DNA from: Mesodorylaimus sp. YZB2_4
Taxonomy: Eukaryota > Nematoda > Enoplea > Dorylaimida > Dorylaimidae
Assembly: GCA_030248295.1 (NCBI GenBank)
Contig: JASANH010000728.1
Span: 94,575 to 158,574, forward strand
Length of the DNA: 64,000 nt
Reading direction: 5' to 3'
The notes beneath the pieces were generated by a model that was not told where the DNA came from, ran no database searches, and worked only from the letters and a program-made list of their open reading frames with translations. Of the stretch, positions 1 through 64,000 are shown in pieces. Position 1 is the stretch's first letter. Every line of letters begins with the position of its first letter. The translations under genes were made by a program, and so were the position numbers.

Positions 1-292
1 ACTACATACTTGGATAGAGCGGAAAAAACTGAGTATACTTTTTCATCAGCAGCATATCTGACAGCAAAAATAGTCAGGCACGATAAAATGTTTTAAAAAA
101 ATTTAGAAAAGTTGCTGAGACAAAAGTAAGGCACGTTTTCTATCAATGACTGAATAGCCCTATTTTCCGCTTCGAAACATGCTCTATACTTCATAACACG
201 ACATCGAGACTCTAAACCTTCAGTATTTGGTAGCATACCCGAAATTTTTTATCACCTGCTCGCATCTGCTCCTCATGAAGGCAATTAGTTTA

Positions 293-1242
293 TCAATGAC
301 TGACTGCGGAATTTCGGCACGCTTTTTGAATGGCATCGAACAGCTGGTTGCAATTCTGGTATGTGGTCACTCGAATACACCTTTCGACCTCATCCCACAA
401 GTTTTCAATCGGATTCAGATCCGGGTATCGAGCTGGCCAGTGCATCACATTGACCTTCTTGCGCTGGAATCGTTGCTTTGCATGAGCCGAGGAGTGCTTC
501 GGATCGTTGTGCTGAATCGGAGTGCTGAAAGATCCAGCCTTTAGGCATGAAACGACGAGCGTGAGGAAGCTTGAAATTCTCCATGATGTCCCTTTACACG
601 TGCTTGTCCATGATGCCATTTATCTTGTTGATCGGACCCATCTTCCATCTAGAGAAACGGCCCCAAACCATTACAGACCCTCCACCATGCTTAATCGTCG
701 GAATAATGTATCTAGGATCGAACCTTTTGCCAACTGGGCGTCTCACATACTTGATTCCATCGCTGTTAAACAAATTAAACTTTGATTCATCGCTCCAAAG
801 GCCTCTTTGCCATTGGTGGTTGGTCAAGTTCAGGTGCATCTCAGCGAATTGGATTCGCGCCCTCCGATTTTTCAATGAGATCAATCGTTTCTTGCATGGA
901 CGTCGAGCTGACAAGCCAACCTCTCTCAGGCGGCGACTAATGGTTTTGCTGCTGACCATCGCTAAGCCAGTGGCTAGCTTTACTCGACCAGCGGTCAGTC
1001 TGGGGTTCGGAATCGACATTCTTTTAATCAGATGATCCTCACGGGTCGTGGTTTCCTTGATCTTCCAGGCTTTTTCAACGGACTTGTTGTCCCACGCGCC
1101 AAACAGCGTTTCACGATTTTTGAAATGACTTGACTACACGTTCCAAACGTCTTTGCATCTCCGAATATGATTTTTTCTTCTCGACCCTCATTTTAACCAT
1201 TGCAGTATTAGCATCCTTTGAAAAATTCTGACCAGTTGGCAT
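293..1242 (-). pseudogene. Tc1-like transposase, degenerate
   Basis: The ATG at 1242 opens an N-terminal helix-turn-helix-like segment rich in Lys and Arg. Frame breaks follow, then a long segment with the second DNA-binding helix (KTISRRLREVGL) and the first catalytic aspartate in LWSDESKF (about 740-790). A stop lies near 594, and a further frame change leads to HNDPKHSS and NPIENLW near 400-520, the second and third catalytic regions. Family members usually read DNDPKH at the second site; here the first Asp is His, so the triad is lost. Total length of about 315 codons fits the family. It encoded cut-and-paste transposition into TA sites. Multiple stops and shifts show a dead copy. Confidence 0.85.
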
Positions 1243-1362
1243 TTTTGGTAAAAAAAATGACAAATACTTGAATTTTATTTTTCTAGATGACGCAGACGAG
1301 CCACCTAACCGTTTCCCGCCACTTTGTAGCTCGCGTGTATCGAGCGTCTTCTCCCGCCAAAA

Positions 1363-1584
1363 AACGTGCCTTACTTTTGTCTTAGCAATATTTCGCAATT
1401 TCTTAAACTTTGCCACCCACCACTGATTTGTGCTACCTGGTCTAAGATTTAGTTGTGTTACCCACTCAGTTTTCTGTGCTCTATCCATATATATCGCGGG
1501 AAATGCCACAAGATTGCCCCCTAGCGAGTAGCTGCTGCCATAAGTGAAGAAGTCAGGAACGTGCCTTACTTTTGTCCACCACTG
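1363..1584 (-). repeat. Right inverted repeat of the Tc1 element with two direct repeats (IR/DR)
   Basis: The string ACAAAAGTAAGGCACG occurs twice in the same orientation on the minus strand, an outer copy at about 1559-1576 and an inner copy at about 1364-1382. The inner copy recurs inverted at 112-138 in the left arm. In Sleeping Beauty-like Tc1 elements such paired repeats are the two transposase binding sites of each end. Confidence 0.7.
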
Positions 1585-1705
1585 TATAGTATAGCCATGC
1601 CCTCCTCCCCCCCCCCTCCCCCCATGGATACGCTATATGCGCCGAAGGCGCTGGATCGACTGCTTGGACACATCAAGGTGCTGAAAACGGATGTCGCGAA
1701 TGATA

Positions 1706-2255
1706 TTACTTATTTGTGACGCGAATATACACGATATCAAAAAACGGATGGCGGCATGAAGGAGGAAATACGATGAGTTGGGCCGTTGCAAACGGGCGCC
1801 TCGATTTATTAAATTTTTCAAGAATTCATATTTCCCGCGCTGTGTTAAAGTTTGCAGGTGGGCAGCGTACTGTAGATGTGTGCGGAATCATAGTAAACAC
1901 AAGATTATTCATTTTGCATAAATACAACCCTTGAAGTCCTTCCCAGGCGTTTTATTCGTTAACAGTCGATGAAAGTCGTTTAGCATGATTTCAGTCTTGC
2001 TTCGCATGTGTTTGAATTCATGTTTTATCAGCTCTCAGTCTTTTTCGGTCATTCTTTCATTACCGTCTCCAGCAGACATTAACTTGCTGACGTAAGTGGC
2101 CTACTGTACCCGTGGAGCGACAAATTTAAATTTTTAAAAAATTTAACAAATCGAGGTGCCTGTTTTTAACGGCCCAGCTTATCCTATTTCCTCCTCAATT
2201 CCGTTGTCCGTTTTTCGATATCATGCATATCAGTGTCACAAGTAGGTCCTCCACC
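1706..2255. repeat. Fold-back element with about 110-bp imperfect inverted repeats
   Basis: The arm at about 1706-1822 and the arm at about 2118-2255 are inverted copies. Shared blocks include TTTGTGAC, GATATC-AAAAACGGA, GAGGAAATA, GGGCCGTT and CACCTCGATTT (left arm CGCCTCGATTT). The roughly 300-bp centre shows no gene. No target duplication was identified. It is best read as a non-autonomous MITE or fold-back element of unknown superfamily. Confidence 0.65.
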
Positions 2256-2314
2256 AATGCTTTCGTGCGAGCCACCCAACAGAAAAAGTCCACAAGGGCC
2301 CTACCTAGTGTGCT

Positions 2315-2530
2315 GTGTGTGAAAAAGATGTCAACGAAGTCTATTTCAACTTGCACGAGTTGAGTCAGCACGCGACTTGTGCTTGTTGCGATGTCGAATT
2401 GCGGAAAGACGGACAAGCTCGACATCAAAGTCAATTTGGAGCCCGCCTGACTGGACCTGCGGTGATCAGTGGATACATTCATTCAATTCGCAAGAACACC
2501 AAGAAGTTTATCGTCGAATCATCAAAGTAA
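2315..2530 (+). CDS. Candidate coding exon, unknown protein
   Basis: An open segment of about 70 codons ends at a good splice-donor string (AAA then GTAAGTA at 2527-2533). It contains a CACCD cysteine cluster (Cys-Ala-Cys-Cys) and a basic tail (IRKNTKKF). No ATG starts the frame, so it would be an internal exon. I recognise no family. Support is only openness plus the donor. Confidence 0.2.
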   Translation: MCEKDVNEVYFNLHELSQHATCACCDVELRKDGQARHQSQFGARLTGPAVISGYIHSIRKNTKKFIVESSK

Positions 2531-2709
2531 GTACATTCTATCTTTTTTATTTTCGAACAAAACTCGTTGTTCTTCTATTCAGCACGAGTCAATGGTTGAC
2601 TCGACATGCATTGGCCTAAGTCGGACAGAACGATGATTCGGTCAATGAACTTATGTTATCACTACTCAACGCGGCACCGCCCTTCAGAGATGTGCTGGTC
2701 TCAATCTAG

Positions 2710-2976
2710 TTGAAAGCGCCGGCATTAGCGCCAACGCCAGCGCCAGCATCAGAAAATGTGGAGGAGAACGATTCGGTGGTCCCAATTATATTGAGAGCGC
2801 CAGCACCAACGCCAGTGCTGGCGTCAGAGAATGTAGACGAGAAGGAGCCGACTACAGGGGCTGCAGATCGAGCACCGCTGGCCTCGAGCTACAGCAACAT
2901 CGTTGTGTCAGCAGTCCATGGATTCGGCTTTGAGGCCGCCGAAGACCCAAGAATCAACAAAGACGGCGATGGATAA
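2710..2976 (+). CDS. Candidate low-complexity coding segment, Ala/Pro repeats
   Basis: The frame holds two imperfect copies of an APAPTP-(A/V)-ASENV-(E/D)-E unit at about 2713-2850, an internal protein repeat. A second frame over 2911-3019 also stays open to a TGA and would end in FFNALNEFDF, so either frame, or a splice between them, could be real. Function unknown. Confidence 0.2.
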   Translation: MKAPALAPTPAPASENVEENDSVVPIILRAPAPTPVLASENVDEKEPTTGAADRAPLASSYSNIVVSAVHGFGFEAAEDPRINKDGDG

Positions 2977-3208
2977 GAATATGGAAGCTTTTTTCAACGC
3001 CTTGAATGAGTTCGATTTTTGAATTCAAATTTATGAAACAGAAGTTTACGCAAGCCAGTGTTTGAGCTATTGATATATAGCAAATATATGCGAGTTCTAC
3101 TCATATTATGCATAACCCATAAAAGGACCTGGTATGTGAGTTATCGAATATTCCTAGGTTAGCTTAATTATATGTATAATAGGTGAATAAACAAGTTATA
3201 CCTATACA

Positions 3209-3210
<2 letters not shown>

Positions 3211-3252
<42 letters not shown>
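3211..3252. repeat. (TA)n microsatellite
   Basis: A pure alternating TA run of about 42 bases. The sequence just before it (a block with AATAAACAAGT) resembles the sequence before the next TA run, so the unit seems duplicated. Confidence 0.95.
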
Positions 3253-3254
<2 letters not shown>

Positions 3255-3360
3255 ACCTTTGCGCAAACATACAGCAAGCTGGTATATGAGGTTTTGAGGT
3301 TTTTTTGAGGTTTTTTTAAGTTATTTGTATAACAGGTCAGTAAACAAGTAATATAAATAC

Positions 3361-3363
<3 letters not shown>

Positions 3364-3458
<95 letters not shown>

Positions 3459-3476
3459 TATATTTATATATATATA
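3364..3476. repeat. (TA)n microsatellite, interrupted
   Basis: Alternating TA for more than 100 bases with interruptions at about 3423 and 3456. It is followed by ACCACC-like sequence, as after the first TA run. Apparent Tyr-Ile reading frames through it are artefacts. Confidence 0.95.
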
Positions 3477-3479
3477 CCA

Positions 3480-5240
3480 CCATTATGTAATGGTTTTCGA
3501 TAATATGTGATGCATAGGAAGAGGATTTGATTATGTGTGAGTGTATGTTTAATACACAAAAAAAACAAGTACATCCAGCCACCTGAGTGATGAACGAAAT
3601 TTAAAAAAAATGGATTGGCAAGCATGAACAGATCCATCCACACGGCGACCATATGCCTCGATTCGTTTGGGCAGCACGTGACCTTGGCATATTCAACACA
3701 AAACAAGCCTGACAAGGAAAAAATTCGTACACGCCGTTTTCGACCCTAATTGCTGGAAAGGAGCTTGCATAATTTCGTAAAACCTGTCCTTGGTGGTGCC
3801 TATCGTCAATGACTCTATCAAAGGGAGGGTGTAGGGTTTCCTTTGCACCTCGAACATGTACTCCTTGCCTTGCCAAGAGCTCTCGTTTAAAAAGCCAAAC
3901 GTAAGGAAGTTGCAGGGCGCTCATTGTCGTGAACCAACCACCCTTGGTGACGCAATCGATCACTTAGCCAGTCCAGCGAAATCCAATATGCATTGACACT
4001 TGTTGAACTGATGTAGACGGAGGCCATAGCTCGACACAACGATTCCATCTTCGAGCCACCATCCGCATGAGCGATACAAAGCGCTGTGAGCCTGCCTTTT
4101 GTTGTTTAAAATTTCAATTCATCAATCTTTTTCAATCGATCAATTTTTCAATCGATCAATTTTTACGCGCGCTCAGCCGGCCTGTTTGGCGCAGGGGCAT
4201 ACTGTAACAGCCTCACTTTAACACGAGTGAAAGGGCTTAACGTTGGCTTTGTGAAGTCGTCAACGATAGACTTTGACATTACATCACAGTGGCTAACAAA
4301 ATAGCTTCAAATGGGCACGATGACGAGTATCTGTTTTACACAACAGACTTGCTGCACCTGTGATGTAAATTTTCGGATGTATTGTATGCACTGTGGAGAA
4401 TTGTATTTTATTGTACTGCAAGGTATTGTATCCTATGCATTGTAAATGTGCATCAGATTGCCGACTGCTAGGCGTGTTAGCGAAGGGTATGAAGAAATCT
4501 TTAGACAGAACGATTTCGAGTATGACTGGCCCGTTTGAAGCTGGGACAGCATTTAGGAAGAAAATATGACTGAAATTGAAGAAATCTTTGTCAGATTACA
4601 GTGTTGCTCGCTTGCTCATCGGCTTTCAGTCCCGACTCCAGTTCGATCCAAGTCACTGATTTAGATATGGTGCAAACGCTTAGTCATATTTCCTTATCCA
4701 ATTTAGACTCGACTTCACGTCGTCGCAGTCTGGATTTCAACCTCAGACAAGTTATGTGTCGAATGGTCATCTTCGTCCGCTGATTCACTGAACTCGCTGC
4801 CCCTGTTCAGTCCCGGCTTCGATTTCCGCGGATGCGTCTTGTTGAGTCCTCGCCTTTGGATCCACTGGACTTTTAATCCAAGGTCATCCTCTTGCTCGGG
4901 CGCTTTGGCGCTGTCGATGCCATTTCCCCGCAGCCGACTAATAGATCCTCTGTTCGCAAAGTGATCAAAGTGTGCAAAGGAAAACTTCGATTTCATCCTT
5001 GCTTTCAGACGGTGTCCTGTACCTTGAGCCACATAGAAGATTTTCTCTGCTTTCCAGAGCTCTAGGGTGACCCGTGTGCCTCCTTTCTTAGCAAATCCGA
5101 ACGGATCGCATTAGGTGCCACAGACGTCACAAAGACGGCTAATAAGAAAACGGCCCTTTTTTACTTTGGCCCCAACCGCCCTTTTTCCTTGTATTTGATT
5201 TCTGTTAGCCGTGTCTTCCCCGCTCGTTGCAGACATCGTC
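3480..5240. other. Stretch without a recognised gene
   Basis: Two minus-strand open frames (3601-3963, 120 codons; 4715-5032, 105 codons) have no motif I recognise and no clear splice context. Short tandem ATCAATTTTTCAATCG units lie at about 4105-4165. I see no mobile-element ends. Confidence 0.5.
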
Positions 5241-5272
5241 ATGTCGCGTTGCGAAAGTTTCGGACCTGGCGG

Positions 5273-5345
5273 GGCTTGAACCTGAAGAGAGAAACACCAT
5301 TAGATTGAGAGGCGGAGGTACTAACCCCTGAGCTACCGCCCTGCT
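5273..5345 (-). other. tRNA-like Pol III promoter pair, possible SINE head
   Basis: On the minus strand TAGCTCAGGGGTTAG (5321-5335) matches an internal A box, and GGTTCAAGCCC (5273-5283) matches a B box at a tRNA-like distance. The flanking bases do not form a proper T-stem or acceptor stem, so this is not called as a working tRNA gene. A tRNA-derived SINE or decayed tRNA copy is the best reading. Confidence 0.35.
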
Positions 5346-5385
5346 CGAGTACAACGGAAAAGTGGTTGATCATATTGGAATTCGC

Positions 5386-5555
5386 CCGAATGGGCTGACC
5401 GAGGGGGAGGCAAGGGTCGGTGGTGGGGACAACTGGTGGGTGCCAGCCCCGCCCTAACTCGCGCGCCTGAAAATGGAAAAGAGGGCTGACCGAGGGCGAT
5501 GGCACCGGCCAGCCCCGCCCTAACTCACGCGCGCGCGCGCGTTAGGGCGGGGCTG
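5386..5555. repeat. GC-rich duplicated block ending in a hairpin
   Basis: A block beginning GGGCTGACCGAGGG and ending GCCAGCCCCGCCCTAACTC occurs twice (about 5392-5460 and 5486-5526). The second copy ends in (CG)n and is followed by its own inverse, GTTAGGGCGGGGCTG, giving a perfect 15-bp-arm hairpin at 5509-5555. Confidence 0.8.
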
Positions 5556-5576
5556 TCCCTTTTATTCTCCCCCTGG

Positions 5577-5606
5577 CCTAAGCCTAAGCCTAAGCCTAAG
5601 CCTAAG
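5577..5606. repeat. Interstitial nematode telomere repeat, (CCTAAG)5
   Basis: Five exact tandem CCTAAG units, which is TTAGGC on the minus strand, the nematode telomeric hexamer. It lies 20 bases beyond the GC-rich hairpin. Confidence 0.95.
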
Positions 5607-5673
5607 AATATAAATGCAGGAACACCACCCCCAATATCCGCTTAAATTCACCGAAATTTATTTTCACAAATTA

Positions 5674-6114
5674 TTAACGGGGTACAACTTGGCCACAGCG
5701 GCCCAAAAATTGAAGAATAAGTGTCGTGCCATCTTCCCGCTCGCATTGAAATTGAATTTGGTCGACTGTGAAATTATCCAAGCACCAAAAATAAGATAAC
5801 ATCCAAACGTCCTTCGGTGGCAAATTCGAATTGCCAAAAAACGAGTCGACTAAATATCCTTTCTCTTTGCCACATGAACATCGCCACATAAATGTTGTCG
5901 AGCTGGCGGTCGAATTGGCAGCTCGATGCCGATCCCTCTTCCTCAATGTCATCCGCTTCTGAGCGGCCAAACAAGCCTCGTTGTCACACAATGGTCCGGC
6001 ACTAATAGGAGATCGCAACAGTTCATAACTCGCTAACTTCTCCAAGAAGTCTACACCTGTTAGTGCGGTATCGACGAATAAATTCCGTAATCGATATTTT
6101 TTTAAGTTTTCCAT
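5674..6114 (-). pseudogene. Merlin/ISXO2-type transposase N-terminal fragment
   Basis: The protein has a zinc-ribbon layout: a Cys around residue 43, then WRCSCGKEKG and SFFGNSNLPPKDVWMLSYFW. This is the pattern that precedes the DDE domain in IS1595/ISXO2-like and Merlin transposases. It begins at an ATG (6114) and stops after about 146 residues, where the catalytic domain should follow. Downstream (below 5674) lies the telomeric array and GC-rich repeat instead, so the gene is truncated. Some animal host genes also carry this head, so a domesticated exon cannot be excluded. Confidence 0.55.
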
Positions 6115-6307
6115 TTCAATTTAATTTATCAACCAACAAATCAAACTAGCCAAAAAACCACGCCACTTCGATTGAGACACGTCGATCATGTCCGCACTGA
6201 GCGTCCGTTTGTATCTAAAAGCACGCGCACGGCTAACTTAGTAAACGTGGATACACAAGGTTCACTGTGGCCAAAGTAAAATAGTGCCAAGAAAACATCT
6301 GTTGGTC

Positions 6308-6655
6308 GTAAGCGTGGCAGCGCTTACCTTAGGAATAGAGAGGAAAAGTATAGTGCGGTGTCCTTGTGCAAGCACGCGGGGGTTTATACGTACGTGTTGG
6401 AGGAAAGGCGGCGGGTGGCAGCGGGGTAGTTATGATCAGTGATTTCTCGAAATTTTTAGTGACGACACAGGTATTTCATGGATGTAATGTGTGGAGAATT
6501 TCGCGCCGGAAAAGATAAAAGTATTTTTGGGTTTATTCTCGATGGTTTGAGGTAAAAGAGTCAGAGGAAGGGATATTGTGGCGAGACGCGGTGTACGGGA
6601 CCGTGCGTGTTCGTTATAGGCAGCCGCGTTGCGGTGCGTTGTGCAATTCGTTTCA
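6308..6655 (+). repeat. Dispersed repeat R1, copy A
   Basis: This copy matches 38838-39256 over its length. Shared exact strings include TTATGATCAGTGATTTCTCG, CTCGATGGTTTGAGGTAAAA and GTGTGGAGAATTTCGCGC. The 5' part (GCGTGGCAGCGCTTACCTTAGG) is loosely tRNA-like, which would suit a SINE, but this is not proven. Confidence 0.8.
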
Positions 6656-6914
6656 CGTCGGGCGAATGTTTTCGAAGGAGGCACGCGCTTCGATGTCGTC
6701 GTGACTGTTTGTGGCGAGATCCGTTTCAATGGTTCCCAGCACCCTCAAAAACCTCAGAAACCTTAGAAAACTCCTAAAATTTCATGGTGTTCCTCAAAAT
6801 CCTCAAAACCTACTCAAATTACAAAAAATTTCTTGAATCTCCTCAAAAATCAGAAAGTGTGATTGCTGGAAAGCTGACCGCATGAGGTGCCAATGGCCCG
6901 ACACTTAAAAGCAA

Positions 6915-7108
6915 GGCACGTTTGCTGTTTGGTCCCCAACATACAGTAGGTTAGCTGGCCAGATTAGCTTAGGCTGGTACTAGGCTTAGCCTTAAGCTTA
7001 AGCTGGCATATGACACCAGGCTGAGGCTTAGTCTGGTATAAGACTTAAGCTTGAGGTGATATTAGGCTTTAGCCGGCCTTCGCCTGGGGATCAAACGGCA
7101 AAAGCACT
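6915..7108. mobile_element. hAT-like MITE with degenerate TTAGGC interior, copy 1
   Basis: The ends are imperfect inverted repeats of the form CTTTTGCYGTTTGGTCCCCA. The flanks AAAAGCAA and GAAAGCAG match at 6 of 8 positions, consistent with a decayed 8-bp target duplication. The interior is made of TTAGGC-like pieces (GCTTAGGCTGG, AGGCTTAGCC, AGGCTTAGTCTGG). It is the sister of 57504-57712. Confidence 0.75.
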
Positions 7109-7116
7109 GAAAGCAG

Positions 7117-7690
7117 ATAGTATCATATAAATAAATAATGATAATAACAGATAGTAAGCAAATAAACCCGGTCAGGAGTCCAATAGCTCCACGATATCCT
7201 TCTTATGGCAAAGCGCTGTCTTTGAAATCGAAAGCGATTAAAAAGAACTTTGTAATTCCATTGTCGAGCAGCATTACTGACTATTCTTGCAGTAGGTGTA
7301 GCGATGTTTCCCTGCAGAAGAGAACACAGCTGAGTCTCGTCAGTCTTTTACAGCACACTAAAATATCATCCTACAGCTAATAGGCACAGAATAGCTGAAG
7401 AGAGTCGAATGTGGAAAGGGAAAGAAATCTGTTTGGGTTAGAAGCAGAGAGTGCGCCAGAATGTACATGTGGGAAACTGGATTGTTTCAGGAAGAGCCGT
7501 GAGAAGGTTACTGTGTTGAACAGTGATGTGATGATTTGATGAGAAGAAGGAAAAGTCATTATCGCGAGAGTCGCGACACTCCCGCGAGAGGAAAAGAATG
7601 GAAATGATGGGATGCAGTGAAGCGGTGGGAGGAAAGGATTAAAGGTAAATGCGGATAAGTACATATGTACTGTATATGTTCACTGGATAA
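7117..7690. other. Stretch without a recognised gene
   Basis: AT-rich sequence. Short open frames at 7138-7380 (+) and 7377-7664 (-) have no recognisable motif or splice context. Confidence 0.5.
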
Positions 7691-7696
7691 ACATGT

Positions 7697-8690
7697 TCAC
7701 TGATCCTCCTTCATGGCCTCCATCAGAGCCCGTATTGGCGAGCTCATCGGTTCATGCTGCTGGGCTTGGATGGGTTGATTGACTGGGCCCTTCATGGGGC
7801 AGGGCTCTTCTTGACTCATAGGGGGTGGATGGTGCAGTATAGGTTCCGTGTCGTGACCTTTGAGGATTTTCAGCAGAAGCCATTTGATAACGTTCGAGAA
7901 GAGTTTGGCTTTGATATACGCACAACATAGTTGCACCCAGATCCAATGGAGTTTGCCTGTAAACTGATCGAGTAGTCCCATTGGCGTATATCTGCTGGCT
8001 GCGTCCAAAATAGCATTCGCTTCTGGACCAGCTGGTTGTCCAACGACTTGGCTCAACTCCCGTAGTGTAATGGCGTGTTCTTCAACTGAGGCGAAAATGT
8101 CATTTAGGCTGATCTGCCCTCGCAGTTCGTCCCTTATGTACATCAGAAGCGGCTTGTGGATAACAGGTTTCAAGTCGCCATAGGCTGATAGCGTTGTCGT
8201 GAACATAGCGTGGTCAGCTAATAGTCCGTCGTATGGGCGCAGTTCTCCTGAGTGAGCAGAATAAAAAAGAATCTTTCCACTTGCATCTTGAAGAAATGTT
8301 TCCTGCACTAAATCGCATTCTGAGGCCGCAGAGTGGGCGTAAATGATTCTAGTTTTCGGTTCCATTAATCCCGTTGTGGCCTGTCCATGCACCGTGTAAT
8401 TTAATGGGACCCATTTTGTACATTTCTTGCCCATCCTGAGAAATGTGTAGCTTTCGACTTGGTTTCATGGCCAGATTTCTAAGATTGTTCCATGAAAACG
8501 ACCCATGACGTTGCTGTTGTTGGAAAGGTGGGTCCCTCCATCGAATGGAGACGGGGAGCCTCATGGAGACCGTCTGCATTCGTGCCGCTCGCGACGAGAG
8601 AACTTGGAAATTAATTCTGAATCCTCGTATTTTGGAATATTTCGAGAAAAATCGGCCAGTTTTGGCCATTCAGGCTCGTGTGCCTTTATG
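7697..8690 (-). pseudogene. Retroelement envelope-like protein, C-terminal part, frameshifted
   Basis: Two overlapping minus frames (8349-8669 and 7697-8434) read on from each other after one frame change near 8380-8430. The second has a helical stretch, then a Trp/Cys-containing hydrophobic segment (HWIWVQLCCAYIKA) followed by WLLLKIL, as in a membrane-proximal region and anchor, and a Pro-rich cytoplasmic-like tail. The 5' part lacks a start. I infer a membrane glycoprotein fragment, possibly related to the envelope gene at 37354-38430 but covering its other half. That relationship rests on context, not on a measured alignment. No gag or pol lies beside it. Confidence 0.35.
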
Positions 8691-8699
8691 TAAATTCGA

Positions 8700-9515
8700 T
8701 GAATGGAGAAAACCAGGTATGTAATATCCGTATTTTTCTTATTTGAGGAGTGGCCTTGAAAAATACAGCATTGATGTACAATGCACCCTCACCGTAAAGA
8801 GTCACATTTTGCGTGAGTTTCGTCATTAACCTGCACTGTTATGAACAAGGTTTGCAAGGTTTCGTCTTTAGCAGTCATGTGCTAGATAAATTATTGGCCT
8901 AGGTATCATCAATCCATGTATATGTTAGTCCTATTTCAGATATGGAATTCGGATCACGTTAGCTAGAACTGGGATAGGAAATACTTGGTTCAGCTAAAAC
9001 AAAGAACATCTCGACGCCGGAAGAACAAAATCAAGTACCTATCGTTCCAACATAATGAAATTCGCGATGATTAGGCATCGCTAGCTCGAGGCAAACATGA
9101 TGCTGGCGCGGTCAGGGTCTATTAGCAACATAAAAAAAGAGAACTTAACAGGTGGATGATATGATGTTTCAAGCGAATCGATGATCTGTCTTGGCTAGAT
9201 GATAAATTATTGAAAATAAGTGCTTACTCATTTTATGTACAGTACGGTAATCTCATTTTGGAATTCTTTTGTGGTGAATAATTTTCGGTTGTATCGGTTT
9301 GTAAAATTCCCACTCCGTCAGACATCCTGTAGCTTTTTATTTCAAGAAATCTATATTTATATGCACATTTTGCATTATGTAATGCTACGGTGGTAAAGAG
9401 TGAAATATAAGTGGAGACGCGCACATTTTTGCTTGTGCGCAACACTTGGAATGGTCCACGAGGAGCCCGTCTCCATTCGCGATTTCTCCATTTTGTCTCC
9501 ATTTTCGAGTATACA
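8700..9515. other. Stretch without a recognised gene
   Basis: No open frame with a recognisable family and no repeat structure were seen, up to the first GTTTCACC/ACGGATCCG repeats of the Harbinger end. Confidence 0.5.
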
Positions 9516-9856
9516 TCGCGCTTCACCAGCGTTCCGTCCTCCGTTAACGGATCCGTTCTGGGACGGACGGAGGGAGGAGCGTTTCACCAGAAACGGACGG
9601 AGGGTAAAAACGGATCCGTCCAGGACGGGTACCCGTCCACCTGTTAACGAGTGCTCCCGTTTCACCAAATTCTACAGTATGCCAAGAAACGGGTGCCCGT
9701 CCCCAAAGATTCGGCTCAAAACGGGTAGAATAGAACGGGCCAAAATTAATCCGTTTTCCTATCTTGTGCACTCCGCGGCTACGCCATTTGTGTCGGTGGT
9801 CTGCGTAAAATTAATCATTTATTTCAAGTAATTTATCAATCGATTTGCCCACAATT

Positions 9857-12119
9857 ATGAACGTTGGTTTGTACTTCAATCCACTTTTATGGGACAATGA
9901 TGGCAACGATGACGATGAAATTCCTCGGCGACCAAAGATTTTTCGGCCCCGCATTAATTTTGACAGGGACGAAGTAGACACGAAGCAGAGATTCCGTTTG
10001 ACGAGGGCACATGTAGAACTATTGGTAACGAATTGGTAACTACGTAAAACACGACACCGACAAGAATTGCGCTTTGACTCCACGCCAGCAAATTATTGTG
10101 AGCCTTCGGTAAGATTTTATCACATTGCTTAGTTTCTACTTGATGTAATATTTATGGCTACATTGCTATCAAGATAAGTGGCCTGTTGCAGGTATTTGGC
10201 GACGGGAGATAACTATCGCTCAGTGGGAGATGCACACGGTGTTAGTAAATCTACTCTTTCACGTGCGTTGCACCGATTCGTGGAAAATGTCAATCGGCAC
10301 ATTTACCCGAGAATCGTCGAGTGGCCGAATGATCCAGCTCAATTACGCGGCATCGCGGCGAATTTCAAGTCAAACGTGGCATGCCGTGCGTGTTCGGCTG
10401 TGTGGATGGCACTTACATTGATATCATTGCCCCGAATGAGGAGGAACCGACTTTTGTAAATCGTCATGGTCGTCACTCATTGAACGTGATGCTCGTTTGT
10501 GGACCAAAGTTGAGGTTGCGCCAAACTGAGCTTTTTGTAATACGGGCTTACGTTCATTCTGCTTTCAGGTTTTATTATGTTTCAAGTCGATGGCCTGGTT
10601 CCGTACATGACGCTCGGGTATTTCGTAATAGCTCATTGAAACGAAGATTGGAAACTGGCTGGCGGCCGATTCCGTTGGGCGTTTTGTTGGGGGATTCTGC
10701 TTACAGTGACTGTGATTCACTCCCGTCGCGGCCCCTGAAACTTGGCAAGAACGTCACTACAATACTGCACATCGACGCACGCGAAATCTTATCGAATGCG
10801 CTTGGGCAGCCCGCCAAGTCCCGACACGAAAACTGTTAATCGATTTCTCGCCTTGCCTGGGCACCTGTCCGCGGTTACTGCACTGCATTGTTGTTGGGCC
10901 CTACCTACACACATTTCTTTAAAAAACAGATTATGCGCAAATGTGTCTCTGTATTTAACCGTAGGCCTTTCTATAGAAGAGCCGACATTCAATTAGAAGG
11001 ACCAGAATAACTGGTTATCTTTTTTCCAGCAGCGGTAGGAGCGGTGTGTTTGACCTGCGCCTATGCAGTCAGTTTCGTCAGTGCATATACCTCGTGCGGT
11101 TAGTCAAGTATCGGCTCCTAACGCTCCACACAACAGTTATCTTTTCCCAAGGATTATCCATTTCGCACGCCGAATAAACCCACCTACTGCGACAAATATT
11201 TTTTTCAAGATAGGTAGGCCTTGACATGTGGGCTCGAAAAACTCGTCCAGTAAATGGCTGGGCTTGCTTTACACTCATTCATCCTACGTGATTAATAATT
11301 ACTGTATGTATTGCTATTTTTTGTTGCAGTTCAAGCCAGTTTGCCAATGACGTCATTTCAAGTCACCGACATTGGTCTCACTGGTCTATATGATACTACG
11401 AGCGGCGATGCGCTGACAGTTTCGTCGCAAGACGCCAACACGATTCGTCTCGATTATCGAAGCAGTAATATTTCCTTTTTTAAAGCCACAAGGTAACGCT
11501 TGAGTAGATTGCTGGTTATGCCCACAGCGCAGTGCTTTGCACCTTCCTTGACATGATCTCTATCCAGCTGATCCTTCCTTGGGCCGTCCGCGCTCACCAT
11601 CGCCATCACCATTGCCTAACGTTCATGCGAAGACGCAGTTTCCTTTTGACAGCCAGAAAGATACCACGAAAAAAGAAGATCAAGAATCCGGTAAGTGATT
11701 TATTTTCTTTTAGCCCCTGAGGGATACGCAAAGCCTGAGATGACCCTGAGTAGCTTCCAAAATGATTCTGAGCAACTCCTGAGATCCTGCGATGACCCTG
11801 AGCAGCTCCTGAGATGACCCTGAGCATCTGAGATGACCATGAGAAGCTTTTGAGATGACTCTAATCTTATGGAATCTTGAAACAACGCTTTCGTTGTTCA
11901 TTCTACAGCATGCTTTTCCGTCCCGTTTTCGCGGCCGAGGTTATTAAGTGCTGCGCAGCTTTGCATAACTTACTGATGCCCGACGACGAAGCCGATGAAG
12001 CATTAGATGAATTTGATCGTGTGCACAATGCGGACGACGATCACGATTATCATGGCGGTGGTGTGCGGTTGAATAATGAGGATATCACTAGGCAAAGGGA
12101 ACTTGTGGCTCTCTTCTGA
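9857..12119 (+). pseudogene. HARBI1-type DDE nuclease transposase, frameshifted
   Basis: The ATG at 9857 begins an N-terminal region with an acidic stretch and RFRLTRAHVELL. An 83-nt GT-AG intron (10109-10191) joins LR to YLATGDNYRSVGDAHGVSKS, a helix-turn-helix. Next comes CVFGCVDGTYIDI with the first catalytic Asp. A 60-nt intron (10509-10568) precedes SSRWPGSVHDARVFRNS and GVLLGDSAYSD, the second catalytic region. The C-terminal exon (11909-12119, after a TTCTACAG acceptor) carries AAEVIKCCAALHNLL, the usual end. One frameshift lies near 10030 and another near 10373, with a further break after 10720. The stretch 10840-11905 holds no matching domain and looks like a long intron with inserted repeats. 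Confidence 0.8.
11735..11860. repeat. Minisatellite with GATGACCCTGAGCAGCTCCTGA-like units
   Basis: Five or six imperfect units of about 15-25 bases (CTGAGATGACCCTGAG, GAGCAGCTCCTGAGAT and variants) lie within the presumed last intron of the Harbinger transposase. Confidence 0.75.
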
Positions 12120-12382
12120 GCATTTTATGGCCTTTTTGTTGATTTAATTGTTCTGCTTGGAGGAAAAATGAAGTCTTATTTATTTACTTTATTCACTTTC
12201 ACTCCCACACAGACACAGTAAAGCTATCGTCTATATGTCCTACTTCTTTCAGCTTTAGCTGTCCCCACTCAAACTCTCGTTTTCACTGTCCAAGGTCCCA
12301 TCCCCACCCATACGACTTATTTGCATTTTCATATACAGTAGATCTGTTTCAATTTCAAGTATGAGATCTGATTTTTGAGTAG

Positions 12383-13295
12383 TTAATTGTTTAGCACCAG
12401 ATTTCGTTTCTTCTCCTTCTCCCAGTCCTCATCAGCAAAAAGTGACGCCCTTTTTCGTGAACTTGACGAAGGTTGCCGTGATGTGCCGTTGCCCACTGAC
12501 GATGAGCCAGCAGCTAATGAAGTGATAGTGCTAACTGGGGTCGCCGAAATCGCTTTAAACGCACCACTTGCGCAAGTCGATTCAGCCACCAAAGGGGAAG
12601 CAATTTTTGGCGATGTTTTAGAGGAAGCTGCGATACGTGGTGTTTGTGTGAGCTGTTCATGCGGGTAAACTCGAAAGACGTCTAGGCTTTCAGTGATCTC
12701 GTTAATGACATTATCTTCCAATTGTTCTGAGATCGGAAGACCAGCGACTTGCGACGAATCATGTCCCAAAATACTCAAAACGGCAGCATGGACCTGAAAG
12801 ATGTTTTGATATGTATGGAAAGTGGACAAATAGGGAAGGGGAAGGGGGGGGGGGGAGAAGGGATGGACACAAAATTGCCAATACAGTATGCTGGAAGCGG
12901 ACACCAGGTATCGTGTATTCCATTCCACTGGGTAGCGCATTTTAGCAGAATGAAATAACAAATGAGATCAGTCGGCCTTACTGTAATTTATTACTCACTT
13001 CTCCGTAAGTGGCTGCTCCGCCACCTCCGGCCCCTGTCGCCGCATATTTGTCTCGCTTCGATTTCGCGTCCCGTTTCCAGTTATCCCACGTACAATCTCG
13101 CAAATGTTTGATATCTTTATCGTCTGGATAAGGAGTGAATCCGTACGTGTCCCTGCAAATATTATCGATCTCCATCCACGCCTTTTGTTTCTTCTGTTTC
13201 GAATTCTTATCCGAAAATTTGCCTTCAATGACTGGCAATCTTTCGCCAATTAATCGAATCACGATAAGTTTTTGTTGGTCGGACGACAAAGGCAT
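12383..13295 (-). CDS. Harbinger Myb/SANT-like DNA-binding partner protein
   Basis: The ATG at 13295 starts exon 1 (12999-13295). It encodes a trihelix Myb/SANT-like domain of about 80 residues with spaced aromatic residues (KAWMEIDNIC, YGFTPYPDD, CTWDNWKRDAKSKRDKY) and a Gly/Ala tail. A donor GTGAGT and an acceptor TTTCAG define an intron at 12794-12998. Exon 2 (12383-12793) is in phase and encodes a Ser/Thr-rich region ending in a basic-acidic helix (RKRASLFADEDWEKEKKR). In Harbinger elements this protein binds the ends and brings the nuclease to the nucleus. Unlike the nuclease gene, this reading frame is intact. Confidence 0.75.
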
Positions 13296-13796
13296 TTTCG
13301 AAGTCTAATTATATGAACATGCAGTGCGTAACATATTGAACAGCATTTCGCACCTTACTCTAAAGTGCAAGCACTTTGATCAGATCAAATTTCAATTTTG
13401 AGTCAAGGAAATAAGCCAACCAGTAAATTTCACGAATTAGTAGATACAAAGCAGAAGTATCTGAAAGATATCTATTCTAAACGTAGGAGAGACCGATCTT
13501 ATTCCTACTTTCTACTCTTGCCGTCGGCGTCGCCCATAAGCAGACGACAATTGTGTGCCTACGCATCATCTCTTGGCCCCCACCCCGGCGTCCGTCCATC
13601 TGTCCGTCCGTTCACCCGTTTTGCACGAGTGACTGGTGAAACACCCGTCGGACGGACTCGTCCGGGATGGGCCCGTTTTAGACAGACGGACGGATCCGTT
13701 AGATCCGGATCCGGAGACGTGGTGAAACGGGGCCCAGAGCTGCTAGGCCATATAATAGTGATAGTGGGGCCGTGATATCCATGGCCTATAGTAGAA

Positions 13797-13880
13797 AATC
13801 GCACAACGCACCGAAACCCGGCTGCCTATAACAAACATGAACGGCTACATACATCGCGTCTCGCCACGAACCGCTTATCA
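13797..13880 (-). repeat. Dispersed repeat R1, partial copy C
   Basis: On the minus strand it shares GTGGCGAGACGCG, TTTGTTATAGGCAGCCG and CGGTGCGTTGTGCGA with the 3' part of copies A and B. It lies just outside the Harbinger right end. Confidence 0.7.
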
Positions 13881-16331
13881 GACCAATGTTCACTCGAATA
13901 TACTGTACAGTACACGGGCGTGCATGAGCTGTAAAGTTAACGTGAACAAGTTGGAGCTTGCGCAGTTTCGGGACAAAGGAGATGACGGGTTCTGACGGCA
14001 AAGTAGATAAGACTCATCCCTTGGAAAATAAATCCAGATCTACAAAAGCCGCCAAATATCCATAAAGGTTACTTACTGCTTAGTTCCTCCCCTCCAAAGT
14101 CTGGCTTCGCTGTCTGCTCATCCGTAGCTCTTTCAGTGCCATAGGCCACGTCAGCTGCAACATCCGTCGCAGAAAAGGCTGCTTTTCGCTCTGCCAATTT
14201 TTTCCTGTCCATTTGACTCGAGCAATTTTGGTCTCGTGCGACAACATTGACGACATGACAAACCATCTACGTATGGCAAAAAACGCACTTCCACTTTCTT
14301 GCCTTTCTAAGGTCTTCAAAGGCTGTAAATTAAATTCGAATTGATCATGCAACAATCAATCAAAACCATTCTCATAACGGCTCACTAATTCTATCTAAAA
14401 CTTTATCTGCTGTGCTATCTGGCTGCATGGCTCGAGCATTAGAGCTGGGTGCTGATTTTGAGCAAGGATTAACTAATCGTAAGACCTGCATGATGAATCA
14501 AGGATAAGTGCAGCTACAATGCAGTACAAGAAGCGACTTACACTTGCAACGGGCTTCCCATTTGCAGTGACAACAGGTATTGGTAAGTATCGGCTTTAAA
14601 AATGTAAATTTGCTAAGCCTTCTTTTTTGAGCAATTTTACTGTTGTTTCCTGAGCGACTAATCGTCAGCATCCCTGAATTTGGGAAGAGAACGGTTCAAA
14701 AAATCACCAAACAACGAGATAAGACGCCATCGAGCATAGTCCATTGTTATGGAATACCTCGTCATTAGCGGCGTCTCTGAGCACAGATTATTTGGTACCT
14801 GGTCTTGCACAGCACGCTTCGACGGAAAAGGATCATTTACAGATACCAACGCCGAGGGCAATACTTGAGCCGTATGGCTCTGTACACGATGCCGGTTGGA
14901 ATCCTACGATACATTGGATAAATTACAGTACAAACACCCTGCTTTTTCTTCCTAGAAATTTGACCAAGGGCGAGGCAATCGGTTCCAAATCTGATAAAAT
15001 TCTTTTGGTTTCGGAATTCCGGCATAATTCCTTTCTATCGCACTAATCGAAGTGGTGGAAGAAATTGCTGACTTGGTACTGACCGTCGCCGAGAATATTC
15101 CTGGGAGAACTCTTTTTCGAACGCTAAATAAATTGGCTGGCGCGTCTTACGCTTAATAAATTGTCCAACGCTAAAATAAATTGCGTTTATCCTGAAAAAA
15201 CTTAATAATCCTGTTAAAACCGAGCCCAATCGCAGGAGACTAAAAAATAGGCTGACCTCGTCAAAGCTATAACTTTTACTCAAAAAATTAGGGGATCTTA
15301 CCCGCAACCCGCGATTTGAACAAATACTTGTCGAAAGATCGAACCTTATCATGCGCGTAGCCGCAAAAACTTTTGAACGCTTCAAAGCCTTTTCTGCCAT
15401 CCTCCACGAGCGTGAACAAAAGAAAATTCAATCGCGGACAAGAGCAACGGGCCGTAGCCAGAGCCGTTTATCGCAGCTCGACTGAACTGCCGCGCGGCAG
15501 CCACCGACGAAGAACCGGCAACTGCTAGAAATTTAGCTGGCTTGCAGTCCCCATACAGTGAGCAGTCACAGCTAAGTATCTAAGTTGACGAGACTAATTA
15601 GTTATAAATTTTTAAAAACTAGCAGGCTTGGGTCAGTGGACGCGTGACTGTCACCTGGCAAGTCTTCAACAGGCCTTCTAGCAAGGCGAAGTAATAACGA
15701 GCTGGCCACCACCCCATCACACGCTACCCATCGAAAAAAGACTGCTGGGCGCGTATAAAGGCGGCAATTAAAAAAAATCGTGTCTCAAACAACCAAAACA
15801 CTAGCTTTACGTGCTTTTACTGTTAATTAAAAGCCCTAGTCTTTCATTACACGATTTCAAAATGATTATGAACATTGTAACAATGCAGTCATATAAGTCA
15901 CGTTATGCCTTATACGCATAGCGAATACAGTAACGATCTCAAATTTTGGAAATCTTCAAAACACTAAAAAAGCAATTTTTGTGCGAACCCTGCTAGAACT
16001 ACCAGATACTTCATCGTGTTGCAACAACAAAAAATACGGAAATAATCTTAGAAGCAACATGAAGGAACAGTGGACCGCAAAAACTCGCGGTAGTCTTAAT
16101 GATCACATGCCGACCTTTTTTCTCAGCCTTTGGCAATGGTCGACCACTCCAGTCTACCTCCCCAGCGCAGTTTTTTAAAGCTAAATTTTATCAACAAAAT
16201 TAGAAATATTTTATCTTAAATTTGTCCTACCGCATGCAAAAATCTTAACAAAACCTGCGTTAATTGCAGATCTCCGATTCCCTTCTACAGTACCCTCTGT
16301 TGGAAGCCCTCATAAAAATAGTGGTTCAAGC
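13881..16331. other. Stretch without a confirmed gene
   Basis: A minus-strand open segment at 14085-14266 (from an ATG at 14266, ending near a GTAAGTAA donor) and another at 15305-15400 (MAEKALKRSKVF, also ending at a donor-like GTAAG) could be exons. I recognise no domain in either and cannot connect them. Confidence 0.35.
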
Positions 16332-16898
16332 TTATTCCACCATGATCCATTCGACTTCCTCGTCGCCCAACTTTATCCACGCCTTGTCTTCCTCCTCTCT
16401 TTCCACGTCTTCCCACGACATGTCACTTTCCTCCTCGGACTCCACCCACGCGTGATCGCGCTTCCTGCCTCTCGTAAAACTATGGCGTCCAAGCCATCGA
16501 TTCCATAACATGGCACACTCTGCGAACTCTTCAAGTTTTAGTCTCATGATAATATCGATTTCTCCAATCGCCAAAAAATTTTTCGCTGAAATTAAGAAAC
16601 AAATCGTTTTGATTCTGCAAACGATGCAGCACAGTTGTAAAATCCGTAACCTTGGCCACATGCCCAGATGCTGCACATTTACTACATCCGATTTTTTTTA
16701 TCGTGAACTGCTTCTGTCTGCTTCACACGCGCCTGTCGTACGACAGGGGGGCTTGTCCCGTGTGTGAGAATAAATTTTTTCAGCATTGATTTGCAGATGC
16801 AGCCCCTCATACAGAAGATCCCGAGCTATTGGGTGTTCCAAACTTTTATGCAGCTCCGTGATGCGTTGCTGAACCTGGTTATGTTCCAGCTGCGGCAT
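16332..16898 (-). CDS. Candidate host gene of at least two exons, acidic C-terminus
   Basis: An ATG at 16898 opens a helical segment (LEHNQVQQRITELHKSL) that stays open to about 16775. A later minus segment after a TTAATTTCAG acceptor (about 16592) encodes 85 residues with an acidic Trp-spaced end (SEEESDMSWEDVEREEEDKA) and a TAA at 16332. The exon join between them was not fixed. The skewed composition and splice signal support coding; the family is unknown. Confidence 0.3.
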
Positions 16899-16899
16899 G

Positions 16900-19679
16900 C
16901 CAAAAATTACGAAGTGTCATATGCATCTCTGGAACTGAATTGCGGCTGACTGTTGAGTGATGCTTCCCGCATGATTAATTGTCCTTGGCCCATCATTTTG
17001 GAAGTAACTCCAAACAGATTGTGAAAATTGGTTGCTATTGATCCAACTCTCACAAAATACGCAGCAAATCACGCAATGGCAAGAAGAAGAAAAATTCTAA
17101 CCTGATGACCCGTGCGCGCTCTTGACAGCGATTACCTTAGGGAGGTGACCTCATAGTCGAGACAATGCGTGCGCGCTTTTGACTCAGACCCAACTAAAAT
17201 CAAGCCTCCTTTCTTTGTTAAAGGAAGATTCAACAATTTAAAGATTGCTAAAATAAAAATGGACACACGAAGTACAGTAGTTGTTCTTACCTCTTTATTT
17301 ATAAAAAAAGTGAAATTTCTTATTGCTTTGTGTAATATTGGCGATGATTTTGCCTGCAAAAAAGACATGGATAGAAGAAGCCAACAAAGAACAAAGATGC
17401 TGTACAGTATCTATATTGAATTCTCTCCACCCAGTCACCCTGAGTCACTCAACAAAGTATGTACATCAGCTCGACAGCTAAATCGCGTATGGGATGAAAA
17501 TTGCCAGAATTCGCGCAAATCCCACTCCTGGCATCAAGCTACATTACAGTTAGAAACTATAGGTTCATCAATAAAGAACGCCCCCCCTCTAGGGGGAGGG
17601 TTGGGTTAAGCGGAAAAAAGCGCGCAAGTGAATGTGGGAGGGGGCAGGCTGGCGCCAAGTGGACGTGTACTGTACTTCACGAAATTGGCAGAAAATATCT
17701 CGTAAAATTACTAATATTTAAATCACGAACAATGGATCCAAAGACTCCTCGTCAGGTGACTCAGATCAATCATATTCCAGTTTTTTAAAGCACTTTTCAT
17801 CTTATGGCTTTTCTTTATGTATCTGAGGTGTATGAACAATTTTAGTGCTTATTGCCAGTATTTGTCGCTAAATCAGGTTCCTTGATAAGAAGACCTGCAG
17901 GCGTGGGCGGGGGAGGGTCTGATGGGCAAGTACTCTTAGGAGTGAGGCGAGCGAGTATATCTCTGGCCTCCCAGTCCGGTGTCCTACAAGCCTGCCCTGT
18001 TTCAGCTGTCGCTATCCATTACCACTCCAATTGCCCAGGAGAACTAGCCTGCAGCTGAGACGTATTTTGGAAAAACTCTATGCACAGTAGCAATTACAGT
18101 ATATATAGCATGATAGACATTATTGTTTTCAAGCAGAAATGGCGCAAAAACAATTTTGATGCGAACTCGGACGATTCAGCAGTCGTATGACTGAAGACCG
18201 GTACCCATCACTTCTTGGCGGGGAATTACGGCGTGGATAGGGAGGGTCAAAGAACGCGTTTTTTGGTAACGTATGAAACTAAGAAGTCAGCAAACAAAAA
18301 AAACAGCTACCTGGGAAAAACTTCCTCCTTGTAATGGAAATATACTTTTTCTTTAGGCCAGGTCTCGTAAGACTGTAAAGTAGAAGGCAATCGGTGCGAG
18401 AAACAGGGTCGTGTATCAAAACAGAATCAAAGATCACGCTTCGAAACGCAGCACGTAGACGGGCTGGTCCACGGACGCAATGAGAGCATGGTAATGGATT
18501 ATTGTTTCGCGAGCGAGGTCAGCCATTGGGGACGCTGTCAGTTCCGCACGCGCTTTTGTTCCAGTGACCTGTGTCCGCAAGTCCTGCACCCGTATATGCT
18601 TTCTACATGTCAATACGTTCTACAAGTTTTGTGGAGGGGCCATCCATGAGGGTCGGCTTTGGATGGCACTTTCGAATCTCGATCTCGATTTTTTTGGTCT
18701 CTCGATTCTCGATCTCGATTTTTCTGGGTCGAAAGTTTCGAGATCTTTTTCTAGTTCATAGAACTAAGGGTCCACGAAAGAGTGATGATTGCTATACACA
18801 CATTGCGAGGTAATGCTAGCTGATATGAACGCGGAAAGCACCCAAAGTTTGTAGGGGATAGAAGAGAGTTGTTAGAGTGAATTTTCGGGAAAACTGTTAC
18901 TCGTATTCCGGTTACTTAAAAGTTTTTAAGTATGGCTTCTCGGAGAGCCACAGACTAGCATTGATACAGTTACAGTAACTGAAACTGAATCTCCTCGCCA
19001 AACCTGAATTTAACTGAAGCTAAATCTTTTTGAAATCAGTTAAATTCTCATATATAAACTTAGTAATCTTTTTCCGACTATACGTGGAAAGCTCGAAAAC
19101 AAAAGAAAAGAAATGCAGGTGATTGCTGGTTGGAATCCTGTTGATCACGAGTTGGAGGCGTACTGTATTTTGTCATTCTTTTAAATTGAAGTTTTTTTTA
19201 AATTTGTGGGCTGAAGCCTGTTTTGCCACCAGCCAGCCAGCATTCACACCTTATAAGGGGCTGTGCGGGGACAAGCGCACAAAGCAGCGTCCCTCTGTGT
19301 GTCTCCACAAGAAGTAACTCCACTCGAGGCCATCCTGGACTGGACACCGACTTCCTCGGACGATTGCGGGTAGGGTTTGAACCCTGTTGCTGTTCGATTG
19401 TTGAGACTGCCTCTTCGTCTGGCTTCCGTCTCTTCCCTCGGACCATCTACAGTAGTTGGTACCGGGTGACGGCCTAGCATGCAAGTTCAGCGAGGCTTTA
19501 AAATTCGCGAGCTGACCTCGATCACCGAGGATCGAGCCCAGGACGAGTGTAGCCACTCACTCCCAAGCAATACGGAAAGACAAATGCCAGACTGCTCTGC
19601 ATAACCGCGGGCGCCCATACAATTGAAGTTGACATTAATAGGATTGTGATTGTTGATTGGTGCAAAAGAAAGCTCTCTG
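16900..19679. other. Stretch without a recognised gene
   Basis: Only short open frames. A small tandem TCTCGATCTCGATTTTT-like repeat sits at about 18675-18745. A CCCCCCCTCTAGGGGGAGGG palindrome lies at about 17582-17600. No mobile-element ends found. Confidence 0.45.
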
Positions 19680-20025
19680 CAGTGGTGGCGCTGTCTGGCC
19701 GACTGGTACAGCGGCTAGGAGATTGAGCAGGAGGCTTGCGGGGGCCGAGCTGGTCTCTGTCCAAGGCAAGGGCTGGATGTAGTGAGCACCTCTAACCCCG
19801 CCTTCAAGTGGGGGATATGCAAGAGGCTTGTGAGAGGCTGAGGTGGTCGGCTTGTAGGAGGTCAGAGCAGCTGTAGTCTCTGTCTGAGGGGAGGGCTGGA
19901 GGCAGTGAGCACCTCTAAACCTGTCTCTAAGTGTGGAGAGGATGAGCGGGAAGCTTCTTAGGGGCTGAGCTAGTCGGCTTGTGGGGGTTGGAGCTAGCTT
20001 CTGTCTAAGAGAAGAGCAGGGCGTT
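19680..20025. repeat. Tandem repeat, about 3 units of 110-130 bp
   Basis: Units share GTGAGCACCTCTAA, GGCTGAG-TGGTCGGCTTGT, GAGGTC/GGTTGGAGC and CTGTCTGAGGGGAGGGCTGG, with imperfect copies starting near 19690, 19780 and 19910. It ends about 40 bases before the next open reading frame. Confidence 0.7.
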
Positions 20026-20063
20026 CGGACTCTATCGGTCCTAGCTCGCCAGTCGCTTCAATA

Positions 20064-20783
20064 GTGGAGGAAATCGCTTTTATGATTGCTGGTCCACTGA
20101 TCATTGGCCTTGCCTACCTCGTTCAAAAGAAGGGTGGTTATCGGATTGTTATTCGAGAAAACGTCGTACCACTGGGACTAGCTTTTGCATTATGGTTGGG
20201 AGGAACGGGTGTTCGTGCTGACTGTGCTTGTAACGTTAGTGGTCCTGGTCAATTGGACTGCCGCAGCATCGCATCGTTAGACTTGCAGGACTCAGAAAAT
20301 TGTAAGCCCATTGAATTATTCGTGACAGCTGATTTCGCTTGAGCAACTCGGGTATTCGCTTCGCTCCCTAACCTCACAACCGTTTTCATTCCGCACCATT
20401 CTATGCGTGCTCCGCTCAAGAGTTGCATCTGCGACTTTGATATCCCTTGTTCACGACTTGGAAAGTGCTGCCTTACTCAATGTGCCACGGGCGCACCTTT
20501 GGACGGGACACTTGGGTTGGTCGTCGATTTGGTCGGGACGGTCATATTCGTAGTTACATTGGTTGGCTTCTGCCTTTTATGCTACAGGAAGAAGTGGCCG
20601 CCACCAATGTTCACCAACTCGGTCCCTGACAATGCGCAATCTTCCGATGACAAACACGTATCTGCTTGCAGTGTGGGAAGGGACACAACAGCACCATTCT
20701 TCGAATACGTCAGCAGAGCCAAATATCAAGATGGCGTGGCTATGGGGCGTCGTGAAGTGGTAGTAGAGGTGTTGCCGATGTAG
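20064..20783 (+). pseudogene. Single-pass membrane protein ORF with one in-frame TGA
   Basis: One frame runs 240 codons (first ATG at 20082) broken only by a TGA at 20340-20342. It has a hydrophobic N-terminus (MIAGPLIIGLAYLVQ), a second hydrophobic segment before a Cys-rich part (CACNVSGPGQLDC), a leucine-rich-repeat-like string after the stop (SLPNLTTVFIP), six more Cys (CICDF, GKCCLTQC), then a clear transmembrane helix (20511-20590) and a basic-start tail (CYRKKW). It could be a decayed surface receptor or an envelope-like protein. The TGA is most simply a mutated CGA. Confidence 0.4.
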
Positions 20784-20799
20784 CCTTCGATTATTCGGC

Positions 20800-21230
20800 A
20801 TGGCGGCAAGGTGAGTTCGCGTGTACTATAGGAGGTGTGAGGGCGGCGTACCAGAGCAAGTTCGCACTGACAGTAGTGCGTCGTCCATATCGCAAGGTTG
20901 AGTCCATGGAGCTTACATTTAAGAATATGTACGTGTCATTTCTGGTAAAACAACTAGTGCGGGTGCACATTTATATGACAAGCAAATTATAAAGCGGTTA
21001 TTCAGACGGGTATTCACCAATTGTGCTGTGTTCTAAGATGGTGTACTTTCATGAGGCCTGATTGAATGATCGTTCGTGTGGTGGACTATACATTAGAAAG
21101 CCTTCGGTGCAACGTGCTAAGTACGACGTAATACCTTGTATATTCATAAATGATTAGCACGTTTCGAGCCAGGCAGATTTTGATTAATCTGGTTTGTAGT
21201 TTTGCGCGGCGATACTGCAGTCCTGAGACG
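20800..21230. other. Stretch without a recognised gene
   Basis: No supported coding, RNA or repeat feature seen. Confidence 0.5.
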
Positions 21231-21232
21231 GA

Positions 21233-21958
21233 TTAGCTTAGAAAGTGTGCGCACAGACGTGTATTATATAGCATCGTGGATTGATTACATCTTTGCACGT
21301 ACAGTATATAGCTGACCCGCATATTAGTGCTCCTCGCTGTCATGGTCATCTTGTCCGGATATGACCTCCTGCACACGCTTATAAATTTTGATGCCGGGTA
21401 TGTGCCTATGTGAGGTATTCTGTATTGGTTCACTTTGATTTGACGGTTCAACAATCGATATTCGATTACCATTCGGCATTGATTAGCTTCTTTATTCTTC
21501 ACTAACACAGCAGGGGAAGAATATCCCGAGGTAGATGGTTGAATTAAGCCAGCCTTCAGCATCTCATCAACGTGTGCCTGCAAGACGGCGCGTTGTGCGA
21601 AAGGTAAGCGGAATGGTCGTACTCTAACTGGTGGTTGACCTTGCGTGTCGATTCTGTGTCCCACAATCTTACACTTACCTAAGTCGTAATCGTGTTTTGA
21701 GAAGATATCGTGACTATTTGTTAGTAATTTAGGTAGCCGTTCAGCTTGCTCGGGTGTCACATTTGATGATTGGATAGTGGTTTTGAACTGTTTTTGCATA
21801 TCCTGGTTGGCGAACGAGGACGACTGGTTTGCATGCTGACTCTGGGCATGACTATGTATTGACGCTACCATATCAAAGTGATTGACTGGAGTCGCAGTGC
21901 CTAACCTTGAACTACAATGTACTTTCACAAGATATTTATCAGGGTTGTGGACGACCAA
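21233..21958 (-). pseudogene. Truncated Ty3/Gypsy reverse transcriptase, N-terminal part
   Basis: The frame carries VRVRPFRLPFAQRAVLQ, EMLKAGLIQPSTSGYSSPAV and EYRLLNRQIKVNQYRIP, the standard entry region of a Gypsy RT. It then loses the match before the catalytic YxDD. It differs from the complete RT at 28-29 kb, so it is another family. There is no start codon and no flanking domain. It lies just left of the full Gypsy element. Confidence 0.8.
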
Positions 21959-22248
21959 AGAAATCTCCTTGTCTGCGGTGACGCAATAAACTGCTTCATT
22001 TATTTGTATTTGTACAAACAGCCCTATTATACCGAAATTTCATCGCAGTGTCATACAATCACAATGCAGAAATTTTTCTTTTTTTTAGAAGTTTTTTTTG
22101 AAATTCTCTTGCTTTTTAGGGAATTTTCTGTTTTTTCGGTTTTTTGTTTTAGGAACATGGCAAGGCGTGAACGATGTACCACCAAATCAAGTTGCTCGAA
22201 AGTGCACCAGACTGTATTGTTGAGCGGATACAGTTATTTTCAGTCATG

Positions 22249-22550
22249 GTGTATCACACAGGAGTTTACTAGACGCCGCACCCGGCAACAAGAAAGACTA
22301 CTCTGACCACCAGAATACACCAGTCACCCCTTATATACCCCAGGACTAGATCGCTTTGCATGGAACATGCCTATCATTTCACCTGATCACTAGGCCATCA
22401 TAGAATCACTAGGCCGGTTCTTCTAACTTGCACTTTGACCATATGGTGAGTGTTCTTCTGTCTTGCCATCGTATTGATCCGCTATGCCACCGAGGCCTGG
22501 AACCGGCTGTGTAAGGCGCTGGCTGAAAGGCAAACACTACACGCCTTACA
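22249..22550 (-). repeat. 3' LTR of the Gypsy element
   Basis: On the minus strand it starts TGTAAGGCG and ends GTGATACA, giving TG...CA. It is about 97-98 percent identical by eye to 33576-33872. A GGTATATAAGG TATA-like box lies at about 22330-22341. Confidence 0.95.
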
Positions 22551-24202
22551 CTACTACCTCACCAGTAGAGAAGGGCTTCCACTGCCCGCACAGACAGTCG
22601 ACAGGGCCTAAGTGATCAGTCAAGGCGCTCACACTACAAAGAGTCCATCGAAGAAATACCAAATACGATTCCTACCAAGGTCTGATACTCATGACATAGA
22701 AATGATCCATAGCCGGCCAAAAACCAAAAAGAGGGTAGTCCTTCGGTCCGTAACCCAAGCTTCGACCCTATGGCCAGGTGGTGCCAATCCATAGTTCCGA
22801 TGGTCTCGGCGAGGAGTACAGACTTCCGGTTTGCACGAAACGTGTCTAACTACCGTATCCCGTCTACAGTAAACTACAGTAATCCTGACATATCATAAAC
22901 ATCCTAACAGTAAGAAAGAGCCCATCCTATTGTCGTAGGCTAATCAGCACAGAGATCAATAACAGAACAGACCAAGGTACTCTCCTGATAACCCAATACT
23001 ACAATAAACACTACACGGTGCAACAGTACTACTGAACCAAGGTAGCAGGGGAAAAACATCCAACCCAATACTGAGGAATAACCAATAAATTGAACATACG
23101 AGAGAGAAATCCAGGGGCACTTCCAGGGCTCCCGATGCATTCAGGGGCGAGTCAACACTGTCAAAACCAAATTCTTATTAGAGGAAACATCATTATGGGC
23201 CGGGTGCAGGCCAAAAACAGGGGAGGGAACACACAAAAAAAAACACGATACACACATTAATTTCGACCCGAAAAGAAAAAAAAGAAAAGAAAAAAAAGGG
23301 AAAAGAAAGGAATCATAAAAACAAAGCTAATACCAGAAGAGATTGCGCCCGAGGTGTGAAAACCCAATGCATGGTAGGGGAAAAAGAATTGAAGATAGAG
23401 CTACCACCGAGCCAAAGATGGATTGAGAAACTGGTGGGAAAATAAACTCCAAAGAAAGTAGGTACAATTCCAACCCAGGCCCTATTGATATGTTAATACA
23501 GGGAGGTGCGGGCACCTAAACGAATAATCGCGTCTTGAAGAGAACCGATGAGACGGTGCGCGAGTGCAGCCACACGCAACGGGTGCGGGCGCGAAAATGA
23601 CTGACTGACGAGTGAGCCACGAGGGGCGTTTATCAGTGCTGGCCGTAGGAGGCGGGCAGGCCGGCAACCAGGGCTGGTTACGGCCGGGGGGGCAAGCGAC
23701 GAGGCGCTGTTCTACACGAAAAGGCTGGGTGGACGTGGGAGGACGGGTGCATAGAGTGTAGAGCAGTGTGCATGTGGATAGGGGCAGGACGAGGACAGGC
23801 AGACGATGCCATCACGTCGATGTTGATTCACTGTGAGCCCGGGCCCTGGACTCGGCAGCGAAGAGGTGATGGTGCGCGCTTAAAGCGTCTGCAAAGAATT
23901 AGACAAACATAGAATTTGTTAGTGTAGAACCGTCCTTTATGCAAGTTTGAGAGAGAGGCGCCATGGTGGCGGCCGAAAGAGAAAATATTTCCCATGCGCG
24001 ATGCCGGGTGGGTGCCATGGATATAGATTGCCTGTCTGAATAGCAGGAGGGAGAGAACTTTGGACTCGGTGGGTAGACAGCACCCGAACGGGTTAGATGA
24101 ACCCAAAAAGAAAGAAAACGAAGAACCAGAGAGGGGGGGGCTAAGCCCATAAAACTCAGAGGCAGAGGACCTCCGTTTGCGGCACGCCGTGTCGAAAAAA
24201 TG
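22551..24202 (-). other. Long 3' non-coding region of the Gypsy element
   Basis: About 1.65 kb between the integrase stop and the 3' LTR shows no recognised domain. The plus strand has a purine run (AAAAGAAAAAAAAG type) at about 23268-23312. There is no strong polypurine tract in minus-strand sense next to the LTR; GGTGAGGTAGTAG at 22551-22563 is the best candidate. Confidence 0.6.
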
Positions 24203-25845
24203 TTACGCAGACGTGGCCACGTCATCGGTCTGCGTCGAGGCGGCCGATGACTCCAAATTTGGGTCCACTGAACGACGTTGCTTCTGTTGCTGCAATGCTT
24301 CCTGGGCCATCGCGATCGATGCCCGAACGACCAATCGATTTGTAGCAAATACGTCGAAAAACTGTTCAAAATCATAGATGTCCTTTTTGGGCACCATTTC
24401 GCACATCGCGGGTTGCGTTTTCGTAAAGTACTGTACCAGACGACGGGTGCCATTGAACTTGCTGGGGTCTGCTTGCCGCAGTAGCTCTGTAGCCGCATCT
24501 TGCTCCGAAAGAATAACTGCTGGCCATGGAGTACCCAAGTTTGCACGAATAGCCCAAACCAAATGACCAGGCGATGCTTCGGCATCAGTGAGCATCGGTA
24601 GTCCCGTCCGTGTCTTTTTCCACTCGGTCGAGCTGACTGTACGTTTCCGTAGCGGGCGTGCGGGTAAGGCTAACTCGCTGCATTCGGACTCGGACCCAGC
24701 GCGGGGCCGCAAAGCCTCCAACCTCGCTTGCTTCGCCGCTAACCGTGAACTCTTGCGGATCGGGATCTGTGATGGTCCTGCTGGTGCTGGTGTCGTTGGT
24801 CTGACCAATTGCAAAGCTTCTGCATCCGAAAATTGACTTTCCCCGTGGTCAGATGATTCTGCCACCGACTGCGCATCGTGCCATGATTGAGCAGTATGGA
24901 CTGATTCACTGTCTCTCGCATCCATAACCATAGGGACTATCTGTTCTGAGGGCGCGTCGAGTACCAGTACCACGGGGGCATCGTCTATTGCCACTGGCTT
25001 GTTGGCTTGAACTTCTGAATTAACAGCATCCCCTGTAACAGGTGCACCAGTATCGACCACAGGTAGTCCAGACAATTGCAGCCCATCCAATGCATCATTG
25101 TCGTTGTCCGCTCCACTTGACACTTCGGGGTGATAGATCGCGAGATCAGCGAAGTTGACTGGTTTTGATTGATCACCTGGATCAGTGCAGGGGACTATAT
25201 ACGCCACAGGAGCATGTTCTTGAATCTTGACGATTCGAAATAGGCTTTTGAATCGCATGCTCCATTTGGTGCGGGTTTCATCGTGGTTTCGTCGAACCAC
25301 GTAATCACCAACCGCAAATTGAAATTTTCCCGCTCGATATCGATCGAAATCACGCTTCATCTTCGTCTTTGATTTTTGCTGTCGGTCCCTGAGACAAGCC
25401 AGAACGGCTTTCAAGCGCTCACGTCTGTCCTGTAACAGGCTAGCAGCTTCTGTCGCTCCTTTGGACGTTGGTTCAGGTTCCACTGCAGAATGGAAGATCC
25501 GATCGATTTCCTTCAATGGCGCCTGTAAGAAAGTGGCTTCATAGGGTGACATGCCGATCGTGTCTATGTAGCTCTGGCGGATCGCAGCTTGTGCCAACGG
25601 GATATAGTCGTCCCAATCATCATCGCCAGGCGAAATATGGATTGCCACGCAATCGGCGATCTTCTGGTTCAGCCGTTCCACTTGTCCATTGCCTTGTGGA
25701 TGCCAAGGTGTGGTGAATTTCTTTGTCACGCCCAATTCTCGACAGATATGTGCTAACATGGCATTATGATACTCGGGGCCGTTGTCGGACAGCAGCGTGT
25801 GTACTTGAGGATGATTGAGATAGACCGTGTTCACAAATGCTTTGC
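24203..25845 (-). CDS. Gypsy integrase, C-terminal half with PWWP-like domain
   Basis: After a one-base shift near 25843 the integrase core continues: TLLSDNGPEYH gives the second catalytic Asp and GQVERLNQKIADC the Glu, completing DDE. A small SH3-like barrel follows (VGDYVVRRNH to YIVPC, about 25195-25330), then a low-complexity acidic/Ser linker with RKSSRLAAKQARL. Near the end is GHLVWAIRANLGTPWPAVIL (about 24515-24575), matching the PWWP signature (hydrophobic-VWA start, then PWPA), followed by RRLVQYF and a helical end. PWWP domains bind chromatin carrying methylated histone H3K36 and DNA; I infer a role in choosing the insertion site. Most related integrases end in a chromodomain or nothing. 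Confidence 0.85.
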
Positions 25846-28800
25846 TACTGTACGAGCACGAATATCTGGGACTGGAATCAGATAGCAAAATTTCGTCAAT
25901 AGATCGATAAAATTGACCAAATACCGATTGCCCTTGCGCGTGACCTTGAGTGGACCCATCGAGTCGACGGCCCACACCGTGAAACGGTCATTAGGAATCG
26001 GCATTTCTCCCAATGGCGGTGTTCGATTGACACGATCAGGTTTTCGTAATTTGCATGGTAGGCAAGCAGCGCACCATCGGCGGATGTCCGTCTCCATCGT
26101 GTCCCATTGATACAATGGACGAAGCGTCTGTAGCATGCGCTCAGCACCGGGATGGTCTGAAACACGATCGGGAGAGTTATGGTGCGAAATAAAAATCAAC
26201 TTACGATACACCGATGGGACTACTATGCATCGTGATTTGTTCATTGCTTGCTGACCGCGTCGTTTGTACATCAAAACTCCATCGCTTGCTAATTCGTACT
26301 TGTACAGCGTCTTTCGGATTGTTGCACGTGCATTTGGATTTTCAGGGAGGTTACCCAAAAGGGCTTGAATGATGTCCCATAGGGCTGGTTGCGCACGTTG
26401 GGCTTTGCGTAGTTGGGCTCGATCTGGCAACAAATCCTTCATCGTTGGATAGTCGGCTGGTGTTGGTGCTTGTTCTCCGAATCCATCTGAGCTAAGGCTA
26501 GATGCCGAAACGGCTGCCACTGCTGCTACCTCATCTGCGAAGATAATCTGAGATGCAGTGGGCTGTGATGACAAGGCTAACGTCTTGAACTGCGTTCGTA
26601 GCACGGACCAATCGTGTTGGCCATTGACACTTGGTAACTGACTTGTCTCGGCTGCGTCGTTGACCAATGATTGACACCAGAGAGCTGCTCGTTCAGCCTC
26701 TTCTTGCGAAATTGTGACTACCTCACCACTTTCGACACCGGGGGTCGGGTGAATGTAAAGTGGGGCGCATTGTACTACGTTGGTTTTGCACAGATCGATA
26801 TCCCCGTAATCGCCCATCGAACTGCTGAGCCAAGTGACCGCAACTGGTTCTGGCGCATAGTTGCATTCAAGAATCAGCTGAGCGATTGGGGAACCACGTC
26901 GAACTAGAAAAGACTGAGAACCGTGGTTAAAAAGCAAAATCGACACATTACCTCGAAACTCTGGGTTGAGGACACCACAACCAACGGCTATCATCTTTTC
27001 CGATGTTGAACCAGGTAAAGGGGCAATGCGGCCGTAGCATCCTGGCGGAATCTGGATTTGCAGGTCGGTCTTGCATAACACTGCACTGTTTGGCATCATC
27101 AAATACGCGTATGCACTTGATAATTCGTAGCCAGGTGCTTCTGCTGATTGGCGGCGTGGTGGGACTGCCCATTCAGTTGTAAGCACGTAATACAAATACT
27201 TTCGTTCGTTCAACGTGACCACTGAGCGTGCTTCTGCCACTGACATGTCGGTGTCGTCGTAGACAAAGGCAGGATCAATGATCGGAAACCACTCAGTGTC
27301 AGAGCAGTCGGATGGTGGGCTGGACTGGCCCGACTTCTCCCAGATGGGACTTGCGCATACTGCAATCGCAACTGTGTCCTGAGGTTGCGCTAACATAGAA
27401 CTGGCAGTAACTGCACTTTCACTTTCTGAGTCAGAAACGATTGGAGTCAATTGAACCGCGAAGCTGGCTTTTTGCTTTTCGGATAGCTCGGACGTGTCTA
27501 CTGATCCATCTGGAGCGAGCTGCGTCCGTTTACGTGAGTTGAGCAGATCGTGTCCCACGGGCTGTCGCATACGAAGACGGAATGGCTCCTTCTGATCGAC
27601 CTTATACCGGATGGCCAAGGACGGGCCGAATGTTTCCACTAGCATCGCAGATATGCCAGGTAATCTTGTAATGTGAGCTTCTTTCTGCTTCGGTGGCCAT
27701 TGGCGGTTGGCTAATACGACTACACTTGAATTTTCGTCTTCGTCTTCCGATCGATCGTGTACACGTAACATCTCGCAGTAGTGAACATGACCAGACGATT
27801 TCGATTTGTTCGAACTTGACAGGCGCAGAATTGAAGCAGGGCCAGTAACTGGTACTAGAAACGCACGAGCTGGTTCTGGCCGATGTAATGATGCTTCAGG
27901 TGGATCCTTGTCGATCACTTCGCCATGCTCACCGAACTGATACTCATTCCGACTGATATACGCTTCGAAATCTTTCTGAGCCCTCGCATCCCAAGCATCA
28001 TTGAGAGCGTCGCCATGTGGGATGCGACTCAGTATATCGGCATTGATATTTGTTCGTCCAGGGCGGTAAATCACGTCGAAATTGAAATCTTGGAGGGCCA
28101 GAGTTAGCTGACCCAGCGCACCATCGAAAATTTTCCGCGAAAACCATTTGACCAATTGTGCATGATCGGAGTAGACCACGAAGTGGATACAGGCCAAATA
28201 GTGACGCCATCTGCAAACTGCCCATACGATAGCGAGTGCTTCCTGTGCAGGTACACTCAATTTCAATTCCGATTCAGTCAATCGTCGTGAGGCGCACTCG
28301 ATCATCCATCGGAGTTGACTGGGGTCGGCTGGATCGTGCTGCTCCAGTACTGCGCCCAAAGCCAATCCGCTAGCGTCTGTCGTGACCGTAAACGGATATC
28401 GAAAATCAGGGTATCGCAAGACAGGTTCTGATGTCAGTGCCGTTTTAAGGTGTTCAAAGGCACGAGTATGAGTTTCGTTCCACATTGCACGTTCATTTAC
28501 TGGACGACCATCGTTCATCAGGTCGTATAATGGTCTAGCGATTCGGCTAAAAGCTGGAACAAACATACGGTAGTAGCCGGCTAAGCCGAGAAAACTATGC
28601 AACTGCTTAGCTGTTTGTGGAATCGGCCATTGCTTAATTGCATCGATTTTTGATGGAAGTGGTCGAATACCGTGCCGATCGACTGCGTGACCGAGGTATT
28701 GGACTTCTTGTTGACCAAACACGCACTTCTTGGCTTGCAGCTTTAAATTCGCTTGACGAAACCGTTGAAAAACTTGTTCCAAATGTTGGCAATGCGATTT

Positions 28801-31800
28801 CATGTCTGGACTGAAAATGATAATATCGTCAATATAGGCCATACATACCTGCCAAGTAAGGCCGTTCAAAACCATCTCCATGAGACGTTGAAAGCAGGCA
28901 GGGCCGTTGATTACACCGTATGGCATGGTCTTATATTGGAACAGTCCGAACTGGGTGCAAAACGCTGTCTTGTGGGCCGTCTCCGGGTCCAATGCGATTT
29001 GATGATATCCACTGGCGGCGTCCAGTGTTGAGAAGACTGCAGAGCCCTTGAGCGTGTCCAATACGTCCCGAATGTTCGGCAATGGGTACATATCTTGCGC
29101 CGTTTGCTTGTTCAATTCCCGATAATCGATGCAAAAACGGGTGGTGCCGTCCTTCTTACGCACCATCACCACTGGGCTTGCATAATCGGAATAAGACGGT
29201 TCGATCTTGTCCAGTTCCAAATACGTCTCGAGCCATTCTTTCATCACGGGGATCATGGGTGCTGCCACGCGTCGATGTGGTTGCTTGACAGGTGGGCAAT
29301 CACCTGTATTGATTCGATGCTGCACGAAATTGGTTGTTGCCAGATGCGCATCGTGGAACGCAAATACATCGGCATTGTCTTCGATCGTCCTTCGTAACAT
29401 CGCTGTTTCTTGTTCACTCCACAATTGTTGGTCTTTGACTCCAATGACTACTCGATCCATTACGCCTTTCCTGTGTTCCTCTGAACCGATAATCGGTATA
29501 TGCGCTGTATGCTTACGAGCTTCTGGCGTGGTCTTATCTGCGCCGTCGACTGGTTCAGATGTAGGCGGTGTAGTCGCTGAGGACGTTGTTGTGACTCGAT
29601 TGATCATTGCCACTGAGCTCTGATCGACTGCTCGATACACAAATGGGTCGGCCGCGAAGGCATGCATGATCACGCCATCGACTTCTCGTGGAACATCGGC
29701 CAAATTGAATATTTCAACCTTAAAGCATACTGGAACATTAGCTGGGTCCCACCTGCCCCGGGGGATTACTATCTCCCAGTTCGACCAACTATTGATCGTC
29801 TGCTCGGTGATGCAAGGTTGAATCTGACATTGATCATTGAACTGAATCCGACATGGCACTTTCATACGGTGGCGGGGAGGGATCACCGCACGTGTAACTG
29901 TCACCTGGCCGATCGGTTGTGCTGGGCCAGTGTGAGCGAATGGGATTTCCGTGCCTTGTAGTAAGCCGACATTGTACGTCACCAATTGCTTGTGATGGCA
30001 AATTGTTGCGCCATATCGTTCTGTGATGTCTTGGCCAATCAGCATGGTGATGAGACCCTCTGGATCGAACAACAGAACCACTTCGTGCATGATGGTGACC
30101 GTCCCAAAGGTCAGGTACACGTAACGTGTTCCCATTATTCGAGGATTAGCATTATCAACAGTACGTACCTTGAGCGGACATGGCTCACACTCACCAGTCC
30201 ATTCAGGATGTATGCGCTTGTACGTGGAATGACCCATCAGCGTAATATTGGCGCCAGAATCCAAAATAACTTGCGTTCGACGGCCATCGATGCTGATAAC
30301 TACTTCTGGTGATTTGCGCTGTTGTAATTGGACTGGGGTGATGTCTGGTGGCTGTGCGAATGTTTGGCACGCTGCTTCGATGCGCCGAATCCAATTCTGT
30401 TTTTCCTGCTCGTCCGTGTAGACCCAATCGGGCTTGATCGCGTCCGATGGGATTGCATGCGGAGGTAACTGGAACAGTTCATTGACTGGCGAGGATACAG
30501 ACGTCGCTTCGTCCAATGCGGCCATCGTCACGAGTGGGATGCTGTCTGAAAGCTGGAGGCCAGTAACTGAGCTAACATTTGCCGCTTGCTGTGACGAATT
30601 GCCAACAGCTCGATTCTTCTTTGCCTCGATCAGGTCGGATGGGTAAAGCAGTGGACATCGGAATGGTCCATGTCCGGGCGAACGATCACAGCCTGGCACC
30701 TGACATGGTGGACGATCGGGACATAAGGGTGAAATATGACCCGTTTTGTTGCATGACTTGCATTGCCGCCTTGCCGAATCAGGAGGGGGTGTCGGTTGCA
30801 CGGTCGAATCATAGTTGTAGCCGGTAATCGGACATTGGAAGACACGCACTCCCAAACCGATTGCTGGTTGTCGATTAGAGCGGTCCTGTTGCTGCGAGTC
30901 CCGGTTCGAATTTGACCATTGCCGACCACCTTGCTGCCCGTTGTTGTTTCCTGAGCGGCCACCTCTGCCACCCCGATTATTCCGCTGAAACGAGGAATGA
31001 TCACTTCTATCGTTACGACTACTGTTACCTGGTGTGGCGGGCAGGACCGAAAGCGGATTGTTTCCGTTATAGCCAAAGTTACTTGGATGGTTGGGTGCTG
31101 CTCCAGCCGCATACGCTTGCGAGGCGGGCTGGCCGATCATTTCCACCGAGGCTACCGTGGGTTTGGCTGACGCCGCTGCTGTGCTCTCCATGGTCCGCTG
31201 CCGAAGCTGCCACTTGACGGCTCGCAATTTCACTTCTTCGAACGACGTTTTGTGTGAGGAATCGATACAGAAGTCTTGAATCAATGTGGCCAACGCTGGC
31301 GGCATATTCTTTTGAAATTGTTCGATCAGGATCCACCTGAGATGATCGGGTGATGCTGAGGGGAATGCGCGCCGGGCGGCCTGTTCCAATCGACTCGCAT
31401 AGGCCTGATACTGCTCGTTCGGATGAGGCTTCGTCTCCCGAAACGCAGCCATTAAATACGACTCATCTTGTAATTGGAAATGGGAACACATGTCAGTGAC
31501 CAACTGTGTCCATCGTAGCGACGATCGGTCAGGAAATTGTTTCAGGTACTCTCGCAGCCATTGACTCGCCTTATCACCCAAGTAGAATGGAAGGACTGTT
31601 GACAGTTCGATGTCACTCGTCGCTTGATACATTTTCATTCGTAAGTGGTAGTCGCACAACCATTCGTCTAACGGCGGTGACTCAGCAGTTCCTGCATATG
31701 GTTGGATGTTGAGCTGTGGTGTTTTGCCCTTATCCAGTGCTAATTGTACTCGTGACCCAATGAGCGATAGCGACTTGGCTGGCTGCAAGGCCCCTGGTGG

Positions 31801-33450
31801 CGGGGCAGACGCATTCTCCTGGATCCGACGGTGATACGTGGCCAGATCGATATTATCGATCGATCCATTGGCTTCGGGCAGTGGTGCTGATGCAGCTGCT
31901 AAATTGGGCGTTGAGCTCGATAAGCCGGGCGCCGCTTTGACCAACTCGTTGACTTGTGAGACGATCGGAGCCACTACGCTTTGCACTGTCTCACGAATTA
32001 TGGACTGGATATTGCTAACTGGCGCGGGCTGCAAAGAGGAGGTATTAGATTGTACGAGCATGGGCGTACCTGATGCGTCCGTCGGCGGGTAATGCCCTGA
32101 CGTAGGCACTGGTTGTCCAGTTTCTCGCGATCGCTGGATAAGATAGTCCATTTCAGCCATCGTATTTGTTGCTGTGGCGAGCTCCATATCGTTGGCCTTG
32201 TACCATTCGATCAATGTTTCTCGAGGGACTTCCGCCAGGTGGGCATACGGGTCTGGAAACGGTGATGACCCACCCGTGACCACAGGGTCTGCGAATTGAA
32301 CGTGTCGCTCGGAGCCAACCGCATTGGACTCGGAACGAGTTTCCATCGCTGTCGTCTTCGAAGTCGTTGAACTTGCAGATGTCGTCGTCGTTGCTTTTGG
32401 AAATAACCACATATTTCGCTGATCATCGAATACCAATGGCTGTCGAGTTACTGGGTGTAAATATCGGATCTGTGTGGGTATATTGGCGCAGAACCGCACA
32501 ATGCGAGGCCTATCACTATAACACGACATCACGCAGTCTAGAAAAAATTGCATCAAACCTGTGCCTGGGCCGAATGACGCATCCAAATCTCGTTGGGCTC
32601 GTGCATGGGCCACTGTGCGAACTGACTGCCGTAATCGATCGACGTCTTGCATTTCGTCAGCCTCGTGGGGTGCGCCAAACGCCAGTCCGGATAGCAACAC
32701 TCGCCAGAAACTGGCTGAATCGCACCACTCGAACTCGTTCCAACAGTACCATCCACTGACTGCCTCTCTAGTTGGGGGCGAGTCCAATGGGTCGGGGTTC
32801 TCCTTCGATTGGGCGAGGGGGGTATCCTTTAGCCGTATCCCTTGGGACCTTGACGAGTAGCCCACTCCTGTGGCTAACGGGCCACCCAGTGTTACAGTGT
32901 CAGCCACTCCCCTTGAGGACTGAGATACCTGTGTCATACCAATCTTTGTTGCTGCCGCAGCATTCGATTGCGTAACTGCTGCCGTTAATGCTCGTAATTG
33001 CTGCTCGATCGAACTGACTGCATCGAGTCGCAAATTGACTGCTTCCAGTCGAGAATTGACTGCTTCCAGTCGCGAACTGACCTGCCGTTCCATTGCTTGC
33101 AACATATTGTCCGATGTCTTCGATTGAGTCTCCAGCTCTGCCTGCTTGCGTCGGAGTTCTCTCATTTGTCGAGTGACTTGGTTTCGTTCTTGCACCGCTT
33201 CATCCAGATGTTGTTCAGCCTGCCGTGTGGACCATCGTGCATCCTCGAGCTGTCGTTCCAGTGCGTCGAGTTGCTGTCTGGCCCGTAACGGGTCAACCGC
33301 GTCCGTTGCATTGCGAGGAGTCGTCGACGTCGTTGGTTAATTTCGATCAGGCGCGGGTGGGTTCTGTGTGATTACAACTGATGTTTCTTCGCCGTCCTCG
33401 GTGGGGTCTATGGCCGAGCCACCACCAGTTGGTTGCAACTGGTCGGCCAT
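25831..33450 (-). CDS. Gypsy Gag-Pol polyprotein with embedded dUTPase-like domain
   Basis: An ATG at 33450 opens the frame; a TAA at 33339-33337 interrupts it at codon 38, after which it stays open for more than 2,450 codons. Order, counted from that ATG: coiled coil (about 54-157, with repeated LEAVN units), retrotransposon Gag domain (about 585-705), CCHC zinc knuckle CKSCNKTGHISPLC (near 900), aspartic protease VILDSGANITLMG (near 1063), RT with YIDDIIIFS (near 1540), RNase H with TTDASGLALGA (near 1690), dUTPase-like domain (about 2076-2211), integrase zinc finger (HH near 2423, CAACLPC near 2465) and the first catalytic Asp in VDSMGPL (near 2495). Gag and Pol share one frame. The frame ends at 25831 inside the integrase core through a single-base shift. 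Confidence 0.93.
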
Positions 33451-33557
33451 GCGATCGTGGCAGTCGATGACCGGGCCAGGGACTGGAAGAGAACACTACG
33501 GTCAAACCGCTTGCTGGTCTAGTGGCGACTAGGATACCACTTGGTACCGGGTAATGA

Positions 33558-33574
33558 CCGGCTATGGGAACCAA
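33558..33574 (-). other. Candidate primer-binding site of the Gypsy element
   Basis: Two bases after the 5' LTR the minus strand reads TGGTTCCCATAGCCGG. Starting with TGG, it would pair with a tRNA ending in CCA. The tRNA is not identified. Confidence 0.5.
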
Positions 33575-33575
33575 A

Positions 33576-33872
33576 TGTATCACACAGGAGTTTAATAGAC
33601 GCCGCACCCGGCAACAATAAAGACGACTCTGACCACCAGAATACACCAGTCACCCCTTATATACCCCAGGACTAGATCGCTTTGCATGGAACATGCCTAT
33701 CATATCACCTGATCACTAGGCCATCATAACATCACTAGGCCGGTTCTTCTAACTTGCACTTTGACCATATGGTGAGTGTTCTTCTGTCTTGCCATCGTAT
33801 TGATCCGCTATCCGAGGCCTGGAACCGGCTGTGTAAGGCACTGGCTGAAAGGCAAACACTACACGCCTTACA
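33576..33872 (-). repeat. 5' LTR of the Gypsy element
   Basis: TG...CA ends as in the left copy. The candidate primer-binding site follows immediately on its inner side. Confidence 0.95.
33652..33665 (-). promoter_or_regulatory. TATA box of the Gypsy 5' LTR
   Basis: On the minus strand the LTR reads GGGGTATATAAGGGG, a strong TATA element, conserved in the other LTR. No initiator was fixed. Confidence 0.6.
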
Positions 33873-33876
33873 ATGG

Positions 33877-34824
33877 GGCAGTAAAAGCATGAAGCGAGGC
33901 AGCAACATTTGTTCCAGCAGAGCATCAGTTACAGTTCGTGAGCACACTCAGATATTCATACCCGCAAGTCTAAAAACAGCACGCTAATCCTAAGCATATA
34001 TTAACAGAGCATAAAAAAAAAAGGAAATTAGAGGAGTGTAAAAATTTTTTTCAAAAAAAAAAAAAAGAAAAGACCCCCATATATATGGAAATCTCTAGAC
34101 GGCACAGTATGGAAATAAAGGCAAAAATTGGATTAACTTGCAAACCTTTAAAAAGCCGTCTAGCATACTGGGCATTCTGGAACAATGATTTGGTGGATGC
34201 CTCCTTGCATTGAGTACTTTTTAAAATTAAAAGATACTGATATGAAGACCTGCTGGAATTTCGGACGTTTTTTCTAATAGCATGAGGTACACATTTTTTA
34301 AATCGTACGGGAAATCATCATACTGCAAAACGTGATCATCGCAAAGGACCCATCCCCGTTCAGTTCAGACCAAAGCCTTGTAATGGCCAGAGATCATGGC
34401 TGCACCAAAATGGAAAACCAAAGCTGTGGCTTTGAACTTGGCGTTTCCAATCGTAATTTCATCTGGATCACATCCAGCAATACCGCTGTGATAGATATCC
34501 CTCCTCCTAGCTCGTACAGTAAGCCTAGATGCTGTACAGTACGTGTATGATCATTAATGTCCTCCGTAAACGTAAGTATGTAAGTGCGTGTCCGCGTAGG
34601 TATTAGTGTTAGGCCGCACCTCGCCCACCCCATGCGGCGCTATGCAAACCAACGAGCCGTTTATGGACCGCCATTGTCCGCCATTATCGATTGCGGACAA
34701 TGGTCGAGAATGGCTCGCCTGTAACCAGTTGCGATGATGTTTTAACCTTATATGTACACTGCCGTATTTCATTTGCTTGGGGACTTGAGTAAACGCTTCG
34801 AGGTTAGCAAGTTGTCGACTATTA
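33877..34824 (+). other. Stretch likely containing the 5' LTR of the next element
   Basis: No gene seen. If the primer site at 34829 is right, the LTR ends in CA at 34825-34826. Its left end cannot be set because no 3' LTR copy exists in the window. TACAGTA motifs cluster at about 34515-34545. Confidence 0.35.
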
Positions 34825-34828
34825 CATC

Positions 34829-34848
34829 TGGGGCCCGCACACGGGATA
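34829..34848 (+). other. Candidate primer-binding site
   Basis: After ...TATTACA and two bases, TGGGGCCCGCACACGGGAT begins. Its complement, continued, contains a TTCGTATCCCG string like a tRNA T-loop and ends in CCA. This supports a tRNA primer site directly after an LTR. Confidence 0.5.
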
Positions 34849-35159
34849 CGAACTCCGAAGACAAGCAGCCAAATCGAAGTTATTATTCTACGATAGCGCC
34901 AATAGGCGGAATTACTGAGTAAGTACGAGATACGAGACTAGCAACGGTTAGGAAAAGCAGCAAACACGAGCAGTTTCTGGAAATCCAGAGACAAGCAATT
35001 AGGACAGCCCTGGAGGAGCAAGCCAGTGGAACCACACACAGGGCCACGAGAAATAGGACTCATACGGCCTGAGCACAAGGAAGTATAGGCAAAAGTTAAA
35101 CCAAACAGAATAAAAAAGCGAACAGTATTGTAAAGGATCATCAAAGCCAAGAGGCTAGC

Positions 35160-37197
35160 TTGAACGATTCACAAAAGGAAAAGCAAAGTCAAGAGATAAG
35201 CTTCAGCAGCACAGTAGACGGTCAGGATAGCCAAGAGGCAAGCTTCAGTAGTACAGTTGAGGACCCGCAAGAGGAGGAGATGGCAAATAACAGCAGTGAG
35301 GAAACAGCGCATAAGGTTAAGGAAGTAGCGGAGACAGCCCAAGAGGGACAAACTAACATAACGCAGCAACGCAGACACATAAGGCAAGACGTACATACGG
35401 AGATAGTAGCGGACAACAGAATGGAACAGTTAGCCACGCAATTGAGAGCAGAGTTAGCAGAAGCCACCATAAGGCAGGTTAACACACCAGGAAATTTGAT
35501 GGGTCTTCTGGGAAGAATCAATCTAGGAGGCACACCGCCCATATTCGGAGGTAGCATCGATGAAAGCGTAATAGACTGGTTGGACGATTTTGAAAGATTT
35601 TCTCGCCGCTTGCAGTTAGATGAGCAAGCAAAAATCGATTTCCTAGATATTGCCGTAATGGGGTCCGCAAAAAAAGCATACCGGGACATCATGATTGGAG
35701 CTCCCAATCCACTCACTTGGGCCTTTTATCGCCAGCACTTCATTGAGAGATTCCCAGAGAGTCGCGCAGCCGCTCTAAGAGATCTAGAGTTTCAGCAATG
35801 GGTACAGAGAGAAGGAGAAACATTAGAAGCATTTGCAAATGATTTGAAACAATTGGCAAGAAAAGCATTTCGTGATTCCACGAACGCTGAACAAGAAAGC
35901 AGAGTAAAATCACAGTTTCTCAGAGGGTTAAAATCCGCACAGATGAGGCAAATGGTGGGCAGTATGGACATAAATAATCCTACGCTGGATGATTACATCC
36001 GCAAAGCATGCGCTATGCAACTGTGCGAACCAGGGAGGAAAGTTAGGATCGGCGAACGCGTCCACGGATGAATCAGCAACACTGTTAAAAGCATTCAGCT
36101 TAATGGCCAACGTTTTAGGTCAAAAGGCCGGAATCAGTGGGACAAGTAATCGACGTATTGACACAATGGGATGCGACGAATGCAAGAAGCATGGACGAGC
36201 GTGGAAATCGCATAGCAGTCAGGAATGCCGATTCCAGACCAAGTGTCAGCTGTGTGACCGCCGGGGGCACGACGCAAAAAGCTGCCGCGACCCACGATTG
36301 TTCAATGGGCCTGCAACACGCCAACCGCACCAACAGCTGTTCCAAGAGACCAATTCAGCAAAACGACCCAACGATAACCAATGCCGGAAGTGTAACCAAG
36401 AAGGACATTGGGCCAGGAATTGCCGAAATGGAAACGCAGCCACCATACAAAACATGGCCACCAAGGAAAATTGGCAGCCGATCGACGAAGCCGCTTTCGT
36501 TATCTATGCCGGCAGTATCAAGAAACGGAAGACGTTGCTACCAACGCCGCCAGCTCCAAAGGTGCAACAAGTTAAAGAAAGGACGAACGAGCAGCCGCTG
36601 ACGATGATCGAGACCCAATCGTCATCACCAACCCAGTCCCCTCAGCAGCAGCGACTCGAGTTACAACAACTGAAGCCACTACACCAGCAACACGACAAAA
36701 TCGAGCCGAACTTGGAGACAGCCCTAAAAATCGAAATCAACCCAGAACGCGTTGAACCTCGCACGCAGCCAACCAATGCCCAAACCGAAACAGACGAACA
36801 CGACATCACGCCAGAGTTGATCGAGTTTCTACCTGACTCGCCAGCGGAGTCGGTCGCAGACAATGAGAGCGAACACCAAGACCCGAACATCGTCAAGTGC
36901 ACCAAATGGACAGCTTTGGACACAACCCCCACTCCAGTCGAACAAAACCCCACCGAGGTTCCGCCTTTTTCAACCGAGGTCTACCCAACCCGCACGGCGC
37001 AGTTGCTGAATTGCATCCATGGGCTAGTCGACCACGAAGGCGAGATTCACGACATCGAAAGTTACGAGCACATCAGTTCGGCGTTGAGCCAATTGGCGGA
37101 CGAAGGCGCGCACAATACGGACCCACCACCACTCTTATTACGCAAAATTATCAAAGCCAATGAAGGCCTGATGGTATTCGGGTATGCTGCCGACTAA
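35160..37197 (+). CDS. Retroelement Gag polyprotein, one frameshift
   Basis: The frame is open from about 35085; the first ATG is at 35280 (MANNSSEE). Upstream are three short SQEASF/SSTV-type repeats. A retrotransposon Gag domain spans about 35550-36020 (WLDDFERFSRRLQL, RDLEFQQWVQREGETLEAFA). A single frame change lies between about 36000 and 36050. The second frame has two CCHC zinc knuckles, CQLCDRRGHDAKSC (36249) and CRKCNQEGHWARNC (36382), then a Gln/Pro/Glu-rich tail to a stop at 37197. It would package element RNA. The tail shows no protease, so Pol is truly absent. Confidence 0.8.
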
Positions 37198-37353
37198 AGC
37201 CGACGTCTTTACGGACGATGGGAAGAAACGTACAACCGACAAGGGTCGTCGAAGCGGAGCCGACCAGATCCGTGAGGTCTGCAAGAACCTAGCAAAAGGT
37301 ATAATCCACCAGGGAAGCGTATTAGGAATTACACAGCACCGATATGGGCCATC

Positions 37354-38430
37354 ATGGGATTAGCATTGTGCCTATACCTAGACAGCATACCAACAACACA
37401 AGCACAGATAGAAGAGTACTACTTGCGTGGAGCATCGAAGAGCGCAACGGCAATAGCTGTCCCAACAGACATAACATGTACAGCGCCAAGGGAGCTCTCC
37501 GAAACTGTCGCATCCATGAAAGCAGAAGTTTGGGTCCGCAGGGATACACCAGACCAAGTTCCCGCTGCAAAATGCTCTTGGGTGGAACATACCGTCTGCT
37601 CCACGGTCGCATTCCTGGGCTGGAGATCAGAACGCATTAACACTAGGCGCATCATACCAACAGATCCTCTTGAATGTCAATTTGCATGGAAGTACCGTCA
37701 AATCAAAGGCAAAATCATATTGCAGTTAGACGAGGGCGTATGGGGAACAAATGACACTTTGGAAATAGGATCCACATGGTGTTGCAAGGAAGTCTGCCAA
37801 ACAAGCAGTAATTTCATTCTAGAGCTCGGATCAGTCGCAACAAATGACGGGCACGCTATATGGAGCGACTTGGACGACCTCTCGAACTGCGAAGCGAATA
37901 TGACAGCGTGTGTGACCGAACATAACACTGTGGTTTGGAAAGAGAACGTATTTACGCACTTTTGTCCATTGATATATAAAAAGGATGTCACGCTAAAAAT
38001 AAACGACAAAGCGATCATTATTGACTCGCTACAAGCAGCGTTGACTTACGGTGGACTCAGCACCCTATGCAATCAAACACATATGCACAAAACGATACAA
38101 GGTGTCTATCTACGATCACCTGCATTGACGCAACACATGACAAATAAAAAAACCACAACTCGGCAAAAGCGACAAATACTTGATTCTCTTGACCCAGAAA
38201 ACGCAAAACTGCAGTACTTAGAACTCAGGATACTGGAACTCGAGCAAGCGAACTTCCGCCAAGTTTGGATGGAACTCTGCAAAACAGCAGCCCGGCAGTT
38301 ACAGCATTTTATACAGCCCGGATATTTTTACAGCCCGGATATTTTATACGCATTCAATGATATTTTTATGTTCATGGCTTTTACTTGTGGTCATGATGTT
38401 TTCATTGACAATCGATCTCCCCTCGGCTAA
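37354..38430 (+). pseudogene. Envelope-like glycoprotein with furin-type site, C-terminally truncated
   Basis: An ATG at 37354 begins a signal-peptide-like segment (GLALCLYL), and the frame is open further upstream. A Cys-rich ectodomain follows with paired Cys (WCCKEVC) and NxT/NxS sites. A basic cleavage motif RQKR lies near residue 275. After it comes a helical segment (AKLQYLELRILELEQANF) with a downstream Trp and Cys; this layout reminds me of class III, gB-like or chuvirus-like glycoproteins carried by some retroelements. The frame ends about 80 residues after the site, with a short duplicated CAGCCCGGATATTTT and no membrane anchor. It is therefore broken and would not yield an anchored protein. 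Confidence 0.5.
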
Positions 38431-38837
38431 GCAACATTAACCAGTTAAGTTGATATTTTAGCACAGTTATAGTCGGATTTCAGCCCAGGTCCAGCTTGCC
38501 TTGCTCCTGTCTTCGCCTTCCATCCCACGCCTGAGAGGCTTTGTTGCACAAGCAAATTCTGCAACAAAAATTTGTGATAATATCATTGTTTTTTGATAGC
38601 TCTGTAAGTCCATCCGCGAACCAGCTGAGTGTAGTGTTTGGATGGAAATTTACACAAGTCACCCTCAGCTGAACACTAGCTGAGGATGGGGGATACTTCA
38701 TCGAAGATTGAAAGACAAGAATTTTGGCTGATTGTGCCATCTATCTCTCTACAGTGCGGTATATTCACTAATTTACCGGAGTCCATTTTCAGATATCGAT
38801 AACACATGAATATCAGGCCCTCGAACATTTTACATAT
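38431..38837. other. Stretch without a recognised gene
   Basis: No LTR matching 34.0-34.8 kb was seen here, and no other feature. Confidence 0.5.
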
Positions 38838-39256
38838 CCATCGTGAGCGCGGTAGCGCATACCTTAGGAATTGCGTATGAGAAGTATAGACGAGGTGTGG
38901 GGTGCGTATGTTTTGCGTGTGTGGCTTATGGAAAGTACAGTGTTGGTTTTATGGCACGGTCTGTGCGCATGTGGCTATAGCACGCGGGAGGGCATGGTCA
39001 CGTGTTGAAGGCGTGCCGGCGGGTGGCAGCGATGTGATGTTATGATCAGTGATTTCTCGAAATTTTTAGTGATGACACAGGAAATTTTATAGATGAAGCG
39101 TGTGGAGAATTTCGCGCTAGCAAAGATAAAAGTAATTTCGTAGTTTTTCTCGATGGTTTGAGGTAAAATAGCGAGAGGTTTGTGTTCGTGGCGAACGCGA
39201 TGTAGGCAGCCGTGCGTGTTTGTTATAGGCAGTCGCGTTGGTGTGCGTTGTGCGTG
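38838..39256 (+). repeat. Dispersed repeat R1, copy B
   Basis: It matches copy A (6308-6655) in the same orientation, with an extra block of about 70 bases in its first third. Its start (GAGCGCGGTAGCGCATACC) is tRNA A-box-like. It abuts the long-inverted-repeat element. Confidence 0.8.
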
Positions 39257-39262
39257 GCTGTA

Positions 39263-40112
39263 TGTTTTTCTCAGTGTTCCATGCGCAGTCAGTGAGTGCT
39301 TAGGTTTCCAGCCACCAACACGAGGAGCCTCTCATAGGATTGTGGCAGCCACATAGTTTTTATTTGTTTTTCATACATTTTCAATGTACATCGCAACTCA
39401 TATCAACGATGTACATTCTACTCCATATCGGTCTAATGTCCATTCTGATCCTAATCACTTACACGATTGACATATAACAAAGGTTGCAATAAAGTCAGCG
39501 CTTCTTTTTTAGACTTAATGACTACGCTAAACGCCTAGTCGCTGGTCGTGTACCACTCTTTTGTCTTTTAGGTGAGACTCCTTGCCCTCGTTCGCATTGT
39601 TTTTTGATGTGGAGGGGCCTTCTTCTTCGTCTTCACCAGCGGCTAATTATTCAAGTAATTCAGCCTTGCGTACAGCGTGCTTTGGATTTGGCGCCATGTA
39701 GTTGATAGGGATAGGGAGCGAATGTTTTCAAAACATGTGTTTTTTTTATTTTTCTGATACTCCAAGCTTGATCCGGTCTCGGTCAAGTCCCGCGCCATCG
39801 TTGACGTGACTTTGGCTGCGTTGTTCGTATAGAGGCAAGGAATAGGCCTCTTATTCCAGAAGCGTTCTTCACCGTGCATCGTGTTCGCGATGTGAGGCAA
39901 AGGGCAAAGGGCAAAGGCACGCTTCGCTTGTGATCGCAATTCATTCGACAAAATGTTAACTAGTGTTAACAATCCATTGCATCCGCCTGACTAATCGCGA
40001 ATTGATGAATCCTTTTGTGGTCGAGCTGTGGCCCTTAAACAAGGCGCCAATCCCGTACAGTACAAATTACGACTGATTCGCAATCCACGCAACGCCGATC
40101 TGCACAGATACA
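39263..40112 (+). repeat. Left terminal inverted repeat of the 7.15-kb element
   Basis: It pairs with 45517-46416. Just inside it (39930-40030 against 40156-40258) a block of about 100 bases with GCATCCGCCTGACNATTCGCG is directly repeated. Confidence 0.85.
39643..39972 (-). CDS. Small ORF inside the inverted repeat, unknown
   Basis: It encodes 109 residues (ELRSQAKRAFALCPLPHIAN, then TWRQIQSTLYARLNYLNN at the end). The right arm carries the same protein start at 45660-45914, broken near its end by a shift that continues in the frame of 45688-46002. The start codon is not clear. Conservation in two arms may only reflect duplication, so coding status is uncertain. Confidence 0.25.
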   Translation of the reverse strand: MLTLVNILSNELRSQAKRAFALCPLPHIANTMHGEERFWNKRPIPCLYTNNAAKVTSTMARDLTETGSSLEYQKNKKNTCFENIRSLSLSTTWRQIQSTLYARLNYLNN

Positions 40113-41638
40113 TTAGGTTCGCGATGTGAGGAAAAGGGTTCTTTGCTTTGCTTGTGATCGCGATTCAGTCTTGTTCGACAAAATATTTACTCATGTTAAA
40201 AAAACCATCGCATCCGCCTGACCATTCGCGAATTGATGAATCCTTCTGTGCAGGGCTGTTTCATGCTGACTTAGTCCAACAATGATTTTTTCTTTTTCTT
40301 GTTTCTTCTTTGATCAGTCAGCCACTGCAAAGTTTTTTGCCACTTTGGGGCGTCGCATGTAATAAAGTTGGAGCTTTGTTATCAAATAACGCTGAGTAAA
40401 TAGATTGTCTGCTTCGGCCGCTTGAGGGGCGTCTTGTACGTTTTTCATAGATTCAGTCCATGTGGTTTTTACATCGACGCTATCGAAAATCTACCCCAAT
40501 TGGCCAACGTTCATGCTCTTTTTTCTGTTGGCCAATGTGGCTTCCTACAAGTTCTCCTTGCTAATTTTTCTCAGTGTGCGCAACAAAATTTTATGTCATG
40601 CGCCACGCACCTGTGTTAGCATTTGAACATCGCTGGACTTCGAAAATTTCCGATTCCGCAAAATCAAAGAAGCCAGTTCACAAATGCAATAATTGCGCTA
40701 ACAGTACACCAAAAGCGTTTGGCCCTTGACTTTGCAAGTCGAATGCATCAATCGAATGAATGATTCAATCCTACTGACTTTTTGAAAGTTTTTGGCGATG
40801 GCGGCATCGCATCCAAGGTTTCTGATCAGCAAGTCATATTTGTTGTAAATATGTGCCAGGAAGCGAGCGATGTATTCGCGATTTTGCTTGCCAATACTGT
40901 AAGCTCCCGTCGACTTTTTAAACGACGATAACAAATTTAACGGCAGCAGTCAGAGTTCAATCTTTTATATTATAGTTCAATCTTTTATACGGTCAATGTT
41001 TTTTTACAATTACAGTCGATTGTACATTTACAGTCGATGGGATAAATGATCCTTCTTGTTGGATTGTGTCATTGTGATTGATTGGGCCTCTCTTGTTGTA
41101 TTTGCTTGCTTAATTGCTTTGTACTTGCTGGATATTCTTCTGTGGATCCGTCCAAGCTGCCGTATATTGGTCCGATATAAAATGAACCCCACACGCAGCA
41201 GTTTTTGTCACATCCGAAGCCGTGCGGTTTCGTGCTGAACCCCAATAAAAGAAGTTTTGTTGACTCATACATGACATCAAAGACAGCAAAATGGCCGCCG
41301 ACAGAAGCGATGCTGATCCCAGATGAACACATAGGCGAGCATCTTAGTAGACGTTATAACATTACTGGTAGAAGTTTTATTCAAGAACAGATATCCAATG
41401 TCGAGTCGTGCGACATATTCTTAAGGGGTTCTAAGCTTGGAAAGAAATCGTAATGTCCCGCTGTTGTTTGGCTTTCAAAGCTTAGCCGTCGCGACTATGT
41501 TGAAAAATGATAAAGGCAACTCGTGAGTTTGCTGGGAATATAGATTTGTTTAAGCGGACTTGCTCAATTAATTCATGCATCAAAAATCCAAAGCGAACTG
41601 GTTGTTCAGTACGGTGTCGTGGTATGTTGCATACTACA

Positions 41639-42055
41639 CTACACGCTTTTTACACTCTTCACACTCTTTACGTACCTACTACACTTTTTTTGGTCGACCA
41701 AAGGTTGAAACACTTTTAACTGAGGCTTTTCCGCGGCAAGTAACATAAGGCAAGGTATAAGCGTTCCGTCATTGTCCCATCCCGTGGGAGTGGGATCGGC
41801 AGCAAAGGCTGTATGGTATAGTCGAGGCGATGGAAATTCACGGCTTGTGTGCGCTAAAGTTGTGACACTTGGTTGAGTGGTATTGCGATTGGGTGTTATA
41901 GAGGAACGACAAACGTGAGCGGTATGTCCGTAGATGTTGCATAGCTGACACTCTTTCGACTCCATGTTTGTGGGTGAAGGCCGTTTAAAAAAAGTGGTAT
42001 CGGCTTCATTTTTGCATGTTAGCTTCTTGTGATGACAGAGCGAACAGGAAAGCAT
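41639..42055 (-). pseudogene. Gag-like fragment with CCHC zinc knuckle
   Basis: An ATG at 42055 begins a segment with SCSLCHHKKLTC and then CQLCNIYGHTAHVC, a retroviral-type CCHC knuckle. A short tail ends in KSVKSVKSV from a small tandem repeat. No capsid or protease domain is joined to it. It is likely a retroelement remnant inside the long-inverted-repeat element. Confidence 0.45.
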
Positions 42056-42099
42056 TGTAGCCAGGGGCCCCAGAGTTGAAGTTGCATGGCCCTGAGCAC

Positions 42100-44700
42100 C
42101 TAATCATTATCTAGGGTTGGTTGTGCTAGATCCGTTATGTAAAGGAAATGGGTAGGCTTCGATTTTTGGCAATTTCTGGAGCCAAATATTTTCAGCCAGG
42201 TGTTTCTTATCGCAAAGAGCATGATATTCAAACAATGATGTGATAGAGACCAAGTGAAGGCTACTGTTGCCGTTATCGTTGACGAGCCGCCCAGTGCTGG
42301 GTGGCTTGCGTGGCTGTTTGTCTTTCTCTGAACCACTCGATTTACGTCAGCGCGAAACGAACACGGCACAAGACGTGGCACAGCCAAGACAAGGAGTTCA
42401 TTCAAAAACGGATAAAATGCTAATGTGTCAGTGTTTGCACCACGATACGAGAAGCTGATGACGACCCAGTAAACCTGGAGAGCGAAACGACACGATGTTC
42501 GTCTGATCGTGAGTTTACCTATCGCACCAGATTTGTCAGTGGCAGACATGGGCGTGGGGAAAAGGCGCTTGGATTAGTGCTAATTAGCTCAGCCGTGTGC
42601 AAGTTCAACTCAAACATAAGTTTTGCATTTTTCTTTCTTTCCCTCGCATCATCACGTGATAGGTGATTCGCGGCTTTTCTCATCGTCGCACCTCTTTGGT
42701 CTTCCTTCGCTGCCCCCCCTTCGAGAGGGTTTTCTCATTAATAAAATGGTAAATGGATTTGTAATGCACCATTTCTTTCGCACGAAAGGCAAGAAAATTT
42801 ATACGGCCGTTAAAATTTTAGACCATAGCTGTGTGGTGTATGGACCCCTGATAGTCAAAAGCCATTTGATGTCGTGCCAAAGTACAAGAAAGAATGACTG
42901 AGCGCGTAAAACCAAAATCCGAGATGACAGTGGTCAGTGTACACTTTTAGCACCTTTTGCAGCATCATTTCCTAATGTACGGACCAGAATCATGACCAAA
43001 TGTACGGACCCAGAAATGAGCTCGCGATTTGGCGTCAAGTATGCGGTAAAGCCAGGTCCTGGAAAGCGACTGGGTCGGGAAGGACTAAAGCCAGGTCCTA
43101 AGAACTCCCGAGATGGATTTGCCGAGGTAGAGCAGTATCGCTTTACAAGGGAATTGGGGACCGGAATGATTCGGGGAATTGTCGAACCATAGCGTGCCTA
43201 AATACTTGGTATAAGCTCGTAACGGGAGTCATCACGCGGTGAATTCAAGAAGATACTGGGCGTTACGATACGGGTCTACCAAAAAATCTGGTAGCACTGA
43301 AAAAAGGCGTTTGGGGTTGGACCCTAGCGCATGCTCATTATCGTAACGTAGTCATAGATGCGGAGAACCGGCGGTACCCTTTTGTCAAGCCTGTCTGCCG
43401 TCGAGTGCTTACTGAAAGGGCTCACAATTTGTGATTTGTTTTAATATTTCTTGTCATGTTTTGAGAAAAACTACGCTTATGACGTTAAACATGCCGTCTT
43501 GAATAATTTTTGGTCTGCTCACCCATCTGTAAATGTCGTCATGAAGAAGTTGCCAGTCCGAAAAGATTTCGCCTTATTCGTCTTTTTCGCCTGATTACCC
43601 ATGCTTACCATGAACGCCTGACCCTCATTCGTATGAATACATGCTCCCGACAGTGAAACCTGAGACAAGCAGATAATAAGGCAGTCATTCTTCTCATGAG
43701 GTCCTATTACATTACAAGGAAACTCTTACTCGCGCGATTTATTCCCATCTCATACCAGAAATAGTCTTAGACAGCTTAGGGGCTCGGGAAGCACTCCTTG
43801 ACCTCGGCCCTCAACTGTCGATAGATTACTGCCTCATTGACCGCATCCGGCAGGCATCTCGAGATCATAAGAAATTCGCTATGGCGCTGCAGCGTGTGAA
43901 ATCGAGGGTTATTGGTCGAGTAGAACATATTGTACCGTACGAACTGTATCGAAAAACGATGCGCTTTAATCTTTTGCAGGGTCTGCACTTGTCACTTTGC
44001 CGCAAGCCAGTACAGAGCTCACTCAATTCAATTATAGTCTAATCGTGAACTTGCACTCTGATTGCCTGATCTATTTCTGCCTGCACAATATGGACGTGTT
44101 CTAAACCCGTCCTTGTTTCCCGCCTCGATCTGTTCTTATCAGTGTGCGGGGGCGAACAGCACCAAAGCACCTTGAAAGTTTCTAGCGTTAATTATTCTTT
44201 TCGATTTTCGTACTTTATTACCCGTAAGCATTGTACAGAAAAGTACAGAAAACGAGATCAACAAGGGCCACGAGTCGAAACAGGGAAGCCAAAGAAAATT
44301 GCAAGTTTTAATCTCCGAGTTTACTCATGTATTCATATAAATGTCTGAGAAGTACTGCGTACGAGCCGAGTTCTTACTTAGGCCTCTCTCAGGACGGTCC
44401 TAGGCCTTCCCAGGTCGCGGCCAGAGTCCTCTAAAGTCATAGTTTAGCGCTATGGGTTTAAGGTATTTAATGGGTTCAGTCAAAGCTGTTTTCATCAGAC
44501 TGGGCTCCTAAAAAAGGACTAAAGGGTCGTTAAGCGAGACTGTCGCGTGATGGTGACAATGAGCATTTTTTCGCCTTGTGTGTAGTCTGAAACGTACAAT
44601 AAGCTATAACGGTGACACCGGATCTTACAAGTAAGCGCGTGACTAAATCCCTATCTGTGTGTTAATCCAGCAACTCAAAAGGGCGCGAGATTGATGGTTC
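42100..44700. other. Interior without a recognised gene
   Basis: Short frames only (for example 42992-43192 + and 43776-43988 -), none with a known motif. A CCAGGTCCT-type short repeat occurs at 43050-43100. Confidence 0.45.
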
Positions 44701-44743
44701 TCTTATCATTCCTCGTCGTTTTCGGGATGTCTGTGCCTACTCG

Positions 44744-44998
44744 TCATTCCCCAATTACAGCCCCATGTCTCTGGTGAAACTTTCCACAGAAATGGCCATT
44801 GTTCCTTGCAGGGCGACGATCGGGCCATTCCGGATTCCACGAGAATGCAACCAAGTCAACAGGCCGGCCAAATCGTCTAACAATCGTCATCGTGTCTAAA
44901 TACTTGAGCTGCATATACCGTGGGCCGCCAGTGAACGTCGCTGGAAGAATCACCAAGTCCCCTGGTCGCAAATTTCGATGGTCTGCAGCATTGGCCAA
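44744..44998 (-). pseudogene. Retrotransposon integrase C-terminal fragment
   Basis: LRPGDLVILPATF followed by PRYMQLKYLDTMTIVRRFGR is the small beta-barrel (GPY/F-like) that ends Gypsy or BEL integrases. Stops lie just upstream. It differs from the SH3-like segment of the 22-34 kb Gypsy element, so it comes from another family. Confidence 0.55.
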
Positions 44999-45516
44999 AT
45001 AATCAATGAGCCCTCAATAGCTTTTGGCGCGCACCTGCTTCTGATTTCTTCTCAAATACGACAGCTGTTCACATTCGACGCGACAATATGCATGGACCAG
45101 ACACTGATGGAATAATTTGTCACCATGATGAATAGGATTGAATTTGACAAGGACTCTATTGGTCAGACTGGATGAGCCACAAACACTGATCTGACTTAAG
45201 TATAATTGCAGGCGTTTGTCGTTTCACAGATGCAAAATAAACACAAACGTAACAGATCGAACCAGAGTTAAGTCCATTTAACAAAGTTTGCACAAACACC
45301 TCGGCTGCAATTGCGTTCGAAGCATTGACACACCAACCAGAATCACCATGCAGAAACAATAATGAGAAAACCATTGGGTCGATGTGGCGGCTTGTAGAAC
45401 TAATTCAAACGAATTTGGCTGCTCATCTCACCAATACGATGAACAGCCAAATCGAGATCAGTAATTTGTCATCGTGACTATCGACCAGAAACATGCATTC
45501 TTTGTTCGTGATGGGG

Positions 45517-46416
45517 CGTTGTATCTGTGCAGATCGGCGTTGCGTGGATTGCGAATCAGTCGTAATTTGTACTGTACGGGATTGACGCCTTGTTTAAGGG
45601 CCACAGCTCGACCACAAAAGGATTCATCAATTCGCGATTAGTCAGGCGGATGCAATGGCTTGTTAACACTAGTTAACATTTTGTCGAATGAATTGCGATC
45701 ACAAGCGAAGCGTGCCTTTGCCCTTTGCCCTTTGCCTCACATCGCGAACACGATGCACGGTAAAGAACGCTTTCGGAATAAGAGGCCTATTCTTCGCCTC
45801 TATGCGAACAACGCAGTCAAAGTTACGTCAGCGATGGCGCGGGAATTGGCCGAGACGGGATCAAGCTTGGAGTATCAGAAAAATAAAAGAGAAGAACTGT
45901 CGACATGTTTTTAAAAACATTCGCTCCCTATCTCGAAGCGCGACTACATGGCGCCAAATCCAAAGCACGCTGTACGCAAGGCTGAATTACTTGAATAATT
46001 AGCCGCTGGTGAAGACAAAGAAGAAGTCCCCTCCACATCAAAAAACAATGCAAACGAGGGCAAGGAGTTTCACCTAAAAGACAAAAGAGTGGTACACGGC
46101 CAGCGACTAGGCGTTTAGCGTAGTCATTAAGTCTAAATAAGAAGCGCTAACTTTATTGCAACCTTTGTTATATGTCAATCGTGTAAGTGATTAGGATCAG
46201 AATGGACATTAGACCGATATGGAGTAGAATGTACATCGTTGATATGAGTTGCGATGTACATTTAAAATGTATGAAAAACATAAACATAAACTGCGGCTGC
46301 CAAAATCCTATGAGAGGCTCCTCGTGTTGGTGGCTGACAAACCATGCTTATTGCCTTCGCTAATCTCATGGGTGTCTGAGCACTCACCGACTGCGCATTG
46401 AACACTGAGAAAAACA
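45517..46416 (-). repeat. Right terminal inverted repeat of the 7.15-kb element
   Basis: Inverse copy of 39263-40112. It has an extra block of about 30 bases near 46340-46375 that is absent from the left arm. Confidence 0.85.
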
Positions 46417-46418
46417 TA

Positions 46419-46927
46419 CTCTAGTAAGCGGCATTATTCATAATAAAAAATCATGGGCAATAGTTCAGTGATATTAAGAGGCCAATTAAGTCAAGTGCTC
46501 ACCCAGCAGGACACCGGCTCACCTAATGAAGATGTTCTGGCAGCAGGGAGGTTTGCGCATGCTGCAGCAAATTTTCGAGCATGTAGCGCGAAAATTTGCC
46601 ATAGTGCACAGTACACGCCACCGACGCAACAGTGACAGGAAGCAACCCCGCAACAGCAAGTTCCGATGCGTCAGCAAGGGGAAAAAATCTTATTGTAAAT
46701 TCACAAATCGACGATGCTTCTCCTGGGCTACAATGTGAGCCTTAATCCAACGCGCTCCGTCGCGACAACAGGAGATCAGAATTTTTGAAAACCATGGCTT
46801 CGTATGCATCGAAGAGAATTGGTTCGGATCGATTAACGGGCAAAAAATTACGGTGAAATATTGCCTCTGTGGGAACGTGAGTCGAGTATTTTAAAATTCA
46901 ATTACTGTATTGCCTCTTATTGTTAGC
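46419..46927. other. Stretch without a confirmed gene
   Basis: Two overlapping plus frames (46453-46635, 46526-46738) are short and Gln/Ala-rich. No family recognised. Confidence 0.45.
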
Positions 46928-47090
46928 GGGCACTTATGTTGTTTGGTCTTCAACATTGGTTTGCACGATCTGACCTTAGGCTTACGTTAATACTAGGCTT
47001 AGGTTGACACATCAGGCTTGTGCTGACGCTGACGTTGGGTTTGAGCCTGCCTTACACCATCCAAAGCTGCGAGCCAAACCACGAAACCTG
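46928..47090. mobile_element. Degenerate copy of the telomere-like hAT-type MITE
   Basis: The left end GGGCACTTATGTTGTTTGGTC resembles the MITE end. The interior has CTTAGGCTTACG, ACTAGGCTTAGG and ATCAGGCTTG. The right end (GCCAAACCACGAAACC) is only a weak match. Boundaries are approximate. Confidence 0.5.
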
Positions 47091-48390
47091 CTTTTTGGTG
47101 TACATTTTTATAATTTTAGCGCACATTTTTATGATTTTAGTGCCGAGAAAAAGGTGAAAAGCGGTTGTCAGTATTGCTGTTTGGTACCGGAGTTGCGTTT
47201 CCTCGGTCACGCGGAATGTTTTATCAGGTTCAAGTCGGCTACGATGCCCCTGATCACGTATCCATGCATGAGCGTCCGCGACTGTCTCTGATTTCTGATA
47301 CTCTTAGGTTCCATCCAACCTTCCTAGCACAAACCGACTGCAACCCAGTGCTCCATGCACTTACAAGAAGCGGGAGCTTGCTTTAGGTACAGCATGTTTT
47401 TACACTTCATATAGCTCACTGAAGGTTACCGTACATCTTCAGAATTCTGAAAAAGTTCAAGTTCGCAGATGATTTAATTTCGCGGATTTTCGTGGAAGGG
47501 CTGGACCGCGAAATTTAGTAGCCGCGAAAACTTATGTAAAAAACATAGGAAAGAATTTTCGTGAAATATATGGCAGCTCAAAAAAACCACATTTTCACCA
47601 TAGTTTTACGTGTACATCTCTAAGGGACGTTTCACTTCATACGGCGGCACCATAAATCTAATATAAGCGCGATATAAAGCATTTGACTCATATTTTTCTC
47701 ATGACTTTAAAATACTAACACTTGTCATCCTTTCTTCAATCAGTATATGTCGATCAGATTCGTTTTCTGCTGTAAAACAGATTTCTTCTTAATTATCACT
47801 CTTGGTTCAGCTCCGTCAAACGAAGGTAATCCAGCCAGCCATCAATTCCAATCTTGATTCACCAGCGCGAACAACCGATTTTTGACTGGATGGCTGATTG
47901 AAACCTTTAGAAACCAGCGGTTTTTCGCATAGTCGTTTTTAGGGTCGACATGACTTCCGAATTGACCTGTTGAACTAATTTTGAGTTTGCTGATCCGCTT
48001 ATATCTGGCAAATCTTGTTCCGAGGGCTTTTGTTAAATTGGTTTAAGAAAGCGGAACATTTTTATAACTGAAAAACCATTACAGCAGGCAAGTGAGAGAT
48101 GAGGGCGATCATTAGATTTCACTCATATAACGATAAAGCATCAAGCCGGCAGGTGCAAAATGAGCGGTAGGAGCAATGTCCAAAATTCAAGTTAGCCCTA
48201 ATCTCATAAAACCGCGGTTTGGGGTTGGGTGAAGGTCAGCGGAAAATGGACGGGCGCCCGGGGTCTTGGATCACGGCAATCATTTTTAAACTGAATTGTG
48301 CGCCTGGCCTCTGTTCAGTACGCTTTTGTCACACCAAGATCCGTTGACTCGAAACCAAAAAAGGACATCATGTAGCAGTGAATTCGATAC
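47091..48390. other. Stretch without a recognised gene
   Basis: Open frames near 47165-47386 (+) and 48286-48471 (-) lack motifs. No repeat structure seen. Confidence 0.45.
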
Positions 48391-48394
48391 GCTG

Positions 48395-48565
48395 TGAAAC
48401 CACACATGCTCGAGCTGACTGATAAAGGCTGACCCCAAGTGAAAAAAAATGGTTTTTCGGATCTGGTTCAAAAAAGGTCAGAACTGATCATCCACCATAC
48501 AGTCCAGACCTGGCACCCAGTGATTACTACCTATTCGAAAAAACCAAAAAAAGTTTATTGGGAGA
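48395..48565 (+). pseudogene. mariner transposase remnant, C-terminal catalytic part
   Basis: HPPYSPDLAPSDYYLF (about 48489-48536) is the mariner signature containing the last catalytic Asp. A KPHMLELTDKG string about 90 bases earlier fits the preceding region (usually ARPHVA.. ..L). Frames are broken and no ends were found. Confidence 0.7.
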
Positions 48566-48954
48566 ATGATGGGGAAGTGAAATCAGCGACTTAAGCGTTT
48601 TTTGAAGGGTGTAAGTAATCCTTCTTTTTAAAGTGTGAACAATTGCATGGGTCTCAGGAGATGTTATGTCGTAAAAGAACAATTATGGATTTGTATAGCT
48701 TCAATTAAAATGTGGTTAGGCTACGAACTTTTCGAACTCCTCTCGTTTCCTCATATTTTAGCTAAAGTGCATGCATTCGATCCTGTTAGGCGGACCGTAC
48801 GAATAATCTCAGGCGCGCGGCTGCAAGTTACGTTTGAGGTTCATGCTTTTCAGAGGTTTGGATGTCAGTCACCTCATTTTCCAGTTAATCTATGCATGGG
48901 CACGCAGTGTTTTGGTCAAAATTAGTTTGTAACAAGAACGAAAAACGGTCTTAT

Positions 48955-49645
48955 TATTTCTCAAAAAGTCTGTTATGACAGACTCAAAACTCTTAGACCA
49001 GCCCATGCACACAATGGATAACCAGGGCTCAGGATGACTGGTCTACTGGCCGCACGATGACAGGTCCTCACATTCTGCTTAATGCACACAGTGTGTAATC
49101 ACTAACACGCAGATGCTTGTCGATGCCAGCACCAAAGCCACATAGTGTGTGTGCTGCTGCTATTTAGACAGGCTCCCCGAAGGATACCAGCTGTTTCAAA
49201 CGATGGCAACCTGAATATGCTAGCTCTAGCGCTGCGAGTAACGTGGTACAGCTTATCGGCAGAACCCAAGCCTTGAGTAACACTCGCAACAGTCTTTCTC
49301 CTTTCCAACTGTATGCTCATGGTCATGTTTCAGTACATCAGGAATGATTTGCGTATTCGGGGGTTAAACACTCGCTTGTAGTGCGCGTTCAACCCGAGAG
49401 GCATACACTTCGAGTCATGTGGACCACAAAATGTATCTCTTAATGACCCTCACGATTAGTCGTGGTGCTCATATTAATGCAGGAAAAGCAGCTTGAGCAC
49501 GTTTTCTAATTAGCCGTTGTTGCGAGTTGCAGTGGCCGAGTTGACCAGCCATCCTAAGCCCTGGTTATCCACTCTGTGCATTGGCTGGTCTAAAAGTTTT
49601 ACGTCTGTCATAACAAGCTTTTTTTGGGAATAATCAAATTTGTGG
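48955..49645. repeat. Inverted repeat pair of about 90 bp, 480 bp apart
   Basis: The arm at about 48960-49055 is the inverse of about 49535-49640 (shared TTATGACAGAC, TTAGACCAGCC, GGATAACCAGGGCT). The right arm overlaps exon 2 of the candidate gene at 49510-49905, so the left arm may be an inverted copy of that exon rather than a MITE end. Confidence 0.65.
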
Positions 49646-49905
49646 AGGTAAATATCAGCAGAGAGAATAATCGCGGTACCTTCGAGTGCAGGGTCATTAA
49701 CTTTTAGTATGATAAGCACAAATGGCTGCAAATGTGATGCTTTTTTCCGCCATCGCGATTAACCGCTTTTAACCTCAATGAATTCGTCGAGTTCATGTTG
49801 CCCCAAATCGTCTGTGTTGACTTCGTTGATAACCACTGCATCGTATGCTGTTGAAATTACCACAAGTCCAATTACTATAAGATGAGCGAATACTGCTGCA
49901 GCCAT
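49510..49905 (-). CDS. Candidate small secreted protein, two exons
   Basis: The ATG at 49905 begins a signal peptide (AVFAHLIVIGLVVISTAYDA). VVINEVNTDDLGQHELDEFI follows, which resembles the first strand of lamin-tail-like (LTD) domains of secreted proteins. A 48-nt intron at 49726-49773 (GTTAAAAG...TTTGCAG) joins in phase to FVLIILKVNDPALEGTAIIL and a further 50 residues, with a stop at 49510. The tiny GT-AG intron, signal peptide and phase match argue for a real gene. The last half lies in an inverted repeat, so the 3' end may be altered. The family assignment is a guess. Confidence 0.4.
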
Positions 49906-49989
49906 GATGTTTATGATTTGGAATCCCTCTAAAAGCACGAGTAAAGAAGCGAGACTAACTTAGTAAGCAGCTTTCAAAAAGCCAAGCTG

Positions 49990-50096
49990 AAGCCACCAAT
50001 GCGCAGCGGAGGCGAAAACACCTCGAACGAATGATACCCATTGCGCAGCGGAGGCGAAAACACCTCGAACGGATGGTACCCATTGCGCAGCAAGTG
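49990..50096. repeat. Minisatellite, about 2.5 units of about 43 bp
   Basis: Units contain TGCGCAGCGGAGGCGAAAAC and CACCTCGAACG, and differ at two or three bases. Confidence 0.85.
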
Positions 50097-50202
50097 AATA
50101 AGAACAATTTTCCGAGACTTCGACTGCGCGTTCCCCCTTTTTTGCAAAAATTTTTTAGGGTAGCCTATAAAGATTATAGGCTGTTATACGGTTTCGGCAT
50201 GT

Positions 50203-51650
50203 ATGGAAGGGCCTGCATTGCAGTCCCTTGCTCGGGAATCGACTCAGGATATTATCTGTTATGGAGGCTGCAAGGCTGGAACTAGAAACGTTGTTGGAGG
50301 ACGACGCGCAATCCTCTTAGTAGAACCAGTAGAAAAAGCGCAAATTGAAAGTTGGCTAGCCCAAGTTAGCGAGCACGACCCACGGCGGTCAAGTGCCGTC
50401 GTCCTTGGTGCAATCGACCAGCCCCTTCAACACTGGGAGCTCCGTAAATCGTTAGACAGGATGGCTAGGGGTGAGACGCCAGGGCGAGATGGCCTTCAGT
50501 CTAATGGTACTGGGGCTCCTGGGATGTAGCACTAGAGCCATATATGCAATCTGTCCTAGCGGCGCTGGAGGCAGGTGACCTATCGCCCTCGCACAAGCAA
50601 GGCGTGATCTTGTTACTACCAAAGCAAGGAAAAGACTTAGTCGAATGATATAGCTGGAGGCCCATCACGTTGCGAAATTGCGACTTCAAAATTCTGGCTA
50701 AAGCCTTAGCAGCCCGAGCGAAACCACTTTTTGGTCTCTGGCTCATATCGGCACTTCGGATGTTGTACCACGGGAAGAAGAGTGAAGTTATCAACAACGG
50801 CCATTTTTAGGGTCGCATACAATTAGGCAGAGGAATCAGTCGAGATGCCCCTTTTCCCCATATCTGTTCATCATTGCGATTGACTTTCTGGCCACAGCAT
50901 TGTAGTCACGTCCGAATGTGCATTACGTAAGTGTGCTAGGGACAGAATACCTGCTGGGTCAGTTTGCGGATGATACGGATTTGTTCTTGCGTGATAAGGA
51001 CCCGGCTGAGGCTGCATTGGGAGTTCTCAGAAAGTTTGGCTACGGCTCAGGCTTAAAGCTCAAAGCTGAAAAAACAGAATGCTTGGTATTGAGCTTCCGT
51101 CGGGGTAAGGTTTTAGTCCCGATAGCATAAAAATGGTTGAAGAAATGAAGAATCTTCCTCGCAACCGCACCTTGAGCGCAACTTCCAAAAGAAACTCGTC
51201 CAAATAAAGCAGCAGGTTGAGGACTGCATCAGCAGGCGATCAACTGTTTGGTAAAACGCTAGTCTGAAACCAGCTGCTGGGATAGTTGCTGGTGTTCTAA
51301 ATAATGAACGTTATTGCTTCACCGCTTGCCATTACCAAGTTTTCTCGCCTCATCCGACGCTTTCTCTGGACTAGCAAACCACCAAAAATCAGCATGGCAG
51401 TCTTATCGAAGCCATTACATTTAGGTGGCATCGGGGCGCCAGACGGTTGGACTACTATAGTAAGCCTGCGGCTGTCTTGGATGAAAAGGCTCATAAGTAC
51501 CCGCCCCCCCCCCCCCCCGCCTGAGCTCTTTGAGCGAAAATTGGTTTCAATGCAGTGGAACGAGTCGGTGGCCTCCCCTTCTTGCTCGAATGAAATTCTT
51601 CAGTTGCAACGCTCAATCTGCCGATCACAGGTTTTAATGCAGAAATTCTG
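50203..51650 (+). pseudogene. Non-LTR (LINE) reverse transcriptase remnant
   Basis: Pieces in all three plus frames occur in the right order: ELRKSLDRMARGETPGRDGL (50440-50510), then LLLPKQGKDL and WRPITLRNCDFKILAKALAA (50605-50710), then GQFADDTDLFLRDK with the catalytic ADD (50950-50995) and SGLKLKAEKTECLVL, and then the thumb-like IRRFLWTSKPPKISMAVLSK (51345-51410). Several frameshifts and a TGA make it dead. It is an L1- or CR1-type endonuclease LINE by sequence; the endonuclease part was not found. Confidence 0.8.
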
Positions 51651-52153
51651 AATGTTTATTATTGGGTTAGGAACTCCGCAAGTCGTGAAGTTGATTGGCG
51701 GAGGTGCTGGCAGCGCAGCTCGTTTGCAATAACTGCTTCCTCTTGATTAGGAAAAAGAGTGTTTATTACAACTGGTTACAGGTAGCGTCCTTAGTCAAGA
51801 GCGCAAATCCATTGATTGCAATTGGGGTTAACTTTCGCTGTTAAGAGCGCAAATCTTAGGATGTTTTCCTCCTCTCCGCGCTGACCATTGCCAAAAAGGA
51901 AAACTCGCCGCCGCGTAGCGTGTGCTGTGTGTGGGGGCCATCGAAATTGCAAAATTACGTCCTTCCTTACAAAGTTTTGAGCGAGCGTACCACAAAAACT
52001 TCAATTTGCTCGAAAATGCGTGAGAATCAGGACCAACTCTATGTTTTTTGTCAATCTGCACCCGCTTCCGAGAGAGATAGAATTTTAAAATCGTAATGAG
52101 TCGTATGTGCCGCGAGTCTGCTAGACGTCTGTTTACTTGTTGAACTTCGAGAG
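51651..52153. other. Stretch without a recognised gene
   Basis: A minus frame at 51828-52160 has no known motif. Possibly the untranslated tail of the LINE. Confidence 0.4.
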
Positions 52154-52592
52154 GGCTCACAAGGGAACATCGCCAACCGTTAAGTCGAATTTAAGAAAAC
52201 TAAAAATTGTGACATGTTCCTGGGCGCAAAAGAAAGCTCTATGCAAAATATTAGAGGCGTCTGGCCAGCTGGTCAGTTCTGGTTAGCGCGAGGAGCACAG
52301 TGAAATTTTCGAATTCTGCTGGATTTTTTGGGTTTTTCAAACCCGAGTGTTGGAAGCTTAAACTAGAGACTCCGAACCCAAAAATCTAGTTTGGAAAGAA
52401 CTTTGCGTGTTTTTCTTAACGCTCAGCTCCGTTAACACACAAAAATTTGGGACTTTGGTTGCTGACCACTGCTGACCAGTTGGCTAGACGCCTCTAATAT
52501 TTTGCACATAGCTTTCTTTTGCACCGAGGAACATATTACAATTTTTGGTTTCTCGAAGTTCGACTTAATGGCTGGCGATGTTCCCTTGTCAG
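52154..52592. mobile_element. MITE or fold-back element, about 440 bp with 130-bp inverted repeats
   Basis: The ends read ACAAGGGAACATCGCC in both orientations. The arms 52154-52288 and 52455-52592 share TAAGTCGAA, AAAAATTGT, ATGTTCCT, GCAAAAGAAAGCT and AAAATATTAGAGGCGTCT. The loop is about 165 bp. No target duplication was clear and there is no gene inside. Confidence 0.8.
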
Positions 52593-54435
52593 TATATGTA
52601 TCTCGTTGATGCCATTCGACATCACTTAAGTGTACAGCGTTACCGCATAGGCGGTAAATCTTGACAACAACAAGATGCAACAGATGCACAAAAGCGAGTG
52701 CACGACGAATGATGACAAACTGTGTTATACAGAAAAGGGTTAAAAAACGGTGTTTATACAGAGAAGGCGTATATGAAGAGTGACTGACAATAGCAGCGGA
52801 CGTTAATACTGGTTAGCGGAAGCTCGCATCTTTTTCTCATACTTTTGCGAACTCAATATACAGTGGATACACGGGAGAGCGAGTCTAAAATCATGTGCAT
52901 GGAAATCATAGAAAAGAAGTAAAAGCATGAGACTCACAAGACTACGTAGTAGCATCGAACAACATTTTTATTGGGGGAAAAAATCGAGCTAAAAATCATT
53001 TTTGACCGCCACAAAAGTTGTCATGCCTTAAAAAAAAAGTTTTAAAAAAGCGTTTTTTTCAAGCATTGTTATTTAAAAACTTGGCAATAAAACGGCGGAA
53101 ATGCAGGTTATAATTAAGGATAGAGGATGCGCTGAAAACGAGGTTAAAATGTTATGCCGTGAATGTCAGCGTGGAAAAATTGACTAGAGATAATGCTGCA
53201 ACAAATTTTATAAAATTTGGTCATTTGCATACTGCTTGTCACTCACAATCAAATTTGACTCGGGAAGAACATGTTGGGAGTCAATGAGACTGAAATAAAA
53301 GGGGTCCTAATGACATACAGAACTGACCTAGCGTCTGCTGATTTCAGTCTATAGAGCAACGCCTAGTCTGAAGGAAAGGTTGTACTTCCCAGAAATAATA
53401 GTACTCAGACACGTGCAAACGAGTGCCCAACCTAAGATAAGCCAGAGAGAGAGAGATTTAGTGGAAGACTCGTCATGGTTGTCGAGCGACAAAACAATGG
53501 CCACAGCTTTTAATCTCTTGCACATGCGGTAGAAGCAAATTTTGTACAATGGTTCTACTTGCACTAACCGCTCTATCCGCGAGTGCAGGTATATCCATTA
53601 GCTCATGGAAGAACATTATGTACCGCAGCAGAGTGACTTATCTGGGGCATGTTTTTTCGCAACAAAATCTTAGAGGAAAATTTTTAGCATCAAACACAGC
53701 GTAGTGTGCGGCTTTCATCTTCAGCTCGTATTAATCGCATGCAATGAATATGTCAGTTTCTAGAATCTACCAGTCACAAGCATATTGAATAATGTAGTAT
53801 GCATAATCAAGTTCTTAAAAGCTGAGAGTTGCTGAAGCAACTGTATTAGCAGGAAATTGTTTTCGAGTTTTTAGTGTTCAGGGTTTTTGACCTACTGTAT
53901 ACGATCTTAGTTTCTTATTTTGAATCGTAATCCCAGTTTGGCAAGTGTGCTGTAGGCGAGCAATATTTTTTGTTGCGCGGCGGAGCGCAGTCAGAGGCAG
54001 TTTTGAATAAGGCCGCAACCTATTCTTATTTGATGCGGCGGTACCTTGCATGTAGCCACACCCCCTCACCTGAAAGGTGGTGTACATAGGTAGGAATAGC
54101 CTATATTTTCAAACTGTCTTCTCAGCGATTACTTGCTAACTTGCGCATTTGAAGAATTCGTTTGACTCTGATTTTCGTTATGGGATAGCGGAAGACGCTG
54201 TTAAGCGTTATCGGAGGGTCGATGCTGTTCAAGATTCGGAGATACTGGAAAAAAGGTCAGTGTCCAAGAAATATCTTGCTCTTATAATGACTAAAAAATG
54301 ACGAGCATGCCTTGATTGAATTTACTATTTGATTTCTGTCGAAGAATGTCTCTTTTTTCTAGAAAACAGTTGGTAGGCGCACGATTGAATGGAGTTTGGC
54401 GTTGACGTGACCACCATTTTCTGCGGAGACCCATT
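52593..54435. other. Stretch without a recognised gene
   Basis: Only short frames (53349-53564 -, 53878-54087 -, 54291-54540 -) without motifs. Homopolymer-rich around 53020-53060. Confidence 0.45.
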
Positions 54436-54855
54436 TTGTACGGGTCGCGAGTGCGGCTCCGCGTAAACGAGCCGCCCTGCTTGGAGGCTGGCTGCGAGGC
54501 TCGCACTGAAGAAAAAGATTACAAATGCTTCCCTAATCACAGGTCACCCTGCGAATTTGAGGGCTGTGCTAAGCGTGTTGATGAACCCTCAGACATCTGC
54601 TGCGCGAAACACTACGAAATGAGAGCGCACAAGTGCGCTCGATATCATATGATGAACAAAAGCATGTATGATATGTTTATCCGTGCCTGGTGGCTCGCTT
54701 TAAGCTCTGAGCCCAGAGGTAGTTTACAATGGCGTCACATAGTTTACAATGGAGCCAGTTTACAATCACGTTATGATGGCGTCACAGATAGGTATCATGC
54801 CGCATGGGAAAGAGGCTTGAAGAGACTGAGTCTTGACTGCGATAATGGCTGCTAA
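54436..54855 (+). CDS. Candidate exon with two tandem C-C-C-H fingers
   Basis: The frame has PCLEAGCEARTEEKDYKCFPNH and then a second unit, PCEFEGCAKRVDEPSDICCAKH: Cys-x4-Cys-x(9-11)-Cys-x(2-3)-His twice. This resembles the short zinc-binding repeats seen in WRKY19-like and related proteins. No ATG starts the frame, so it is an internal exon or a fragment. The 3' part runs through a short AGTTTACAATGG tandem repeat (54720-54770), and the true end is probably earlier. Confidence 0.35.
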   Translation: MYGSRVRLRVNEPPCLEAGCEARTEEKDYKCFPNHRSPCEFEGCAKRVDEPSDICCAKHYEMRAHKCARYHMMNKSMYDMFIRAWWLALSSEPRGSLQWRHIVYNGASLQSRYDGVTDRYHAAWERGLKRLSLDCDNGC

Positions 54856-56779
54856 TGCCAGTTCCAAATTTTGAAAGACATGTATGTTGGGGTCTAGAGC
54901 AAAGGACCATCGGGTCCAAGTACCATGTGTGTGACCCTACTGTCAGGCATCCATTTTGAGCTACGTATAAGCCCATGTTTGTGTGACAAAAATTTAATTC
55001 CGACTTTTGGCGGGAGCTCACGAATGATAGGACCTGGGAGAATTTTAAAATGCTGCTAATGCTTCTCTTTGTTTGACCTCAGTATGATTACAGCTCGTTG
55101 ATACCGCAGGGGTATTTTTGTGGGGGGATTATTGACGGCTTTTGGATGAGTGATGAAGGTTTTTAGGGTTACGTGCGAAAGGCTTTGCTTCTAGCGTCTG
55201 ACCACTCTGGCGGATGATATACGCGCTTTAATCATGCAAAGTGAATGTCGAGGTGTAATGTGAAGGTTTTTTCGATGTTGTCTTGATGGTTTCTTTTTAT
55301 TTCCAATGTAAAGTTTGTGTGCTTGTGTGTTAATCGATTTACACGGTTTCTATGCACAGCGAAGAAGCAAGGCTGGGCGAGGGTCTAGTCATTCATCGAG
55401 TGCATTCTCCACCCTGCGGGGGTCGACCCTCAGTTATCGTGCAGAATCCTTTTGTATGATCATAGGCTGATAAATACATAGGACATGCCAGTCCAAAAAA
55501 TTATCGAAATCTTTTTCGCTGATCTAAAACGGCAGCCAAAATAAAGCAAGCGCAATTTCGTCTGGTACAATAATTGATTGAAAAGAGGACCCCCATCACA
55601 TGTGTGCTGCCTTTTGCAACCTGAGTCGTAACGTTACAAGCACATTTCAACGAACAAAATTTTTTCACGAATGAAGGGGCAATCCCGAATGCGTTTATTC
55701 CCTCCGGCTCGAGGGTTAAGTCCAGAAACGCTGTTTCGGTTCAGCTTCGTAAAAATCGCCGATCTGGTGGTTCGGCTCAGCCGGTTTGATTTGCGGTCGA
55801 TGCTGGCTCTCCACGGCCTTAGCACAAGGCTTTTGGAGGAGGGTGGAGGTAGGCGACGGCTAGGCCTGCCTGGGTTGATAGTTTAGATTTCTGAGCATTT
55901 TCAGTCTTGTTTTCAGACTCATGTCAGTTGGTCTGACTCGTCAAGTAAGCGCAGTCTACGTTATCCTTACCACAGCTTAGCTGACGTTGTTACATCGGAT
56001 GAGACTGTAACTGCATCATCAAGCTAACTGAATCTGGAACTAAACTGTCACTAGCCCAAAAACTCTGGTATACAGTTTTAGATGCAGTTTTTCAGCTTAC
56101 AATAAGTCAAAGTCTCATTGATTTTTACAACGTTGGCAATTTAGCAATTTAGTAACAGAGTATTTTGAATCGTTTGCTACACATTCCTGCCAGCAATGTA
56201 TGGGTAAGCAGCGAGCATAGCTGCGCGCCCAAACAGATATATATGCATACACTGCAGGATCGATCACTCATGTCTTTTTTCTTGGCATGCTGCGGAGTAC
56301 TTTTTATCAGGTAAAAAACGAATACCATTGAATACCATTCTTTACATTCTAAAGCTATCGCCACATGGCTTGAAGGACGTTAAATTGACAAAGATAACTA
56401 TCGTCTAGCGCGCGGCCAGACCTCCGCTATGGCACCTTTCTCGGCGTCACTGTCATCCGTCATCACAATTACAGGATATCCGGTACGATAAACTTAGCTG
56501 GGTTGTGATCTAAAGATACGAATTTATCGACTTGACGTTGATCGCACCAAATGCACAAGTGAAAAACATGCTCACAGAACCCTCCTTATATACATTTCCT
56601 AAAGCACGTGCCTAGTAAAGAAAACCAGTCATCAGTAAACAGACAAGGAACTGCATCAATCATCTATCACGAAAAAGCCAGTCAAAATGCATATGTTTAG
56701 GCAGGAGAGGGGAGACCATTCCAATTCGTGATACACAGGGTCTAGCTCAAATCCGAGAATGCAAACGCATACCTAGGTC
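54856..56779. other. Stretch without a recognised gene
   Basis: Short frames only, for example 55671-55886 (+). No structural RNA or mobile-element end identified. Confidence 0.45.
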
Positions 56780-56780
56780 A

Positions 56781-58325
56781 AGGCCGATTTATACTCGCGA
56801 CGGCGACGGCGGCGGCGACGGCGATGGCGGACGGCGCCGCTTGAAAGTATACGTGACTTGCGCTACACTCGCGCCGCGGATCCGGCGCCGCGCACGGCGA
56901 GCGGCGAACCTGGAATGGCGAACGGCGCCGGAGCGTAACTAGACAACGCGGCCTTAGCAGACATCGCCATGTACTTCAAAATCAGACCTAGAAACCTATA
57001 TCAAACTTAAAACTCGAGAAATAAGTAACCGCCAAGATGCATAGATTAGACGAAGGGAGAAACTGATACTTTGGTTTTGACATTGCTGTTTAAAACTTTA
57101 AGAGTTGAAAGAAGTTTTTCGCTGAACATGTTTAATCAGACGTGTCAAAAAGTTTTCGCTAGATCGTAGAAATGATGGATTTTTTAACTAATCGACATTT
57201 CTGATAGACATCATCGCAACTTTATTATTATCCCATTACAATTTATTCCAGATACCTTTTAAATCGTCACATGCCCTGAATGCCTGCTCGTTCCATGACC
57301 TGGTCAATATCCTTGTCACTTATTTGATCAATGAGCCTGATGTATTCTCAAACGATCCAACGCGTGAACGACCAAATGCCTAAAAAGTTATGCGTGGACA
57401 TTAGAGTACTGTAGGAATGTCATTGGCTGAAGACACCGTTTATCTTCCAACTCCACCAACCCTAAAGTATGTACAGTAGCTAGGAAGCTTCTAAGGAAGG
57501 GCCGGCACTTTTGCTGTTTGGTCCCCAACATGGTTTAGCTTAGGCTGGTATTAGGCTTAGGCTTAGGCTGGCGTATGACTTCGGCTTAGACTGATACTTG
57601 GCTTAGGCTTACGCTAATCGTTAGTTTGGTATAAGAATTAAGCTTAGGCTGATATTAGCCTCCAGCCAGCCTTATACCAGCCTTCGCCTGGGGACCAAAC
57701 GGCAAAAGCGCCGAAGGGCCCAATAGGAGGAAAAGACTTCTACCAAAATTCCCGTCTATGAGTGGGTATTCATAAAAATCGTTAAAACCATAACAACCCG
57801 GGTCTGGCAAAAGATTTTTGAGCCTACTACTCTAAATCTAGCAAATCTTCATCTAAAAATTCGAGTCTAAACTTTGCAAAGTAACTTTTATTCTAAGCCA
57901 ACATCGCGTAGGCGACGGCGAAAAATACTCTTCAAAAATACAAAAATTTTTATACTCACGTAACCTGAAGAATTTTTTAATGTCGAAATTCGTAATCTCC
58001 GATATTCAAAGCCCTCAAATCCAACAAGTAAGAATTTTTGATGTCAAGATCGATTCGAAATGAATTCTTGAAACATCGACGGCGAAACCGGAGGAAAGTT
58101 TGCTTTTTCTCCGAGTTCGCCGCGACGGCGCGCCGTCGACTCGCCCAACGACGGCGAAAAGTTGCTCGCCGCCAATTTTTATTTGGCAATTTACACTTCG
58201 CCGCTGCCGTCGCCGTCAAAAAAAACCGTCGACGGCCCAAGAACCGCTACAGTTTACCTGAAACTTACTTTTACCCTATGTGCGCCGTAGCCGTCGCCGT
58301 CGCCGTCGCTAGTATAAATCGGCCT
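56781..58325. mobile_element. 1.55-kb non-autonomous element, AGGCCGATTTATAC ends, TCA flanks
   Basis: The ends are exact inverted repeats (AGGCCGATTTATAC) followed by GCGACGGCGACGG-rich subterminal arms about 160 bp (left) and 250 bp (right) long. TCA flanks both ends, a 3-bp target duplication as made by PIF/Harbinger-type enzymes, though those usually choose TWA. No transposase is inside. It contains a complete later insertion at 57504-57712. Confidence 0.75.
57504..57712. mobile_element. hAT-like MITE with telomere-like interior, intact copy
   Basis: It is a 209-bp element with inverted ends (CTTTTGCYGTTTGGTCCCCA) and a perfect 8-bp target duplication GAAGGGCC on both sides (57496-57503, 57713-57720). 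Eight-base duplications are typical of hAT. The interior consists of imperfect TTAGGC-containing units. It is nested within the 1.55-kb element, so it inserted later. Confidence 0.88.
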
Positions 58326-59042
58326 TCAGACGGCGGGGAAAGTGCATGGTGGAGCCAATGAATTGGAGATATGAAAATGAGTCTGATCTATTCCTAATTT
58401 GCTTTCCTTGAATGATGATATAAACGCTGACATGGTCCAACCGTCAGGCGGGAAATTCGAATATGGAAGTAGCCTTGTCACACCGGCACCATTGAAACCG
58501 CGATCGCCAAGAAGATTCTTCAGCAATGATAACGCAGCAGCATTTTTGGCTGTCGAGTGACCATCCGTGAGCAAAAAACCCCAAGGGTGCCGAGGGAGCT
58601 TGCAGTCAAAATGAAGGTGAGAACATGCTCCTCGTCGTCGCACGGAGCAGAACTGTCCATGAAACCAATTTCTTGACGACTGAAGTCCATGAACTCGCAG
58701 CATCAACGGAGTCACAACGGCCACTGCAAAAGGTTCCTTGATGTAGTCGATAAAATAAACTTTCCCACTGCACAGCCGAATTTTTTCGTCCAATACGTTA
58801 ATTACGTTCTCCTTGTTTTGACCGCCCATATTCACGTGATTCCACTCCTTGTGCAGCTCGCACAGCTGATGATCCTTTGGATAAATTGCTGCGTCCGCGA
58901 GCGTTGCTCCGTTGAATTCATCATCCAATTCCAACTGACTCAAATGAAATTTCTGCGCCTCTTTGAGGTCCATTCCTGCAACAGTTAAACGATTGTGTCC
59001 CGATTTAGCGATGTCTCGAATCCGCGAGTGCATGAATGGCAA
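58326..59042 (-). pseudogene. MULE-type transposase domain, truncated
   Basis: The frame contains EPFAVAVVTPLMLRVHGLQS, then WGFLLTDGHSTAKNAAALSL and LGDRGFNGAG, the pattern of the Mutator-like DDE domain in FLYWCH/SWIM-type animal proteins. The match stops where the next catalytic region should start, close to the end of the 1.55-kb element, whose insertion probably cut it. The N-terminal 100 residues show a plausible linker. The catalytic first Asp is not evident. Confidence 0.45.
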
Positions 59043-59210
59043 GGCACAGGTACATAAACAGCTTACCTATGTCAACCTCGAAAGCACTTGTGAAGAGTTT
59101 ATAGGTAAAGCGAATATTGCGCTTGTTAGTTTGTCGAAACTTTTTAATTTACAAAAATTTTATGGGTTACGCAATTAAAGGCTAATTTTATTGCAAGCCA
59201 AGATTTTGGT

Positions 59211-59709
59211 GTGCCGCGATTCTTATCTACCAAATTTGGAAACGACATGCTTTTGAATCCATGTTCGTTTTTGGGAAATTGTTACTATTTATTCCGCAAA
59301 ACCAAGTCTACACAATTGCCTGGTGGTGGAGTCTCGCAGTCTTACAGATGCAAAAAATGTGAAGAGAAGAATGCTCACTTAGTCAGCAGCACTGTCGCCA
59401 GACATGGGAGAATTGTCAACGATCCCGAGGTTGATCTAAACAATGAATGCGTGCCATTTACGGTTGTTGAAATCGAGGCTATGACAGTCAAGCGTGTCAT
59501 TCGCACTGCATGTTTCCGTGGGGTCCGTCTGATCACTGCTCGTGAAGATGGCATCATCGAGGCGTCATTTCGATTTCCTGGAATCGAATGCTGCAAGCCC
59601 TTTCCCATATTCCGCCTCATCAAGTTCAGCAGCTATGGGACGAGGTTTTGCAATTTCCTCCCAGAGCTGATCAGTATCTTGACGCGAAATTTCATGCGTT
59701 TAAGAACTA
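59211..59709 (+). CDS. FLYWCH-like zinc-finger segment of a transposon-type gene
   Basis: FLSTKFGNDMLLNPCSF, a YYLF string, YRCKKCEEKNAHLV and a late His fit a FLYWCH-like zinc finger, the usual DNA-binding head of MULE-related proteins. After about residue 130 the better frame shifts and reads LWDEVLQFPPRADQYLDAKF up to a splice-donor-like CAA/GTAACT at 59709. It is oriented away from the MULE domain at 58326-59042, so the two are not parts of one intact gene. Confidence 0.4.
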
Positions 59710-59720
59710 TTTTCAAGTAA

Positions 59721-60126
59721 CTTGACCAAGTAGCAGTAGTAATAGAGGGGGGTGACCTGCGAGTACTTTTGTGTGGCGCTGTGTTGAAGCATAGGCAGTG
59801 CGCGCTTACTGTCATGCTGAAGCCACCTACAGTAGGCCTTAAGCAGGTACAGTAATCCTAAAATCGTCAAAGGACAGAGACATGTCTTTTGAACTTTTTT
59901 AATCGGCGAAGTACTGACGAGCTGATTTTTTCCTCCAAACTTAAAATGTGACTGGCGAAGCTTAAAATATTATTTCTGCTTCCTTTTCTTTGTTGAAGGC
60001 TACATAAAACTTTTGTTTATTTATATTTTTTAATATTCATTACATTTATTTATTTCTTCGTTACATTTGTTGTGCATTGCTTGGATAATCTTGTGGCATT
60101 CTGTTTATTCTTTTTGATTTTTTCAA
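59721..60126. other. Stretch likely holding the Polinton edge
   Basis: Very AT-rich (59990-60130). No gene seen. The end of the Polinton should lie near here, but without its partner inverted repeat the edge cannot be placed. Confidence 0.35.
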
Positions 60127-60568
60127 TTATGCATTCATTAAAAGTTTTAAAACTTTTTTGTCCAGTGCAATGTTTGTACAAACTGATTCATCGAGGGCTG
60201 CTGTTGTTAATCTTTCAGTCGCCTCCATTCTGCTACGGGCACCAATACCATTTCTCTCGACATAAGGTAAGGTTATTCGTAATAATAATGGGACGAATCG
60301 AAACCCTTTTGTTTTAATCAAGTGCCTTTTTCTGGCCAACGTCTCGTGACGATTGGCCAAGATAGACAATGGGCGTCTGTACTTGGTTAATTTTGCTTTA
60401 TCCGTCTTGCTGAAATTCTCGTTGTGTAAAATGTTCAGGGCCAACTCAGCGATGGTCTGCACCAAAGGGTCGGAGACTTTTGACAAAATTTGCTTGACGA
60501 CTTTATTAGTAGAATAGAACCAAATTTTTTAAATCAGGTGACAACAAAGACGTAAGATGGCTCTCCAT
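60127..60568 (-). pseudogene. Polinton small conserved protein, frameshifted near start
   Basis: It starts 30 bases after the ATPase stop (ATG 60568, MESHLTSLLS). A one-base shift occurs in the A/T run at about 60525-60531. The main part has IAELALNILHNENF, KYRRPLSILANRHETLARKR and a hydrophobic RFVPLLLRITLP segment. The pattern of a helical head, a KYRR...LA...L-K/R-KR block and a hydrophobic end recurs in animal Polintons and may be related to adenoviral pX-like proteins. The frame runs to 60127. Confidence 0.6.
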
Positions 60569-60597
60569 GACGACAGATTTCATGAAATCTCATCAAC

Positions 60598-61242
60598 TTA
60601 TATAAAAACATGTGGATAATAATTCTCAGTAGGTAAGATGTTAGAGAGCACAGCTAATTTTTCATCGGTACTTGGATGTAGGTTGAGAAAGAGATAGCTG
60701 TAAGGTTTGTCTTTTGTGGCTTTGTTGTAAGCATCCATCAAATAGTTTGGTTTCTGCGGCCAGCTTTGTCGGGACATTTGTTCAACCACGGCCGCCATCC
60801 TGGGTGACTTGAAAAGAACTACGTAATGCGAATTTCTAGTCACGCAGCGCGTGACTTTAGAATCATAGAAAAACAATTGGGTTATGAATATGACATTGAT
60901 ATTTTTATGATGCGACTTGACACAGAATTAATCCACTAAATCTTTATTTTGGGCCAGTTGCGGGAACAAATCATCTAAGACCAACAGCGAATCCGAATCT
61001 AACTCGTCTATGCTTGGTAATCCTTCTGAGAACTTGACTCCATCCACCTTTTCCATTTTATCAAACACGGGCTGCCACTCGGCATAGTGATAGTAGACGT
61101 TCTTGAAGATAGTACTGAGCATTTTGTCACGATTTTCTATCAGCTCCATGACAAAGTGGGTTTTGCCGCAAGAAGTGCTGCCGGCAATGGTCATGGTGAA
61201 CGGAGTTTGCAAAACAAACATGGCTTCTTTACCGCTAGCCAT
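60598..61242 (-). pseudogene. Polinton A32-type packaging ATPase, one stop codon
   Basis: ATG 61242 begins FTMTIAGSTSCGKTHFVMEL, a Walker A loop (GSTSCGKT), followed by the Walker B strand LLVLDDLF. A TAA at 60928-60930 interrupts. The same frame resumes with SHHKNINVIFITQLFF, the expected polar sensor motif, and runs to a stop at 60598, giving about 215 codons, normal for the family. Only one base change is needed to explain the break. The enzyme would drive DNA into the capsid. Confidence 0.88.
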
Positions 61243-61296
61243 GACTGTATATGGGTTTCGTCATGTGGGGGGGTGGGTGGGTGTGTGTGTGTGTGC

Positions 61297-62640
61297 CTAT
61301 AAAAAGCCTAATAACAACAAGAGGATAACGACGGCCCATTTTAAAAAAACAACAACACCCTCACCACAAAAATTATTATAGCGCGGGAAACACACAGCAA
61401 ACAAACAAACAACAGCGCGGCGTTGCAAAAGAACAGAGCTGTCATAGTCAATTTTCAAACGTAGGTTGCCGTACTCGTAAGTCGGCTTCAAAGTACTTCC
61501 ACATTCGTCAAAGCGTTCCAAGTTAAAACACATGATGGTTGAGTAATTGCCATAATTTTCATAACTGATTTCTGACATGCCCGCTTTTTCCAGAGAGCAG
61601 CCCGAGTTCAAAAAATAGTCCAAGTACATGCGTACATAATCATTTTTTACAAAGTCACACTGGTATGGTGCTGTAACCAATAGGCCATTTTTCTCCAGGG
61701 TTACGTTTTTCATATTGTATGGTTGGAACATGAACGGGTTGTTAGCTATGGGCCCGGCGAAGTCACGTTGCATCAACTGAACAATTTCCAGGCGAGAAGG
61801 CAGTAAGCCCTCGTAGATGCAAGCGTCCACCGATAAGACATTTTCAGGTACAATCAAAGGTTTAAGGATGGTGTCATTGAAGCTATAGGCGGCCGGCGTG
61901 GTCATCAGTCGTCGTTCCATGGCTGCGAAGGATGTGTCGTGCAGTCTGATGCGGCGGACGTGCAAATAGGCCCGTTCAATGTTAACTGTGAAATCTTCTT
62001 TTTTAGCTGGATCGATCATGTACAAAATAAAGGCCTTTGGATCTCGTCGAAACAGGCGAATGACTATCTCGACCCTCGGAATCATATATTTACGAATCTT
62101 GAAAAAGTCCAGCTGAATAGGCCCGATCAGGTGCCCAGTGCCACTGTCATAGTATGGCTTGAAGGTGTTCAGTAATTCGGGTGAGAGTCCTTGCAGGCCA
62201 CCATCGTACCACCCACTGCCACTCAACCACGATTTTCTTTGATCATACGAGTAATTTGACAAAACATCCAAATAAGCACTCCAGGGCAAGCAGCTGCTGT
62301 TTTGTAGAACCAGCTGATTGTTCAAAAAAACAGTCACACCAGAAAACATGGACATTAACACATTCGGTACCAAGCCGATTTGTTTTGTCCTGGGTATGCC
62401 TTTCTCTGTTTCTTTATCAGTTACATACTGGATTTTCATGTGCAGTTCCAGGAGAGTAGGCGACAAATCAGTGAACCAGTTAAGGATGCTAGGGATACGA
62501 AATTCCAAGGCAGTATTCACATCATCATTAGGCAAGGACACATTGACAGGTATAATTTCTTTACGACTCTCGGCTACACTTCTTTCTTCTGGCGGATCAG
62601 AAAACACGTCCAAGTCCACAGTAGTATCTAGTCGATTCAT
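61297..62640 (-). CDS. Polinton major capsid protein (F54H12.2-like)
   Basis: It is an uninterrupted 447-residue frame from ATG 62640. The opening (DLDVFSDPPEE), then FLNNQLVLQNSSCLPWSAYL and SNYSYDQRKSWLSGSGWYD, and RVEIVIRLFRRDPKAFIL and SIEKAG/YENYG-type strings match the nematode F54H12.2 type, regarded as a double-jelly-roll capsid protein. Length fits such capsids. After LRLKIDYD the C-terminus becomes hydrophobic (VFLKWAVVILLLLLGFL), unlike the usual polar end, so the last 45 codons may be shifted out of the original frame. Confidence 0.8.
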   Translation of the reverse strand: MNRLDTTVDLDVFSDPPEERSVAESRKEIIPVNVSLPNDDVNTALEFRIPSILNWFTDLSPTLLELHMKIQYVTDKETEKGIPRTKQIGLVPNVLMSMFSGVTVFLNNQLVLQNSSCLPWSAYLDVLSNYSYDQRKSWLSGSGWYDGGLQGLSPELLNTFKPYYDSGTGHLIGPIQLDFFKIRKYMIPRVEIVIRLFRRDPKAFILYMIDPAKKEDFTVNIERAYLHVRRIRLHDTSFAAMERRLMTTPAAYSFNDTILKPLIVPENVLSVDACIYEGLLPSRLEIVQLMQRDFAGPIANNPFMFQPYNMKNVTLEKNGLLVTAPYQCDFVKNDYVRMYLDYFLNSGCSLEKAGMSEISYENYGNYSTIMCFNLERFDECGSTLKPTYEYGNLRLKIDYDSSVLLQRRAVVCLFAVCFPRYNNFCGEGVVVFLKWAVVILLLLLGFL

Positions 62641-62849
62641 TTCTTCTTCTGGACCTTCTTACTCTTCTTGCTAACTCGTTTGCGTTTTAATGAACGCTTC
62701 CGAACCACCGACTTGGAGGACCTTTGAACTTTAGGCTTACGAGTCTTTTTCTTTCTGTCCGTCTTGGAAGAATTGGTTTTACCAAACAAGAAAAACAAGT
62801 GCAAACGATCAACTGGCTGGTTAGTACGAGCACGAGGCTGCTCTGCCAT
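62637..62849 (-). CDS. Lys/Arg-rich core-like protein of the Polinton
   Basis: Seventy residues, with the last 45 mostly Lys, Arg and Ser (KKKTRKPKVQRSSKSV, then KRKRVSKKSKKVQKKK). This resembles DNA-condensing core proteins of adenovirus-like viruses. Its stop overlaps the capsid gene start as ATGA at 62637-62640, which suggests reinitiation or one shared transcript. The frame is intact. Confidence 0.6.
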   Translation of the reverse strand: MAEQPRARTNQPVDRLHLFFLFGKTNSSKTDRKKKTRKPKVQRSSKSVVRKRSLKRKRVSKKSKKVQKKK

Positions 62850-62933
62850 GACTATAAAACATGAAAATATTACGGATATTTATTTCCACACTGCACTTTT
62901 TGTGCTCTAATAAAGTGAGAATAGGAGTATTAT

Positions 62934-63320
62934 TCAAGATTGCTCACGAAAATGCAAAACAATCAAAGGAACGGCATCTAAAGACAAGTCTTTTCCATTG
63001 ATATCAGTGATATGACAAGTAATTGTAGAAATGTTGTTAGCTAAAAGACGAACGTAAGTACGCTGGACATCACTGGGCACACTGGAGTATACGCCCACCA
63101 CAGGCATCATCCTGTCATTATACAGACTAGGCACCACAATATCAGTACACACTAAGGCTACAGGCAAAGACGTTTGTATATAACAGGCGGCTAAGGTAAC
63201 TTCATACTCGAGCATATCGGTTAATGGTTTAATCAAGACATTGCTGAATAAAGAATGACTATTTTGCGGAAAAGCATGCTTGCTGCCCGAGCTAGTCATG
63301 TACACTGTAAATCTTTTCAT
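62934..63320 (-). CDS. Polinton small structural protein, minor capsid candidate
   Basis: It is a 128-residue protein starting at ATG 63320 that overlaps the integrase stop. It has the form seen in other animal Polintons: a start like FTVYMTSSGS, a middle ADxQ-like beta-rich part and an end reading ITDINGKDLSLDAVPLIVLHF. Position between integrase and the core/capsid genes fits a virion component. Whether it is the penton or another minor protein cannot be told from sequence alone. The frame is intact. Confidence 0.6.
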   Translation of the reverse strand: MKRFTVYMTSSGSKHAFPQNSHSLFSNVLIKPLTDMLEYEVTLAACYIQTSLPVALVCTDIVVPSLYNDRMMPVVGVYSSVPSDVQRTYVRLLANNISTITCHITDINGKDLSLDAVPLIVLHFREQS

Positions 63321-64000
63321 AATTCTTCTTCCGCGTCTGAATCTCCAGTGACAATATCGGATTCTTTAATCCAGCTTTTTTCCCTATACCCTTGCCACTT
63401 GACCAGCAGCTCACGTTCACCAGCTATGTTGGTTCGTCGTCGTAAAATTTTTTCGATGCGATAAACGCCAGTAGGGGTCACTTTTTGTAATTCTTGAGCG
63501 TAAAATGTACCCTCGATAGGGCCAGTCTCGGAAGTCAACTTGTACACGATAGGCTTTCGACGAACTATGGCTCGAATCGTGAAAATCTCCTCAGACCAAG
63601 TGGCCAAATAACTTTTATGGAAGGGATGCCTCTCTTTTGCGATCCGAACTGAGTCACCAACAGCGAACACGGGTTCCTCTTTGCGTTGATGCTCAGGATA
63701 CACTTTCCAATTATCGGGATACAAGTTCTTGAAAACCAAATCACTGTTCTCAGGTGTGACATTATTTGGCGCCATTTTTATGACACGGCTAACACTATTG
63801 TTATAGGACTCGACCAAATCAGACAAAACATCAATATATCGCCTGGTTAGGTTATGCAGCAGGTACTTGAATATTTTTCCCTTCAGTGTTCTGTCTGCCC
63901 TCTCGGCCATGCTGGCTTTGATCTCACTCGAAGTCGAATACATGCGGATACCCATCTTTGTGAATAGATCCTTGACTGACTTGTTGTAGAATTCGGTCCC
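63317..64000 (-). CDS. Polinton integrase with C-terminal chromodomain, partial
   Basis: The frame is open from the window edge. TEFYNKSVKDLFTK and STSSEIKASMAERADRTLK are the end of the retroviral-type integrase core, with the catalytic Glu in the SEIKASMAERA part. A basic SH3-like segment follows (VGDSVRIAKERHPFHKSY), then a chromodomain, YRIEKILRRR to LLVKWQGYREKSWIKESDI (about 63355-63475). It integrates the element, and the chromodomain would bind methylated histone tails. It corresponds to the C. elegans F54H12.3 type. The next gene's ATG overlaps its stop by four bases. Confidence 0.93.
   Translation of the reverse strand, partial: GTEFYNKSVKDLFTKMGIRMYSTSSEIKASMAERADRTLKGKIFKYLLHNLTRRYIDVLSDLVESYNNSVSRVIKMAPNNVTPENSDLVFKNLYPDNWKVYPEHQRKEEPVFAVGDSVRIAKERHPFHKSYLATWSEEIFTIRAIVRRKPIVYKLTSETGPIEGTFYAQELQKVTPTGVYRIEKILRRRTNIAGERELLVKWQGYREKSWIKESDIVTGDSDAEEEL

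Follow-up and report, generated by a model that had tools for sequence, protein, structure and literature searches.

The 64,000-nucleotide window (the whole stretch of DNA analyzed here) contains a Ty3/Gypsy LTR retrotransposon that appears to belong to a set of families with a PWWP domain at the end of the integrase, where chromoviruses have their chromodomain. At the sequence level, the comparisons described below demonstrate the identity of this domain, its fusion to the integrase in one frame, its occurrence in several distinct families, constraint on it, and its co-divergence with the integrase; we infer binding to methyl-lysine, the specificity of that binding, and any influence on where insertion takes place. 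In the account that we consider somewhat probable, the DDE core would perform cutting and joining, the SH3-like domain and a basic linker would hold DNA, and the PWWP would serve as the integrase's own chromatin tether by binding nucleosomes with a methylated lysine, most likely H3K36me2/3, with the outcome that new copies would be inserted in transcribed regions. This would be LEDGF/p75-like tethering of integrase, but in cis. Steering to H3K36-methylated gene bodies, which a preliminary description of this DNA had proposed, is a reasonable prediction.

Including its target duplication, the element occupies positions 22246–33876 on the minus strand. Alignment of the LTR pair and the TG..CA ends place the 3′ LTR at 22250–22550 and the 5′ LTR at 33576–33872 (both minus), with 97% identity across the longest ungapped stretch, and the flanking sequence contains the target-site duplication ATGG at 22246–22249 and 33873–33876. 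LTRs with TG..CA ends and a 4-bp target-site duplication, which are features of Ty3/Gypsy LTR retrotransposons, are thus present, and the domain order PR-RT-RNaseH-IN was found in the window element, L068, and L070–L073, with the protease weak or absent in some. The first frame (25831–33195, minus) encodes gag, protease, RT, RNase H, dUTPase, the integrase zinc finger, and the initial part of the integrase core. RVT_1, RNase H, dUTPase, Integrase_H2C2, and Asp_protease_2 scored above their Pfam cut-offs in this frame, and Retrotrans_gag (22.8 bits, slightly) and rve (13.8 bits) scored below theirs. The dUTPase lies between RNase H and integrase at 26836–27159 (minus; PF00692, 72.5 bits, ORF residues 2013–2120), and among the pol ORFs scanned only those of the window and L070 contained this domain. 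The integrase zinc-binding domain H2C2 lies at 26038–26220 (minus; PF17921, 46.5 bits, ORF residues 2326–2386).

The second frame (590 aa; 24203–25975, minus) holds the remaining integrase core, the C-terminal domain, the linker, the PWWP, and a tail; its rve score was 19.1 bits, far below the cut-off of 32.6. A basic RKSSRLAAK-type motif is found in the low-complexity linker at 24701–24757 (minus), and motifs resembling it were recognized by eye in L029 and L089. The PWWP follows at 24287–24568 (minus; PF00855, ORF residues 470–563), and after it comes a C-terminal tail, DPNL(E/D)SSA.ST.T.DV (24218–24265, minus), which was invariant at most columns when 12 window-clade tails were aligned.

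Around the element, 21233–21958 (minus), directly to its left, appeared by eye to be an RT-like fragment of another Gypsy element; it matched no RT model and gave only weak Pfam matches below cut-off. A nested insertion into this fragment was not borne out, as joining the flanks gave no recognizable RT or protease frame across the junction. Another retroelement lies at 35160–38430 (plus), with an ORF judged gag-like by eye (without a Pfam match), a zinc-knuckle ORF (PF00098, 24.7 bits), and a third ORF that looks envelope-like by eye, with a basic cleavage-like site and no Pfam family above cut-off. No Rfam family scored above its cut-off within the window.

The preliminary description had read the second pol frame as running without a stop from the integrase core through an SH3-like barrel to the PWWP. 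The frame is indeed open from the remainder of the integrase core to the PWWP, but its separation from the first frame is most simply explained as a lesion of the window copy, because a sister copy on C884, 95% identical to the window copy over the last 131 aa, carries integrase and PWWP within a single 1860-aa frame, and because this frame matches residues 43–387 of the window's second frame while residues 1–47 match another C884 frame. Comparison with the sister places the frameshift in the integrase core at approximately 25831–25850 (∼25.84 kb, minus). Long frames also occur in window-clade members, of 1543 aa on C529 and of 3108 aa on C271. A programmed frameshift between the two pol frames was unsupported given the single frame of the sister. 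The integrase of the window copy thus reads as broken, and the frameshifted core weakens the case for an active tether in this particular copy. The barrel itself is plausible by eye, as an integrase C-terminal SH3-like (GPY/F-type) region at approximately 25121–25321 (minus), but the Pfam profile search of the ORF gave no SH3 model match in the window copy; SH3_Tf2-1 was matched in 11 and Integrase_p58_C in 12 of 43 related C-terminal pieces.

The peptides from which a PWWP-like segment had been proposed at the integrase end were found in the ORF at 24203–25975 where they had been placed, and the profile search that had been suggested for them bore the proposal out. Against the curated PF00855 cut-off of 25.6 bits, the whole second-frame ORF scored slightly too low (24.0 bits, E = 5.8e-5), and the last 131 aa alone scored above it (27.8 bits, E = 3.5e-6), as did the window tail in a six-frame search of the genome (27.9 bits). 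At a lenient E≤1, PF00855 was matched by 11 of 12 window-clade tails, several of which are near-identical (best E = 5.4e-9). A profile built from these 12 tails matched a profile of 13 PWWPs from the genome's other families with 97.6% probability (E = 3.7e-12). When compared with solved structures, the window-clade profile found the NSD3 PWWP first, at an E-value of only 0.03, with unrelated chains from 0.19. The 13-family profile found DNMT3B at 5.9e-18, then the PWWPs of NSD2, HDGF, NSD3, MSH6, and LEDGF, and the L068 PWWP alone matched those of NSD3 (8.4e-7), MSH6 (2.4e-6), and LEDGF (1.7e-5). A single-sequence AlphaFold2 model of the window domain reached a mean pLDDT of 42, too low to judge whether a five-strand barrel with a helical end is present. 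The PWWP begins ∼180 residues past the SH3-like region, and we therefore rejected the idea that it is the integrase's own SH3 domain.

The similarity could in principle be a chance match or the decayed, functionless remnant of a one-off capture. The score of the whole window ORF below the cut-off, the frameshifted window integrase, and L070 (a window-clade full pol with dUTPase), which showed no PF00855 match at E≤0.01, would all agree with this explanation. However, the domain occurs in many copies from several families, scores above cut-off, and is constrained, and the genome-wide, pol-ORF, and profile-to-profile matches led us to reject a chance match for the group; we consider this explanation very improbable.

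The chromodomain is given as the hallmark of chromoviruses in the abstract of PMC3605345. This hallmark, a chromodomain at the integrase C-terminus, was absent from the material scanned, as none of the 43 C-terminal pieces and six pol ORFs matched PF00385 at E≤0.01, and a chromodomain in place of the PWWP was therefore rejected. The genome as a whole had 80 chromodomain matches, a few of which adjoin short integrase frames when coordinates are compared by eye; these frames may be Maverick-type. A weak chromodomain match (23.9 bits, below cut-off) lies within the window at 63344–63463 (minus), near an ORF at 61297–62640 (minus) that we take to resemble a Maverick capsid protein and that had no Pfam match. 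The region 61297–63463 (minus) is possibly a Maverick/Polinton.

The PWWP tail is widespread in the host genome. The segment, whose absence from sister copies had been raised as a possibility in the preliminary description, is present in the C884 sister and in the 53 matches obtained when the genome was searched with the last 131 aa. PF00855 itself had at least 149 matches at E≤0.01 (150 of 173 candidates scored), ∼35 of them in frames of at least 1000 aa, the longest being 2265 aa. By coordinate matching, at least 63 of the 149 lie within 3 kb downstream of a same-strand integrase match, a lower bound set by the number of candidates scored (150 of 526 for rve and 107 of 469 for the integrase). 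No integrase was assigned to the remaining 86, among which there may be host genes and copies that are broken. Seen from the integrase side, 69 of 108 matches (a copy can be represented by several pieces) were followed downstream by a PWWP or a window-type tail, with 48 of the 53 window-tail matches entering the comparison, and the best 150 rve matches included 46 followed in this way; many integrases of this genome are without either tail. Of the 39 integrase matches with no tail downstream, 10 are minus-strand matches no more than 700 bases from the start of their contig.

The proposal that the PWWP is built into the integrase was supported by sister copies, in which the domain shares one open frame with the integrase, and by the pol ORFs. 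Five of the six fetched had a PWWP above cut-off in the same frame as RT, RNase H, H2C2, and rve (56.1, 56.7, 47.2, 39.1, and 30.9 bits), and the 43 C-terminal pieces included 36 with PWWP, 26 with rve, and 20 with the zinc finger.

Several contigs (L086, L087, L088, L089, and L030–L036) share the same end point, to within a few bases, in the integrase–PWWP linker of one window-clade subfamily. They reach it from both sides, some contigs carrying the integrase half and others the PWWP half, and among 48 window-type tails, 11 are plus-strand matches at most 500 nt from the start of a contig. Despite the sharp position, the shared ends probably mark a repeat at which the assembly broke off. As a further observation on the host genome, the telomere-type repeat (TTAGGC)4 had 972 and 921 exact matches, where the control had 0 and 1, which suggests a nematode; the SL1 leader was not found with up to two mismatches allowed.

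Three loci on three contigs, L023, L024, and L026, retain protease, part of the dUTPase, linker, and PWWP joined in one frame, the intervening RT, RNase H, and integrase having been lost; two of the frames are 1616 and 1605 aa long and the third is 657 aa. These may be non-autonomous derivatives. Retention of the PWWP without an integrase suggests a role beyond the integrase, and the domain, if needed there, may act on the Gag polyprotein. This observation is the main point in favor of a different explanation, that the PWWP works mainly outside integration, for example in retaining the Gag/Gag-Pol particle or its RNA in the nucleus or on chromatin. However, the derivatives may retain the tail merely through its proximity to needed 3′ sequence, their dN/dS of 0.26–0.38 is based on 10–23 changes per pair, and they are alike over their entire 3.4 kb (∼94% identity) and so possibly represent one insertion. 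At least 63 of the 149 PWWP matches, moreover, do come after an integrase, and we regard a function mainly outside integration as improbable.

The families differ in the methyl-lysine cage, which in LEDGF we take to be M, W, and F. These three residues are identical to LEDGF in the alignment of L068 (L039 is the same locus) and are also kept in L059. By eye, the first cage position is leucine in L038 and valine in L071, the phenylalanine is missing in L072, and the tryptophan is missing in L073 and L076. In the window copy, L011, and L015, the tryptophan is kept, tyrosine takes the place of the phenylalanine, and the residue of the first cage position has been lost; L029 keeps the tryptophan, and L023, L025, L028, and L030 have leucine in its place. 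The PWWP of the window clade is thus divergent, with a partly altered aromatic cage, whereas some other families keep the cage. Because cage residues vary, ligand specificity probably differs among families, and the divergent cage makes the predicted mark less certain in the window clade than in families of the L068/L059 type.

Constraint on the domain was estimated from synonymous and nonsynonymous changes. In the 15 of 59 PWWP-segment pairs with dS of 0.1–1.0, which are not independent of one another, dN/dS was 0.07–0.38; near-identical pairs gave noisy values up to 1.81, and distant pairs were saturated. The window copy compared with L009 gave 0.62 from 9 changes. Purifying selection, which the preliminary description had named as a point to check in sister copies, is thus supported in the related families by the pairs of moderate divergence. 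The two comparisons of moderate divergence outside the deletion derivatives, L011 with L012 and L030 with L033, gave 0.18 and 0.22.

These values also bear on a rival account, in which the PWWP is a chromatin tether for a ligand other than H3K36me, the window clade having shifted to a different mark, or to binding nucleosomal DNA as such through a basic surface and the linker. Both the window clade and its relatives with a dUTPase have changed cage residues while dN/dS is still low, and divergence inside the clade is faster in the PWWP than in the integrase (identity 0.32 versus 0.57 between the window copy and L025). Yet L068 and L059 retain the LEDGF-like M/W/F, and a single ancestral ligand is simpler; we consider the altered ligand rather unlikely, though it deserves weight. 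A tether for H3K36me2/3 is the reading we retain.

The domain has diverged together with the integrase. Between the window copy and L011, identity was 64% in the integrase (103 codons), 28% in the linker, and 64% in the PWWP. Integrase and PWWP distances co-varied across the 8 of 12 loci that had an anchor motif (Mantel r = 0.93, 0 of 2000 shuffles as high), and also when the test was restricted to 5 rows (r = 0.89, 19 of 2000 shuffles). An RT tree that included 18 of 19 external proteins, with no named reference set, separated seven PWWP-group rows and one unlabeled external row (P0013) from four chromodomain rows on a weak branch (30/93). The tree is consistent with a single origin of the PWWP rows; since the branch is weak and P0013 falls among these rows, multiple captures of the PWWP are also possible.

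Among known systems, chromoviruses are the nearest in kind, and the present elements look like a chromovirus with a different reader. Both have the Ty3/Gypsy order and a histone-reader module after a linker at the integrase C-terminus, but the module is a PWWP (PF00855) here and a chromodomain (PF00385) there. Chromodomains mostly direct to heterochromatin, whereas PWWPs direct to H3K36-methylated transcribed chromatin. The second parallel is LEDGF/p75, whose PWWP, according to PMC8149907, links lentiviral integrase to chromatin. A PWWP is predicted to join integrase to chromatin in the present element too, but LEDGF/p75 is a host protein apart from the integrase and carries an integrase-binding domain, and the present PWWP lies within the element's own polyprotein. 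A dUTPase inside a Gypsy polyprotein, as found here, is reported for fungi by Novikova and Blinov 2008, as cited in PMC2774666; compared with such dUTPase-bearing Metaviridae, the present case differs in its animal-type genome and in the combination with a PWWP tail.

The claim that no retrotransposon integrase with a PWWP has been described held in the open-access literature searched and in protein database searches. The integrase–PWWP part of L068 had 19 matches among 2625 candidates, none with PF00855 in precomputed domains; the L068 PWWP part alone had no protein homologue among 88 candidates at E≤0.01; and the L070 C-terminus had no homologue with PF00855 among 3276 protein candidates. 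These searches require shared 5-residue words and similar length and can miss distant or fragmentary relatives.

A broader evolutionary proposal, which we offer as tentative, is that a Ty3/Gypsy lineage internalized the LEDGF strategy. The integrase-fused PWWP would have been inherited as families diverged and would steer the element into H3K36-methylated transcribed chromatin, opposite to chromoviruses, and the window clade would since have retuned its reader. How retroelements choose their landing sites is a long-standing question. Two answers are well known, namely integrases with a chromodomain and tethers supplied by the host, LEDGF among them. A PWWP acting in cis would be added to these, and it would predict insertion into active genes, which is costly for the element. 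Several diverged families of this genome carry the PWWP, and they form a natural series in which PWWPs with intact and altered cages are placed on one type of enzyme, which would make insertion pattern directly comparable with reader specificity.
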